DNA from: Lachnospiraceae bacterium
GTDB taxonomy: Bacteria; Bacillota; Clostridia; Lachnospirales; Lachnospiraceae
Direction: 5' to 3'
Assembly: GCA_017484135.1 (NCBI GenBank)
Contig: JAFUTQ010000013.1
Span: forward strand, 1-54,578
DNA: 54,578 bases
A model generated the notes under the pieces. That model had not been told where the DNA came from. It saw nothing but the letters and a program-made list of their open reading frames with translations, and did no database searches. Positions 1 through 54,578 of this stretch are shown in pieces. The first letter of the stretch is position 1. The number at the start of each line of letters is the position of its first letter. The position numbers and the translations under genes were made by a program.

Positions 1-14
1 AACTCTCATGTTAA
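1..14 (-). rRNA. rrs: 16S rRNA gene, extreme 5' end only
   Basis: Read on the minus strand, the first bases of the window are TTAACATGAGAGTT. This matches the start of bacterial 16S rRNA just before the universal TTTGATCCTGGCTCAG stretch, which would lie outside the window. The mature end is placed by analogy with the E. coli and B. subtilis 16S 5' ends, so it is good to a few bases. The upstream sequence (repeated TTGACA boxes, long non-coding leader, nested hairpins) fits an rRNA operon leader. Only about 14 bases are visible, so the identity rests on this short match plus context. Confidence 0.75.
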
Positions 15-434
15 AATGTTTGTTCCTTTCAGAATTTAGCTTGGCTAAATGTAACTGTTCAGAACCTTCGGTTCTTCACTGTTACAGCAGTCCGCCAATT
101 AAAGTTTCGCTTCGCGAAAAGGCGGACTGCTTTGTAAAATATACGTTTTCATACGTCGCAAACAGTAAATGTTTACGACTGTACTGAACTTTTACGGCTA
201 AATATCCTTAAAGTTTACTGTTTTTAGGTCGCTGTCAAAATCGTTTCCGATTTCACAAGCTGTCCTGAATGATTTTCTCAAAATCTTTCAAGGTTATTTC
301 ACTATTCAATTATCAAAGTTCTTGTCGAAGTTTTGTTGTCAACCGCAACTATTAAAAAATATCATGTTTCTTGTCGCTTGTCAACAGTTTTTTTATTTTT
401 TCTTTTACTTTTCTTTTGTATATTTTTGTCAAAT
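15..434 (-). promoter_or_regulatory. rRNA operon promoter region and leader
   Basis: This non-coding stretch lies between the 3' end of radA and the 16S start. On the minus strand it has three TTGACA boxes (427-432, 379-384, 337-342). The middle one is followed at 17 bp by TATTTT (356-361), a good sigma-A promoter. Downstream lie a GATTTT/AAATC hairpin (272-286), a 10-bp AAACAGTAAA inverted repeat, a 10-bp stem (87-96 with 121-130) enclosing a second stem (105-110 with 114-119), an AGAACC/GGTTCT hairpin (61-75) inside GTAAC/GTTAC, and a TTTAGC/GCTAAA hairpin. Such hairpins are usual for rRNA leaders (processing and antitermination), but which does what is inference. The predicted short plus-strand reading frames here look like chance. 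Confidence 0.7.
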
Positions 435-1808
435 TCATTTCTGTACAAATGCACAACTGCGTTCCGCATCCTTGACGGTACTTACCCCCACAATCTCAAT
501 TCCCTTGATCTCCTTCACACTGTCCATGCACACGGTCGGAATAATACAGCGTGTGAAGCCGAGCTTCTTCGCCTCCTGAATTCGCTGAGCAGCCATGCTG
601 ACCGCGCGCACCTCTCCGCTCAGCCCTACCTCTCCAAAGCAGATGGTTTTCTCATCAATCGGAATTTCCCGGTAGCTGGAAAGAATTGCAAGAACGATTC
701 CCAGATCAACAGCCGGCTCATTCATACGGATTCCACCGGCAATATTGACATAGGCATCACAATTACCCAAAGAAAGCCCCAACCGCTTTTCCAACACTGC
801 CATCAACAGATTGACCCGGTTGTAATCCGTTCCGGCCGCCGTGCGTCTCGGCATTCCGAAATTGGTACGACATACCAGCGCCTGGATTTCCACCAGAACG
901 GGACGGGTTCCCTCCAGCGAACAGGCCACGACCGAACCGGATGCATCCTCCGGTCTTCCCTTCAGCATAAATTCGGAAGGGTTATCCACCTCCTGCAGTC
1001 CGTCCTCCCGCATCTCAAACACGCCAATCTCGTTGGTCGAGCCAAAGCGGTTCTTCACCCCTCTGAGGATTCGATAAGAAGCATGCCGATCTCCCTCAAA
1101 ATACAGCACGGTATCCACCATATGCTCTAAAACCCGGGGACCTGCAACCACACCGTCCTTGGTCACATGCCCCACGATAAAGATGGCTATTCCATCTCCC
1201 TTTGCAATCTGCATCAAAACGCCGGTCGTCTCGCGAATCTGCGATACACTGCCCGGCGCCGAACTTACATTTTCGTGATACATCGTCTGAATGGAGTCTA
1301 TGATGATGATCTGCGGTTTGAAGCGGTTGATGACTTCGCGGATGGTGTCCAGATTTGTCTCACAAAGCAGGGACAGGGAATCTCCGAAGGCGCCGATTCG
1401 CTGCGCCCGGATTTTAATTTGCTGCAGGGATTCCTCTCCGGATATGTAAAGCACCTTATACTCGCGCAGCGACAAATTTCTGCATACCTGAAGCAACAGC
1501 GTTGATTTCCCGATTCCCGGATCTCCGCCCACCAGTACCAGCGAACCTTTTACGATCCCTCCGCCCAATACCCGGTCAAGCTCCTGCATGTCGGTTGTGA
1601 CGCGCTCCTCCAAATCTGCCCGGATGTCTGCAATTTTTGTTACCTGGGCCTCTGCGGCAGCCTTCTTTCCCTTCGCCGATCCCGCACGATCCACAATCTC
1701 TTCCACAAAGGTATTCCACTCATGGCATCCGGGACACTGTCCCATCCACTTTGCAGACTCATACCCGCAATTCTGGCAAAAATATACGGTCGATTTTCCC
1801 GTTGCCAT
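435..1808 (-). CDS. radA: DNA repair protein RadA (Sms)
   Basis: RadA is a RecA-related DnaB-type branch-migration ATPase of recombination repair. The 457-residue product has the usual length. It has a four-cysteine zinc finger (C11, C14, C25, C28), a Walker A motif GGDPGIGKST (about 94-103), a RecA-like core, the RadA signature KNRFG around residue 250, and a C-terminal Lon-protease-like domain (about 290-440). The ATG is preceded by AAGGAG at good spacing. It is the last gene before the rRNA leader and lies 13 bp after the small gene at 1822, with clpC upstream. The radA/clpC neighbourhood is common in Firmicutes. Confidence 0.97.
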   Translation of the reverse strand: MATGKSTVYFCQNCGYESAKWMGQCPGCHEWNTFVEEIVDRAGSAKGKKAAAEAQVTKIADIRADLEERVTTDMQELDRVLGGGIVKGSLVLVGGDPGIGKSTLLLQVCRNLSLREYKVLYISGEESLQQIKIRAQRIGAFGDSLSLLCETNLDTIREVINRFKPQIIIIDSIQTMYHENVSSAPGSVSQIRETTGVLMQIAKGDGIAIFIVGHVTKDGVVAGPRVLEHMVDTVLYFEGDRHASYRILRGVKNRFGSTNEIGVFEMREDGLQEVDNPSEFMLKGRPEDASGSVVACSLEGTRPVLVEIQALVCRTNFGMPRRTAAGTDYNRVNLLMAVLEKRLGLSLGNCDAYVNIAGGIRMNEPAVDLGIVLAILSSYREIPIDEKTICFGEVGLSGEVRAVSMAAQRIQEAKKLGFTRCIIPTVCMDSVKEIKGIEIVGVSTVKDAERSCAFVQK

Positions 1809-1821
1809 CTGTTACTCCTTG

Positions 1822-2235
1822 TTATAACATCTCTACCTGTACTGCAACCGGAGTATCCGGGTTCAACTCTACACTCAGCGTAAGCTTTCCGCCCAGATTG
1901 GTCTTCATCTGCCCCACACTGCTGCCGTCAATCAGCAACTGATACTCGGTTTCTTCCGCAAGTCCCAAGGTAATCTCCGCATCCTCGGCTCCTTCTACCT
2001 GAAAGGTCACTCCGCGCTCCGTTGCCTTCAAGCCGGAGACTGCGGTTCCCGGTACCGATTCGTATACAAACAGTCCGTTGCGCTCCAGCTTTGTGATCTC
2101 CCGAAACGTCTTTACCTTATACAGATCTCCCCCATGTTCAAAACGATCCAGCTTCGCCTTGGTCGCCAGCGAGTAATCACCAAAACTGATTCCCCCGTTT
2201 GTCTCTGATCGGATTAACTCTTTTACCACAGCCAT
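1822..2235 (-). CDS. Conserved small protein of unknown function between radA and clpC
   Basis: This 137-residue protein has no signal peptide or membrane segment. It is rich in beta-strand-type sequence: alternating short hydrophobic stretches with a KVKTFREITKLE segment and a FVYESVPGTAV segment near the middle. It starts at ATG after AGGAGG. I recall similar Lachnospiraceae proteins carrying the database label endosialidase, but I see no glycosidase catalytic motif here and regard that label as unsupported. Tight spacing to radA (13 bp) and clpC (66 bp) suggests one transcription unit with stress or repair genes. Function unknown. Confidence 0.8.
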   Translation of the reverse strand: MAVVKELIRSETNGGISFGDYSLATKAKLDRFEHGGDLYKVKTFREITKLERNGLFVYESVPGTAVSGLKATERGVTFQVEGAEDAEITLGLAEETEYQLLIDGSSVGQMKTNLGGKLTLSVELNPDTPVAVQVEML

Positions 2236-2301
2236 TTTTCTTCCTCCTGCTCGTATAAATATGTTGGTTTTATTATAAAGGATTTCATTTTTTATTTCCA
2301 G

Positions 2302-4761
2302 CTATTTTGGGGAAATGACGACAGTTTTTATTTCCTTTTTTACCAGACGTACCTCTACCTTATCCCCTCTGTGAATCACTCCCGCCAGAATCTCCTCCGC
2401 GAGCAGATCCTCGATTTTGGACTGAATCATCCGGCGCAGAGGTCTTGCCCCGTATTTCGGGTCGTATGCTGTTTCCGCAATATAGCTTTTTACCGCAGAT
2501 GTGATCACAAGTTCCATTTCCATCTGCACTTTGCAGCGTTCAATTAGGGATTTCGTCATAATCGTCACGATTTTCTTCATATCCTCTTTGTTCAGAGCCC
2601 GGAACACAATCGTCTCATCGATACGGTTCAGAAATTCCGGCTTGAAGATCCTGCGAACCTCCTCCATCACGCTGTTTTTCATATATTCGTAATTTTGTTT
2701 CTCGTCCTCTCCCGACGAAAATCCCAGCTTTTTCGGTTCAATAATCGACTGTGCACCGGCATTGGAGGTCATGATAATAATCGTATTCTTAAAATCCACC
2801 TTCCTGCCCTGTGCATCGGTAATCTGCCCGTCATCCAGTACCTGAAGCAGCACATTAAAGACATCCGGGTGTGCCTTCTCCACCTCGTCAAACAAAATGA
2901 CCGAATAGGGCTTTCTGCGCACCTTTTCACTGAGCTGCCCGCCCTCTTCATATCCCACATAGCCCGGCGGCGAACCAATCATTTTGGATACGCTGTGTTT
3001 TTCCATGTACTCGGACATATCTACCCGGATCATCGCCTGCTCATCGCCAAAGACAGCCTCCGCCAATGCTTTTGTGATCTCGGTTTTTCCGACACCGGTA
3101 GGTCCTAAAAACAGGAACGAGCCAATGGGGCGGTGCGGATCCTTAAGCCCGGTACGACCTCTCCGCACTGCCTTTGCGACAGCGGTTACCGCTTCCTCCT
3201 GTCCTACGACACGCTTATGAAGGGTCTGCTCCAGCCGGTTCAGCCGCGCAGATTCCGCTTCTGCAAGACGCTTGACCGGTATCTTCGTCCATTCGGAAAC
3301 GATCTCGGCAATTTCATTTTCTCCCACTGTCAGGGATTTTCTTGCCGCATCCTTGTGATAGCGCTGAATCATTTTCTCGTATTGCGCAGTCGCTTCCTTT
3401 TTCTCTTTATTGATGGTAGAAGCTTCCGCAAAGCGGCTCTCCGTCAGGGCAGCCTCCAATTCCTCCTGCAATTCCCGAATCGCATGCTCCAGCCCGGTAA
3501 GCTTCTGGGGCATACGATATCCGCCCAGACGCACCTTGGATGCCGCCTCATCCATCAAATCAATCGCCTTATCCGGAAGAAACCGATCCGAGATATAACG
3601 TGTGGAAAGCTTTACCGCAGCTTCCACTCCTTCATCAGTGATCGTCACATGGTGATGCCGCTCGTAACGCGTTCGCAATCCCTTTAAGATATCAACTGCC
3701 ACCTCTTCGGTCGGTTCCTCAATGGTAACCGGCTGGAATCTCCGTTCCAGTGCTGCATCCTTCTCCACATACTTGCGGTATTCATCCAGTGTAGTCGCTC
3801 CAATCAGCTGAAGCTCCCCCCGCGCCAGTGCAGGTTTTAAGATATTGGACGCATCCAGTGCCCCCTCTGCGCCTCCTGCACCGATAATGGTATGAAGCTC
3901 ATCGAGAAACAGCAGAAGATTCCCTGCCTGCCGCACCTCCTGTAACACCTTTTTGATGCGTTCCTCAAATTCTCCACGGTATTTGGACCCCGCCACCATC
4001 CCGGACAAATCCAGAACAACTACGCGTTTGTCCATCACCGTATCCGGAACCAGACCGGACGCAATGCGCTGTGCCAGCCCCTCTGCAATGGCGGTTTTTC
4101 CCACGCCCGGCTCTCCGACCAGACACGGATTATTCTTTGTCCGTCTGCTCAGTATCTGAATGACCCGGTCAATTTCCCGATCTCTGCCAATCACCGGATC
4201 CAGTTCATCCATACGCGCCATCTGTGTCAGATCCCGGGAATACCTGTCCAGAACCGGTGTGTCATCCGCAGCCTGTCTCCGCTCATTTCGACCGGCTGCA
4301 ATCTCGTCCTTGTACTTATTGACATCCTCTCCCATTGCGATCAACAGATCCACATACACCTTCTGGATATTCAGCCCCATGGTATTCAGCAGACGAACTG
4401 CTGCACAATCGTTTTCCTTCAGCAGCGCCATCAGCAAATGCTCCGTTCCCACTTCTTCTGTATCAAAACGGTCTGCCTCCCACGAAGCCTCCTCCATCAC
4501 ATGCTGAACACGCGGCGAATATCCCTTTTTGTCCAGAAGCACCACATTGGATGATGGTGCAATCAGATCCTCGATCAATTCAAGCAGGGCAGACTCCTCC
4601 ACGCCGTTTTCTGCCAGAACGCAGGCTGCCACCCCCTGCCCTTCCCGTAAAAGACCAAGCAGCAGATGCTCCGTTCCGATATAATTATGGTGCATGCTTT
4701 TTGTAGCCTTTGTCGTCAGCTCCAAAACTTTTTTTGCGTTTTTCGTATATGGCTTATGCAT
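2302..4761 (-). CDS. clpC: ATP-dependent Clp protease ATP-binding subunit ClpC
   Basis: Class I Clp/Hsp100 unfoldase that feeds substrates to ClpP. The 819-residue order is textbook: two N-terminal Clp repeats (about 1-145), the D1 AAA+ module with GEPGVGKT, a middle coiled domain (about 400-470), the D2 AAA+ module with GPTGVGKTE, and a C-terminal D2-small domain. The short middle region distinguishes ClpC from ClpB. It starts at ATG after GGAGG. In Bacillus clpC sits behind ctsR-mcsA-mcsB. Here the upstream gene is instead a surface protein, 43 bp away, and I see no CtsR-type GGTCAAA tandem repeat at the start. Confidence 0.95.
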
Positions 4762-4804
4762 AAAATTCAGTTTCCTCCTGCCATAAAATCCATCCTATCT
4801 CATG

Positions 4805-6244
4805 CTACAGATCATTTAAGTCCATGATCTGCAGGTCTTCCTCCTCCGAATCCCGTACCGCATAGAGATTTTCTTTCTCAAAAATGCCGGATTGTCTGTC
4901 ATCATCATCAAAAATGTCCCGTACCTTCTCCCGCTTGTCCTTTTTCGCCCGTCCCTTCTTTTTCGCCAGAAGCTCCGGTTCTTCGTCAAAGCCGTAAAAG
5001 TCTTCCTCATCCTCCCAACCGGCTGAATCATTTTCGGTTTTTTTCGATTTTGAAAAGACCGATTCAGATTCCGACAGTTCTTTCTCGTAGCTCTTCCATA
5101 CTTCATCCGCTTCCAGGGTTTCGTCTTCGTCTGCTTTGCCTCTCCTGCCGCGCAGCAAAAGATTGATAATCACAAAGAGCAGGAGCACGCACACCACGAT
5201 CAGCGCGGCAATGATCTTCATATCCCTTGCTTTTCTGGCCTGAAATTTGTCATTTAAGTCTCCAAGAGCCTGCTGCAGATACCCGTCATCCTCCGGTTCC
5301 TCTGCCACCGATGCCACCTCAACCGTATATCTCTGATAGGTTCCCTCTGCCGCATCATACTGATACCACCCGGCTATTCCGCTTCCGTTTACCGCATACA
5401 CCTGATAAAAATCTCCGGCTTCCTTCTGATAAGCACTCTGAAAGGAAAACGGATCAAAATATAATTCCGCCGGCGTGTAATTCTCTGCCGGTGCCTCATG
5501 GGCAAGCAGAATAATCGATCCGCTGTCACAGGCAAGGCGGATGAATGGGTAAGTTTCAAGGGTTGCAGGGTCATATACAAAAAACGCCCCGTCGCCGTTT
5601 TCATTCTGCATATAGATCAGGGTGACATCTGCAAACATGCTGACCAGCCCGTTGTGTTCTTCTCCCTGATACGTCACGGTAGCAGGGGTAAAATCCTCGG
5701 GAATCTGATCCTCGGAAAAGGAATCCGAAATTTCATAAGCACCTTCCGACACCATCGCGCCGATAGTCTCATCCGATCCCCCCTCATCCGGAGTGGATTC
5801 GTCCGGCTCTTCCGGTGTTTCCTGCGCATCCGACGCTTCCCCTCCGGCTGCCTCCTGCGGCTGCGCATCGGAAGCAGCGGGTCTCGTCACCACAATGGTA
5901 TAGGTGGCAAGATTGCCATTTTCCGCCTGTACAACCACCTGAATTTTATTTTTTCCCTCTGACAACGAGGTATTTCCGGTAATGGATGTAACCTGTGCCG
6001 CCGCATTTACCGGCTTCGCTTTCACTTCAACGGCGGTGGTATCTGCACTGACCGTCGCAGTATAATTCAGATGGCTCCCCTGAAATGCCGGAGACAATGT
6101 CCCCTCCGACAAAGACCGCGATGCCAGCGAGTTATCTGCAGATTCTGCATACACCGGAAGTATTGTTCCGGTCATTACAACGAAAAAAGTAAAAACGGCT
6201 GTAATCATCCTGATGGACTGTATTTTTTTTCTCATCCTGCTCAT
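4805..6244 (-). CDS. Exported membrane-anchored protein with cadherin-like beta-sandwich domain
   Basis: This 479-residue protein begins with a signal peptide (basic start, hydrophobic stretch about 12-30, cleavage near YAES). A cadherin-like beta-sandwich repeat follows (about 37-122, ending in YTIVVTR). Next come a Glu/Asp/Pro-rich linker (about 123-165), a second extracellular region (about 165-320), one transmembrane helix (about 346-365) and a strongly charged cytoplasmic tail of about 110 residues rich in Glu, Asp and Lys. It is likely a surface sensor or adhesin, but nothing shows a ligand. It has its own good promoter, and clpC follows 43 bp later and may be cotranscribed. Confidence 0.8.
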   Translation of the reverse strand: MSRMRKKIQSIRMITAVFTFFVVMTGTILPVYAESADNSLASRSLSEGTLSPAFQGSHLNYTATVSADTTAVEVKAKPVNAAAQVTSITGNTSLSEGKNKIQVVVQAENGNLATYTIVVTRPAASDAQPQEAAGGEASDAQETPEEPDESTPDEGGSDETIGAMVSEGAYEISDSFSEDQIPEDFTPATVTYQGEEHNGLVSMFADVTLIYMQNENGDGAFFVYDPATLETYPFIRLACDSGSIILLAHEAPAENYTPAELYFDPFSFQSAYQKEAGDFYQVYAVNGSGIAGWYQYDAAEGTYQRYTVEVASVAEEPEDDGYLQQALGDLNDKFQARKARDMKIIAALIVVCVLLLFVIINLLLRGRRGKADEDETLEADEVWKSYEKELSESESVFSKSKKTENDSAGWEDEEDFYGFDEEPELLAKKKGRAKKDKREKVRDIFDDDDRQSGIFEKENLYAVRDSEEEDLQIMDLNDL

Positions 6245-6270
6245 ATTTTTTCTCCTTTATGTTTCAATTT

Positions 6271-6299
6271 ATTATAAGAAACTATAAAGATTGCGTCAA
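6271..6299 (-). promoter_or_regulatory. Sigma-A promoter of the cadherin-like protein gene
   Basis: On the minus strand, TTGACG (6294-6299) is followed at exactly 17 bp by TATAAT (6271-6276). The coding start is 27 bp further on, behind an AGGAG ribosome binding site. It could also drive clpC, the 137-aa gene and radA by read-through. Confidence 0.75.
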
Positions 6300-6443
6300 C
6301 CCAATCTTGCCTTTTTTCCCCGTATCCTTTATGATGAGGTTGAGTTTTTGTTACAATTCAGCACCCAGACGGTTGACCACTGAATTGCAACATTCGGAAC
6401 GGCATTTATCGTTTTGCCGTTGCACAAAGAAAGGAGTTCTTTT

Positions 6444-7682
6444 ATGCAAAATTGTCTGGTAGCACAATCCGGCGGTCCGACAGCCGCAATCAACGCAAGC
6501 CTGGCCGGAGTCATCCGGGGAGTAAAGGAGTCTGCAGCCTACGACAAGGTCTATGGTTCTCTGAATGGAATCCTCGGTATCCTGGAGCAACACATGATCG
6601 ATCTTTCGGAAACCATCTGCACCGAGGAACTGCTTCAAGGACTGACACACACGCCTGCCATGTATCTGGGCTCCTGCCGCTTTAAGCTGCCGGATTACCG
6701 GGATGACGATTCCCCCTACAGCTTTATTTTCAAGCAGTTTGAGCGTCTGAATATCGGCGCCTTCTTCTATATCGGCGGCAATGACTCCATGGATACCGTC
6801 CTGAAATTGTCCGAATACGGCACAGCAATCGGCAGTAAGGTACGAATCGTCGGGATTCCAAAGACCATTGACAATGATCTGATGATCACGGATCACACGC
6901 CGGGCTTTGGCTCTGCCGCCAAATATATCGCATCCTCTCTCTTAGAGATTGCCCATGATACGTTTATCTATGCAGTTAAAAGTGTGACCATCGTGGAAAT
7001 CATGGGACGTGATGCCGGATGGCTGACCGCCGCATCCGCTCTCGCCAGAAACGAATACAATACAGCCCCCCATCTGATCTATCTGCCCGAGACAAACTTT
7101 GACAAGGACGAATTTCTATCGGATGTGACAAGACTTTTAGAGAAACAGAACAATGTGATTGTTGCGGTATCAGAAGGCATTCACGATGCCGCCGGGACCT
7201 ATATCAGCTGCGGAGAAAGTATCGAGGACACCTTCGGGCACAGCCAGCTAAGCGGTGTCGGCAAAGCTTTGGAATATCTGATTAAGGACAATATCTCCGT
7301 AAAGACGCGTTCCGTTGAAATCAATGTGCTGCAGCGCTGCGCTGCCCATCTGGCATCCGAAACAGATCTGTCGGAAGCATTTGTCTCCGGGCAGAAAGCA
7401 GTGACCTTTGCCGAAGCAGGGATCTCCGGCTCCATGGTCGTGATGAAGCGCACAGGCGATGCCCCGTACACCATCGAGTATGAGCATGCCGCGATCAAAG
7501 CCATTGCCAACGAGGCAAAAAAAATACCGCGGGAGTGGATCAATGCGTCCGGCAACGATGTGACGCAGCCGCTCATCGATTATCTCACCCCGCTCATTCA
7601 GGGCGAGCCGACGATTCCGTTCAAAAACGGAATCCCCTGCTATTTAGATGTGTCCCATCTCCTGTCCGGGATCGGTTATTGA
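6444..7682 (+). CDS. pfp: 6-phosphofructokinase, pyrophosphate-dependent type
   Basis: Phosphorylates fructose 6-phosphate in glycolysis, probably with PPi as donor and reversibly. The 412-residue product starts MQNCLVAQSGGPTAAIN; this ATG is chosen because AAAGGAG lies 10 bp upstream, whereas the longer frame needs a TTG inside that site. It shows the substrate motif PKTIDND, whose lysine is typical of PPi enzymes, and GGNDSMDT where PPi enzymes usually have GGDD and ATP enzymes GGDG. MGRDAGW for sugar-phosphate binding is present. A dyad CAATTCAG/CTGAATTG lies upstream (about 6354-6390). Its 3' end overlaps the convergent gene by 7 bp. The donor is inferred from motifs. Confidence 0.9.
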   Translation: MQNCLVAQSGGPTAAINASLAGVIRGVKESAAYDKVYGSLNGILGILEQHMIDLSETICTEELLQGLTHTPAMYLGSCRFKLPDYRDDDSPYSFIFKQFERLNIGAFFYIGGNDSMDTVLKLSEYGTAIGSKVRIVGIPKTIDNDLMITDHTPGFGSAAKYIASSLLEIAHDTFIYAVKSVTIVEIMGRDAGWLTAASALARNEYNTAPHLIYLPETNFDKDEFLSDVTRLLEKQNNVIVAVSEGIHDAAGTYISCGESIEDTFGHSQLSGVGKALEYLIKDNISVKTRSVEINVLQRCAAHLASETDLSEAFVSGQKAVTFAEAGISGSMVVMKRTGDAPYTIEYEHAAIKAIANEAKKIPREWINASGNDVTQPLIDYLTPLIQGEPTIPFKNGIPCYLDVSHLLSGIGY

Positions 7683-8341
7683 ATATGAAATCTTCTTTTT
7701 AATTCTGTTCTTGCCCTGCGGTCACCAATGATTAGTGTTCCCAAAAACAAAAACAGCGAGACCGCAAAGGCAATCAGACCTACAAGGGAATCATTGACCC
7801 AGTGCAGAAACCCAAATAAAACAGGCAGCAAGCTGCACAGCAGCACCCAAATTTGAAGCGTTAGATAGCTCTGCCAGTTTCGGAAATTTACCAGCATCAG
7901 AATCAAAATCCCTGCATCCAGTGCCAGTATCCCTCCGGGCAGGACATAGCTCAACGCCCATCCGCGATAGCCCGTCACCCAGTCAATCAGCAGCAGAAGC
8001 AGCACCGCAAGGAATGTCATACAGACCATCTTCCATCGATAACTGCTGCTCCCGACCAAGGCAAACCGAAAAAACACATACACATAAATCATGGTTGCAT
8101 CCACGATAAAGCTCCACCAGATTCCCTTGACATACACATAATTCACATAGGTGGCCACCGCTCCGGACACAATCATCAGAAACAGGACAATATTGGATAC
8201 CAGACACAGTTTTTTCAAATAAACGCGTACATCCGGATACCGTTGTTCTCCCTGTCCGGTCTGCTCCAGCACGCTTTGACACAGGGGGCAGATCTGACTG
8301 TCATCAATAATTTTTACCTGACACATTTTACATTTACTCAT
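7676..8341 (-). CDS. Zinc-ribbon membrane protein (DUF6320-like)
   Basis: This 221-residue protein starts with a short zinc ribbon, CKMC at residues 4-7 and CPLC at about 18-21. After a hydrophilic linker come about six hydrophobic helices filling the rest of the chain, and then a basic C-terminus. It overlaps the upstream acyltransferase-like gene by 8 bp (translational coupling), so the two products probably act together at the membrane. The zinc ribbon plus multi-helix layout resembles proteins labelled DUF6320. No catalytic motif is visible. It converges on pfp with a 7-bp overlap and no room for a separate terminator. Confidence 0.75.
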   Translation of the reverse strand: MSKCKMCQVKIIDDSQICPLCQSVLEQTGQGEQRYPDVRVYLKKLCLVSNIVLFLMIVSGAVATYVNYVYVKGIWWSFIVDATMIYVYVFFRFALVGSSSYRWKMVCMTFLAVLLLLLIDWVTGYRGWALSYVLPGGILALDAGILILMLVNFRNWQSYLTLQIWVLLCSLLPVLFGFLHWVNDSLVGLIAFAVSLFLFLGTLIIGDRRARTELKRRFHIQ

Positions 8342-9674
8342 AATAAGCTCCGTTACTCTCTATGCTGACCTCAACGCCATCCTCTGCAAGCTTGCGGAAA
8401 AAACATCGTTGTATGGAGGTGTCCCGCAAAATGGAACTGAACGAAAATACCAGCGTATCCTCATACGAACACACCGTCCCCTTGATGTGCTGCCCCTTTG
8501 ACATTGCCAAAAAACCATGAAACATCCGAATATATGGGCGATACGCATCCTCCACCCTGATATTGCCGACATTTGTTACCGTAGAGGTGTTGGCAAGCGC
8601 CGCCGAGGTGTACACAAAACGAATCGCAATATTTTTTAACGGCAACGGCACTGCCCGGGCAATAAAATAGGTTTCATTGGACACATTATACGAAAAAAGC
8701 TCCTCCAGATGCTCCTTGGTAATCTGGCTGCGCAGACTCTCGCGAATAGCTGCCGCCACCTCTTTAAAGGTGTATGCTTCCCGGGTCGGAAAAAACTCTG
8801 CGGACACCATGATAAAAAAGTTCTTGGTAGTATTTGACTTAAAATAAGGCCGCAGATTTACCGGTACCGCCACACGAATCGGATTCTTTGACGGCATCCC
8901 GTGCAGATATTCCTGATACACCGCCCAGACAAACAGCGCTACCAGATATTCATTGATACTCACTCCATATCCATGGCACACCTGTTTCAGCCGGGGAATG
9001 GCCATATACCCGTGTATGACCCCCAACTCCTCCTTGCGCAGCAGCTCTCCCTTTACCAGGTAGGCCCTCTGGGTCTTATACCCCTTTGCATGGCTCTTCC
9101 GGTAATTTTTCAAAAAACTGTCCTCCCGGTTGAGAGAGGTGTGCGCACTGAGCGCGTCCCCGTATGTTTCCCGGAGCTTTGGGTACACCAGACGAAGGTA
9201 CTGATAGGTCAGCTCCTTCAGAAAATTGATGCCGCCCATTCCGTCCGTCAGCACATGAAATACTTCCAGGTTGATGCGATTCTTATAATAGCTGACCCGA
9301 AAGAGATAGCTGTGGTTTTTATTCTGATGGATAAACCGGCAGGGAAATTCCTTTTCCTCCTCTACAACGGGAGCTGGCTTCCCGTTTTCCTCAAAATAAT
9401 ACCAAAACATCCCTTTGCTCAGCCGCAGGTTAAAGCCATCCATTTTCGGCAGAACAATGTCCAGGGCCTCCTGCAGGATTTCCGGTCGGATTGTCTCTGT
9501 AAGTGTAACAGCAATCCGATAGACATTACTCATGGATTCGGTAGCAATCACCGGGAAAATATGTGCGGTATTATCCAGCTTGTCCCAGCGGATCTCCCGT
9601 CTCTTATCCTGTCTCTGCATTTTTTGACTGACGTTCTTTTTTTCTCTTCTTTTCTTCGTCTCTTCTTTCCTCAT
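8334..9674 (-). CDS. Condensation-domain/alcohol acetyltransferase-like protein
   Basis: This 446-residue protein has a Lys/Arg/Glu-rich start (about 1-30). It is followed by a fold resembling the chloramphenicol-acetyltransferase/condensation superfamily: an N-terminal half with HVLTDGMGG, matching the HHxxxDG catalytic motif with the first His replaced, and a C-terminal half with IRVAVPVNLRPY. These enzymes join an acyl group to an alcohol or amine; the substrate here is unknown. The gene overlaps the zinc-ribbon membrane gene, which suggests surface lipid or polymer modification (inference). The start is uncertain because the ribosome binding site (TAAGGT, adjacent to the ATG) is weak. Confidence 0.75.
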   Translation of the reverse strand: MRKEETKKRREKKNVSQKMQRQDKRREIRWDKLDNTAHIFPVIATESMSNVYRIAVTLTETIRPEILQEALDIVLPKMDGFNLRLSKGMFWYYFEENGKPAPVVEEEKEFPCRFIHQNKNHSYLFRVSYYKNRINLEVFHVLTDGMGGINFLKELTYQYLRLVYPKLRETYGDALSAHTSLNREDSFLKNYRKSHAKGYKTQRAYLVKGELLRKEELGVIHGYMAIPRLKQVCHGYGVSINEYLVALFVWAVYQEYLHGMPSKNPIRVAVPVNLRPYFKSNTTKNFFIMVSAEFFPTREAYTFKEVAAAIRESLRSQITKEHLEELFSYNVSNETYFIARAVPLPLKNIAIRFVYTSAALANTSTVTNVGNIRVEDAYRPYIRMFHGFLAMSKGQHIKGTVCSYEDTLVFSFSSILRDTSIQRCFFRKLAEDGVEVSIESNGAYYE

Positions 9675-9691
9675 ACCTTACCCAACCACAT

Positions 9692-9708
9692 CGGTAACTG
9701 TTCAGAAC
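9692..9708. repeat. 17-nt motif shared with the rRNA leader hairpin
   Basis: GTAACTGTTCAGAACCT occurs here in the upstream region of the acyltransferase-like gene and again at 51-67 inside an rRNA-leader hairpin. Here it is not followed by the second hairpin arm. It may be a fragment of a dispersed repeat or a shared binding site. Confidence 0.5.
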
Positions 9709-9730
9709 CTGCGATATTTTACCGCCGCTG

Positions 9731-10801
9731 TCAATTTTGATGGTTCATATGTGCCGCCACCATTCTGGCAATCTTAAATGTCATGGCATCTTCAAACTTG
9801 CGGATGTCCAGTCCAATTATTTTTTCCAAACGCTCCAGACGATATACCAGCGTATTCCGATGAATATAAAGCTGGCGTGCAGTCTCAGATATGTTCAGAC
9901 TGTTTTCAAAAAACTTCTGAATCGTAATCAATGTCTCCTCATCCAGATCCGGCATCCGGTCTCCGAAGATCTCCTGAAGAAACATTTCGCACAGATTCTG
10001 CGGCAGCTGATAAATCAATCGACCGATTCCTAATCTGCTATAGGAAACAATCTCTCTCTCTTCATAAAAAATACGTCCGACCTCCAGTGCCAGCCTTGCC
10101 TCCTGATAGGATTTTGTAAGCTCCGGCAGCAACTGTACAAAATTTCCGTATCCGACTCTTGTCTTTACCATTCCCTCTGTCTGAAGATGATCCACAACCT
10201 GCTTCGCAAGCAGCAGGGCTTCCCCGTCCCCCTTCATTTCCCGTGCATCCTTCACCAACACAAGGCTGTCTTCCCCCAGCTCCGTCAGAAAATCCCTGTC
10301 GGGATCATCTACCAGATTTTCCATCAGTTCCATGATGAGGGCATCCGGTTTTTCCTCCAGCCCGATCACATATACCAGCCGTTTTTCCTGCGCAATGTGC
10401 AATTTTTTCGCCTGACGCTCCACCTCTTTCTCCGACAGTCTCCCCGTCAGAATATCCCTGATCAAGCCGTTCCGGTCTGTCTGCTCCCGATTGCCAAGCA
10501 CATAGCCCCGCAGCTGGCACACCGCCAGTCTGCCCACCATGTATGCCTCATCCCTGTCCGCTTTGACCAGCAGAATATAAAGCACTTCATCCTCAGCCGA
10601 AATTTTAAAAAAATGATAATCTGACAGCGTTTGAATTTCTGCCGCCGATTCCAGAAAACGCAAAACCTCCGCCTGCATATCTGCATGCTCCCGCACCGTA
10701 GAAGCCACCACAGCTCCCTTCCTGTCATACAGCAGCTGCTGTGTTTTGGAAATATCCGTAATTTCCTGTATCATTTCCTGGATCCTTTGATTTGATATCA
10801 T
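9731..10801 (-). CDS. CdaR/PucR-family transcriptional regulator
   Basis: The predicted protein has about 356 residues from the ATG of MISNQRIQEM. This start is preferred because AGGGG lies just upstream; a longer frame back to 10858 would run through a GC-rich hairpin. The N-terminal half resembles the sugar-diacid-recognition domain of CdaR. The C-terminus (about 290-350) is the PucR-type helix-turn-helix, with the segment SETARQLYIHRNTLVYRLER. It probably senses a sugar or sugar acid. The sugar-ABC ATPase gene sits directly upstream on the same strand, so regulation of carbohydrate uptake is likely (inference). No permease or binding-protein genes are next to it. Confidence 0.85.
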   Translation of the reverse strand: MISNQRIQEMIQEITDISKTQQLLYDRKGAVVASTVREHADMQAEVLRFLESAAEIQTLSDYHFFKISAEDEVLYILLVKADRDEAYMVGRLAVCQLRGYVLGNREQTDRNGLIRDILTGRLSEKEVERQAKKLHIAQEKRLVYVIGLEEKPDALIMELMENLVDDPDRDFLTELGEDSLVLVKDAREMKGDGEALLLAKQVVDHLQTEGMVKTRVGYGNFVQLLPELTKSYQEARLALEVGRIFYEEREIVSYSRLGIGRLIYQLPQNLCEMFLQEIFGDRMPDLDEETLITIQKFFENSLNISETARQLYIHRNTLVYRLERLEKIIGLDIRKFEDAMTFKIARMVAAHMNHQN

Positions 10802-10823
10802 TCCCGCACCCCTACACAATCGA

Positions 10824-10855
10824 AAGCCCCCGGGGCATATAGCCCCCGGGGGCTT
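10824..10855 (-). terminator. GC-rich hairpin in front of the regulator gene
   Basis: A perfect 12-bp stem AAGCCCCCGGGG/CCCCGGGGGCTT with an 8-nt loop sits 22 bp before the regulator start. It lies downstream of a first terminator-like hairpin after msmK. The T-tract that follows is weak, so it may be a second terminator or an attenuating leader hairpin. Confidence 0.6.
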
Positions 10856-10880
10856 CACTACATTTTTTAAGATGAATCAT

Positions 10881-10925
10881 ATGATTTGAGGGTCAAAAGT
10901 CATGCCGGCCTGACCCTCAAATCAT
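10881..10925 (-). terminator. Terminator-like hairpin after msmK
   Basis: A perfect 15-bp stem, ATGATTTGAGGGTCA paired with TGACCCTCAAATCAT, lies 9 bp beyond the msmK stop codon. Its right half GACCCTCAAATCAT recurs at 34867-34880. The loop contains GTCATGCCGG, a motif also found in the large palindrome at 31289-31501, so this may be a repeat-family member used as a terminator. Confidence 0.7.
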
Positions 10926-10933
10926 TAAATGAA

Positions 10934-12046
10934 TTAATTGGTAATTGTCAATTCTGTCTCTTTATCAAATACATGAATCTTTTCCGGATCAATCGCAAGC
11001 TTGATATGATCTCCCAGACGAGCCGGTGTTCTGGAATCCACTCTGGCGGTCATATTTGCACCTGCAAACTCAAAGTACAGCAATACTTCCGCACCCAGCA
11101 ATTCATATCCGGTCACATCTGTCTCAATGGTGCTCTCCTTTAAGGTATCCAGAATGATCTGGGAATCGTCGATATCCTCCGGACGGATGCCCATTACTAC
11201 CGTCTTTCCGTGATAGCCGCCTTCAATCAGCTTCTTTGCCTTTGCTGCGGGCAGTGTGATCGTAGAATCTGCCATCTTGAGCAGAACCTTGTCACCCTCT
11301 ACCTGACATTTTGCATCCACGAAATTCATCTGCGGAGAGCCGATGAAGCCTGCCACAAACAAATTATTCGGCTGATTGTATAATTTCTGCGGCGAATCTA
11401 CCTGCATGATCACACCATCTTTTAATACAACGATTCTGGTTCCCAGCGTCATTGCCTCTGTCTGATCATGGGTAACGTAGATGATTGTAGCGCCCAGTCT
11501 GTGGTGAAGTGCGGAAATCTCACTTCTCATCTGCACACGAAGCTTCGCATCCAGGTTGGACAGCGGCTCATCCATCAGAAATACCTTTGGATTACGCACG
11601 ATCGCACGTCCCATGGCAACACGCTGTCTCTGTCCGCCGGACAAAGCCTTCGGCTTGCGGTCCAGAAGCTTTTCCAGATCCAGAATCTTTGCTGCCTCTT
11701 CTACCTTTTTCCTGATTTCGTCCTTCGGAACCTTTCTTAATTTTAATCCAAATGCCATATTATCAAACACGGTCATATGAGGATATAACGCATAGTTCTG
11801 GAATACCATGGCGATATCGCGATCCTTCGGCTCTACATCGTTGACCACTCTGCCATCAATCGACAGCTCGCCGGAAGAAATGTCCTCCAATCCGGCAATC
11901 ATACGAAGCGTGGTAGATTTTCCACAGCCGGAAGGTCCGACAAAGATGATAAATTCCTTATCCTCTACTTCCAGATTGAAGTCTGTGACGGCCTTAAATC
12001 CGTTTGAATAAACCTTGCAAATGTTCTTTAATGATAAGCTTGCCAT
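10934..12046 (-). CDS. msmK: Sugar ABC transporter ATP-binding protein (MsmK/UgpC type)
   Basis: ATPase subunit energising carbohydrate ABC importers. The 370-residue product has Walker [10 protein letters not shown] (about 37-45), the signature [14 protein letters not shown] (about 135-148), Walker [13 protein letters not shown], the switch-histidine region VTHDQTEA, and a C-terminal OB-fold regulatory domain (about 240-365). This is the MalK/MsmK/UgpC arrangement. It stands alone without permeases, as is common for Firmicute MsmK proteins that serve several importers. The start follows AGGAGG. The 193-bp upstream gap is AT-rich and probably holds its promoter; I saw no clear catabolite operator there. 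Confidence 0.93.
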
Positions 12047-12239
12047 TCCGTTAACCTCCTAAATATGTACATCATTACTTTCCAATCATATCGAAAAACG
12101 CAATTCCTTACTATGCAAGGATTTCACAAAGATTGAACTTTTTTTTGTCGGTTCTATCCAAATAAAATCCTGTTTTTTTTTCTTTCCGTCAAAGTAACGA
12201 AAAGTGCCCTCCAATTTGTACAATCCGACGAAAGATTTC

Positions 12240-12884
12240 TTACAGCAGGGAATAGCCAAACCCGTTTACCATAGCCTCCAAGCGGATTCCCTTGGCACAA
12301 TACGGACAGTCATGTTGTGTATATGCCTGATAATTCGGCAGATCGTCCGCCTGAAAAAGCGACTGTACCTGATGTCCCTCCACTTCCTGTATCGTGGAAA
12401 AGATCGAGGCTACCGGTCCTACCGTTCCTCCGTAGTAACGAATACACTCAATACAGCGCCGAATGGTCTCCCCGGTGGTCGTGGTATCCAGCAGCAGCAC
12501 TACATGCTTTCCCTGAATCATACTCTTGGTGTTGTCCCGGAAAAGAATCTGCCCGTTGCCGTTGATCTCCGGTGATACCACATAGATGGTATCATGCTGG
12601 TTTCTGGACTCAACGTGCATCTGCTCATACTGATCCGCCATAAAGCCACCGATCAGCTCTGTGCCGTCCATGCAGACAACTGTGTCAATGTAATCCATAT
12701 GATTGTAGGTCTTTTGTGCCAGAAGTTTTCCTACCTCCTTTGCCTCATTGACACGGGTTTTGATTGTGGTCACATCAATGTAATAGTTGATGTGGGAGTG
12801 GCTGGTGGAAAAGTGTCCCGCCACTGCATGCAATGCGATGTTGCTGCTCTCTTTTGCGTAAAATTTTACCATACGTTCTTCCAT
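12240..12884 (-). CDS. Phosphoribosyltransferase-family protein, orotate PRTase-like
   Basis: This 214-residue protein has the type I phosphoribosyltransferase PRPP loop in the form VVLLLDTTTTGETI (about 128-141), where the usual acidic pair before TTG is only partly kept (Asp-Thr instead of Asp-Asp). A second feature is a C-terminal CPYC motif (about 194-197). A true PyrE is present at 51739, so this paralogue probably has another base or a regulatory role; similar proteins are often labelled orotate phosphoribosyltransferase. The ATG follows AGGAGG. The dut gene lies 23 bp upstream on the same strand, which suggests nucleotide metabolism (inference). Confidence 0.75.
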   Translation of the reverse strand: MEERMVKFYAKESSNIALHAVAGHFSTSHSHINYYIDVTTIKTRVNEAKEVGKLLAQKTYNHMDYIDTVVCMDGTELIGGFMADQYEQMHVESRNQHDTIYVVSPEINGNGQILFRDNTKSMIQGKHVVLLLDTTTTGETIRRCIECIRYYGGTVGPVASIFSTIQEVEGHQVQSLFQADDLPNYQAYTQHDCPYCAKGIRLEAMVNGFGYSLL

Positions 12885-12907
12885 AATTTTACCTCCTTTT
12901 TCCTCCT

Positions 12908-13342
12908 TTAATTTTTACCGGTGCTGCCGAATCCGCCGCGGCTTACATTTGCCAGCACCGAAACTTCTTCAAATTGAATCTGTGGTTGATTTTTATAGAT
13001 ACGAAACTGCGCAACCCGGTCATTGATATGGATCACCGTATCACGCATTGCCAATGCGGGCATTCTCCACATATCTTCGTCTCCGCAAAAGGATCCGTCA
13101 ATGATTCCACAGCTGTTGGTCTGGATAATCCCAAAATTCTTGTAGGTGGAACTCCGTGGTACCAGATGCGCTTCATACCCCTCCGGCAGCTGCATCGCAA
13201 CGCCCAGCGGAATCAGCCGGAATTCGCCCGCCTTCATGACAACTTCCTCTGAGGCACGCAGGTCTATCCAGTCGGATTTCCCGTCAATATATGTCAGCTT
13301 TTCTATTTGATCTGAAAAATATTTTATCCTGATTTGCTCCAT
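12908..13342 (-). CDS. dut: dUTP diphosphatase (dUTPase)
   Basis: Hydrolyses dUTP to dUMP and PPi, keeping uracil out of DNA. Trimeric dUTPase motifs occur in order: DLRA, PRSSTYKNFG, NSCGIIDGSFCGDEDMW, RVAQFRI and the C-terminal RGGFGSTG arm that closes on the active site. I start at MEQIRIKYF (144 residues), because GGGAG lies 7 bp before this ATG and the longer frame would overlap gpsA. The gene begins 5 bp after the gpsA stop, so it is probably in the der-plsY-gpsA transcript. Confidence 0.93.
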   Translation of the reverse strand: MEQIRIKYFSDQIEKLTYIDGKSDWIDLRASEEVVMKAGEFRLIPLGVAMQLPEGYEAHLVPRSSTYKNFGIIQTNSCGIIDGSFCGDEDMWRMPALAMRDTVIHINDRVAQFRIYKNQPQIQFEEVSVLANVSRGGFGSTGKN

Positions 13343-13346
13343 CTGT

Positions 13347-14360
13347 CTACTCCCATTCCAAGTCCTCATGCTCCGACTTCCGATCCCGGATCATCAGTTC
13401 GGTCACACCATCCTTCGCGGATTTGTTTTCAAACAGCACCCGGTTTACCTGTTCAATAATCGGCAGCGAAACATGATACTTTTTCCCCAGTGCAATGGCT
13501 GCTCTGGCGGAATACACACCCTCCACCACCATCTTCACCTCATCCATAGCCTGCCGCATGGTATAGCCCTGTCCCATCAGGAATCCCGCCCTGCGGTTCC
13601 GGCTATGCCTGCTGGCGCAGGTCACAATCAGATCACCGATTCCGGTAAGTCCGCTGAGCGTTTCCTGCCTGGCCCCCATGGCTGCGGCGAGCCGGGACAT
13701 CTCGGAAATCCCTCTGGTAATCAGCGCTGCCTTGGTATTGTCTCCGTAGCCCAATCCATCCGCCATGCCGGCTGCCAGCGCGATCACATTTTTTAAGGAA
13801 GCACCGAGCTCCATCCCCAGCACATCGGGGCTGGTATAGACACGCAGCACCTCGTTCATAAATACATTCTGCACATATTCCGCAGTCTCCCGTTTTTTTG
13901 CACCTGCCACAAGGATGGTCGGAAGCTCCTTTCCCACCTCCTCCGCATGGCTCGGTCCGCACAAAACCGCCGTCTCGCACTGCGGAATCTCCTCTTTGAT
14001 AATCTGTGACAGGGTCATGAGCGTATTCTCCTCGATCCCCTTTGCCACGCTGACAATCAGCTGTCCCTCTTTTACATACGGCTTCATGGCCGCCGACGTA
14101 CTGCGGGTATACGGAGACGGCACCGCAAGCACCAGCATATCGGTGCCGCCTTTGATCGCCTCAGACAGCTCTGTAGTAAACCGGATGTCCTCCGAAAGCA
14201 GAACGCCCGGCAGCTTTTCCACCTGTTCATGCTTTTCTCTCAGCATCTGTATCTCTGCGTCAATGGCAGACCATACACAGACCTGGTGCCCGTTGTGATG
14301 CAGAACCATCGCAAGTGCCGTCCCCCAGCTTCCCGCGCCAATCACACTTACCCTTGCCAT
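13347..14360 (-). CDS. gpsA: Glycerol-3-phosphate dehydrogenase [NAD(P)+]
   Basis: Reduces dihydroxyacetone phosphate to sn-glycerol 3-phosphate for phospholipid synthesis. The 337-residue length is normal. It shows the Rossmann motif GAGSWGTALA near the N-terminus, the SVAKGIE segment, the catalytic-lysine region GASLKNVIALAAG and GLTGIGDLIVTC. It lies 1 bp downstream of plsY, which uses its product, so the two form a lipid-precursor unit with der. Confidence 0.97.
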   Translation of the reverse strand: MARVSVIGAGSWGTALAMVLHHNGHQVCVWSAIDAEIQMLREKHEQVEKLPGVLLSEDIRFTTELSEAIKGGTDMLVLAVPSPYTRSTSAAMKPYVKEGQLIVSVAKGIEENTLMTLSQIIKEEIPQCETAVLCGPSHAEEVGKELPTILVAGAKKRETAEYVQNVFMNEVLRVYTSPDVLGMELGASLKNVIALAAGMADGLGYGDNTKAALITRGISEMSRLAAAMGARQETLSGLTGIGDLIVTCASRHSRNRRAGFLMGQGYTMRQAMDEVKMVVEGVYSARAAIALGKKYHVSLPIIEQVNRVLFENKSAKDGVTELMIRDRKSEHEDLEWE

Positions 14361-14361
14361 A

Positions 14362-15012
14362 TCACTGCTCCTTTTTATGTAATGAAAACTTATTTTCTGT
14401 TCCTTTTACAAGCCGGACAATATTGGCACGGTGTCTTACAATTCCAAGCACGGTAATAAACGCAATGATCACATATACCTCCGGCAGATATGCGTCCGGC
14501 ACCGGCAAATGCCCGGTCTCACCGAGCACGATCACCTGCACCAGCATACTGAGAAGTCCGATGATAGAACCCAGAGAAACGTAACGGGTAATCACTGAAA
14601 GCAACAGGAAAATTCCCAGACTGACGGGCACAGCAATCGGACAAAAGCCCAGCAGCGTTCCTCCCGTACAGGCGATGCCCTTCCCTCCTTTTCCCTTCAT
14701 ATAGATCGGGAAATTATGCCCGATCACAGTGCCCAATCCGGCATAGAGCTCCAGCAAACGGATCTGATCCGCATAAGCTTTGTGAAAAATCAGCCAAACC
14801 ACAAACATTGCCACAAACACCTTGCAGACATCACTGATCAGGGTTGCCGCGCCGGCTTTTGCCCCGAGACTTCTCGCGGTGTTGGTCATGCCCACATTTC
14901 CGCTCCCCACATTATGCAGATCTACATTCTCCTTTTTCCCGATGAAATACCCCAACAGGAACAAACCGCATATATATCCGATCACTGCGGATACCACTCG
15001 TGCCACAATCAT
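14362..15012 (-). CDS. plsY: Glycerol-3-phosphate acyltransferase PlsY
   Basis: Membrane enzyme that transfers an acyl chain from acyl-phosphate to glycerol 3-phosphate, making lysophosphatidic acid. The 216-residue protein has about five transmembrane helices. Family motifs seen are GSGNVGMTN (about 36-44), KGGKGIACTGG and the C-terminal RHRANIVRL. It begins 3 bp after der and ends 1 bp before gpsA, the conserved Clostridia order. Confidence 0.96.
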   Translation of the reverse strand: MIVARVVSAVIGYICGLFLLGYFIGKKENVDLHNVGSGNVGMTNTARSLGAKAGAATLISDVCKVFVAMFVVWLIFHKAYADQIRLLELYAGLGTVIGHNFPIYMKGKGGKGIACTGGTLLGFCPIAVPVSLGIFLLLSVITRYVSLGSIIGLLSMLVQVIVLGETGHLPVPDAYLPEVYVIIAFITVLGIVRHRANIVRLVKGTENKFSLHKKEQ

Positions 15013-15015
15013 ATT

Positions 15016-16338
15016 TTAGTTTTCCTTTCTCTCGCGGATGATAAACTTCAGTGAGGTACCCTTGAAACCAAAGGCCTGACGAATCTGGTTTTCCAGATAT
15101 CTGGTGTATGAAAAGTGCATCAGCTTTTTGTCGTTGACAAAGATGACAAAGGTCGGCGGTTTCACAGCAGCCTGCGTGATATAATAAAGCTTTAACCGTT
15201 TTCCCTTATCCGTCGGCGGCTGCTGCATGGCTACTGCCTCTGCCATGATTTCATTCAGCACTCCGGTAGCCACACGCATGCTGTTGTTTTCTATTACCAC
15301 ATCGATCAGCTCAAAGATCTTCCCTATGCGCTGTCCGGTTTTGGCAGAAATAAACAAAATCTCGGCATAGGGCATAAAGCTTAAAATCTGCCGGATTTTC
15401 TCGGTATGCCGATAAATAGTCTTATCATCCTTTTCAATGGCATCCCACTTATTGACCGCAATGATGATACCTTTTCCACGCTCATGGGCAATGCCTGCGA
15501 TCTTGGCATCCTGCTCGGTCACTCCCTCGGTCGCGTCAATGACCAGAATCACTACATCCGCACGCTCCACCGCCGTCACCGCCCGGATAATGCTGAAACG
15601 CTCCAGTTCTTCTTTTATCTTATTTTTCCTGCGCAGTCCCGCGGTGTCGATAAACACATATTCTCTGCCGTTGTAGCGGATATCCGTGTCAATGGCATCC
15701 CGGGTGGTTCCTGCGATATCCGATACAATCACCCGGTTTTCTCCGGTCAGCTTATTGATCAGAGACGATTTCCCCACATTTGGTTTTCCAACAATTGCAA
15801 TACGGGGACGCTCATCCTCCTGTTCCTCAGACCCGAGCCCGTCAAAATGCTTCGTAATCTCATCCAGAAGATCCCCGATCCCAAGCTTTGATGCGGCCGA
15901 CACGGGCACCGGATCTCCGATCCCAAGATTATAAAATTCATAGACATCCGGCATATATTTCTGAAAATCGTCCACCTTATTGACTACTAACAGAATCGGC
16001 TTTTGGGAACGCCGCAGCATGTCTGCCACCTTGGCATCGGAATCCACCAGTCCCTGTCTCACATCGGTAATGAATACAATGACATCTGCCGTGTCAATGG
16101 CAATCTGTGCCTGCTCTCTCATCCGGGACAGGATCAGATCTCCGCTGTCCGGCTCAATTCCCCCGGTATCAATCAAGGTAAAATTATAATTCAGCCAGGA
16201 TACCTCCGCATAAATCCGGTCTCTGGTAACCCCCGGCGTATCCTGCACGATGGAGATTCTCTCTCCGGCCAACACATTAAACAACGTGGATTTTCCAACA
16301 TTGGGACGTCCAACGATCGCCACTACCGGTTTACTCAT
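15016..16338 (-). CDS. der: Ribosome-associated GTPase Der (EngA)
   Basis: Essential 50S assembly factor with two consecutive GTPase domains. The first domain begins GRPNVGKST with DTGG and NKVD motifs. The second begins GKPNVGKSS with [10 protein letters not shown] and NKWD motifs. A C-terminal KH-like domain (about 350-440) follows. I start at MSKPVVAIV (440 residues) because AAGGAG sits 6 bp before that ATG; a longer frame exists. The gene overlaps the end of the DUF512 gene by 8 bp, which indicates coupling. Confidence 0.97.
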
Positions 16339-17668
16339 CTCTGCTCCTTCCAAGGACTGCATCCAGCAAGTCCTGCCCGCTTGATTTTACAATAACTATC
16401 CGGGCTTGTAAAGCTGTTTTCATTTCATCCAAAGTCATATCGTCCAAAAAAACTTCCTCTCCCATGCGAAGTACCGAGCAGGGCAGCAAAAGCTCCTCTC
16501 CCAGATCCATACCGGACAATTGTGCCACAATGTCCTGTCCGGTCAAAAGCCCGGCCACGGTAATGTTCTCCCCGAAAAAATCATTCCGGATCTCCGCCAC
16601 ATGCACGGATACCCCGGGAAATTTTTCCCTGATTCCGGCTAACAGCTCCCGCAGTATCGGTCCCGCCAGCCTGCCGGTGGCGATCGTCACATGACGCGTT
16701 CGCCTGTCATCCCCTGCCTCGGCAGCAAGCGCTGCGGCAAACTCATTGCGAAGAAGGGTGATCATCCCCACTCCGTTTTCCAGCTGCAGATATCCGTCAT
16801 AACGCTCCTCCGGAGGAAACTCGGTCTCTGCCAGCAGATACCATTCATCTCCGGCATGGATAAAATGTGTGCCGTAATGTTCCATGCAGTGATCCTGCCA
16901 CCGATGTATGATATCCAGTACCTCCTTTGCGTCTTCCTTTTCAAAGGGCTTCAGAGGGTACAGCCCGTCCCTGTATTTCGTAAGTCCCACCGGAACCACC
17001 GATACGCTTTTCATCGCGGGAATATAGCGCGTGAGATCCGAAATTGTCCGCTCCAGCTCTTTCCCGTCATTGACCTCCCTGCACAGCACGATCTGTCCGT
17101 TCATTTCCACTCCTGCCTCTGCAAGACGCGCCAGTTTTTTTAACGCTTCTCCTGCAAAGCGGTTGTGGAGCATTTTACAGCGCAGCTCAGGGTTTGTGGT
17201 ATGCACGGATACGTTGATGGGCGCAAGATGATAATAGATGATCCGCTCAATGTCCTCATCTCTCATGTTTGTCAGCGTGACATAATTTCCCTGCAAAAAG
17301 GACAGCCGGGAATCATCATCCTTAAAATACAGGGTCTTTCGCATTCCCTTGGGCATCTGGTCAATGAAGCAGAACATGCATTTATTACAGCAGGATCTGT
17401 AATCGTCCATAAGTCCGTTGTCAAATGCGATTCCGAGATCCTCGTCATACTCCTTTTCAATCTCCAGCTCCCACTCTTCGCCGTCGGCTTTTTGCACCGC
17501 CACCAGCAGATATTCATCGTTGGTCAGAAACTGATAGTCAAAAATATCCTCTACGGTCTTTCCGTTGATCGACAGCAGCGCATCGCCGCTCTCAAGCTCT
17601 AATTCCTCCGCGATACTTCCCGGCACTACCGAGCGGATCACATGTCTCTTTTCCTGCGGTCCTGTCAT
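16331..17668 (-). CDS. DUF512 / PDZ-radical SAM-like iron-sulfur protein
   Basis: The 445 residues are arranged as an N-terminal PDZ-like domain (about 8-70, with [12 protein letters not shown]), a cysteine cluster [16 protein letters not shown] (about 92-107) like a radical-SAM iron-sulfur site, a TIM-barrel-like middle, and a C-terminal DUF512 region (about 250-440). The family is widespread in anaerobic Firmicutes and is nearly always upstream of der, as here. The reaction is unknown; the name describes domain content only. Spacing and overlap place it first in a der-plsY-gpsA-dut unit. Confidence 0.88.
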
Positions 17669-17737
17669 ACCGAATCGTTCCTCTCCTACAATTATACGAT
17701 AAAAGCAGTATTCCTGTCCACGGCTTATTGCGCCGCG

Positions 17738-19606
17738 CTACTTTGAATCATAAGCCTCGTAAAGCTGCTCATATTCTGCCCCTGTCATAAGCCTCCACTC
17801 CTCATCAACGACGCCCATTTCCTTCAGTGCCCAGATCGAATAGCTGCAGGTTGTATTCAGATCCAGATAGATATAGTCCCGATCCTGTGTTTTGTCGTTC
17901 AGAATATGTTCCACCACTGCATAATTGACATAGCAAAGCTGTTCTGTCTCCTCATCACTGGTGTGCAGTACAATATGTCCTTCGCGTATATCCCGGATAT
18001 AGGCGCGAAACAACCGCCGGGACTGCATTTCCGAAAGAATGACATCCTCCCGGTTCAGTTCCTCATCATACAGATCCATAGAAATCTTCCGTATTTTGAT
18101 ATCATTGTAATTTTCTCCGATCATTCCCCGAAGGTAATTTTCCGGTTCCAAAGACATGTCATAGATCTTTGATACGACAGAGGTCTCATTCTCCCGATAA
18201 CCGCGGGATGCAGGTATGGCATAGGATCGCACCATACGTCCGCCATTCTTCAGAAAATAATCGATTTCCACCCAGCTTACCTCGCCGGACAGGGCAGAGT
18301 CTGATTGATACGCGAGAAATTCCTGTCTGGAATCAAGGATCTGTCGATGGATGGCCCGGACCTCTTCAATCTCTTCCTCCCCGCACAGATCGAAGCCATA
18401 GTACATGGAAACTCTTGCCTTCTTAATTTCCTCTGCATCGGGAATCCTTTTTTCGATTCCCATAACATCAAGCCGAATGCCAAATGCCACGAGCAGTACA
18501 AGAAACACCACGACTCCGCACTCTGCCGCCCGCTTACGCTCAAACACAAGCACTTTTTTGCACAAAAGCATCTGGGCAATAAAAAAGAACAAAACTCCTC
18601 CCGCTATCATAACAAGCAGGATTGCCACAAATTCCTCTCTCGGATTCCGGAAAATATGTCCCAGAAAAAAATGCACCAGAATCGCACTCAGAAAAGACGC
18701 ACACACGGAAACGCCCCAGCGGAACACCGGACGCAGCTGCGAAAAGGCCAGTACATCTCCGGTATTTTCTATTTTTCTTCTCCGGTACAGGAAAAATGCG
18801 CCTGCAAGCAGCAGAACCCCCACAAGCAAATATACCCCCAGATAAGAAAAACCGACGAGTCTGAACTCATACCCAATCTGGTTCAAGATGTCAGTCTCCT
18901 TGTAAGTCACCCCGATCCTGTCACTCATAAATACTAACGGGGACAGCATACTGTCCCGCCGATTGGCATAGGACTGGGACAATCCGTATCCGATAATTCC
19001 CATCAAAGAGGTAATGATGTAGCGCATACCAATGTAAAGCACATTAAAAACGATCTGAAAAAAAGGCAAAAGCCAGAGCTGCCCGGTAAGCATTCCCACA
19101 AATACCGCCATAGTATAGAAGAAAATGCTTTCCACAAGATACATTAAGAGCCACGCGAAAATATATTCCAGCGCTGTCACGCCGGACAGTACCGCCGTAA
19201 TTACCCCGATACAAAACGCCAGCAGCGGCGGAAGTAAAAGTATGGTAAGTCCTGAGAGATAATTGCTGAAAAAAAGTGTTGTCCGGCTCAACGGCATGGC
19301 ATGAAAGGCATGCGCCCCACGCTGGTTGTACAGATAGCCGAACACCGTCATTGCAATGACGGTTCCCGCAGCCATGGCCAGATAGGCATTCCAAGGTGCA
19401 CCAAGCAGTCCATACACGCAGCTGAAGGTGTGGATTGCCTGCATCTCCTCTGTCGTATACCCGGTATACTGGTCATGACATCGTACAAAAATATGAATCG
19501 GAACCATCAGTGCCATGACTCCAGTATACAACACCCAGAGTACCCAGAAATGTGTGAGGTTTTTCCGATAAATGGTTCGGTCAAAAAAGGATGTCCCTGA
19601 CCTCAT
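17738..19606 (-). CDS. ABC transporter permease (ABC-2 type)
   Basis: A polytopic membrane protein of 622 residues. Hydrophobic segments cluster in about 25-50, 80-110, 115-215, 255-280 and 305-380, and a large extracytoplasmic-type region (about 385-600) follows. I start at MRSGTSFFDR because GGAGGAGAGG precedes it; a slightly longer frame is possible. It overlaps the ATPase gene by 26 bp, forming a two-component exporter. The substrate is unknown; bacitracin-type or lipid export are common roles for this architecture but nothing here decides it. Confidence 0.82.
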   Translation of the reverse strand: MRSGTSFFDRTIYRKNLTHFWVLWVLYTGVMALMVPIHIFVRCHDQYTGYTTEEMQAIHTFSCVYGLLGAPWNAYLAMAAGTVIAMTVFGYLYNQRGAHAFHAMPLSRTTLFFSNYLSGLTILLLPPLLAFCIGVITAVLSGVTALEYIFAWLLMYLVESIFFYTMAVFVGMLTGQLWLLPFFQIVFNVLYIGMRYIITSLMGIIGYGLSQSYANRRDSMLSPLVFMSDRIGVTYKETDILNQIGYEFRLVGFSYLGVYLLVGVLLLAGAFFLYRRRKIENTGDVLAFSQLRPVFRWGVSVCASFLSAILVHFFLGHIFRNPREEFVAILLVMIAGGVLFFFIAQMLLCKKVLVFERKRAAECGVVVFLVLLVAFGIRLDVMGIEKRIPDAEEIKKARVSMYYGFDLCGEEEIEEVRAIHRQILDSRQEFLAYQSDSALSGEVSWVEIDYFLKNGGRMVRSYAIPASRGYRENETSVVSKIYDMSLEPENYLRGMIGENYNDIKIRKISMDLYDEELNREDVILSEMQSRRLFRAYIRDIREGHIVLHTSDEETEQLCYVNYAVVEHILNDKTQDRDYIYLDLNTTCSYSIWALKEMGVVDEEWRLMTGAEYEQLYEAYDSK

Positions 19607-20483
19607 AATCCTCTCCTCCAAGCTCATAAATGAATATTTCCTCCAGCGTCAGGGGCAGTACATCCAAAAGAATCGGCCGCGTCTGACCGATGAGCAATTC
19701 CTTGTTCCTCGCCAGATCTCCCCGGACGATCAGCGTATGCACACGCCCCATGTTGGACATATGAAGGACATTCAAGCCCTGTGGCAGCGGGGGCATCTGC
19801 TCCCGATAGGCAATTTGAATTTTTCGCACACTGCCTTGAAGATCGCTGAGCGAATGCTCCAGAATAATTTTTCCCTTGTGCATGATCCCCACATGGCTGC
19901 ATACATCCTCCAGCTCCCGCAGATTATGGGAAGAAACCAGCACTGTCGTGCCATGCTCTGTCACATCGGACATGATCAGATTCCAGATTTGTCTGCGCAT
20001 CACAGGATCCAGCCCGTCTACCGGCTCATCCAGGATCAGCACCTCAGGTCTGCAGCTGATGGCAAGCCAGAATGCCACCTGCTTCTGCATCCCCTTGGAC
20101 AATCGGTGGATTCCTTCCCGGGGGTTAATCGTCGGAAATGCATCGCGAATCCGAAAGAACAGCTTCTCGTCAAAATTCCGGTAAATCCCCTTATAAAAGC
20201 GCATCATCTCCAGTGTCGTAGCCTGCCGGAAATAAAACAGATCATCCGGGATATAGAAAAATTTCTCCTTCGCCGCCGCATTCTCATATACCGGCATTCC
20301 GTCTATGCTAATCTCTCCGGCATCCGCCTGATAGATTCCGGTAATATGACGAATAAGGGTGGTTTTCCCGGCGCCATTCGGTCCGATCAGACCGTACACC
20401 GTTCCCCCGGGCACATGCAGATTTACCCGGTCAAGCACCCGAAAGCCCGAAAACTCCTTTTCCACCTGTCTGACCTGTATCAT
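19581..20483 (-). CDS. ABC transporter ATP-binding protein
   Basis: This 300-residue ATPase is of the CcmA/drug-exporter type. It has Walker A GPNGAGKTT (about 37-45), a signature degenerated to RLSKGMQKQVA where LSGGQ is usual, Walker B VLILDEPVDGLD and the switch region SSHNLRELE. The longer open frame to 20669 runs through a repeat element, so I use the ATG at MIQVRQVEKEF, behind AAGGAG. Partner of the following permease. The repeat at 20511-20602 lies in its 5' leader. Confidence 0.9.
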   Translation of the reverse strand: MIQVRQVEKEFSGFRVLDRVNLHVPGGTVYGLIGPNGAGKTTLIRHITGIYQADAGEISIDGMPVYENAAAKEKFFYIPDDLFYFRQATTLEMMRFYKGIYRNFDEKLFFRIRDAFPTINPREGIHRLSKGMQKQVAFWLAISCRPEVLILDEPVDGLDPVMRRQIWNLIMSDVTEHGTTVLVSSHNLRELEDVCSHVGIMHKGKIILEHSLSDLQGSVRKIQIAYREQMPPLPQGLNVLHMSNMGRVHTLIVRGDLARNKELLIGQTRPILLDVLPLTLEEIFIYELGGEDYEVRDILF

Positions 20484-20510
20484 CTCTGAGTTTACTCCTT
20501 TTTCGCCGCG

Positions 20511-20602
20511 TGGGGCGCATTCGACGTAAGATGAATCGGCACGCGCCGCGCGGGGCGCGTCCGGCGTAAGCCGGAATACTTCCACACGCGCTCCTGCGCA
20601 TA
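20511..20602 (-). repeat. Structured GC-rich element, copy A plus half copy, in ABC transporter leader
   Basis: Bases 20544-20602 match 27834-27892 at 46 of 59 positions with no gaps. On the minus strand the element folds as an outer stem (GGAGCGCGT with ACGCGCCCC) and an inner stem (TCCGGC with GCCGGA). A second, half-length version of the same motif (CGCCGCGTGGGGCGCATTC) follows at 20514-20532. Several differences from copy B keep pairing. It ends 28 bp before the ABC ATPase start, so it is probably transcribed as leader. Confidence 0.7.
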
Positions 20603-20607
20603 AAAGG

Positions 20608-20637
20608 GGCTGCTGCCCTGCACACAGGGCAACAGCC
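20608..20637 (-). terminator. Terminator after the PocR-chemoreceptor gene
   Basis: A 13-bp stem with one mismatch, GGCTGTTGCCCTG/CAGGGCAGCAGCC on the minus strand, is followed by CCCCTTTTATG. It lies 50 bp beyond the stop of the gene at 20687 and directly abuts repeat element A. Confidence 0.7.
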
Positions 20638-20686
20638 ACACCTTCGTAATGTAATCGTGAAGCCTGCACTCTGATTTCAGAAGACC

Positions 20687-21268
20687 TTATGCCTTCTCAA
20701 AGCTCTCCATCAATACATTCAGCTGTTGAACAGCATCCTTAATCTCATGATTCTGCGTTCCGAAATCCGAAGCAAGACTTGCGACGTTCGTAGCAACAAT
20801 GGCAAATCCTTTTCCGGCTTCTCCTGCTCTGGCAGCTTCAATAGAGGCATTCAATGACAGAATCTTCTGGTTTTTCTCCAGCTTGTCCAGATTCTTGGTA
20901 ATATCATTCATCTTGCGAATATACTCCAATGTCTGCTGCACCTTGTCGTGAATCGAAATATCGGTCTCCTCATCTTTCTTCCGCTTCAGCTGGGTTTCCA
21001 CTATTTTATTCACTACCTGAGCCAGTGCACCGACTGTCTTTAATGCGACATCCCCATCAAGCTCCTCATCCTCCGAGGCAATCGCACAGATCTCGCCCAG
21101 CGACTCCTTGTCTGCAACAATGCTCTCTCTGTATTCTGTCAGTTCACCTTCCCCAATGATGAAGCCTTCCTCCGCATCAACGAGGGCAACCTTGATATTG
21201 CTGATTGTTTCCCATTGTTCAAAAAGGACCTTCATTTCTTCCAAATTCAATAAATCCGCCAACTGCAT
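20687..21268 (-). CDS. Miniature soluble chemoreceptor-like protein with PocR-like sensor
   Basis: About 193 residues with no transmembrane segment. The N-terminal half (about 1-100) resembles the PocR ligand domain (LADLLNLEEMKVLFEQW, then a beta-rich VALVDAEEGFIIG). The C-terminal half carries the methyl-accepting-chemotaxis hairpin tip: LNASIEAARAGEAGKGFAIVA, near identical to full-length receptors. The returning helix is cut short after about 30 residues. The ATG at MQLADLL is preferred because GAGGAGG precedes it; an upstream ATG has no such site. It may signal to a CheA/CheW array or act as a cytosolic sensor. No che genes are nearby. Confidence 0.75.
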   Translation of the reverse strand: MQLADLLNLEEMKVLFEQWETISNIKVALVDAEEGFIIGEGELTEYRESIVADKESLGEICAIASEDEELDGDVALKTVGALAQVVNKIVETQLKRKKDEETDISIHDKVQQTLEYIRKMNDITKNLDKLEKNQKILSLNASIEAARAGEAGKGFAIVATNVASLASDFGTQNHEIKDAVQQLNVLMESFEKA

Positions 21269-21371
21269 ACCCGCTTCCTCCTCGACTACATGTATCTTTT
21301 CCATTATGACATATTATGTTGTATAGGTAAAAATGCCATGCCAACATAGCTAGCATAAATCTTTGATTCTC

Positions 21372-21400
21372 ATTATAACATACTAATCCCAAAATCACAA
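21372..21400 (-). promoter_or_regulatory. Promoter of the PocR-chemoreceptor gene
   Basis: On the minus strand TTGTGA (21395-21400) lies 17 bp before TATAAT (21372-21377). The implied transcript has a leader of roughly 95 nt before the preferred start codon. Confidence 0.6.
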
Positions 21401-21423
21401 ATTATTTTTTCACTTTTGTTTTT

Positions 21424-22284
21424 CTACACAATACATAAAAATGCCGCCAGATTTCCACGCTTTCCCTGACTGGCTCGGTGCGAAAAAAGCAGCTTATCAT
21501 TGCAGCAGGTACACAGATTGGGGCGAATGATTCGTTCCTCCAAAACTCCTGCCTCCTGCAGCACACAGACATTTGCCTCCCACAAATCCAGCTGATATCT
21601 TCCATTGTCCTTTGGGGAAAGAATGGTATCGGTTTTTTCCCCGAAACCATCCCGAAACGCAGCCGCCACATCCTCTCCAACCTCATAACAGGATCGGCAG
21701 ATGGACGGACCTATGGCACAGAGCACATCCTCCGGCTCCGTTCCATAGGCGGTATGCATCGCTTGTAAGGTTTCCTTCGCCATGCGCTGTACGGTTCCCC
21801 GCCAGCCGGAATGGCTCAGCCCGATCGCCCGGTGCTTTGGATCCACAAAATACAGCGGCACACAGTCCGCATAAAAGGTTGCCAGCGTGATGCCCGGCAC
21901 ATCGGTAATCAGTCCGTCTACGTCATGATAGGTGCGCTCCCGCACCAGTCCGCAGCCCGCATCCTCCTGTGTGACCCGGCGCACACAGGTCGTATGCGTC
22001 TGATCGGAGCAGACGATCCGTTCATATTCCACCCCCATTGCCTTCGCGACTCTGTGAAAATTCTCCTTTACCGCATCCTCATCATCGCCTCTGGTAAAGC
22101 TCAGATTCATGGAGAAAAAAATTCCCTGACTGACCCCTCCCCTTCGGGTAGTGAAACAGTGCTTTACCATTCCCGTCTGCTCCAGACGCGGATAATACAG
22201 AAGCTCCACCTCGGGAAGCGTTTCATGCTTCCACAGCTCGGGACTCATCCGGCTTTCCCCGTTTGCAAGTTTATATTCTGTCAT
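21424..22284 (-). CDS. pgeF: Peptidoglycan editing factor PgeF (YfiH family)
   Basis: Cytoplasmic copper/zinc-type hydrolase of the multicopper-laccase-domain family; PgeF in E. coli removes wrongly incorporated L-Ser from UDP-MurNAc precursors. The 286-residue chain shows the family motifs: FTTRRGGVSQG, CSDQTHTTCVR, TFYADCVPLYF, GLSHSGWRGTV with its metal-binding His, and GPSICRSCYEVG. A C-terminal SHRASQGKRGN-type end is present. Older databases call it polyphenol oxidase. yraN lies 27 bp upstream on the same strand, so it may close the rplS-yraN block. Confidence 0.9.
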   Translation of the reverse strand: MTEYKLANGESRMSPELWKHETLPEVELLYYPRLEQTGMVKHCFTTRRGGVSQGIFFSMNLSFTRGDDEDAVKENFHRVAKAMGVEYERIVCSDQTHTTCVRRVTQEDAGCGLVRERTYHDVDGLITDVPGITLATFYADCVPLYFVDPKHRAIGLSHSGWRGTVQRMAKETLQAMHTAYGTEPEDVLCAIGPSICRSCYEVGEDVAAAFRDGFGEKTDTILSPKDNGRYQLDLWEANVCVLQEAGVLEERIIRPNLCTCCNDKLLFSHRASQGKRGNLAAFLCIV

Positions 22285-22311
22285 ACCCTCTATCCTATCC
22301 TGTCATCCGCC

Positions 22312-22674
22312 TTAAAATTCCTGATACAAAAATGCATTCTGATACAACCGGATCTCTCCATTCAGAATAGCTACTACGTCAAATCTGCTGGAAACGTCTT
22401 CCCTCACTCGGTATCTTACGCGATAAAACTGTGCCACCCTGCTGATGCTCCTCTGTTTCCGCCGGGTTACCGCCTCCTGCGGCAAACCGTACTTCTCACT
22501 CGAACGGTATTTCACCTCCACAAACACCAGACAGGAAGCTTCCTCTGCCACAATATCCACTTCACCGTCTCTGCAGCGGAAATTCATCTCCAGAATCCGA
22601 TAGCCCTGCTGCTTCAGATACTCTGCCGCCATCTGCTCATATCTGCTGCCCGTTTGTCTTTTATTATTCAACAC
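22312..22674 (-). CDS. yraN: YraN family endonuclease-fold protein (UPF0102)
   Basis: A 120-residue member of the UPF0102 family with an endonuclease-like fold: GSRYEQMAAEYLKQQGYRI near the start, then GEVDIVAE and VFVEVKYRS carrying the Asp and Glu-x-Lys residues of a PD-(D/E)XK site. The start is GTG behind GGGAG. Partner of rnhB in many genomes; a nuclease role in recombination or repair is suspected for the family but unproved. Confidence 0.9.
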   Translation of the reverse strand: MLNNKRQTGSRYEQMAAEYLKQQGYRILEMNFRCRDGEVDIVAEEASCLVFVEVKYRSSEKYGLPQEAVTRRKQRSISRVAQFYRVRYRVREDVSSRFDVVAILNGEIRLYQNAFLYQEF

Positions 22675-22689
22675 TTCTCTCCCATACCG

Positions 22690-22989
22690 CTACAGCTTGC
22701 TTTTGAGCTTATCCATGTCATCTACAAAAACTAAAATCTCTGCCACAACCTCATAAAGCTCCGGCGGAATCATATCGCCGATTTCCAGCCTGGACAAGGT
22801 GTCCGCCAGCTCATTGTCCTGATACAGCGGCACATCCTCTTCCTTCGCCTTCTCTATGATTTTATCCGCAAGATGCCCCTTGCCCGAAGCCAGGATCCGC
22901 GGAGCCCGCTCTCCGGGTTCGTATGCCACCGCCACTGCAGTGCGTGGTTTGTCTGTCAGTTGTCCCGGTTTCCATGTATGCTCACTCAT
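22690..22989 (-). CDS. ylqH: FlhB C-terminal-domain-like protein (YlqH)
   Basis: A 99-residue protein matching only the cytoplasmic C-terminal domain of FlhB/YscU: AVAVAYEPGERAPRILASG, where the parent has the NPTH self-cleavage site, then AKEEDVPLYQDNELADTL and a short helical tail. No membrane part is present and the NPTH motif is absent. In B. subtilis ylqH follows ylqG and rnhB in the same order. The function of stand-alone FlhB-C proteins is not established. Confidence 0.85.
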   Translation of the reverse strand: MSEHTWKPGQLTDKPRTAVAVAYEPGERAPRILASGKGHLADKIIEKAKEEDVPLYQDNELADTLSRLEIGDMIPPELYEVVAEILVFVDDMDKLKSKL

Positions 22990-22991
22990 CG

Positions 22992-24827
22992 CTATGCCCT
23001 CACATCAAAGGAATACCGATGCAGGATTCCTCCCGCCGGCTGATCCCTCTTCAGAAAATCATCCACAAAATCCATCTTGTATCCATGATTTTCCACATTT
23101 ACACTACATTGAAAGCCTTTTTCTGCCAATCTCTGCTCCAATTCATCCAGATGCTCGCGAATCAACGCATAGGAACGGTCATCCTCCATATAAAAATCGG
23201 TGTGTACCTTCCGGTTCTTCATTCGCACCGATACATCCGTAGCCCCCAGATGATCCATATCCAGATGCAGAAACGCACTCAGTTCTCCCTCGGGATCTGA
23301 AAGATTTTTTTTATTTGTGTAGACATACAGCTCACTCTGCGCATTCTGACCGGACATTTGCAGCGGAATCTGTATGTATTGGTACGTCTGATTGATCTGG
23401 TTCATAAACTCAACATTTCCCTGTACCTGGCTGACTGCCTTTGCCAGGGGGGTGTGCTCCTGTCCCGTCTCCTTAAGCACCTGCTCCATTTTTTCCATCT
23501 GACGATTGAGTCTGTCATAAAGATTCTTCAGTTTATCTGCCCTTACATCCTGCGGCTTCAGCGTCCATTCCTGCTCCACAACATCGCGCAACGCCTTATG
23601 ATATCCCCGCTGAGATAGGAGCTTGCGCACCGTTTCCTCGTGCTCCGGCTTGCCGTTTTCCAGCAGTTCATGAAGCTGACCCAAAAATTCCTTTGCAGGA
23701 AGGCTGCGATTTAAAGTCTCCCCCTTTGTAAGAAGGATCTGCTTTGCCGGGTTATCATCTCCAAAGTCGCGTATCAGACGGGTCAGTGTCTGCACATCCT
23801 TCTCCTCCATTACCGCTCCCACGGTATGTGGCTCATAGGAAAACTGCTCCGGCTTCCCCTCCATTACCGCGCTACGATCAATGGACACAGTGGCTTCGCG
23901 GTTTCCGGCGGCAGACTGCATTTCATCCCGGGGCAGTTCGTCTGCACTGTCAGTCGGCAAGGCAGCGGTCTGTGTCTGCGGTTCATTGCCGACTCCGGTC
24001 TCCTCCCCAAACGCCTCAGAGGCCTGCTGCACATATCCCGAGGTTTCCTCGGAAAACCGTGCACTCACAGCAGCGGTCAGTTCTCCGGGACTCCACTCCT
24101 GCTCCTGCGCCAATTCTCCCACCTCTGCCGCGCTGAGTTCTGAAGTCTCCGGCCGCAGCACCTGCCAGACCCGGCCGCTGATCTCGCGCAGCTGATCCGC
24201 AGACATATTTTTGTCTCCGTACACATCGGTCAGACTGTCAAGCACGCCTTCAAACTGCCCCAGTATCGCGGCCTGATCCTGTTTATAATTTGTAAACTGC
24301 TCGATATTTTCCGGTGTAAGAGGAATCTCAAGCTTGCTCATCTGCACCAGATTCTTGATGTCTGCTCCTTCAAATCCTGCAATCTGCCTTGCCATGTTCT
24401 GAATACTTGCCCGGTCAATGGGCATCTGCTCCTCCATCATGGCATTTACCATATCAACCGCAGCCGGCTCCGCCGGGATACCCGCCGCATCCAGTGCCTT
24501 GAGCAGTGTGGGATTGTCCTGATTTCCATTGATGTAAGGACGAATTTCTATGGTGTTCCCCTCGTTCGCCTTGACCTGAAAAAACATGGACTGCCCGACG
24601 GAAAGACTGACATTCCCCTCCACTCTGGCCTGAATGGTCTGTCCGTTGCTGAGCCCCAGTGTCACCTGACCATGCCGGATACTGTTCACCGTTCCCTCAA
24701 ATATGTTTCCCACCGTCATGGCGCGCACGGCGGACACCAGCTGCTGCACCCCCTGCTGCGGGGATACGGCAGTAGCACCTGTAGCGGTATTTCGATTGTA
24801 CTGGTTTAACATATCGGAAATCTGCAT
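22992..24827 (-). CDS. ylqG: FliK-like protein (YlqG family)
   Basis: This 611-residue protein has no signal peptide. The N-terminal part contains a short beta-barrel-like segment (about 40-100). The middle is Glu/Gln-rich and low in hydrophobics (about 200-340). The C-terminal about 120 residues resemble the flagellar hook-length control domain of FliK (YIQIPLQM, then ELSAFLHLDMDHLG and VHTDFYMED). Only 2 bp separate it from ylqH, so a FliK-like and an FlhB-C-like protein are made together. No flagellar genes are in the window, so a flagellar role is open. Confidence 0.8.
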   Translation of the reverse strand: MQISDMLNQYNRNTATGATAVSPQQGVQQLVSAVRAMTVGNIFEGTVNSIRHGQVTLGLSNGQTIQARVEGNVSLSVGQSMFFQVKANEGNTIEIRPYINGNQDNPTLLKALDAAGIPAEPAAVDMVNAMMEEQMPIDRASIQNMARQIAGFEGADIKNLVQMSKLEIPLTPENIEQFTNYKQDQAAILGQFEGVLDSLTDVYGDKNMSADQLREISGRVWQVLRPETSELSAAEVGELAQEQEWSPGELTAAVSARFSEETSGYVQQASEAFGEETGVGNEPQTQTAALPTDSADELPRDEMQSAAGNREATVSIDRSAVMEGKPEQFSYEPHTVGAVMEEKDVQTLTRLIRDFGDDNPAKQILLTKGETLNRSLPAKEFLGQLHELLENGKPEHEETVRKLLSQRGYHKALRDVVEQEWTLKPQDVRADKLKNLYDRLNRQMEKMEQVLKETGQEHTPLAKAVSQVQGNVEFMNQINQTYQYIQIPLQMSGQNAQSELYVYTNKKNLSDPEGELSAFLHLDMDHLGATDVSVRMKNRKVHTDFYMEDDRSYALIREHLDELEQRLAEKGFQCSVNVENHGYKMDFVDDFLKRDQPAGGILHRYSFDVRA

Positions 24828-24899
24828 GATTACTCCTTGTAAGTCCGCCTGCGAGCAGCCGAATTATCAGCTTATGATTTTGGTGCTGCTCAATGCTAA

Positions 24900-25664
24900 T
24901 CACATAATTGATCCCAGAAAGCTCCTCCGGTGTATGGGAGACGGACCATACTTTTGGATTGCCGCAATGTGCGCCGCGGTTCCGTATCCTTTGTGGACAG
25001 CAAATCCGTACTCCGGCATAAGACGGTCATATTCCACCATCATGCGATCCCTCGTCACCTTTGCAAGAATGCTTGCCGCACCGATGGAAATACTTTTCGC
25101 ATCTCCCTTTATGATGGGAACCTGCCGGATTTCCACCCCCGGAATTGTAACTGCATCGTTTAATAATATATCGGGTACTTGCTCCAATTTACTTATAGCC
25201 TCCCGCATGGCCTCATAGGTCGCCTGCAGAATATTGATCTGATCGATGCGCTCCGGGGAGACAACACCAATTCCCGTAGCTACCGCCTGTTCCATAATGA
25301 TCTCATATAATTCCTCACGCTTTGCCGCCGTGAGCTTCTTGGAATCATTGATATAGAGAATCTCGCAATCCTTCGGCAGAATGACCGCCCCCGCCACCAC
25401 CGGTCCGGCCAGCGGTCCTCTTCCCGCCTCGTCAATGCCGCAGATCAGCCCACAGCTCTCATACTCATATTCATAGCGCTTCAATGCCAGGATCCGCTGC
25501 CTTTCTGCTTCCAGCTTCTCTAATCGTCTCTGCGCCTGCTGCACCAGCTTTCTGACTCCCTCACGGGAATCCTCCCGATAGCTTTTTATAAAATCAGGCA
25601 GCAAATAATCCTCTGCTGCCTTTAATTCTTCTTTAATACTGCCAATTTTTTTCTGTTCTGCCAT
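24900..25664 (-). CDS. rnhB: Ribonuclease HII
   Basis: Cleaves the RNA strand of RNA-DNA hybrids and single ribonucleotides in DNA. The 254-residue length includes the extra N-terminal helical region (about 1-70) usual in Firmicute RNase HII. Motifs: GIDEAGRGPLAGPVVAGAV (first two catalytic acids), NDSKKLT, a late Asp in the SILAKVTRDR region, and HKGYGT. It lies between lepB and ylqG in the conserved rplS cluster. Confidence 0.96.
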   Translation of the reverse strand: MAEQKKIGSIKEELKAAEDYLLPDFIKSYREDSREGVRKLVQQAQRRLEKLEAERQRILALKRYEYEYESCGLICGIDEAGRGPLAGPVVAGAVILPKDCEILYINDSKKLTAAKREELYEIIMEQAVATGIGVVSPERIDQINILQATYEAMREAISKLEQVPDILLNDAVTIPGVEIRQVPIIKGDAKSISIGAASILAKVTRDRMMVEYDRLMPEYGFAVHKGYGTAAHIAAIQKYGPSPIHRRSFLGSIM

Positions 25665-25680
25665 ATTGTGCCATCCTCAC

Positions 25681-26250
25681 TCATTGTACCGTTCCAAAGG
25701 AGTCAAACGGATAAATCCGAAGCCACACCCTGCCCACAATGTCCTCACGCCGGATGTTTCCCACATCTGCCTGACGGCTGTCGTTGCTGTAATTCCGGTT
25801 ATCTCCCATCACAAAATATTCATCCTCCCCCAGCGTAATCGGCCTTGCCGCAAGCCCCGGCTCCTCAATCACATCTCTTCCGTAAGACTCCTCCAGTTCC
25901 TGCCCGTTAATAAAAATTGTACCGTTTGGCATGATCTGTACCGTCTCTCCAGGCAGACCGATAATGCGCTTCACATAATAAACGTGATCCTTATATTGAT
26001 AGGGAAATACAATGATATCAAAACGTTCCGGATTTTTCAGCTCATAGGTGAGCTTGTCAACGATCAGATTGTCTCCGTCATACAGAGTATCTTCCATAGA
26101 CGCTCCGATTACCCGGGTACGCTGTCCCACATAGCGAAGAAGCACGTATGTCAACAGGAGAATCAGTATCAGATAGATCAGGAAATTCAGTATTTCCCGC
26201 AAGATACCGCCTGTTGTTTTCTGTTCGTTTCTGTTCCGTTTCATGCACAT
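25681..26250 (-). CDS. lepB: Signal peptidase I (first copy)
   Basis: Membrane serine protease that removes signal peptides. The 189-residue protein has one transmembrane helix (about 18-38) and the catalytic Ser in GASMEDTLYDGD and Lys in YYVKRIIGLPGE, with the late GDNRNYSNDSR box. The start is uncertain by two codons: an in-frame ATG at 26244 has AGGT at better spacing. It lies between rnhB and rbgA; a second signal peptidase lies on the other side of rbgA. Confidence 0.93.
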   Translation of the reverse strand: MCMKRNRNEQKTTGGILREILNFLIYLILILLLTYVLLRYVGQRTRVIGASMEDTLYDGDNLIVDKLTYELKNPERFDIIVFPYQYKDHVYYVKRIIGLPGETVQIMPNGTIFINGQELEESYGRDVIEEPGLAARPITLGEDEYFVMGDNRNYSNDSRQADVGNIRREDIVGRVWLRIYPFDSFGTVQ

Positions 26251-26285
26251 ACCTGCTTTTCCGTTGTAATACTTCCGATATTATT

Positions 26286-27137
26286 TTATTCTGAAACCGG
26301 CGGTTTTTCAAGTGTGATCTTTCCCAGCCTGCCCGTGCGAAATTCGTCCAGAACCAGCGCCGCAGCCTTGGCATAGTCAATCTCATTTCCCTTTCTGATA
26401 CATCCGCGTTTTTGGGCGATCTCTTCCAGAACCGCTAAAGGCTCTGCCTCCTCCGACACCTGATAACGCGTGCAAAGCGCCCCCGGGTAATCACGTTGCA
26501 AAAGGGTAATCAGCTCCAGGCACAATTCCTCTGTGTTCAGAATCTCATCATTCATAGAGCCGATCAAAGCCAGCCGGAGGCCAACCTGGGAATCCTCAAA
26601 TTTGGGCCACAGAATCCCGGGAGTGTCCAGAAGCTCTACGTTTTTATTGAGCCGTATCCATTGTTTTCCCTTGGTTACACCGGGCTTATTTCCGGTTTTT
26701 GCGCAGGCCTTTCCCGCAAAGGTGTTGATAAAGGTAGATTTGCCCACGTTGGGAATCCCTACCACCATGCCGCGCAGAGGACGATTGAGGATTCCCTTGC
26801 GGCGGTTCCGTTCCAGCTTCTCTTTGCACACCTCCATGATCCGGTTGGTAACCGACTTGACGGAGCCCCTGTTTCTCGCGTCCAGTTCTACAACCTGCCA
26901 GCCTTTTTGTTTGAAGTATTCTGCCCACTGTTCATTCTGCTTCGGATCTGCCAGGTCTGCCTTGTTAAGCAGAATCAGACGGGATTTATTCTGTCCCATG
27001 GAATCGATATCCGGGTTGCGGCTGCTCTGGGGAATCCTCGCATCCACCAGCTCAATGAGCAGATCAATCAGTTTCAAATCCTCCTGCATCTGGCGCTTTG
27101 CCTTGGTCATATGTCCCGGATACCACTGAAATTGCAT
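26286..27137 (-). CDS. rbgA: Ribosome biogenesis GTPase RbgA (YlqF)
   Basis: Circularly permuted GTPase needed for late 50S assembly. The 283-residue chain shows the permuted order: NKADLAD (G4) and an SV segment before GIPNVGKSTFINTFAG (G1) and DTPGILWPKF (G3), then an all-helical C-terminal domain (about 190-283) that contacts rRNA. The start follows GGAGG. It sits next to rplS, as in B. subtilis, but a signal peptidase gene is inserted between. Confidence 0.96.
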   Translation of the reverse strand: MQFQWYPGHMTKAKRQMQEDLKLIDLLIELVDARIPQSSRNPDIDSMGQNKSRLILLNKADLADPKQNEQWAEYFKQKGWQVVELDARNRGSVKSVTNRIMEVCKEKLERNRRKGILNRPLRGMVVGIPNVGKSTFINTFAGKACAKTGNKPGVTKGKQWIRLNKNVELLDTPGILWPKFEDSQVGLRLALIGSMNDEILNTEELCLELITLLQRDYPGALCTRYQVSEEAEPLAVLEEIAQKRGCIRKGNEIDYAKAAALVLDEFRTGRLGKITLEKPPVSE

Positions 27138-27169
27138 CGTTTTTCCTCCATCCTCGGTCTGCTATCTGG

Positions 27170-27760
27170 TTATTTGATCCTGCCCATGTCCCGGAAGGGC
27201 GAGATTTTAAACCAGGCTTTTCCGATAATATGTTCCTTCTTTACATTGCCGATATTCGCATACCGGCTGTCCTCGCTGCTGTTTCGATTGTCTCCGAGGA
27301 CAAAAAACTCATCCTCTTCCACGAGAAGCTCCTCGCCCGCAACTCCCGCTTCCTCGATGGCCGCGGTTTCCACCGCCTCATCAAAGAGCTCTCCGTTCAC
27401 ATATACGGCACCGTTTTTAATCTGGATCGTGTCTCCGGGCACTGCAATTACCCGCTTCACATAATAATGTGATTTTTCATTTCCGTTTGGCAGAAACACA
27501 ATGACATCGTTTGGCTTCGGATCTGTCAGACGATACCAGAAACGATCCACAAGAATCCGCTGCCCGGTTTCCAGTGTGGGATTCATGGACTGTCCCACCA
27601 CGGTTGTGCGCATCCCCCAGAACCAGACCACCACATAGGCCATCAGCACCGCAATCGCAATTTCCATAATCCATAGGGAAATTTCTTTTATCAGCGGAAT
27701 ATTCAGTTTTTTTCTCCGTCTGCCAAAGTTTAATCCTTTTGCTCTGCGGCGCCTTGCCAT
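27170..27760 (-). CDS. lepB: Signal peptidase I (second copy)
   Basis: A second SPase I, 196 residues from the ATG of MARRRRAKGL. That start is preferred because AAGGAG lies 6 bp upstream, and the longer open frame runs into a repeat element. It has a basic N-terminus, one transmembrane helix (about 30-50), the catalytic Ser in GQSMNPTLETGQ, the Lys in YYVKRVIAVPGD, and GDNRNSSEDSR. It is clearly diverged from the copy at 25681, so this is not a recent duplication. The 5' leader holds a perfect 12-bp hairpin and structured element B. Confidence 0.94.
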   Translation of the reverse strand: MARRRRAKGLNFGRRRKKLNIPLIKEISLWIMEIAIAVLMAYVVVWFWGMRTTVVGQSMNPTLETGQRILVDRFWYRLTDPKPNDVIVFLPNGNEKSHYYVKRVIAVPGDTIQIKNGAVYVNGELFDEAVETAAIEEAGVAGEELLVEEDEFFVLGDNRNSSEDSRYANIGNVKKEHIIGKAWFKISPFRDMGRIK

Positions 27761-27808
27761 GTTTTTCTCCTTCTGATCTCTCTGCGTTTCTGCAGGCATC
27801 CTTACAAT

Positions 27809-27835
27809 CGAGTAGGGAGAGTGTCTCCCTACTCG
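27809..27835 (-). repeat. Perfect 12-bp hairpin in lepB leader
   Basis: CGAGTAGGGAGA and TCTCCCTACTCG pair perfectly around a 3-nt loop, 49 bp upstream of the second lepB start. There is no following T-run on the minus strand, so it is not an obvious terminator. It abuts element B, sharing its last two bases. Confidence 0.7.
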
Positions 27836-27892
27836 CCGTGCGGGGCGCATTCAGCGACAGCCGAAACATTTCCTCATGCGCCCCTGCACATA
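27834..27892 (-). repeat. Structured GC-rich element, copy B, between rplS and lepB
   Basis: This is the 59-nt counterpart of 20544-20602. On the minus strand GGGGCGCAT pairs with ATGCGCCCC, flanked by TGC/GCA, and TTCGGC pairs with GCTGAA inside. Copy A has CGC/GCG and CGT/ACG at the corresponding places, so pairing is preserved by double changes. Confidence 0.7.
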
Positions 27893-27899
27893 GAACGAA

Positions 27900-27928
27900 G
27901 AGGGACAATACATACTGTAATGTCCCTC
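27900..27928 (-). terminator. Terminator after rplS
   Basis: GAGGGACA and TGTCCCTC form an 8-bp stem around a 13-nt loop, 18 bp past the rplS stop, followed on the minus strand by TTCGTTCT. The weak T-run means read-through into the lepB-rbgA genes is possible. Confidence 0.55.
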
Positions 27929-27945
27929 CGGCAATCAAAGTTTCC

Positions 27946-28299
27946 TTATTTTACCAATTCTTTTACCTTGGCTCTCTTACCGACGCGGCCTCTCAGGTAA
28001 TTCAGTTTTGCTCTTCTCACTTTACCTGCTCTTACGACCTCAACTTTTTCCACGTTCGGAGAGTGAAGCGGCCATGTTTTCTCAACTCCTACTCCGTTGG
28101 AAAATTTGCGGACGGTAAATGTCTCGCGGTTGCTTCCACCCTGTTTCTTCAGAACAGTTCCCTCAAAAATCTGAATTCTCTCGCGGTTTCCCTCTTTGAT
28201 CTTGGCATATACCTTGACCGTGTCCCCTACACGAAACTCCGGTACTTCCGCCTTCAGCTGCTCTGCTTCAATACTCTTAATAATTTCACTTGCGTTCAT
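27946..28299 (-). CDS. rplS: 50S ribosomal protein L19
   Basis: Protein at the 30S-50S interface. The 117-residue length is normal. The N-terminus is helical ([11 protein letters not shown]), followed by [20 protein letters not shown], the [20 protein letters not shown] stretch and a basic C-terminal tail. It starts at ATG after AGGAGG. It is first of the conserved rplS-rbgA-rnhB block and has its own strong promoter. Confidence 0.98.
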
Positions 28300-28405
28300 T
28301 TTGTGACCTCCTGATTCTTTTGATGTTCTTGCCGCATCGTGCAGCAGAGGACCATCGCCTATTCACAACTTTGGCATTATAGCATAAATTCAGATAGGTT
28401 GTCAA
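28300..28405 (-). promoter_or_regulatory. rplS promoter and short structured leader
   Basis: TTGACA (28400-28405 on the minus strand) is followed at 18 bp by TATAAT (28376-28381). The leader of roughly 70 nt includes a TGCTGC/GCGGCA hairpin. Firmicute rplS genes often carry an L19 autoregulatory leader; this could be one, but I can only show a promoter and a short stem. Confidence 0.6.
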
Positions 28406-28410
28406 CCGCC

Positions 28411-29049
28411 TTATGCAGCCAATGCCACAAGTACCACTTCTGCAATTGCAATCAGGATACTGATCGATGCAAGCACAATCGTTGTAACTGCCAGCCCCTT
28501 ATGATTGGACTTTAGTCCCTTAATCCCCAAATAATACTCCACAAACAACAGGATCGCTCCGTAAACAAAGCCGACAAACGCGAGCAACAGACCCACCAGT
28601 GAAATGATAAAGCCCACGATGGTTGCCGTATCCAGACTCTTTTTGTTTTGTTCCTCAAAGCTTTGCATGGCTGCGGAGGTCTGGGCAATCTGACTGCCCT
28701 GCATCTCACCACCGATAACCCCGCTTCCCTGTCCCAGTGCTTCCATCTGTCTGAATAAAAGCTGCAGCGATTCTTTGTAGGACTGCTTCTCCAGAATCGC
28801 CATCCCTCCGGTCAGTTCCTGCGGATGCTTGAAGCTTCCCAGATAAGCCCAGATGGTCACCTGGCTGCCGGTAATAGAATACTCAAACAGGCGTCTGCCG
28901 GTAATTGCATCATACCGCTCATAGTAGCCCACGCCATCCTTCTGCTTCTGCACAAAGCCCCCTGCGCGCAGATAATCCATGATCAGCTGGTTGATCGCCG
29001 CCGGCTCCGCACTGATCGTAAAGTTGTACTGTGATTTTCCCCTGGCCAT
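28411..29049 (-). CDS. Uncharacterised membrane protein
   Basis: 212 residues. The first about 115 are soluble and carry a short beta-rich segment (YYERYDAITGRRLFEYSITG) that looks like a small PH- or TATA-box-like fold. A Gln/Ser-rich linker follows (about 105-135), then two or three transmembrane helices (about 142-172 and 188-210). It starts after AAAGGAG. I do not recognise the family. It has its own place between rplS and the sulfur genes, and nothing around it gives a role. Confidence 0.7.
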   Translation of the reverse strand: MARGKSQYNFTISAEPAAINQLIMDYLRAGGFVQKQKDGVGYYERYDAITGRRLFEYSITGSQVTIWAYLGSFKHPQELTGGMAILEKQSYKESLQLLFRQMEALGQGSGVIGGEMQGSQIAQTSAAMQSFEEQNKKSLDTATIVGFIISLVGLLLAFVGFVYGAILLFVEYYLGIKGLKSNHKGLAVTTIVLASISILIAIAEVVLVALAA

Positions 29050-29112
29050 AAATTTTCATGCTCCTTTCTCTTGATGCAAGTATTCTACTCTATTTGTCAG
29101 AAATCGTCAACC

Positions 29113-30309
29113 TTACAGCCCCACCGAATGCAATGCCTGATCGAGATCCTCAATGAGCTCTGCCGCATCCTCCAGCCCCACACTGAAACGGATAAATCCC
29201 CTGCGGAACTTTTCCGGGTAGAGATTGATCCGCTCGTCATAGCTCGGCTGCGGGAAGATCAGACTCTCATCGTGCCCTAAGGATACCGCAAAGGTCACGA
29301 TTCTGAGTGCGGCGCAGAGATGCTCTACCGTCTTATCGTCTGCATTCACGCCAAACGAGATCACTCCTCCAAAGCCGTTTTTCATCTGCTTTTTTGCCAC
29401 CTCATGTCCGGGATCGTCCGGCAGTCCGGGATATGCTACAAACGTCACATTTTCACGCTGCGCCAGCCATTCGGCTATTTTTTGGGAGGATTCATTGATC
29501 CTCTGCATGCGCAGCGGAAAGGTAGCGGATCCCCGGAAAATCTGCCACGCATTAAACGGGCTGATCACGGAGCCGACATTTACCTGCGCCTCATACCGGA
29601 TCCGGTCCATCGTTTCCAGATCATTGGACAGGATGGCTCCGCCCTGTGCATCGCCGTGTCCATTGATAAATTTCGTGAGGGACTCCACCACAAAATCTGC
29701 TCCGAATTCCAGGGGCTTCTGATTGAATGGGGACGCAAACGTATTATCCACCGAAAGAATCGCCCCGTTTTGGTGTGCAATTGCTGCGATGGCTTCGATA
29801 TCCGTAATTCCAACCGTCGGGTTGCCGGGCGTTTCGATATGAACGAGTCTGGTTCCCGGTACAATGGCTTTCTTTACCGCCTCCAGATCCGTCATATCCA
29901 CGATGACGGTTTCCACGCCAAACTTTTGATTGAACAGCTCATGAAACATCCGATACACCGCCATATAGCTCACATTCGGATACACCACGCGATCTCCGGA
30001 CTTTAAAAGCGTCCAAAACAGCGCATGCAGGGCAGCAACCCCGCTGGCCAATACAATTGCATCATCCGCCTCATGCATGGCGGCTATTTTTTCTTCCAGC
30101 CAATGCTGATTCGGATTTCCATTGCGGGCATACATCAAAAGATCCGTCGAAGAGTAATTTACTTGTGACAGATCATCCGGCAGCTTATAGCTGTTTGCCA
30201 TATACAGCGGACGCCGCACCGCTCCGGTTGCCATGTCATAATCCGTTCCGGTATGAACCGCCTGTGTCGCAATGTCGTATCCTTTGAATTTATTTTCTTT
30301 TTTTGCCAT
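29113..30309 (-). CDS. Cys/Met metabolism PLP-dependent enzyme (gamma-synthase/lyase family)
   Basis: A 398-residue trans-sulfuration family enzyme. It shows YARNGNPNQHWLEEKIA, the PLP phosphate site ASGVAALHALF, VDNTFASPFNQ and the PLP lysine in VESLTKFINGHGD. It could be a cystathionine gamma-synthase, cystathionine beta-lyase or methionine gamma-lyase; I cannot separate these by eye. It is clearly diverged from MetY at 31536. Location among metY, cysK and cymR supports sulfur amino-acid metabolism. A GC-rich repeat lies just upstream in its leader. Confidence 0.88.
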   Translation of the reverse strand: MAKKENKFKGYDIATQAVHTGTDYDMATGAVRRPLYMANSYKLPDDLSQVNYSSTDLLMYARNGNPNQHWLEEKIAAMHEADDAIVLASGVAALHALFWTLLKSGDRVVYPNVSYMAVYRMFHELFNQKFGVETVIVDMTDLEAVKKAIVPGTRLVHIETPGNPTVGITDIEAIAAIAHQNGAILSVDNTFASPFNQKPLEFGADFVVESLTKFINGHGDAQGGAILSNDLETMDRIRYEAQVNVGSVISPFNAWQIFRGSATFPLRMQRINESSQKIAEWLAQRENVTFVAYPGLPDDPGHEVAKKQMKNGFGGVISFGVNADDKTVEHLCAALRIVTFAVSLGHDESLIFPQPSYDERINLYPEKFRRGFIRFSVGLEDAAELIEDLDQALHSVGL

Positions 30310-30349
30310 TTTCCGTACCTCTTTCTTCTAAATTGTTACTTGGAACCGG

Positions 30350-30375
30350 CACGCGACGCTTCGCGTCACCTGCCA
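30350..30375 (-). repeat. 26-nt GC-rich leader repeat, copy 1
   Basis: CACGCGACGCTTCGCGTCAC followed by CTGCCA matches 45089-45114 at 24 of 26 positions. Both copies sit on the leader side of a minus-strand gene, 26-41 bp before the start codon. It contains a small ACGCGA/TCGCGT hairpin here. Confidence 0.6.
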
Positions 30376-30408
30376 TGTCATCGGAAGCCATTTATAAATG
30401 AGATTCGC

Positions 30409-31221
30409 TCATTGGGCTTGCTCTGTCAATTCATCCAGCGTGCCAAAGGAATATCCCATTTCTTCCCACTTGGTCAAAAGCTCATCTAAAATCTGTCCGT
30501 TGGTCGAGGAGGTATTGTGAAGCAGCACAATGGCTCCGGGATGGATCCTGCCCAAAAGCTTCTCAAAGGCCTCCTCCTGTGTCGGCTGCTTATCCTGATA
30601 CCAGTCCACATAGGCCAGACTCCAGAAAAATGTCTGATAGCCCAGCTCCTGCGCCATGGCCAGGTTTTTTTCACTGTATTTTCCCTGCGGAGGTCTGTAA
30701 TAATGATTCAGCGGTGTACCTGTAATCTCCTCAAACAGGGCTTCCACATCGCCCAGCTCCTTTTGGAAGGATGCCATATCGGAAATCTCGGACATATCCG
30801 GGTGGTGGTAGGTATGATTTCCCACCGTGTGTCCTTCCTCCACCATGCGCTTTGCCATATCCGGAGAGGTTTCCAGAAAATGTCCCACGACAAAAAACGT
30901 GGCAGATACATTGTGCTTTTTCAAAGCGTCCAGAATCAGCTCCGTATTTCCGTTTTCATAACCGCAGTCAAAGGTGAGATAAATCTTTTTTTCATCGGGA
31001 CTTCCCAGATAGTAAGCATCATATTGCTTCAGCTCATCAGCCGTTACATTTCCGGTAGGCTGTGTCCCCGCCTCTCCAAAACCCAATCCCCAGTTTTCCG
31101 TATTCGGAACAATGGAAAAGGTGCTCTGCCACCCCTCCACCTCCTCTGCCGTTCTTCGTCCCACGCAGAAGACAATTACCAGAATGCATAGCACGATTGC
31201 AAGATGTTTTTTTCGGATCAT
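30409..31221 (-). CDS. pdaA: Polysaccharide deacetylase, PdaA-like
   Basis: NodB-family carbohydrate esterase 4, probably deacetylating N-acetylmuramic acid for delta-lactam formation in peptidoglycan. I use the ATG of MIRKKHLAIV (270 residues) because AGGCGG precedes it; an upstream ATG lies inside a likely promoter. It has an N-terminal membrane anchor or signal peptide (about 5-22). Catalytic motifs: LTFDCGYENGNT (metal Asp pair), HTVGNHTYHHPDM (metal His pair), RPPQGKYSEKN and the late LLHNTSS. The TFDCGYENG form is that of PdaA. In Bacillus PdaA serves spore cortex; a spore role here is inference. Confidence 0.88.
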   Translation of the reverse strand: MIRKKHLAIVLCILVIVFCVGRRTAEEVEGWQSTFSIVPNTENWGLGFGEAGTQPTGNVTADELKQYDAYYLGSPDEKKIYLTFDCGYENGNTELILDALKKHNVSATFFVVGHFLETSPDMAKRMVEEGHTVGNHTYHHPDMSEISDMASFQKELGDVEALFEEITGTPLNHYYRPPQGKYSEKNLAMAQELGYQTFFWSLAYVDWYQDKQPTQEEAFEKLLGRIHPGAIVLLHNTSSTNGQILDELLTKWEEMGYSFGTLDELTEQAQ

Positions 31222-31288
31222 AATAAAAACCGCCTGATATGTTTTATATAGTATATTAGACAGCTTCATAAATCATGCGTGGCATTCA

Positions 31289-31501
31289 AAAGCCCGGTCG
31301 GGGAGTGGTGTCGGTGGACAGACCGGAACGGGGCACGGAGGTTCACATCGTGAAACGATATGAACCCTTTGCGCAAGAAATGTCAGAGGAATGCTAGCAT
31401 TCCCCTGACATTTTTGTGCAAAGAGTCAATGCCGGCTCCGCCGGCATGACCTCCGTGCCCCGCTCCGGTCAGTTCCCGACTCCACTCCCCGACCGGGCTT
31501 T
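31289..31501. repeat. 213-nt cloverleaf-like palindromic element
   Basis: Two arms of about 53 nt (31289-31342 and 31449-31501) pair almost fully, starting AAGCCCGGTCGGGGAGTGG and ending near GGGGCACGGAGGT. Inside are three hairpins: ATCGT/ACGAT, a long one centred on GCTAGC (GGAATGCTAGCATTCC within matching CTTTGC and AAATGTCAG), and ATGCCGGC/GCCGGCAT. No open reading frame or transposase is seen. Bases 31411-31451 recur inverted at 54514-54554 (40 of 41). It fills most of the gap before metY's 3' end. Confidence 0.85.
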
Positions 31502-31535
31502 ATGTCCCAGATACGTTTTTATGAGTCTCATTTTG

Positions 31536-32843
31536 TCAGAGTGCCTTAAACGCCTCATCCAAATCTTCGATAATATCATCGATATTTTCTGTTCCGATGG
31601 AGAGCCTGATGGTATTCGGCTTGATTCCCTGATCTAATAATTCTTCCTCGTTGCACTCTGAATGTGTGGTAGATGCCGGATGAATCGCAAGGGATTTCAC
31701 ATCCGCTACATTTGCCAGCAGGGAGAACAGCTCCAGATTGTCAATAAATTCCTGTGCCTTCTTTGCATCTCCCTTGATCTCAAAGGTAAAGATCGATCCG
31801 CCGCCGTTCGGGAAGTATTTTTTGTACAACTCCTGCTGCGCTGCATCCGTTGTAATAGACGGATGATTGACATGCTCCACCAGCGGCTGGTTTTGCAGGT
31901 ACTGAACCACCTTCAAGGCATTCTCAACATGACGCTCTACCCGAAGAGACAGCGTTTCCAGCCCCTGCAGGAAAAGAAATGCATGTACCGGAGAGAGTGT
32001 GGATCCCGTATCACGCAGCAAAATTGCACGGATATAGGTAGCAAAGGCTGCCGGTGCGCAATCCTTTGCAAAGGATACCCCATGGTAGGATACGTTGGGC
32101 TCTGTGAGCCACGGATATTTGTCACTGGAGGTCCAGTCAAAGTTCCCGCTGTCAATTACAACTCCGCCAATGGCTGTTCCGTGTCCGCCGATAAACTTCG
32201 TTGCGGAATGTACCACGATATCTGCGCCATACTCGATGGGACGCACCAGATAAGGGGTCGCAAAGGTATTGTCCACGATCAACGGGATCTTGTGTGCATG
32301 CGCAATGTTTGCAATGCGCTCAATATCAACCACCTCTGAGTTGGGATTTCCCAAAGTCTCGATTTCGATTGCTTTTGTATTGTCCTTGATTGCCGCCTCA
32401 ATGGCATCATAATCAAAGGGATCTACAAACGTAGTTTCAATTCCGTAATCCGGCAGCGTATGCGCCAGCAGATTATAGGTTCCGCCGTAAATATTTTTTG
32501 CTGCCACGATATGATCGCCTGCATGCGCTACGGTCTGAAATGCATAGGTCAGTGCAGCTGCGCCCGATCCGAGAGCAACCGCTGCCACGCCTCCCTCCAG
32601 CGCTGCAATTCTCTGCTCAAACGTTCCCTGGGTAGGGTTCGTCAACCGTCCGTAAATGTTGCCTGCATCCCGCAAACCAAAGCGGTCTGCGGCATGCTGA
32701 CTGTTATGAAATACATAGGAAGATGTCATGTAGATCGGTACTGCTCTTGCGTCAGTCACCGGATCCGGATTTTCCTGACCCACATGCAGCTGCAAGGTTT
32801 CAAACTTAAGGTTTCTCTCTGCTCTCGTTTTCTTATTTGCCAT
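31536..32843 (-). CDS. metY: O-acetylhomoserine sulfhydrylase
   Basis: Makes homocysteine (or cysteine from O-acetylserine) directly from sulfide. The 435-residue length and the insertions relative to trans-sulfuration enzymes mark the MetY/Cys-D type. Motifs: [20 protein letters not shown], the PLP site [27 protein letters not shown], the PLP lysine in [17 protein letters not shown]. cysK lies 56 bp upstream on the same strand and supplies the same sulfide route, so the two probably share the cysK promoter and Rrf2-type control. Confidence 0.95.
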
Positions 32844-32899
32844 CGTATTGTCCTCACTTTTCTATTATATTAAACGAATCTCATTCGCTTCATCCGATT

Positions 32900-33835
32900 C
32901 TAACCCTCTGTAAACAGCGGGGTTGAGTAATAACGGTCTCCGGTATCCGGAAGCAATGCCACAATCGTCTTCCCTTCGTTCTCCGGGCGCTTTGCAAGCT
33001 CAATTGCTGCGTACAAAGCTGCACCGGAAGAGATACCTACCAGAAGTCCCTCCTGCTTTGCCAGCTCCTTTGCAACACGGAACGCATCCTCGTTTTCAAC
33101 GGTAATGATTTCATCATATATTTTTGTATTCAGCACATCCGGTACAAAGCCTGCACCGATTCCCTGAATCTTGTGAGGACCGCTCTGTCCCTTGGACAGT
33201 ACGGGCGATGCTGCCGGCTCAACCGCAACAATTTTCACATCGGGCTTTTTGGATTTTAAATACTCACCTGTTCCGGTAACCGTTCCGCCTGTTCCCACAC
33301 CTGCAATGAAGATATCTACCTTTCCGTCGGTATCGTTCCATACCTCCGGTCCGGTTGTCTCTCTGTGAATCTGAGGGTTTGCCGGATTCTCAAACTGCCC
33401 CGGAATGTAGCTGTCGGGAATTTCCTTTGCCAGCTCCTCTGCCTTGGCAATGGCTCCCTTCATACCCTTGGTTCCCTCGGTAAGCACAATCTCCGCACCG
33501 TATGCCTTCAGAATATTTCTGCGCTCCACGCTCATGGTCTCCGGCATGGTAAGGATGATGCGGTATCCCTTCGCTGCTGCGATCGCAGCAAGACCGATTC
33601 CGGTATTTCCGGAGGTAGGCTCAATGATTACAGAGCCTTCCTTTAAGATTCCCTTTTTCTCTGCATCCTCGATCATCGCCTTTGCAATACGATCCTTGAC
33701 ACTTCCGGCCGGATTAAAATACTCCAGCTTTACCAGAATGGATGCCTTTGCCCCGTTTGCCTTCTCCACATGCTCCACCTGTACCAACGGTGTGTTTCCG
33801 ATCAGCCCCAGTGTTCCCTTGTAAATGTTTCCCAT
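32900..33835 (-). CDS. cysK: Cysteine synthase A (O-acetylserine sulfhydrylase)
   Basis: PLP enzyme joining O-acetylserine and sulfide. The 311-residue protein begins [15 protein letters not shown] precedes this ATG. Motifs: PLP lysine in [10 protein letters not shown] (about 45), [12 protein letters not shown], the [12 protein letters not shown] phosphate loop, and the C-terminal [13 protein letters not shown]. Its promoter (TTGACA, 17 bp, TATATT) carries an operator-like dyad, and the CymR-like regulator is the next gene upstream. Confidence 0.96.
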
Positions 33836-33916
33836 AAATTTGTCTCCTTTTTTATTTTTATATTCTTTTTGTTCCATCTTAAATTTTATGCAGGATTACC
33901 TGCTAAGATACCCTTT

Positions 33917-33985
33917 AATTCATATAATTCCTAGTTGTTATATATGAATTGTATATAATATATACCTTCTGATCTGCTTTGTCAA
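33917..33985 (-). promoter_or_regulatory. cysK promoter with operator-like dyad
   Basis: On the minus strand TTGACA (33980-33985) precedes TATATT (33957-33962) at 17 bp. Just downstream, AATTCATATA (33917-33926) and TATATGAATT (33941-33950) form a perfect inverted repeat with a 14-nt centre that contains TTCCTAGT (33928-33935). The same octamer lies between the -35 and -10 boxes of the regulator's own promoter. Repression by the neighbouring Rrf2 protein is the likely reading. Confidence 0.7.
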
Positions 33986-33993
33986 GAGTTTTT

Positions 33994-34428
33994 TTAAATA
34001 ACATAATCATTGCTCAGTTCCTGCTGCCACTCCATCAAATCAGCCAGTGTATACTTATCCACCACGCTGCGAATTGCTTCGTCCAACTCCTGCCAGATTC
34101 GGAGCGTCACACATTCCGCCTGACGTTCACAGGGGTTGTCATCCCCCTCCAGACAGGATACCGGAGCAAAGTTCCCCTCCATCTGTCGGAGTATCATGCC
34201 CACCGTGTATTCCTTCGGATTTTTTGCCAGACGGTAACCGCCCTGGGGACCTCTGATGCTTCTTACATATCCCGCCCTTACCAGCACCGCGATAATCTGT
34301 TCGAGATATTTCATGGAAATATCCTGCCGCTCCGCCGTGTCCTTCAGGCGAACCGGCTCGATCTCATCATTCATTGCAATATCCAAAAGTAACCGTATAG
34401 CGTAACGCCCTTTGGTCGATATTTTCAT
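33994..34428 (-). CDS. cymR: Rrf2-family regulator, CymR-like
   Basis: A 144-residue Rrf2 protein: N-terminal winged helix (MKISTKGRYAIRLLLDIA, then LEQIIAVLVRAGYVRSIRGP with QGGYRLAK wing), dimer helix, and a cysteine-bearing loop (C at about 92, 99, 105). CymR controls cysteine uptake and synthesis in Firmicutes, in some through a CysK complex; here the gene sits directly before cysK. The three cysteines are also the IscR pattern, so a cluster-binding regulator is possible. The near-consensus promoter and the shared octamer suggest autoregulation. Confidence 0.85.
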   Translation of the reverse strand: MKISTKGRYAIRLLLDIAMNDEIEPVRLKDTAERQDISMKYLEQIIAVLVRAGYVRSIRGPQGGYRLAKNPKEYTVGMILRQMEGNFAPVSCLEGDDNPCERQAECVTLRIWQELDEAIRSVVDKYTLADLMEWQQELSNDYVI

Positions 34429-34502
34429 TCTGCCGTACCTCCAACCTTCCTATAATAATCAGTGTAAATCACAAAAATCATACCTGTTTCTTATCGTCGG
34501 TT

Positions 34503-34531
34503 ATTATACCTCTATTTTCCTAGTATGTCAA
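34503..34531 (-). promoter_or_regulatory. cymR promoter
   Basis: Full-consensus TTGACA (34526-34531) and TATAAT (34503-34508) with a 17-bp spacer on the minus strand. The spacer contains TTCCTAGT (34517-34524 on plus), the octamer also found in the cysK operator, so a bound repressor would occlude polymerase. Confidence 0.8.
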
Positions 34532-34562
34532 CGGAGAATAAAACCTTGCAATTTCATACGGC

Positions 34563-34591
34563 TTTACACCAACTATTTTATTTGATACAAT
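34563..34591 (+). promoter_or_regulatory. Promoter of mini-gene 1
   Basis: TTTACA (34563-34568) and TACAAT (34586-34591) with 17 bp between. Overlapping it is the inverted repeat ATTTGATA/TATCAAAT (9-nt centre), a possible operator. The bases around the -35 box (GGCTTTACAC) are identical at mini-gene 2. Confidence 0.7.
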
Positions 34592-34620
34592 ATACATATC
34601 AAATATAAGGGGGTGTACTT

Positions 34621-34809
34621 ATGCCGATCAACGAAAAAGAATATAATGGTAATCTACTCGATCAAATTTCCATTCTTGAAAGAATAGAAAGAGTGGCAAA
34701 ACAAGCTGATTGTCAAGCTGTCCTCGATGAAATCAATTTTGAGAAAAAGCAAATTGAACGAAAGTTATATCAAACACCACCAATCATAGATCATAACGAT
34801 AACAATTAG
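34621..34809 (+). CDS. Small protein of unknown function (mini-gene 1)
   Basis: 62 residues, highly charged and mainly helical, ending in an Asn/Asp-rich tail (DHNDNN). It starts at ATG after AAGGGGGTG. The only plus-strand gene among minus-strand neighbours. It resembles the 54-residue product at 37800-37964: both begin MP, share a Tyr near residue 7-8, an Asp in the middle and an IE-x-x-L ending pattern. Promoter and terminator also match. AT-richer than its neighbours. Function unknown. Confidence 0.7.
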   Translation: MPINEKEYNGNLLDQISILERIERVAKQADCQAVLDEINFEKKQIERKLYQTPPIIDHNDNN

Positions 34810-34825
34810 ATATCAAACAGCAAAT

Positions 34826-34866
34826 AAAAGGTGTAAAGTCTTTTTGATTAAGATTTTACACCTTTT
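34826..34866 (+). terminator. Terminator of mini-gene 1
   Basis: A perfect 12-bp stem AAAAGGTGTAAA/TTTACACCTTTT. The stem sequence and part of the loop (GTCTTT-TGA) match the terminator of mini-gene 2. It also lies just past the end of nifU on the opposite strand, so it may serve both directions. Confidence 0.8.
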
Positions 34867-34884
34867 GACCCTCAAATCATAAAA

Positions 34885-35322
34885 TTAATAATCTTCTTCC
34901 TCCAGCCCTTCGGATATATCGTTTTTGGGCTTTTCCAGACCTTCGATCTTGATTCCCTTTTTTTCCGCGTAATCCCACAGAGCTGCATGAATCCCTTCCT
35001 CTGCCAGCAGCGAACAGTGCACCTTGACCGGCGGAAGCCCATCCAGAGCCTCCATGACAGCCTTGTTCGTTACCTGAAGCGCCTCCTGCACCGATTTTCC
35101 CATGACCAGCTCCGTTGCCATGCTGCTGGTAGCAACGGCCGCGCCGCAGCCAAAGGTCTTGAACTTACAGTCCCGGATGATTCCGTCGTCATCAATATCC
35201 AGATAAATCCTCATGATGTCCCCGCATTTTGCATTGCCAACCGTTCCCACGCCGCTGGCATTTTCTATTTCCCCCACATTTCTGGGATTTTGAAAATGAT
35301 CCATTACTTTTTCGCTGTACAT
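34885..35322 (-). CDS. nifU: Iron-sulfur cluster scaffold protein (NifU/IscU-like)
   Basis: Assembles 2Fe-2S and 4Fe-4S clusters with cysteine desulfurase. The 145-residue protein has the three scaffold cysteines in NAKCGDI (about 33), FGCGAAVA (about 59) and VHCSLLAEEG (about 102), plus MYSEKVMDHFQNPRN at the start. The C-terminal about 20 residues are an acidic extension. It follows nifS by 29 bp. Confidence 0.94.
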   Translation of the reverse strand: MYSEKVMDHFQNPRNVGEIENASGVGTVGNAKCGDIMRIYLDIDDDGIIRDCKFKTFGCGAAVATSSMATELVMGKSVQEALQVTNKAVMEALDGLPPVKVHCSLLAEEGIHAALWDYAEKKGIKIEGLEKPKNDISEGLEEEDY

Positions 35323-35351
35323 GATAAATCTCTCCCTTCGTTATTGCAACG

Positions 35352-36530
35352 TTATTTCTGTTTCTTCACAAAATCCTCATACAACGGAGACATGCTGCGA
35401 AGATGGTCTACAATCTCCTTCAAGGTATCCACAACAAAGTCTACCTGCTCCTGTGTGGTGTCCGCTCCCAGTGTCAGGCGGAGCGAACCGTGGGCAATCT
35501 CATGCGGCAGTCCAATCGCCAAAAGCACATGGGACGGATCCAGTGAGCCCGAGGTGCAGGCGGATCCGGAGGATGCACATATCCCCTTCATATCCAGCAT
35601 AATCAGCATGGATTCCCCCTCAATAAACCGGAAGCACACATTGACATTGTTTGGCAGTCTGTTGATCCGGTCACCGTTTACCTTTGTATATGGAATCTCT
35701 GTCTCCAGCCTTTCGATCAAACGATCCCGCAGACTGCGTTCCCGGGCTGTCCGCTCCTCCATCGTCTGCACGGCCAACTCCACCGCTTTGCCAAATCCCA
35801 CAATTCCCGGCACGTTTTCCGTGCCTGCGCGCCGTTTGCGCTCCTGTGCCCCTCCGTGAATCAGCGAACGGATCTTAACCCCCTTGCGGATATACAAAAA
35901 ACCGATTCCCTTTGGACCGTTTAACTTATGCCCGCTGCCGCTTAACATATCAATATTCAGCTCATCCACGTTGATCGGAACTTGTCCGAAGGCCTGTACC
36001 GCATCCGTGTGAAAGAGGACACCATGCTTTCTTGCAATCGCTCCGATCTCGGCCACCGGCTCAATCGTCCCGATCTCATTATTGGCAAACATGATGGAGA
36101 TCAGGATCGTCGTAGGGCGGATCGCCTGCTCCAGCTCCTCGAGCCGTACCGTTCCGTTCTCATCCACATCCAGATAAGTCACCTCAAAGCCCTGCCGCTC
36201 CAGCCATTCACAGGTATGCAAAATCGCATGATGCTCAATTTTTGTTGTAATAATATGATTTCCCTTTTGCTTATATGCCTCTGCCGTCGCCTTTAACGCC
36301 CAGTTGTCCGACTCGCTTCCGCCGGCGGTAAAATAAATTTCCTCTGATTTTGCGCCCAGTGCTCCTGCCACAATATCCCGCGCCTGAGTAATGGCCTCCT
36401 TACTCTTTTCTCCAAAGGCATATACCGTGGAGGCATTGCCATAATATTCCGTAAAATACGGAAGCATGGCCTGTACTACTTCCTCTGATGTTTTTGTGGT
36501 CGCTGCATTGTCCAGATAAATCCGTTCCAT
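35352..36530 (-). CDS. nifS: Cysteine desulfurase (NifS/IscS-like)
   Basis: Releases sulfur from cysteine for Fe-S clusters. The 392-residue protein starts MERIYLDNAATT and has EHHAIL (PLP-stacking His), the PLP lysine in SGSGHKLNGPKG, and the active-site Cys in SSGSACTSGSLDPSHV. The NifS-type mobile loop is short. It begins 2 bp after the IscR-like regulator, giving an iscR-nifS-nifU operon. Confidence 0.96.
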   Translation of the reverse strand: MERIYLDNAATTKTSEEVVQAMLPYFTEYYGNASTVYAFGEKSKEAITQARDIVAGALGAKSEEIYFTAGGSESDNWALKATAEAYKQKGNHIITTKIEHHAILHTCEWLERQGFEVTYLDVDENGTVRLEELEQAIRPTTILISIMFANNEIGTIEPVAEIGAIARKHGVLFHTDAVQAFGQVPINVDELNIDMLSGSGHKLNGPKGIGFLYIRKGVKIRSLIHGGAQERKRRAGTENVPGIVGFGKAVELAVQTMEERTARERSLRDRLIERLETEIPYTKVNGDRINRLPNNVNVCFRFIEGESMLIMLDMKGICASSGSACTSGSLDPSHVLLAIGLPHEIAHGSLRLTLGADTTQEQVDFVVDTLKEIVDHLRSMSPLYEDFVKKQK

Positions 36531-36532
36531 TT

Positions 36533-36982
36533 CTACCCTTCTTCCTTCCGGTCATTGTTTTCGTTTTTGTTTTCCCTGATCAGATCGCCGATATTGATCT
36601 GATCCACCGTCTGATTGATACTGTCGCTGATTTTTTCCCACACCTGCTTTGTAAGGCAGTTTTTCGAACCGGCGCAGTGCTCCACCTTGCCGCTCCCAAG
36701 CCCCGCACATTCTACGGTCAGAAGCTCTCCCTCCAAGGTCCGCAAAACCTCTCCTACCGTGTAGGTGTCCGCTGGCCGCGCAAGGCTGTAGCCTCCGGAG
36801 GCCCCTCTCACACTCTGCACCAATCCCGCCTGCTTCAGCTTTCCGATCAGCTTTTCCAGATAGCTGAGCGGAATGTCCTGCCGCTTTGCGATGCTGCTCA
36901 GCGTGACCGGTCCATCCTCGCAATAGATCGCCATGTCAATAAATGCGCGAAGCCCGTATTTTCCTTTGGTAGAAAGCTTCAA
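36533..36982 (-). CDS. iscR: Rrf2-family regulator, IscR-like
   Basis: 149 residues: winged helix MKLSTKGKYGLRAF, recognition region YLEKLIGKLKQAGLVQSVRG with ASGGYSLARP, and cysteines at about 92, 103 and 109 (CAGLGSGKVEHCAGSKNC), which fit a labile Fe-S cluster. It starts at TTG behind AAGGGG. It shares a transcript with nifS and nifU and probably senses cluster demand; a paralogous Rrf2 gene (cymR) lies 2.5 kb away. Confidence 0.9.
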   Translation of the reverse strand: MKLSTKGKYGLRAFIDMAIYCEDGPVTLSSIAKRQDIPLSYLEKLIGKLKQAGLVQSVRGASGGYSLARPADTYTVGEVLRTLEGELLTVECAGLGSGKVEHCAGSKNCLTKQVWEKISDSINQTVDQINIGDLIRENKNENNDRKEEG

Positions 36983-37102
36983 AAAATCACCCCTTCACAT
37001 CCTCATCCTCGTTTTCCCGTCAGGCATAAGCCCGAATCCGAATGGGTACCGTGTGAATCCCGACCAATTCAATCCCGACTGTTTTAGTCTGTTTTCAATC
37101 CG

Positions 37103-37131
37103 ATCATACCACCACTGACAGGCTTTGTCAA
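37103..37131 (-). promoter_or_regulatory. iscR-nifS-nifU promoter
   Basis: TTGACA (37126-37131) and TATGAT (37103-37108) with 17 bp between on the minus strand, implying a leader of about 115 nt. The leader shows no clear dyad that I can assign to IscR. Confidence 0.7.
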
Positions 37132-37136
37132 CTTAG

Positions 37137-37161
37137 GAAATGCTAATTTCATTAGCATTTC
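37137..37161 (-). terminator. Terminator after ispF
   Basis: GAAATGCTAAT/ATTAGCATTTC, an 11-bp stem with a 3-nt loop, 7 bp past the ispF stop and just before the iscR promoter. The T-run is short. Confidence 0.7.
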
Positions 37162-37167
37162 ATTAAT

Positions 37168-37713
37168 TTAACGAAATGCGCAGCCGCCGCAGCCCGCGCA
37201 GCCTTCCGTCCCTCTGGCGGCAACGGTCACACTGTTCTCGTAAATTGTGGACAGCGCGCAGATTGCCTGTGCACTGATCCCCTGCTCGCTTCCGGTAAAG
37301 CCCAGCCCTTCCTCCGTGGTGGCTTTCACGTTTACCTGCGTTTGGTCAATATGCAGCGCTTTTGCTATATTTTCTTCCATCTGTTCGATATAAGGACGCA
37401 TTTTCGGCTTCTGTGCGATGATGGTCGCATCAATATTTTCTATGACGAACTGATGCTCGTCCAAAAGCCCGGCTGTTTTCTCCAGCAGCTTGATGCTGGA
37501 GATGCCCTCGTACGCATCGTCAGTGTCCGGAAAATGCTTTCCGATATCGCCCAGACCCGCGGCGCCAAGGAGCGCATCCATAACAGCATGCAAAAGCACA
37601 TCCGCATCCGAATGTCCCAGCAGTCCCAAACTGTGCGGAATTTCGACGCCGCCCAGAATCAGTTTTCTCCCCTCAGTCAATTTGTGCACATCATATCCGA
37701 TTCCTACTCTCAT
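37168..37713 (-). CDS. ispF: 2-C-methyl-D-erythritol 2,4-cyclodiphosphate synthase
   Basis: MEP-pathway isoprenoid enzyme. The first about 158 residues are a standard Isp[12 protein letters not shown] with the metal Asp and His, [37 protein letters not shown], and the late [20 protein letters not shown]. It runs on to 181 residues with a tail [14 protein letters not shown], three cysteines spaced like a metal-binding or disulfide motif, which the enzyme fold does not need. No ispD is next to it. Confidence 0.93.
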
Positions 37714-37743
37714 ATGAAAATCCTCACATATCTTTTTTGTTTG

Positions 37744-37791
37744 AAAAAGGTGTAAAGCCTTCCTCTTTCAATAAAGACTTTACACCTTTTT
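37744..37791 (-). terminator. Terminator of mini-gene 2
   Basis: A perfect 14-bp stem AAAAAGGTGTAAAG/CTTTACACCTTTTT with a 20-nt loop, ending in T5 on both strands. Homologous to the terminator at 34826-34866. It lies 9 bp beyond the mini-gene 2 stop codon. Confidence 0.85.
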
Positions 37792-37799
37792 GGTTTGCG

Positions 37800-37964
37800 T
37801 TATTCCTCTAATGCTTTTTCGATACGTTCGTTATCTTTTTTTAAATAACTTAATGCTTTCTCTTTGTCATTGTTTTCGATCGCCTCAATCACTAAATCAT
37901 TTAAAAACTTATCTTTTCTAAGGCCATCCTTATACTGCATATCTGTCGGCATATTCTCCCCCAT
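37800..37964 (-). CDS. Small protein of unknown function (mini-gene 2)
   Basis: A 54-residue frame, shorter than usual gene-finder limits: it begins MGENMPTDMQYKDG and ends NERIEKALEE. It is charged and helical. The first ATG has AGGCGGTG 6 bp upstream; an internal ATG at codon 5 (MPTDMQ) would align with mini-gene 1. AT-rich relative to ispF and groEL on either side. Own promoter and terminator, both matching mini-gene 1 in layout. No recognised function. Confidence 0.7.
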   Translation of the reverse strand: MGENMPTDMQYKDGLRKDKFLNDLVIEAIENNDKEKALSYLKKDNERIEKALEE

Positions 37965-37994
37965 CTTTATCACCGCCTTTATAATAGTATCTAT

Positions 37995-38023
37995 ATTATA
38001 AAGGGTTCGGCGCTTCGTGTAAA
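37995..38023 (-). promoter_or_regulatory. Promoter of mini-gene 2
   Basis: TTTACA (38018-38023) and TATAAT (37995-38000) on the minus strand with 17 bp between. As at mini-gene 1 the -35 box lies within GGCTTTACAC. An ATAATA/TATTAT dyad follows. It begins 15 bp past the groEL stop, with no strong groEL terminator visible between. Confidence 0.75.
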
Positions 38024-38037
38024 GCCTTATTGTTTCC

Positions 38038-39666
<1,629 letters not shown>

Positions 39667-39681
39667 CTACCTCTTTCCTTC

Positions 39682-40093
<412 letters not shown>

Positions 40094-40138
40094 CACCTAA
40101 TTTTATTTTTTTGTGATATAATTTTATAATCATCGAAC

Positions 40139-40276
40139 GCTGCCAGCACGATATTATACTCTTCGGGACACGCTTCCGCTACGCGAAAAACGCAACGGTA
40201 CTAGGCTTGCAAAATACGCAAGCCAAGAACCGGCGTTTTTCAAGTGTCCCGAAGAGTATAATATCGTGCTGACAGC
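40139..40276. repeat. 138-nt nested inverted repeat beside groES
   Basis: A perfect 28-bp arm pair (40144-40171 and 40244-40271, beginning CAGCACGATATTATACTC) extends to 33 bp with one mismatch. Inside are GAAAAACGC/GCGTTTTTC and GGCTTGC/GCAAGCC with flanking near-pairs, so almost the whole element can fold on itself. No open frame. It could be a bidirectional terminator or a dead mobile element. Confidence 0.85.
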
Positions 40277-40320
40277 TGTTGATTGGCACGATGCAAAATT
40301 GGACAAAGTAATAAGATTTG

Positions 40321-41106
40321 TTATATCAGCCCCATGCGCTCCAGCCCATGATAAATTCCGTCCTCATGCAGCGCCGTGGTAATGTAATCCCCCGCTTCCT
40401 TTGCCACATCCGTGCCATTTCCCATGACGATTCCATGCTTTACATACCGCAGCATATCCACATCATTAACGCTGTCCCCGAAGGCATAGGTATCCTCCTG
40501 CCGGATTCCCAGCAGCTCGCAGGTCTTTGCGATTCCGGTAGCCTTGGAATACCCGCGCGGAACAAATTCGATGCAAAAGCTGCCATGTTTTAAGGGGGTA
40601 AAATATTTTTCCGCTTCCTCCATGATCTGCAGGTAGTTGTCATCCGGAGTCAGAATGGAAAATTTGCTCGCCTCCATATCGTCCAGATGCTCCTGCACAG
40701 GCTTTATCGCATCGGCAAACTCTCTCTGTATCCTCTGGGCATAGGGCTCCCCGGCAAAATCATCCGCGTCCAGATAAAGACCATACCGCCCCTCAAAAAT
40801 AACGGGAACATGATGCTTTTTTAACAGGCGCGCCATTCTGCCCAAAAGTCCCGGCTCCTGCTTCTCATAAAAAAGCACCTCATCTTCATACTCAATCATC
40901 GTCCCACAGCCGGAGACGATCCCGTCAAAGCCTAATGCAAACAGCTCCTCGCCCCTTATAAAGGAACGACTTCGCCCGGTACACAGAAAAGCCAGATGCC
41001 CGTTTTCACGAAGCTTCCGGATTCCCGTCCCCGTGCTCTCCGGTATATCGTTTTTTTCGTCCCACAGTGTGCCGTCAATGTCAAAAAATACTGCCTTTTT
41101 TCCCAT
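40321..41106 (-). CDS. HAD-family hydrolase, Cof type
   Basis: 261 residues of the IIB (Cof/YidA) sugar-phosphatase group: motif I FFDIDGTLWDE (nucleophile Asp), motif II CTGRSRS, a C2 cap domain (about 85-190) and motifs III/IV in KATGIAKTCELLG and FGDSVNDVDMLRYV. The substrate is probably a sugar phosphate or flavin nucleotide and cannot be told from sequence. dapL lies 13 bp upstream. Confidence 0.9.
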   Translation of the reverse strand: MGKKAVFFDIDGTLWDEKNDIPESTGTGIRKLRENGHLAFLCTGRSRSFIRGEELFALGFDGIVSGCGTMIEYEDEVLFYEKQEPGLLGRMARLLKKHHVPVIFEGRYGLYLDADDFAGEPYAQRIQREFADAIKPVQEHLDDMEASKFSILTPDDNYLQIMEEAEKYFTPLKHGSFCIEFVPRGYSKATGIAKTCELLGIRQEDTYAFGDSVNDVDMLRYVKHGIVMGNGTDVAKEAGDYITTALHEDGIYHGLERMGLI

Positions 41107-41119
41107 TGCGTTTTCGCTC

Positions 41120-42334
41120 CTACAATGCCTTGATACGATCCAATGCTGCCACGGTATTTTCGTAGGTTCCGAATGCGGTCAGCCGGAAATATCCCTCTCC
41201 GCTGGGGCCGAAGCCGGAGCCCGGCGTTCCCACTACATTGGCTTTTTCCAGAAGATAATCAAAAAATTCCCATGAGGTCATCTGATCCGGTGTCTTTAAC
41301 CAGATATACGGTGCATTCACACCGCCGAATACCGTATAGCCTGCCTCCTGCAGACCCGCTTTGATGGTGGCTGCATTCTTCATATAATATGCCACCTGCT
41401 CCTTCAGCTGCGCCTTACCCGCATCCGAATAAACCGCCTCGCCCGCACGCTGCACAATATAAGGCGCACCGTTAAATTTGGTGCCATGCCGTCTCGCCCA
41501 CATGGCATTCAGGGAAGCTTCCCCTCTCTTTAAGTCCTTCGGAACGACTGTGTATCCCAGACGGACACCGGTAAAGCCCGCATTCTTGGAAAAGCTCTTG
41601 ATCTCAATCGCGCAGGTTCTCGCACCCTCGCACTCATAGATCGTATGTGCCACATCCTCCTCGGAAATATATGCCTCATAAGCAGCATCATAGATAATCA
41701 ATGCCCCCACTTTGTTTGCATAATCCACCCACTCCTGCAGCTGGCTTTTCGTAATCGTGGTTCCGGTCGGATTGTTCGGCAGACACAGGTAAATCACATC
41801 CGGCGTCTCCTTCGGGAACTCCGGCACGAAGTGATTCTCGCTGGTGCAAGGCATATAAATCACATTGCTCCACATCTGGGTATCCGGATTGTATGTACCG
41901 GTTCTCCCTGCCATGACATTGGCATCCACATAAACCGGATAAACCGGATCACATACCGCAATTTTGGTGTCCGCCGCAAAAAGCTCCTGAATATCCGCGG
42001 AATCACTCTTTGCTCCGTCCGAAACAAAGATTTCATCCGCCTGAATATCGCAGCCCCTCGCCTGATAATCATTCTTCTCAATGGCGCTTCGAAGGAAATC
42101 ATAGCCCAGATCGGGCGCATAGCCGTGAAAGGTTTCGGCATTTCCCATCTCGTCAACCGCCTTGTGCAAAGCCTCCGTGATGGCCGGAACCAGCGGCTGC
42201 GTCACATCTCCGATTCCCAGCCGGATAATCTTTTTGTCCGGATTTGCCTGTGAATAGGCGCTCACCTTCTTTGCGATTGTGCTGAACAGATAGCTCCCCG
42301 GTAGTTTTTGAAAATTGTCATTTACTTGAAACAT
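41120..42334 (-). CDS. dapL: LL-diaminopimelate aminotransferase
   Basis: PLP aminotransferase making LL-diaminopimelate from tetrahydrodipicolinate in one step, for lysine and peptidoglycan. The 404-residue protein has the family start SYLFSTIAKKVSAYS, LGIGDVTQPL, the DGAKSDSADIQELF segment, NNPTGTT and the PLP lysine in EIKSFSKNAGFTGVRLGY. The pathway variant is typical of Clostridia. Confidence 0.96.
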   Translation of the reverse strand: MFQVNDNFQKLPGSYLFSTIAKKVSAYSQANPDKKIIRLGIGDVTQPLVPAITEALHKAVDEMGNAETFHGYAPDLGYDFLRSAIEKNDYQARGCDIQADEIFVSDGAKSDSADIQELFAADTKIAVCDPVYPVYVDANVMAGRTGTYNPDTQMWSNVIYMPCTSENHFVPEFPKETPDVIYLCLPNNPTGTTITKSQLQEWVDYANKVGALIIYDAAYEAYISEEDVAHTIYECEGARTCAIEIKSFSKNAGFTGVRLGYTVVPKDLKRGEASLNAMWARRHGTKFNGAPYIVQRAGEAVYSDAGKAQLKEQVAYYMKNAATIKAGLQEAGYTVFGGVNAPYIWLKTPDQMTSWEFFDYLLEKANVVGTPGSGFGPSGEGYFRLTAFGTYENTVAALDRIKAL

Positions 42335-42380
42335 CTTTGTCCTCTCCTCTATATTTTCTATATTTTTCTATGCCTTTGCA

Positions 42381-42923
42381 TCACTGCATCAGGCTTAAAA
42401 TCATCTGTGCCGTTTCGACCATCCCCGTTCCGTTATCCATGCTGCGCTTCTGAAGATAACGGTGTGCCTCATCCTCTGTCATGTCATTTCGGTTCATCAG
42501 AACCAGCTTTGCCTCCTGAAGCAGTGCCTGTTCCTCTCTGCCCCGCTCTTTTGGCATGCTCCGTCTCTTTTTTCTCAGACGCTCCAGCGCATAGGACATG
42601 GTCTGTACCGTCTGAATCAGCTCATTGATCTTAAATGGCATGGACAGGCACATCAAATCGGGAATCGAACGGCTGTCCACCACATCGTGGGAGGCAAGCA
42701 AAAGCATCTGGAATCCGGATGGCAGATATTCATACAATTCCATATACATCATATCAGGAAACCGCGGTCCGCAGATTAAGATTCCTTCCCCGAAATCATT
42801 GGCATACTGCAAGGCCTGTGCCCCGGTAACAGCAACCATTTCTACCGAAAATCCGCTCCTGACCAATACTGATTTTATGCTTTTTGCATTTTCCATTTTG
42901 GGCAGCGCGACTATAATATTCAT
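42381..42923 (-). CDS. ANTAR-domain antitermination protein with pseudo-receiver
   Basis: 180 residues. An N-terminal receiver-like domain (about 1-115) lacks the phospho-acceptor Asp: its place reads ILICGPRFPDM. A helix and basic linker (RLRKKRR, about 115-125) and a C-terminal ANTAR domain (about 130-178: LLQEAKLVLMNRNDMTEDEAHRYLQK) follow. ANTAR proteins bind dual-hairpin RNA to prevent termination. It starts 12 bp after glnA, so it probably links nitrogen status to glnA or elsewhere; I see no dual hexaloop hairpin within this operon. Confidence 0.88.
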   Translation of the reverse strand: MNIIVALPKMENAKSIKSVLVRSGFSVEMVAVTGAQALQYANDFGEGILICGPRFPDMMYMELYEYLPSGFQMLLLASHDVVDSRSIPDLMCLSMPFKINELIQTVQTMSYALERLRKKRRSMPKERGREEQALLQEAKLVLMNRNDMTEDEAHRYLQKRSMDNGTGMVETAQMILSLMQ

Positions 42924-42935
42924 TCTGGTATTATC

Positions 42936-44264
42936 CTATATTTTGTACAAATATTCGTCGATCTCCCACTGTGAGACCTGTTCGCAATAGGAAGACCATT
43001 CCTGCCTCTTGGCCTCCGCATACTTTTCCGCGATGTGCTGTCCCAGCACCCCTTTGATGTATTCGTCCTGTTCAAAAGCCGTGATCGCATCTCCCAGATT
43101 TGACGGAAGAGATTTGATTCCCCGCGCCGTTCTCTCCTGCGGACTCATTTCGTTAATATTTTCCTGAATCTGGTCGGGCGGCATGATTTTCCTTTCCATG
43201 CCGTCAAGACCTGCCGCAAGGCACACTGCAAGCGCCAGATACGGATTTGCCGCCGGATCCGGACTTCTCAGCTCCACTCTGGTCTGTTCCCCTCTGGATG
43301 CCGGAATCCGAATCAGGGGGCTTCTGTTTGCCACAGACCACGCGATATGCGTGGGGGCCTCATAGCCATGCACCAGACGCTTGTAGGAATTGACCAGTGG
43401 ATTGGTCAAAAGCGCCATGCCCTGCATGTGCTCCATCAGCCCGCCGATAAAATAATAGGCCTCCCGGCTCAATCCCAGTTCCCCGTCGATGTCGCCGAAA
43501 ATATTCTTCCCATCTCTCGCCAGAGACATATTGATGTGCATGCCGGAGCCGTTTACCCCGTACTTGGGCTTTGGCATAAAGCTGGCAAACAGCCCGTGGC
43601 GTTTTGCAATCGTCTTTACGGCAAGCTTAAAGGTCATGATATTATCTGCGGTGGCAATTCCTTCATAATATTTGAAATCAATCTCATGCTGGGCAGGCGC
43701 CATCTCATGGTGGGACGCCTCAATCTCAAAGCCCATATCTTCCAGTGACAGTACCATATCCCGTCTCGCATTTTCTCCGAAATCAACAGGTCCCAGATCC
43801 AGATATCCCGCCTTTTCATGAGAAATGGTCGTGGGCTGCCCTTCATCGTCCAGATGAAACAGGAAAAATTCGCACTCCGGTCCCACTTCAAAGGTGTAGC
43901 CCATACGCGCGGCACGCTCCACCTGTTTTCTCAGCACCAGTCTCGGATCTCCCTCAAAGGGTGTGCCATCCGCCCGGAATACATCACAGATGATCCGCGC
44001 CACCCTGCCCTGCTGGGGTCTCCACGGGAAAATGGCAAAGGTATCCAGATCCGGATGGAAATACATGTCCGATTCCTCGATCCGGACAAACCCCTCAATG
44101 GAGGAGCCGTCAAACACGCAGCGATTATCCAGCGCCTTCTCCAGCTGGCTCTTTGTAATCGCCACGTTTTTTAAGGTTCCAAACATATCCGTAAACTGCA
44201 GACGGATAAATTCTACATCATTTTCTTCTACCATGCGAATAATATCCTGTTTTGTATGTTTCAT
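42936..44264 (-). CDS. glnA: Glutamine synthetase type I
   Basis: Makes glutamine from glutamate and ammonia. 442 residues from MKHTKQDIIRM, an ATG with AAGGAG at 12 bp; a longer frame exists. Seen: the DGSSIEGF loop, EVGPECEFFLF, the GINAS-type NGSGMHINMSL, and NRSPLIRIPASRGEQTRVELR. The adenylylation Tyr region of GSI-beta is absent, so it is the GSI-alpha type. The hisA gene lies 25 bp upstream. Confidence 0.96.
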   Translation of the reverse strand: MKHTKQDIIRMVEENDVEFIRLQFTDMFGTLKNVAITKSQLEKALDNRCVFDGSSIEGFVRIEESDMYFHPDLDTFAIFPWRPQQGRVARIICDVFRADGTPFEGDPRLVLRKQVERAARMGYTFEVGPECEFFLFHLDDEGQPTTISHEKAGYLDLGPVDFGENARRDMVLSLEDMGFEIEASHHEMAPAQHEIDFKYYEGIATADNIMTFKLAVKTIAKRHGLFASFMPKPKYGVNGSGMHINMSLARDGKNIFGDIDGELGLSREAYYFIGGLMEHMQGMALLTNPLVNSYKRLVHGYEAPTHIAWSVANRSPLIRIPASRGEQTRVELRSPDPAANPYLALAVCLAAGLDGMERKIMPPDQIQENINEMSPQERTARGIKSLPSNLGDAITAFEQDEYIKGVLGQHIAEKYAEAKRQEWSSYCEQVSQWEIDEYLYKI

Positions 44265-44289
44265 GTCTGTTTTGTTCTCCTTATATTTA

Positions 44290-45063
44290 TTATCGGCAAA
44301 ACGCAATCACGTCCTCAAACGCCAGACTGCCGCCAAAAAGATCCAGCGCACTTCCAATGGTCACATGCACCCGGTTCTGTCCGTATTTTTTCAATGCCGA
44401 AAGATCCGCAAAGCTGCTCACTCCTCCGGCATAGGTAATCGGAAGCTTCCCCCACTCTCCCAGCAGGCGAACCAGCGGCAGCTCAATGCCGGAGACCTTC
44501 CCCTCCACATCGACGCCATGAACCAAAAATTCATCCGCGTAGATACACAATCTGTCCAAAAGGCGTTCCGTCACTCGTTCCTCCGTGAATTTCTGCCAAC
44601 GGTCCGTGACCACATAGTACGCGCCGTCCCGTTTCCGGCAGCTCACATCCAATACGATATGCTCCCGTCCCACGGCATCCACCAGCCGTTCCAGTCGGTC
44701 GAAATCCACTTTTCCGTCCCGAAACACATAGGAGGTCACAATCACATGGCTCGCTCCCTCTTTAATATAGGAAGCGGCATTTCCGTCATTGACTCCTCCT
44801 CCAATCTGCAGTCCTCCGGGAAATGCATGCAGGGCAGACAGTGCCTGCTGTCTGGTTGCCTCATAATACGCACTGTCCGGCGGATTGAGCAGAATCACAT
44901 GTCCGCCGGAAACACCGTTTTCCCGATATATGTGTGCAAAAGAGGCGGCATCCCGCTCTGACACAAAATTCTCCGTGGCCTGATCTCCCTCATCACTCAG
45001 ACTGCCGCCGACAATCTGCTTGACCCTTCCGTTGTGAATATCGATACATGGTCGAAATTCCAT
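44290..45063 (-). CDS. hisA: HisA isomerase, eukaryote-type
   Basis: Phosphoribosylformimino-5-aminoimidazole carboxamide ribotide isomerase of histidine synthesis. 257 residues from MEFRPCIDIHNGRVKQIVGG, preceded by GGGAGG. The sequence follows the eukaryotic (HIS6) branch: RPCIDIHNG, LQIGGGVNDGNA, FLVHGVDVEGK, ITYAGGVSSFADL, and not the usual bacterial HisA. Its companion his genes are not nearby. It is first in a hisA-glnA-ANTAR unit. Confidence 0.9.
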   Translation of the reverse strand: MEFRPCIDIHNGRVKQIVGGSLSDEGDQATENFVSERDAASFAHIYRENGVSGGHVILLNPPDSAYYEATRQQALSALHAFPGGLQIGGGVNDGNAASYIKEGASHVIVTSYVFRDGKVDFDRLERLVDAVGREHIVLDVSCRKRDGAYYVVTDRWQKFTEERVTERLLDRLCIYADEFLVHGVDVEGKVSGIELPLVRLLGEWGKLPITYAGGVSSFADLSALKKYGQNRVHVTIGSALDLFGGSLAFEDVIAFCR

Positions 45064-45088
45064 GTCCCTTGCCTCCCAGTTCCAGCAG

Positions 45089-45114
45089 CACGCGCCGCTT
45101 TGCGTCACCTGCCA
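45089..45114 (-). repeat. 26-nt GC-rich leader repeat, copy 2
   Basis: Matches 30350-30375 at 24 of 26 positions, in the same orientation relative to the following gene. It lies between the hisA promoter and its ribosome binding site. Confidence 0.6.
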
Positions 45115-45132
45115 AATCAAAATCACGAGCCT

Positions 45133-45141
45133 ATTATACCA
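45133..45141 (-). promoter_or_regulatory. Extended -10 promoter of hisA
   Basis: On the minus strand the bases read TGGTATAAT, an extended -10 element, with no good -35 box. The predicted start of transcription gives a leader of about 60 nt containing leader repeat copy 2. Confidence 0.5.
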
Positions 45142-45197
45142 AAACAATGTTGCTTTTGCACCACATTTTTTGGTTGTTTTTGCGGTGGCTTCTCTCA

Positions 45198-45226
45198 TTG
45201 ACACCCTGTCCCATTTTTGTTAGAAT
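45198..45226 (+). promoter_or_regulatory. guaB promoter
   Basis: TTGACA (45198-45203), 17 bp, TAGAAT (45221-45226). It predicts a leader of about 120 nt that contains the terminator-like hairpin at 45243-45303. Confidence 0.75.
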
Positions 45227-45242
45227 TCTATTTAACACGATT

Positions 45243-46816
<1,574 letters not shown>

Positions 46817-46830
46817 AAAGGTAGAAATCG

Positions 46831-48192
46831 ATGAAATATGTGAAACACACAAAGTCGGTATCCCGTCTCATTGTTTCACTCCTGTTTCTTGGTATTGTAA
46901 CATTGAGCAATTGGTCTGAAACGATGGTCGTCCGGGCATCGAACAAGCAGGAGATCTATCGGCTTTATGATCAAACGTCGGGCAGAAATTTTTATACATC
47001 CAATCAGAATATGCGGGATTTTTTGATGGGAATCGGCTGGAGATATGATCGAAGCTCCTGCCAGATTACTTCCCTGCGGAGCACACTCGTCAAAACAGAC
47101 CGCGAACGCAATACGATTTCACGCTACAAAGAGAGTTCCCATACAAGCGCGTCCCATGCAGACACCAAAAATATAAGCATACACACAGAGGATCGCTATG
47201 AATCATTGGAGGAGGTCTTCTATGACATCCCGGACATCCCACAGGATGCATTCTATGATGTCTCCTATGATTCCACGGTAACCGAGTTTGCGGATCATTT
47301 TCCGGCAGACAGCTCCGCCTGGCCGGATCCGGCGCTGGCATTGACCGCAAATCATTATTCGGTAGAAAACGTGCATGTGCCGATAGAAGGATGCGAACAT
47401 ACCTACTATTTGCTTTGGGTGTCGGATCTTCATATCTGTATCCCAAGCGATGAGATCGCTGATTCAAATTACAGCACAATCCTTGCAAGACATAACGGCT
47501 TTTCCGTGTCAAATGGTGTATCCTCCGATAGGATGTGGGCGGAGCTTCCGAATGTACTGGACGATTGCGATGCGGATGCCATTTTATTCGGAGGGGACAT
47601 GATCGATTTTTGCTCAGAAGCAAATGTAAGCTGCCTGCGCAATGGTCTGGAGCAGCTGCATACCCCTTATCTGTACATAAGAGCAGACCATGACAGCCAC
47701 CCGTTTTTTCTGGCAAATCCGGATCCTGCAAAAGCAAAGACCCTGCAGGATGGCGTATGCAACAACAGCGATGTGTTCTCCATGGAATTTGACGACTTCT
47801 GCATTCTGGCCGTCAATAACAGTACCGATCAGATGACCCGGGAAGGGCTTGACACTGCAAAGGCTGTGTTTGCCGCCGGAAAGCCGGTTATCATCCTGTC
47901 ACATGTGCCATATGCCTCAAAGGCTGATCGTTCACTACAGGAAAGCTCCCGGGCTGCATGGGGCAGCCGGGAGCTTGTCTGGGGCTCTGCATCCTCTTAT
48001 GTTCCCAACGAAACGACACAGGAGTTTCTGGATTTGATTTATGCAGAGGACAGTCCTGTCGTGGAAATTCTTTGCGGTCATCTGCATTACACATGGGATG
48101 GCTATCTTACCGGAAATGTCCGTGAACACGTTTTTTCTCCGGCATTTCAGGGTGTCGTCGGCGTCATTACCATTGACGGAGCAACGGAGTAA
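46831..48192 (+). CDS. Secreted calcineurin-like metallophosphoesterase
   Basis: 453 residues with a signal peptide (hydrophobic about 13-27, cleavage near RASN). Then comes a short repeat RLYDQTSGRNFYTSNQ like DUF5648, a linker (about 80-175), and a calcineurin-type domain: SDLHI, FGGDMIDF, RADHD, ILSHVPY and CGHLHY. The third motif is normally GNHD/E; here Asn-His is replaced so that RADHD stands. It lies 14 bp after guaB with its own ribosome binding site, and converges on purE. Substrate unknown. Confidence 0.85.
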   Translation: MKYVKHTKSVSRLIVSLLFLGIVTLSNWSETMVVRASNKQEIYRLYDQTSGRNFYTSNQNMRDFLMGIGWRYDRSSCQITSLRSTLVKTDRERNTISRYKESSHTSASHADTKNISIHTEDRYESLEEVFYDIPDIPQDAFYDVSYDSTVTEFADHFPADSSAWPDPALALTANHYSVENVHVPIEGCEHTYYLLWVSDLHICIPSDEIADSNYSTILARHNGFSVSNGVSSDRMWAELPNVLDDCDADAILFGGDMIDFCSEANVSCLRNGLEQLHTPYLYIRADHDSHPFFLANPDPAKAKTLQDGVCNNSDVFSMEFDDFCILAVNNSTDQMTREGLDTAKAVFAAGKPVIILSHVPYASKADRSLQESSRAAWGSRELVWGSASSYVPNETTQEFLDLIYAEDSPVVEILCGHLHYTWDGYLTGNVREHVFSPAFQGVVGVITIDGATE

Positions 48193-48204
48193 ACCGTTAT
48201 CGTT

Positions 48205-48705
48205 CTAATAATTTTTGTATCCTACTTCCTGCAGACGGGCATCCTTTGCCTGCACCTGCTCCTTCAGATCCTTTGAATACTTCTTCAGACGCTCCAGGAG
48301 TGCCGGATCTGATGTAGCTAAAATTTTGGCTGCAAGGATTCCTGCATTGGCACCGCCATTGATGGCTACCGTAGCGACCGGAATCCCCGTGGGCATCTGC
48401 ACGATCGAATACAGGGAATCCCGTCCGCCTAAGGAAGTGGTGTGCATCGGTATGCCAATTACCGGAAGGGGAAAGATTGCCGCGCACATTCCCGGAAGAT
48501 GTGCCGCCATTCCCGCTCCCGCAATAATCACCTGAAAGCCTTTTTCCTCTGCCCCCCGGGCATATTCAAAGAACACCTCCGGCTCCCGGTGTGCAGAGAT
48601 GATCGTCATCTCATAATCAATCCCTAATTCCTCTAAAATATCTGCCGCCTTTGCCATCACCGGCATATCCGAGTCGCTCCCCATCACAATTCCAACTTTT
48701 GCCAT
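48205..48705 (-). CDS. purE: N5-carboxyaminoimidazole ribonucleotide mutase PurE
   Basis: Purine-synthesis enzyme of the PurK/PurE pair. The 166-residue class I protein has VGIVMGSDSDMPVM, the ISAHREPE-type segment, IAGAGMAAHLPGM and PVIGIPMHT. No purK or other pur genes are near. It converges on the metallophosphoesterase with a 12-bp gap. Confidence 0.96.
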   Translation of the reverse strand: MAKVGIVMGSDSDMPVMAKAADILEELGIDYEMTIISAHREPEVFFEYARGAEEKGFQVIIAGAGMAAHLPGMCAAIFPLPVIGIPMHTTSLGGRDSLYSIVQMPTGIPVATVAINGGANAGILAAKILATSDPALLERLKKYSKDLKEQVQAKDARLQEVGYKNY

Positions 48706-48743
48706 TTCTTTTCTCTCCTTTTTCTGTTTTTGTTTGATCCTTC

Positions 48744-50804
48744 TTATTCCAGCGGACGGTTCAGCTCCTCTGTACCCGGAACAACGAATTTTCCGTCCCG
48801 GATAATATCAATCTGACTGCCGTCCGACCGCTCCACTGCAATATAATCCAACTCCTCAAAAGGGATCGTAATATCCGTGTGACAGTTAAAGTACGCCTTC
48901 GACACATCCTCTTTCCGCAAAACGGATATCTCATTATCCCGCGCTATGATTTCCTTTCCGTCTGCATTGTACACCGCGGTGTCCTCCGCGTGGGAATAAC
49001 AGGTGTCTCCCACCGCAAAATGAGGGCCGGTCTTCTCGGCAATCAGGATCGGAAGCTTGTCTGCAATCCCATAATCCCTTGCCATGCGGTATGCCGTCGT
49101 GTTGGTTCCGATGGCGAATTCTCCCATGGGGAGTGTATCATGGCGCATGAGCACATTTTCATAAAAGTACGCACGATTTTCTTCCTCTGTAGCGAAATTG
49201 CTGCAGCTGTAATCGGTCACCATGCCGTCCGAAAAACGCACCCGCAGATCCTCATAGCGCAGTCCGTTCAGATACACCGAGGACACATGCAAAAGACCGT
49301 TGGTTCCCTGCAGCACCGGAGAGGTAAACACCTCTCCCACCGGAATATTCACATCTGCCACACAGTTTTCAAAGACCGTCTGTTTCTCCGGATTCTCCAG
49401 ATGACAGAAGGTCACATACAGATCCGTCTCATTGGCACCTTTTCCTTTGATGTGCGCCCGCACACCCTGATCTAATACGTCAATGATTTTCTGCTGCATA
49501 TCCCGATACCGTGCATAGTCTAAGGTATTGATCTCCACCGTCTTATGAAAAATCTCTTCAAACTGTTCTCCGATCTCAGGAACCGGATAGGCAATGATCG
49601 TAAAGCTTCGCTCCTCCCCCTTGATATACCGGTTAGTGATCTGTCCAGCCTCCGAGGCGTGGTAGACATTGAGCCGGTTCTGTTTCTCTGTGTAATGCAG
49701 CGCCTCCGGCTTATTTACCGGTTCAAACGGCTTCTCGCCAAACACCTCAATCACAGCCGGTCCCGCATAATCAGAAGCAAGGGTACGGTTCGCCTCGTAG
49801 GTGGTGCGGATCGTCTCCAGCTTTCGCTCCACAAACGCCTTGTCAAAGTACAGGGCCCGGTCATCCTTGTGGTCATAGTCATATTGTTTATTCACGGAGG
49901 TGGAATAGCAGCCCTGCTGTCTGCCGCTCCGATTCTGAAAGGAAGAAACCGGGCTGCGGAAAACCGTAGCCGCAAGTCCCATTTTTGCAAAATTTTCAAT
50001 GGCTGCCCTTACCATGCGCTCCATTCCCACCGCATAATGCACATTGACCGTGGACTTGATGCCAAGATCCTTTCCGGTTACCGCAAAGCCGATGCGATAC
50101 CCCTCGGTAAAGGTATCTGCCATAGACCGGATGTCTTCCTGCGGCATCCGGTTAAAATAATCCGCCAGCTGCAGCTCATTCTCCCCGATCGGTTCTCCGT
50201 ACAAATACAGGTAACGCAGATCAGAAAGATCGGATTCCATAATGATCTTTGTAAAAAAATCCCGCCCGGGATCAATCATTCCGCAAATCCCATCCTCCGT
50301 GAAAATCTCACTGTAATCATGAAAGAACCAGTAAATGATCTGCCGGATTTCCGACTCACTCGTGCCGTCCGGATCCGCAAAACGGGCATACACCTGTACA
50401 AACAGCTCACACAAAATGGTGTAGTTTTCCAAATTCCCCTCATAGGCATAGGCAATCAATGCCCGCAGCTCCGCATAGAGCATCGACAGCATGCTCCCAT
50501 ACTCTTTTCCCAGCTGCTGCACGGCATAGACCGGATTGGCATAGGACTTTTCATAATTTTCCGGCAAAAGCTCTTCATACAGCATCCGGTTTCGCTGCCG
50601 GTGTTGTTCCAGACTCCAGCTGCCGATGGTGTGAGTCTGCACCGCCTCCTGTACCTGCATCGTGTTTTCAATGAATGCTGCCGTTTTCTGAAAATAATCG
50701 AAAAAACGCTCTGCCGCCGGTTTTTCCCGCGGAATTTCACGAATCCGCTCCTTGACCAGCTCCAGACGCTCCAAAATCTCCTGTATTTCTGTTTCCTTGT
50801 TCAT
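48744..50804 (-). CDS. M29-family metallo-aminopeptidase with long N-terminal extension
   Basis: 686 residues. The C-terminal about 380 match the M29 thermophilic aminopeptidases: NIPVGEVFTSPVLQGTNG and MGEFAIGTN with metal-binding Glu, then EKTGPHFAVGDTCYSHAED with His and Asp ligands. The first about 290 residues are a helical extension not found in the standard 410-residue enzyme. A cytosolic peptidase role is likely. The following small membrane gene is 21 bp upstream on the same strand. Confidence 0.88.
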   Translation of the reverse strand: MNKETEIQEILERLELVKERIREIPREKPAAERFFDYFQKTAAFIENTMQVQEAVQTHTIGSWSLEQHRQRNRMLYEELLPENYEKSYANPVYAVQQLGKEYGSMLSMLYAELRALIAYAYEGNLENYTILCELFVQVYARFADPDGTSESEIRQIIYWFFHDYSEIFTEDGICGMIDPGRDFFTKIIMESDLSDLRYLYLYGEPIGENELQLADYFNRMPQEDIRSMADTFTEGYRIGFAVTGKDLGIKSTVNVHYAVGMERMVRAAIENFAKMGLAATVFRSPVSSFQNRSGRQQGCYSTSVNKQYDYDHKDDRALYFDKAFVERKLETIRTTYEANRTLASDYAGPAVIEVFGEKPFEPVNKPEALHYTEKQNRLNVYHASEAGQITNRYIKGEERSFTIIAYPVPEIGEQFEEIFHKTVEINTLDYARYRDMQQKIIDVLDQGVRAHIKGKGANETDLYVTFCHLENPEKQTVFENCVADVNIPVGEVFTSPVLQGTNGLLHVSSVYLNGLRYEDLRVRFSDGMVTDYSCSNFATEEENRAYFYENVLMRHDTLPMGEFAIGTNTTAYRMARDYGIADKLPILIAEKTGPHFAVGDTCYSHAEDTAVYNADGKEIIARDNEISVLRKEDVSKAYFNCHTDITIPFEELDYIAVERSDGSQIDIIRDGKFVVPGTEELNRPLE

Positions 50805-50825
50805 GCTGCTACCTCTGTCTGTTTT

Positions 50826-51170
50826 TTAACCCATCCCCGTCAGGATACCTGCCAAATACAGCCCCGACCACATCAGAACCGCCAGCACAGAGCATACCAT
50901 CCCCAGATAGGGAAACGTCCGGAAGGTATTTTGCTCTCGCAGGCTCCTCCCTCCTATGATCAGGGCAAGGATCGCTCCGGCCCATGCCAGTATGCCAAAG
51001 CAGGCTATGTAAACACTGAGATTTCCCGCACTGTGAAAAGATTCTGCCAGCATAATCACACAGCTCGCAATCGAACCTAACGCAAGAACCAGCGATACAA
51101 TTCCCCGCTTTGAAAATGTTTTTTCCGTAAATTTGTATTTGCGAAATCCTCTTCTTTTTCTTCTTCTCAT
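50826..51170 (-). CDS. Small membrane protein (DUF6142-like)
   Basis: 114 residues with a very basic N-terminus (RRRKRRGFRKYK) and three hydrophobic helices (about 24-45, 52-73, 87-110). It overlaps the VanZ-family gene by 4 bp (ATGA), so the two are coupled. The layout resembles proteins labelled DUF6142. No function is known. Confidence 0.72.
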   Translation of the reverse strand: MRRRKRRGFRKYKFTEKTFSKRGIVSLVLALGSIASCVIMLAESFHSAGNLSVYIACFGILAWAGAILALIIGGRSLREQNTFRTFPYLGMVCSVLAVLMWSGLYLAGILTGMG

Positions 51171-51649
51171 GGTTTCTCCGTTCTCTTCTTCTTCAAAAAC
51201 ATCAGGAGCTTAAAGCAGCCATAACCGATCACGCCGCCTAATGTATTCAGAATCAGATCATCCACGTCAAAACAGCCGACCTTTGTAATCAACTGTGTCA
51301 CTTCTATGAACAGACTGAAATCAAAGCTCAGCAGAAGCACCCGGTAAAAATGACGCTGTCTGCGCCACAGCAAGGGCAACAGCATGCCATACGGGATAAA
51401 GGCCACCACATTTCCCAATAAATTCAACAGTACCGCTTTTGCCCCCAACTGTTCCCGATATTTCCAGAAACGGCTGATCTCCTTAAACGGTACCGGATTG
51501 ATATGATAGGATCTGGCAGCGTAATCCACTCCTGCCGGGCTTCTTCCCAGCATCTCAGCAAAAAATAAAAAATATGCCAGACACACCAAATACGCGAAAA
51601 AAGCAATCCACGCCAGAATGCGAAGAATTTTTCGTGTTCTCTGACTCAC
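51167..51649 (-). CDS. VanZ-family membrane protein
   Basis: 160 residues, about four transmembrane helices, with the VanZ-like core: NLLGNVVAFIPYGMLLPLL, then SLFIEVTQLI and DVDDLILNTLGGVIGY. VanZ confers low teicoplanin resistance in enterococci; most relatives are of unknown function. It starts at GTG after AGGATAGAC. It is upstream of and coupled to the 114-aa membrane gene. Confidence 0.88.
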   Translation of the reverse strand: MSQRTRKILRILAWIAFFAYLVCLAYFLFFAEMLGRSPAGVDYAARSYHINPVPFKEISRFWKYREQLGAKAVLLNLLGNVVAFIPYGMLLPLLWRRQRHFYRVLLLSFDFSLFIEVTQLITKVGCFDVDDLILNTLGGVIGYGCFKLLMFLKKKRTEKP

Positions 51650-51684
51650 CTTTGTCTATCCTCGATTCCTACATTTTGATATAC

Positions 51685-51737
51685 CAGGAGGGAGATTTAC
51701 CAGGGTAAAAGGGATACAAACCTTTTTCCCCTCCCTG
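51685..51737 (-). terminator. Terminator region after pyrE
   Basis: Outer CAGGAGGG/CCCTCCCTG with a bulge and inner AAAAGG/CCTTTT stems lie directly past the pyrE stop. Imperfect but positioned as an intrinsic terminator. Confidence 0.5.
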
Positions 51738-51738
51738 T

Positions 51739-52416
51739 TTATCTTGCCCCATATTTCTCGTAATAATGATCAATTTCTGATTTTATTTTGTCATCTATGA
51801 TGACTCTTCCGCCATACGGGCGACCGTACAAATGCTCGACTACCTCCGCCATACATACAATGGCATTTGCGGGGAATCCATATTTTTCCCGAATCTCCTC
51901 CAGTGCGCTCTTTTCCGTCTCAAGCCCGCGCTCCATGCGGTTCAAAGACACCATCAAGCCGATGATTTCCACATCTGCCTGCTCTTTCAGAATCGGAAAG
52001 GTCTCCTGAATGGATTTGCCGGAGGTGGTCACATCCTCGATGATCACAACCTTGTCTCCGTCCTTTAGCTTTGAGCCTAACAGAATCCCGGTATCCCCAT
52101 GATCCTTGATCTCCTTGCGATTGGAGCAATAACGAATCTCCCGTCCGTACAGCTTGCTGAAAGCAATGGTTGTCGCCACACTGAGCGGGATTCCTTTGTA
52201 GGCAGGACCAAACAGCACATCAAAGTCCGTGCCGTAGTGCTCGTGAATCGCTTTGGCATAATATTCCCCCAGCTTCTCCAGCTGTGCACCGGTCACATAT
52301 GCTCCCGCATTCATAAAAAAAGGAGATTTTCTACCACTTTTTAATGTAAAATCTCCAAACTTCAACACTTCACAATCTACCATAAATTCAATAAATTCCT
52401 GCTTGTACTGCTCCAT
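51739..52416 (-). CDS. pyrE: Orotate phosphoribosyltransferase
   Basis: Converts orotate and PRPP to OMP. The 225-residue protein has FGDFTLKSGRKSPFFMNAG, GPAYKGIPLS, and the PRPP loop VVIIEDVTTSGKS with the acidic pair intact. It stands apart from other pyr genes here. A second, more divergent phosphoribosyltransferase is at 12240. Confidence 0.96.
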   Translation of the reverse strand: MEQYKQEFIEFMVDCEVLKFGDFTLKSGRKSPFFMNAGAYVTGAQLEKLGEYYAKAIHEHYGTDFDVLFGPAYKGIPLSVATTIAFSKLYGREIRYCSNRKEIKDHGDTGILLGSKLKDGDKVVIIEDVTTSGKSIQETFPILKEQADVEIIGLMVSLNRMERGLETEKSALEEIREKYGFPANAIVCMAEVVEHLYGRPYGGRVIIDDKIKSEIDHYYEKYGAR

Positions 52417-52479
52417 TTTATGAAAATCCTCCTCACGCGCCGCAACAGCAAGTCTTTGCGACTTTTCTGAACAATTATC

Positions 52480-52508
52480 ATACTACCATATTTTTTTTGT
52501 TTGTTCAA
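52480..52508 (-). promoter_or_regulatory. pyrE promoter
   Basis: TTGAAC (52503-52508) and TAGTAT (52480-52485) on the minus strand, 17 bp apart. The leader holds a small AAGTC/GACTT hairpin and a GCGGCGCGTG stretch like the leader repeats at 30350 and 45089. Confidence 0.6.
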
Positions 52509-52672
52509 TCCGTTTGTAAAAATGGCGGTGTCGTTTTTGTTATTAAAAAATTAATTTTTTTCATTTTCCCTGTCACAAAATGTCAGTTTTGGTGTTGTAC
52601 TATATGGAGATACCCATAGAGCAAGTCAAAAAACATATATTTGAACAATTGAAAGGAAAGGTGGAGCCCAAC

Positions 52673-53440
52673 ATGTTGGACGAAAATATCATTGAGGATA
52701 TCGTTCTCCGGGAATATTCCCGAGACGAGGACAACCGGAAGAGCAAAAAAAAGCATTTCTTTTCCATCAGACACCGCAGGAGACACCGCCGCTATATGCG
52801 GGATCTGTACCGCCGTTACAAGGACGGTCAATCGACGGGCTCTTCGCGCAAAATCAAACGGTTTTGCCGGACAGGCAGCAAGTTTGCCAAGGCTGCTGTG
52901 GCTGCATGCATTGCAGTGTTCACGCTGGCAGCCGTGCATGTAACTGCGACAAATGTTCATCTGGGAAAGATCGGAAACAGTCTGCTGCAGGGCTTTGACG
53001 ATCACATCCAGTTTTCGGACAAGGGCGACCGCCCCAAGATTCTGAAATGGCTGAATGAGAAACTGGCTGCCGGAAAGGACAACACCGAAAAAGATGCTGT
53101 TGCGGAGACAGAATTTGAGAAAAAGGTGCCGCAGTATTTGCCGGAAGGGTATGAGTTGATAAGCGAGGACGATCATATCGATTACGGATATTTCACACAG
53201 GAATATGATGACAGCAAAGAGCACTATCTGTATTACCGACAATATACAACTATAAATGATGCTGATTTTTCTTCTGGCGAACAAATACCTCAAAGCGTGC
53301 AGATAAACGGGCTGGATGGTTTTCTTACCGCCGACAAGATTACCCGGACTCTGGTATGGACCGACGGTACATATTATTACTGTCTCAACGGAAATGTAGA
53401 CGATGAGACACTTTTGGAAATTGCAGTTAATGTCAATTAA
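52673..53440 (+). CDS. Membrane protein with DUF4367-type extracellular domain
   Basis: About 255 residues from MLDENIIED, the ATG that has AAGGTGGAG at good spacing. An in-frame extension back to 52580 has no ribosome binding site and overlaps promoter-like sequence. The N-terminal part is basic and cytoplasmic (about 1-75), one transmembrane helix follows (about 78-98), and the rest is extracellular, ending in a DUF4367 domain (VPQYLPEGYELISEDD onward). Such proteins often act beside an ECF sigma factor as anti-sigma-like sensors, but no sigma gene is adjacent. Confidence 0.75.
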   Translation: MLDENIIEDIVLREYSRDEDNRKSKKKHFFSIRHRRRHRRYMRDLYRRYKDGQSTGSSRKIKRFCRTGSKFAKAAVAACIAVFTLAAVHVTATNVHLGKIGNSLLQGFDDHIQFSDKGDRPKILKWLNEKLAAGKDNTEKDAVAETEFEKKVPQYLPEGYELISEDDHIDYGYFTQEYDDSKEHYLYYRQYTTINDADFSSGEQIPQSVQINGLDGFLTADKITRTLVWTDGTYYYCLNGNVDDETLLEIAVNVN

Positions 53441-53471
53441 CATAAAATCACACTACAAAGGAGGTGAACTC

Positions 53472-53888
53472 ATGCGAAAGAAATTTTTGTGTCTGCTCTG
53501 TCTAACTGCACTGTTGATTTCGTTCGGCTATCAGCCGATTCTTGCTGCGGATCTGGATACTCCCGTACAGGAAGAACTCCCCGAGGAATACCAGTATATC
53601 AGTGGTTCCTATACATCTGCAATTATCAGCGGCTCGTATGTAAAATGTTTTGCCACTGTACAAGCCAATTGTAAAGCTTCTATAAGTATTACCATGACTT
53701 TGCAGCGTAGACCCACCAGCGGTTCTTCTTGGAGCGATGTTCAAAGCTGGCATACCCAAGGTACCAGCAACAGCCTGTCTCTGGAAAAATCTTCTTCTGC
53801 CTCACACGGCTATACCTACCGCACCAAGGCGGTATACACGGTAAACGGAGAGACCATCACAAAATACAGCACCACGGTCAGCTATTAA
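53472..53888 (+). CDS. Small secreted protein
   Basis: 138 residues from MRKKFLCLLCL behind AAAGGAGG. Signal peptide (about 1-25, cleavage near LAAD). The mature protein is Ser/Thr-rich with regular beta strands (YTSAIISGSY, ISITMTLQRRP, YTYRTKAVYTV), resembling exported DUF6147-type proteins. It follows the DUF4367 gene by 31 bp on the same strand and is probably cotranscribed; they could form a surface pair. Confidence 0.8.
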   Translation: MRKKFLCLLCLTALLISFGYQPILAADLDTPVQEELPEEYQYISGSYTSAIISGSYVKCFATVQANCKASISITMTLQRRPTSGSSWSDVQSWHTQGTSNSLSLEKSSSASHGYTYRTKAVYTVNGETITKYSTTVSY

Positions 53889-53936
53889 CCGCTGACCAAA
53901 CCACCTACCCATCTATTATGCTGTAGCTTCTTTTGA

Positions 53937-53968
53937 ATGCCGCAGGCTCCGAGAGCTTTGCGGCATTT
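53937..53968 (+). terminator. Terminator after the secreted-protein gene
   Basis: AATGCCGCA/TGCGGCATT, a 9-bp stem with a 14-nt loop, followed by TCTTTCT, 48 bp past the stop codon. Confidence 0.8.
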
Positions 53969-53981
53969 CTTTCTATGGATA

Positions 53982-54013
53982 CGGCCGCAAACATCCAGTG
54001 TCTGCGGCCGTTT
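53982..54013 (-). terminator. Hairpin after the lipoprotein gene
   Basis: ACGGCCGCA/TGCGGCCGT, a 9-bp GC-rich stem with a 14-nt loop, 28 bp beyond the stop of the minus-strand lipoprotein gene. No good T-run on the minus strand. Confidence 0.5.
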
Positions 54014-54041
54014 CAAATCCTTCTCAATTGCTGCTGTCCGT

Positions 54042-54386
54042 CTATCTCTGTGTGGAAGAGGTTCCGCTGTTTGTATTGTTTGTCGTATCATCGACTGCGT
54101 TCTTTACGCCTTCGCCCACATCCTCTACCGCATTCGCGGCTCCGTTTACGGCATCCTGAGTACCGTTTACCACACCGTTTGTTACATCCTCCACCGGATT
54201 GTTGCTGTTCGTGGTTCCATTTGTGGTGGTTCCATTTGTAGTTGTTTTATTTGTCGTCTGACCGGTAGAATTGGTGGTATTGTTCTTATCGGTGGTAGTG
54301 TTTGTGCCTGTCATACTGCAGGCCGTCATTCCGGTTACCATACACACAAAAACAAATGCAAGTATCGATTTTCTCAGATGTTTCAT
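54042..54386 (-). CDS. Thr/Asn-rich lipoprotein
   Basis: 114 residues from MKHLRKSILAF, an ATG with AAGGAG in front; a GTG six codons earlier has no separate site. Signal peptide with a lipobox ending at a single Cys (VTGMTACS). The mature part is a low-complexity Thr/Asn/Gly stretch (NTTTDKNNTTNSTGQTT and repeats of TTNGTT), then a helical end with NGVVNGTQDAVNGAANAVED. Exported and lipid-anchored; no enzyme motif. A surface or spore-coat filler protein is a guess. Confidence 0.75.
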   Translation of the reverse strand: MKHLRKSILAFVFVCMVTGMTACSMTGTNTTTDKNNTTNSTGQTTNKTTTNGTTTNGTTNSNNPVEDVTNGVVNGTQDAVNGAANAVEDVGEGVKNAVDDTTNNTNSGTSSTQR

Positions 54387-54513
54387 GTTCCTTCTCCTTT
54401 TCACTTATTATTTGTACTTACGATACCTATTTTGTCCCATTCCGCTGTTTCTATTCATGTGCTTCGGAACTCTTTTCCGGGAATTGATTACCGGGTCAGG
54501 TTGGGGGTGCTTT

Positions 54514-54578
54514 GGTCATGCCGACGGAGCCGGCATTGACTCTTTGCACAAAAACCGCTTCGGAAAGCTAGCTTTTCG
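54514..54578. repeat. Partial second copy of the cloverleaf-like palindrome
   Basis: Bases 54514-54554 equal the reverse complement of 31411-31451 at 40 of 41 positions, including the CATGCCG hairpin and TTTGCACAAAAA. The following AAGCTAGCTT centre takes the place of GCTAGC in the first copy. The element is cut by the window end. Confidence 0.8.

Follow-up and report, generated by a model that had tools for sequence, protein, structure and literature searches.

Bacterial MITEs are short and intergenic, occur in many copies and carry terminal inverted repeats. The repeat family described here, from the genome of a Lachnospiraceae bacterium, shares these properties, and direct repeats flank a minority of its copies as well as related copies in a genome of another genus (G206). 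It differs from MITEs in its conserved three-hairpin core, in its highly variable arms and in the inverted host DNA present in several copies, and a parent transposon was not found here. The REP/BIME sequences with RAYT are likewise palindromic, extragenic, present in many copies and often located downstream of genes. REPs, as characterized in the pertinent part of PMC3733652, are 20–40 bp long and end in a GTAG (or CGTC) tag, whereas the present family has a 112-nt three-hairpin core with no GTAG/CGTC tag at its foot, which sets it apart from REPs; the core consensus begins with AGGTTCACATCG and ends with GCATGACCT.

In E. coli, quasipalindromes are an established setting for template switching (PMC7202029), and rRNA and microRNA stems show patterns consistent with it (PMC8794818). 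As far as these two sources set it out, the process makes arms alike, generates inverted copies of adjacent sequence, and creates or corrects stems in one event, all of which resembles the situation described below; what would differ here is the repeated action at one mobile family, at many sites of one chromosome. In sponge mitochondria, hairpin elements are repeated, in some cases as double or triple elements, and lie in spacers (PMC2800124); in the account given there, their stems are conserved and their loops variable, whereas in our family the core loops are conserved and the outer stems vary. Nematomorpha mitochondria contain long perfect inverted repeats that include coding sequence, and the portion of PMC6649704 used here describes no conserved mobile central core, which the cloverleaf family has. 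A description of this family was not found in the literature searched, with most subscription journals outside the search.

The window that we analyzed, 54,578 nt in length, is a whole contig (C97) of an assembly comprising 2,545,834 bases in 116 contigs, with a completeness of 83%. A first-pass annotation had described positions 31289–31501, between a pdaA-like gene and metY, as a four-way junction without a coding frame, in which 53-nt outer arms pair almost completely and enclose three hairpins. This description was borne out by the RNA fold of the region, which has an energy of −163.3 kcal/mol in comparison to −73.5 ± 4.5 kcal/mol for 200 shuffles, none of which was as good (z −19.8). The arms measure 51 and 50 nt, no open reading frame of at least 150 aa is listed across the region, and profile matches agree with both neighbors: the metY-like product matches TIGR01326 above the cut-off (606.8 bits), and the PdaA-like deacetylase matches TIGR02884 slightly below it (288.9 bits, cut-off 298). 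There were no Rfam matches at the gathering score in the window, and the copy thus does not belong to an Rfam family by this measure. The features of the window are as follows:

10883..10923, + strand: what is left of a deleted copy, a short remnant bounded by type-A ends that face each other (end-pattern search)
30409..31269, − strand: gene of a PdaA-like polysaccharide deacetylase, 5' end 19 nt from the arm
31289..31339, + strand: left outer arm, 51 nt (arm measurement)
31340..31451, + strand: conserved core, 112 nt, GGTTCACATCG ... GCATGACC, three hairpins in a four-way junction (fold)
31340..31366, + strand: hairpin 1, GGTTCACATCG/CGATATGAACC (fold; kept in 27 copies)
31367..31424, + strand: hairpin 2, long and central, apex GCTAGC, upper stem varying by paired changes (fold, covariation)
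31425..31450, + strand: hairpin 3, GTCAATGCCGGCTCCGCCGGCATGAC (fold, covariation)
31452..31501, + strand: right outer arm, 50 nt, paired to the left arm with 4 mismatches and 1 gap (fold)
31536..32843, − strand: gene of a metY-like O-acetylhomoserine sulfhydrylase, 3' end 34 nt from the arm
34861..34878, − strand: solitary type-A end GATTTGAGGGTCAAAAGG (end-pattern search)
54493..54513, + strand: outer arm GGGTCAGGTTGGGGGTGCTTT of a second copy, truncated where the contig stops (L023 has this arm on either side)
54514..54578, − strand: partial core of the second copy, in opposite orientation to that of the first (sequence alignment)

The 41-nt inverted recurrence that had been noted at 54514–54554 is real and longer than reported, with 62 nt at 85% identity (31390–31451 versus 54514–54575). 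The same outer arm is found at the start of contig C82 (L023), which is probably the continuation of the copy at the contig end.

Two other repeats were observed in the window. A second small repeat family, GCACGCG..CGTCACCTGCCA, is about 80 nt long when whole and 85–92% alike; it occurs in the window at about 30343–30424 and at 45088–45119, and elsewhere at L187, L105, L096, L071, L009, L091, L007, and L075, in places inserted into or beside cloverleaf copies, for instance in the central hairpin of the L187 copy. A third inverted repeat (40132–40283) has 40-nt arms and a 72-nt spacer, and its one other copy among the loci compared (L071) is split by the second repeat family. We rejected this repeat as a second case of variable arms, as its arms are conserved (~89%) in the one other copy found.

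The second cloverleaf copy had suggested a dispersed repeat, and a family was indeed present in the same genome. A nucleotide search with the 213-nt region gave at least 56 matches on both strands (best 40 of 120 candidates scored). A covariance model was built from 27 copies, with the damaged copies L009 and L023 left out of 29 loci, and gave at least 140 matches on both strands (best 150 of 1902 candidates scored); it placed the core of the window copy at 31339–31452 with 123.1 bits. Merging yielded at least 91 places, two of which, on L091, overlap. As a short, non-coding sequence at many dispersed places, the family corresponds to MITEs. At 77 of the 91 places, the core is near-complete (at least 104 nt for the gene-distance count or at least 100 nt for the end clustering) and the arms have at least 7 nt. 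Besides these places, an end-pattern search of the genome revealed solitary ends and half copies. The half copies L174, L178, L179, L180, L181, and L183 have one end and a whole or partial hairpin, with no second arm, and may record aborted copying or later deletion.

In the core, the three-hairpin structure is well maintained. Over 27 copies, 97.7% of the cells pair, a percentage that is biased upward because the structure was taken from the same alignment; the slid controls and the two-sided counts are the better evidence. Two-sided changes are present in 21 of 47 core pairs, and the covariation score was 0.240 in comparison to 0.090 for shuffled alignments, with none of 500 shuffles as high, while sliding the partners abolished the signal. 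The earlier impression that the central hairpin changes between copies and still stays palindromic is therefore correct.

Related cores are present in several genera, and their distribution is patchy. The structure-aware search of relatives that the first-pass annotation had proposed detected the family and related cores in few genomes. In searches of over 40 genomes, the filters were stricter and few candidates per genome were scored, so the following counts are lower bounds: of the 61 genomes in the relatives set, 2 carry the family, the own genome included; among seven congeners it is present in one (G005); and it is listed in 8 of 397 family genomes, again including the own genome, 6 of which are convincing by fold. 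G338 and G121 pass the E-value cut and were rejected, as L125 and L126 fold mainly into a plain long hairpin. An exact hairpin pattern found 13 stretches in genome contigs; those in two Lachnospiraceae MAGs are real according to the model (81.5 and 85.6 bits), and we read the others as chance or other hairpins (L117 with 35.9 bits, the rest with at most 27.1). No element was found in phage or plasmid records, and a single match of 14.8 bits in viral contigs is not the element.

The conserved element does not include the outer arms, which differ among copies. The window copy (L001) and L002 have cores that are 96% alike, and their arms of 44–51 nt are unrelated, with nothing evident in common beyond the foot. 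Among the matches listed for the own genome, the outer 40 nt of the left arm in the window had none besides itself. Within each copy, the two arms nevertheless pair: over 1764 ungapped positions of arms of at least 8 nt, there were 70 mismatches, corresponding to about 96% Watson–Crick pairing, with the 139-nt arm of L081, which runs to the contig end, left out of this count. Near-perfect arms reach 69 nt in L021, where 2 positions are mismatched, and fully matched arms reach 46 nt.

The kind of mismatch is informative. There were 20 G.T/T.G, 21 A.C/C.A, and 29 other mismatches, and the lack of a G.T excess over A.C points to copying of the arms at the DNA level rather than to RNA selection. 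Concordant changes were seen in the 41 rows with at least one type-A-like arm, where both arms were off-consensus at the same place 52 times, in comparison to 14.5 expected if the arms were independent, and 45 of these 52 paired deviations carried the same letter; shared ancestry and a few damaged rows contribute to this count. In the same rows, one-sided changes (72) outnumbered same-letter changes (45), which shows that homogenization is incomplete. In view of the absent wobble bias, template-switch copying accounts for the pairing of the arms better than RNA selection does. The earlier proposal that fold rather than sequence is kept in the central hairpin stands.

These data also bear on the possibility that the copies are structured RNAs at gene 3' ends with roles in stability, termination, or regulation, in which arm pairing is selected. 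The strong covariation of the core hairpins, the occurrence of arms near stop codons (see below) and the related cores in several genera would all be in line with such a function, yet the arm mismatches show no G.U bias, Rfam gave no match in the window at the gathering score, the distribution is patchy (one of seven congeners), and half copies exist. Moreover, point selection would not write 20–50 nt of host-derived sequence into both arms. We therefore regard a structured RNA as very unlikely.

The arms have a biased composition. Of 90 rows (without L081), 38 have arms that measure 24 nt or more, and these are G-rich on their 5' side (G 0.396 versus C 0.122). As the flanks, read toward the element, are also G-rich (G 0.249 and 0.262 versus C 0.144 and 0.139), this may in part be coding-strand composition. 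The outer arm part has more T than A (0.269 versus 0.223), whereas the inner 18 nt have less (0.175 versus 0.297); per copy, T exceeded A in 13 of 38 and was below A in 21 of 38. An excess of G-C and U-A stem pairs is proposed as an outcome of template switching in PMC8794818, and the arms fit this asymmetry only partly: the outer arm part agrees and the inner 18 nt do not.

With a genome in 116 contigs and a completeness of 83%, near-perfect arms might in principle stem from assembly or amplification, especially since L015, L023, and L081 have arms that continue up to the last base available and since a contig end is less than about 50 nt away from L013 and L059. The other copies, however, lie within contigs, the arms carry accumulated differences (5 mismatches each in L088 and L018), and another genome (G337, L128) also shows an extended G-rich arm, which makes an artefact extremely improbable.

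For the position of the copies relative to genes, we considered open reading frames of at least 80 aa, called mechanically by a script, within 250 nt of a copy. Of 74 sides facing a gene 3' end, 53 had this end within 25 nt of the arm or overlapping it, with 14 overlaps, in comparison to 7 of 58 sides facing a gene 5' end that were within 25 nt. The genes around the copies are arranged convergently in 13 cases, in tandem in 32, and divergently in 10; a preference for convergent genes is not claimed (74 versus 58 sides, p ~0.10).

Three of the overlaps were checked within the genus, with matches in all eight genomes each time, and empty sites were compared in congeners with 66–95% protein identity. 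At L011, the end of thrC (TIGR00260 above the cut-off) lies in the right arm and the left arm is an imperfect inverted copy of it, with 5 mismatches and 2 gaps between the arms; the ThrC proteins of seven congeners end in FL plus one to seven residues. At L088, a gene of the DJ-1 family (TIGR01383 above the cut-off) ends within the left arm, and the right arm is the inverted copy with 5 mismatches. The downstream flank resumes 0–10 nt past the stop codon in the four of seven congeners that were aligned (G004, G006, and G007 were left out) and 180–183 nt past it here, with alignment scores of 127–132 in comparison to shuffled maxima of 41–51. At L060, an ABC-F-like gene, for which the best model is below the cut-off and the query was a partial protein, has its conserved ..DN stop in the left arm, and the right arm is the inverted copy with 2 mismatches and one gap. 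In G004, the sole congener aligned, the flank resumes 11 nt past the stop codon, in comparison to 196 nt here (alignment score 142, versus 53 for shuffles).

At all three loci, L011, L088, and L060, the inverted copy of native sequence is absent from the relatives compared, which were congeners only. Across 133,522 bases from 34 congener loci (thrC, DJ-1, ABC-F, panB, and metY), the element model had no match with an E value of 1 or lower. At the panB–panC locus (L017), the fourth one compared, the congener spacers are short and diverged. On the basis of these sequence comparisons, the simplest description would be an arrangement W-X-Y before and W-X-element-X'-Y after the event. Two of the inverted copies have their source on the left side of the core and one has it on the right, so there is no fixed side.

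We also considered whether palindromes that were already there, for instance intrinsic terminators, receive the element in their loops, in which case the arms would be old host stems that were never copied. The contrast between the 3'-end and 5'-end sides speaks for this, and so does the window locus, where metY is followed by the pdaA-like gene in G003, G004, G005, G006, and G007 (scores 1017–1122 versus 34 in G001, which has a different sequence beside metY). The spacer contains a strong hairpin in all five of these congeners, followed by a T run in four, and the element model had no match in these metY loci. The outer arm in the window ends in CTTTTG, and it may include or replace the metY terminator. 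However, TTTT at the far arm end was found in only 1 of 40 long-armed 3'-adjacent sides, this one being the window copy, in comparison to 15 of 200 control windows located farther out, and terminator-loop insertion was rejected as a general rule. Arms of up to 69 nt with 2 mismatches (L021) and the native coding ends within the arms of L011, L088, and L060 also argue against old host stems, and where the DJ-1 and ABC-F flanks resume 0–11 nt past the stop codon in the aligned congeners there is no room for a palindrome. Insertion into existing palindromes is thus a rather unlikely explanation.

A MITE-like 18-nt end of type A, ATGATTTGAGGG[G/T]CAAAA, is common to 34 of the 77 near-complete copies, and 9 share a second G-rich type, so terminal inverted repeats are shared as in MITEs. 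Two pairs and 30 unmatched copies make up the rest; the clustering threshold was set from shuffles, and several of the 30 are merely short-armed. Fourteen of the 30, including the window copy, have arms of at least 24 nt, and most of these have no recognizable end between arm and core.

We examined the flanks of the 34 copies with a recognizable end on both sides. Direct repeats of at least 7 bp (7–8 bp) were found in 5 of them (shuffled mean 0.06, maximum 1), and an inverted flank extension beyond the end in 11 (shuffled pairs, mean 0.13, maximum 3), while no copy had both. Two of the 11 extensions (L061 and the reverse copy of L063) are tandem duplications of the element's own end and not host DNA. 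In L061 (974–1001 and 1115–1142, reverse strand) and the L063 reverse copy, both arms at once carry a tandem duplication of the type-A end, with GATTTGAGGGGC present twice in L061, which is another symmetric change. The extended left arm of L046 holds ATTCACGTCGTGAAACGAT, which resembles hairpin 1 of the core, as if part of the core had been copied outward.

G206, which belongs to another genus, has a related core with different outer ends, TTGAGTTTCC. Direct repeats of about 8–10 bp are visible by eye at many of its 18 loci, and for 20 end pairs at these loci the untrimmed 9-nt flanks had a mean identity of 0.46 in comparison to 0.32 for mismatched pairs (0.61 versus 0.30 at the best of nine trims). 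As regards the target-site duplications for which the first-pass annotation had suggested a search, direct repeats thus flank a minority of copies here and also copies in G206, and these direct repeats indicate that the family is or was mobile. The partner transposase mentioned there did not turn up: none with these ends was noticed in the own genome (end-pattern search; 20 solitary and two window sites; ~17% of the genome missing) or around the G206 elements (element search; four one-sided matches inspected). In the G206 copies L213 and L215, a foreign sequence splits the central hairpin at its CTAG apex, and the frame that starts at the L213 interruption is presumably IS630-like. We read this sequence as a nested insertion and not as the mobilizer, and insertion sequences that target CTAG may use the apex for landing.

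We propose that the family is a non-autonomous MITE-like element whose arms are rewritten and lengthened after insertion by template switching during replication, that is, by quasipalindrome correction, and we assign this reading a probability of roughly two in three. In a first step, the element would insert between genes with a short target duplication, as the direct repeats in a minority of copies here and in G206 suggest. During replication, the single-stranded core and arms would then fold, the polymerase would stall, and the nascent strand could prime on the opposite arm. One arm would thereby be copied onto the other, which would make the arms alike, consistent with the observed concordance. 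If copying proceeded past the end of the element, an inverted host copy, in the checked cases of a gene 3' end, would be placed on the far side; the target duplication would be replaced and the palindrome lengthened, and the three loci described above have the structure expected of such a product. The core itself would probably be kept because a mobilizing enzyme recognizes the core or its ends. We infer that the copying is replication template switching, that it follows insertion, and that the element is mobilized by an outside enzyme.

The main gap in this proposal concerns the long arms that abut the core without a known end, including those of the window copy. Outward growth alone leaves the loss of the old end unexplained: either rewriting has made the old ends unrecognizable, or copying was coupled to insertion. 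In the latter direction, the cloverleaf fold itself could be the engine, with insertion or replication coupled to a fold-back synthesis by which a near-perfect inverted arm is made from the host flank; each copy would then build a unique arm from its target, and the constant end would be the fold plus a foot of 2–3 nt (GG/CC). We consider such an engine unlikely. An inverted target duplication could also be part of insertion as such, with fold-back or hairpin-primed copying joining core and inverted flank at once. About a dozen copies with long arms on the core and no recognizable end, the unrelated arms on near-identical cores, and the inverted-flank copies without direct repeats would agree with a single event. 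On the other hand, copies with normal ends and direct repeats exist, and in L088, L017, and L046 the extended palindrome still contains a normal end, in keeping with growth that followed insertion, so that a single event is quite improbable.

If template switching after insertion is indeed responsible, the family also carries a caution, as paired changes in a repeated hairpin can arise by DNA copying and need not imply a conserved RNA. Near-perfect inverted repeats of up to 69 nt with 2 mismatches are tolerated in this organism, which bears on hairpin processing by the host. This one chromosome would then offer dozens of natural replicates of the birth and growth of palindromes around the same core, from which the rate, direction, and limits of bacterial template switching would be readable from sequence.
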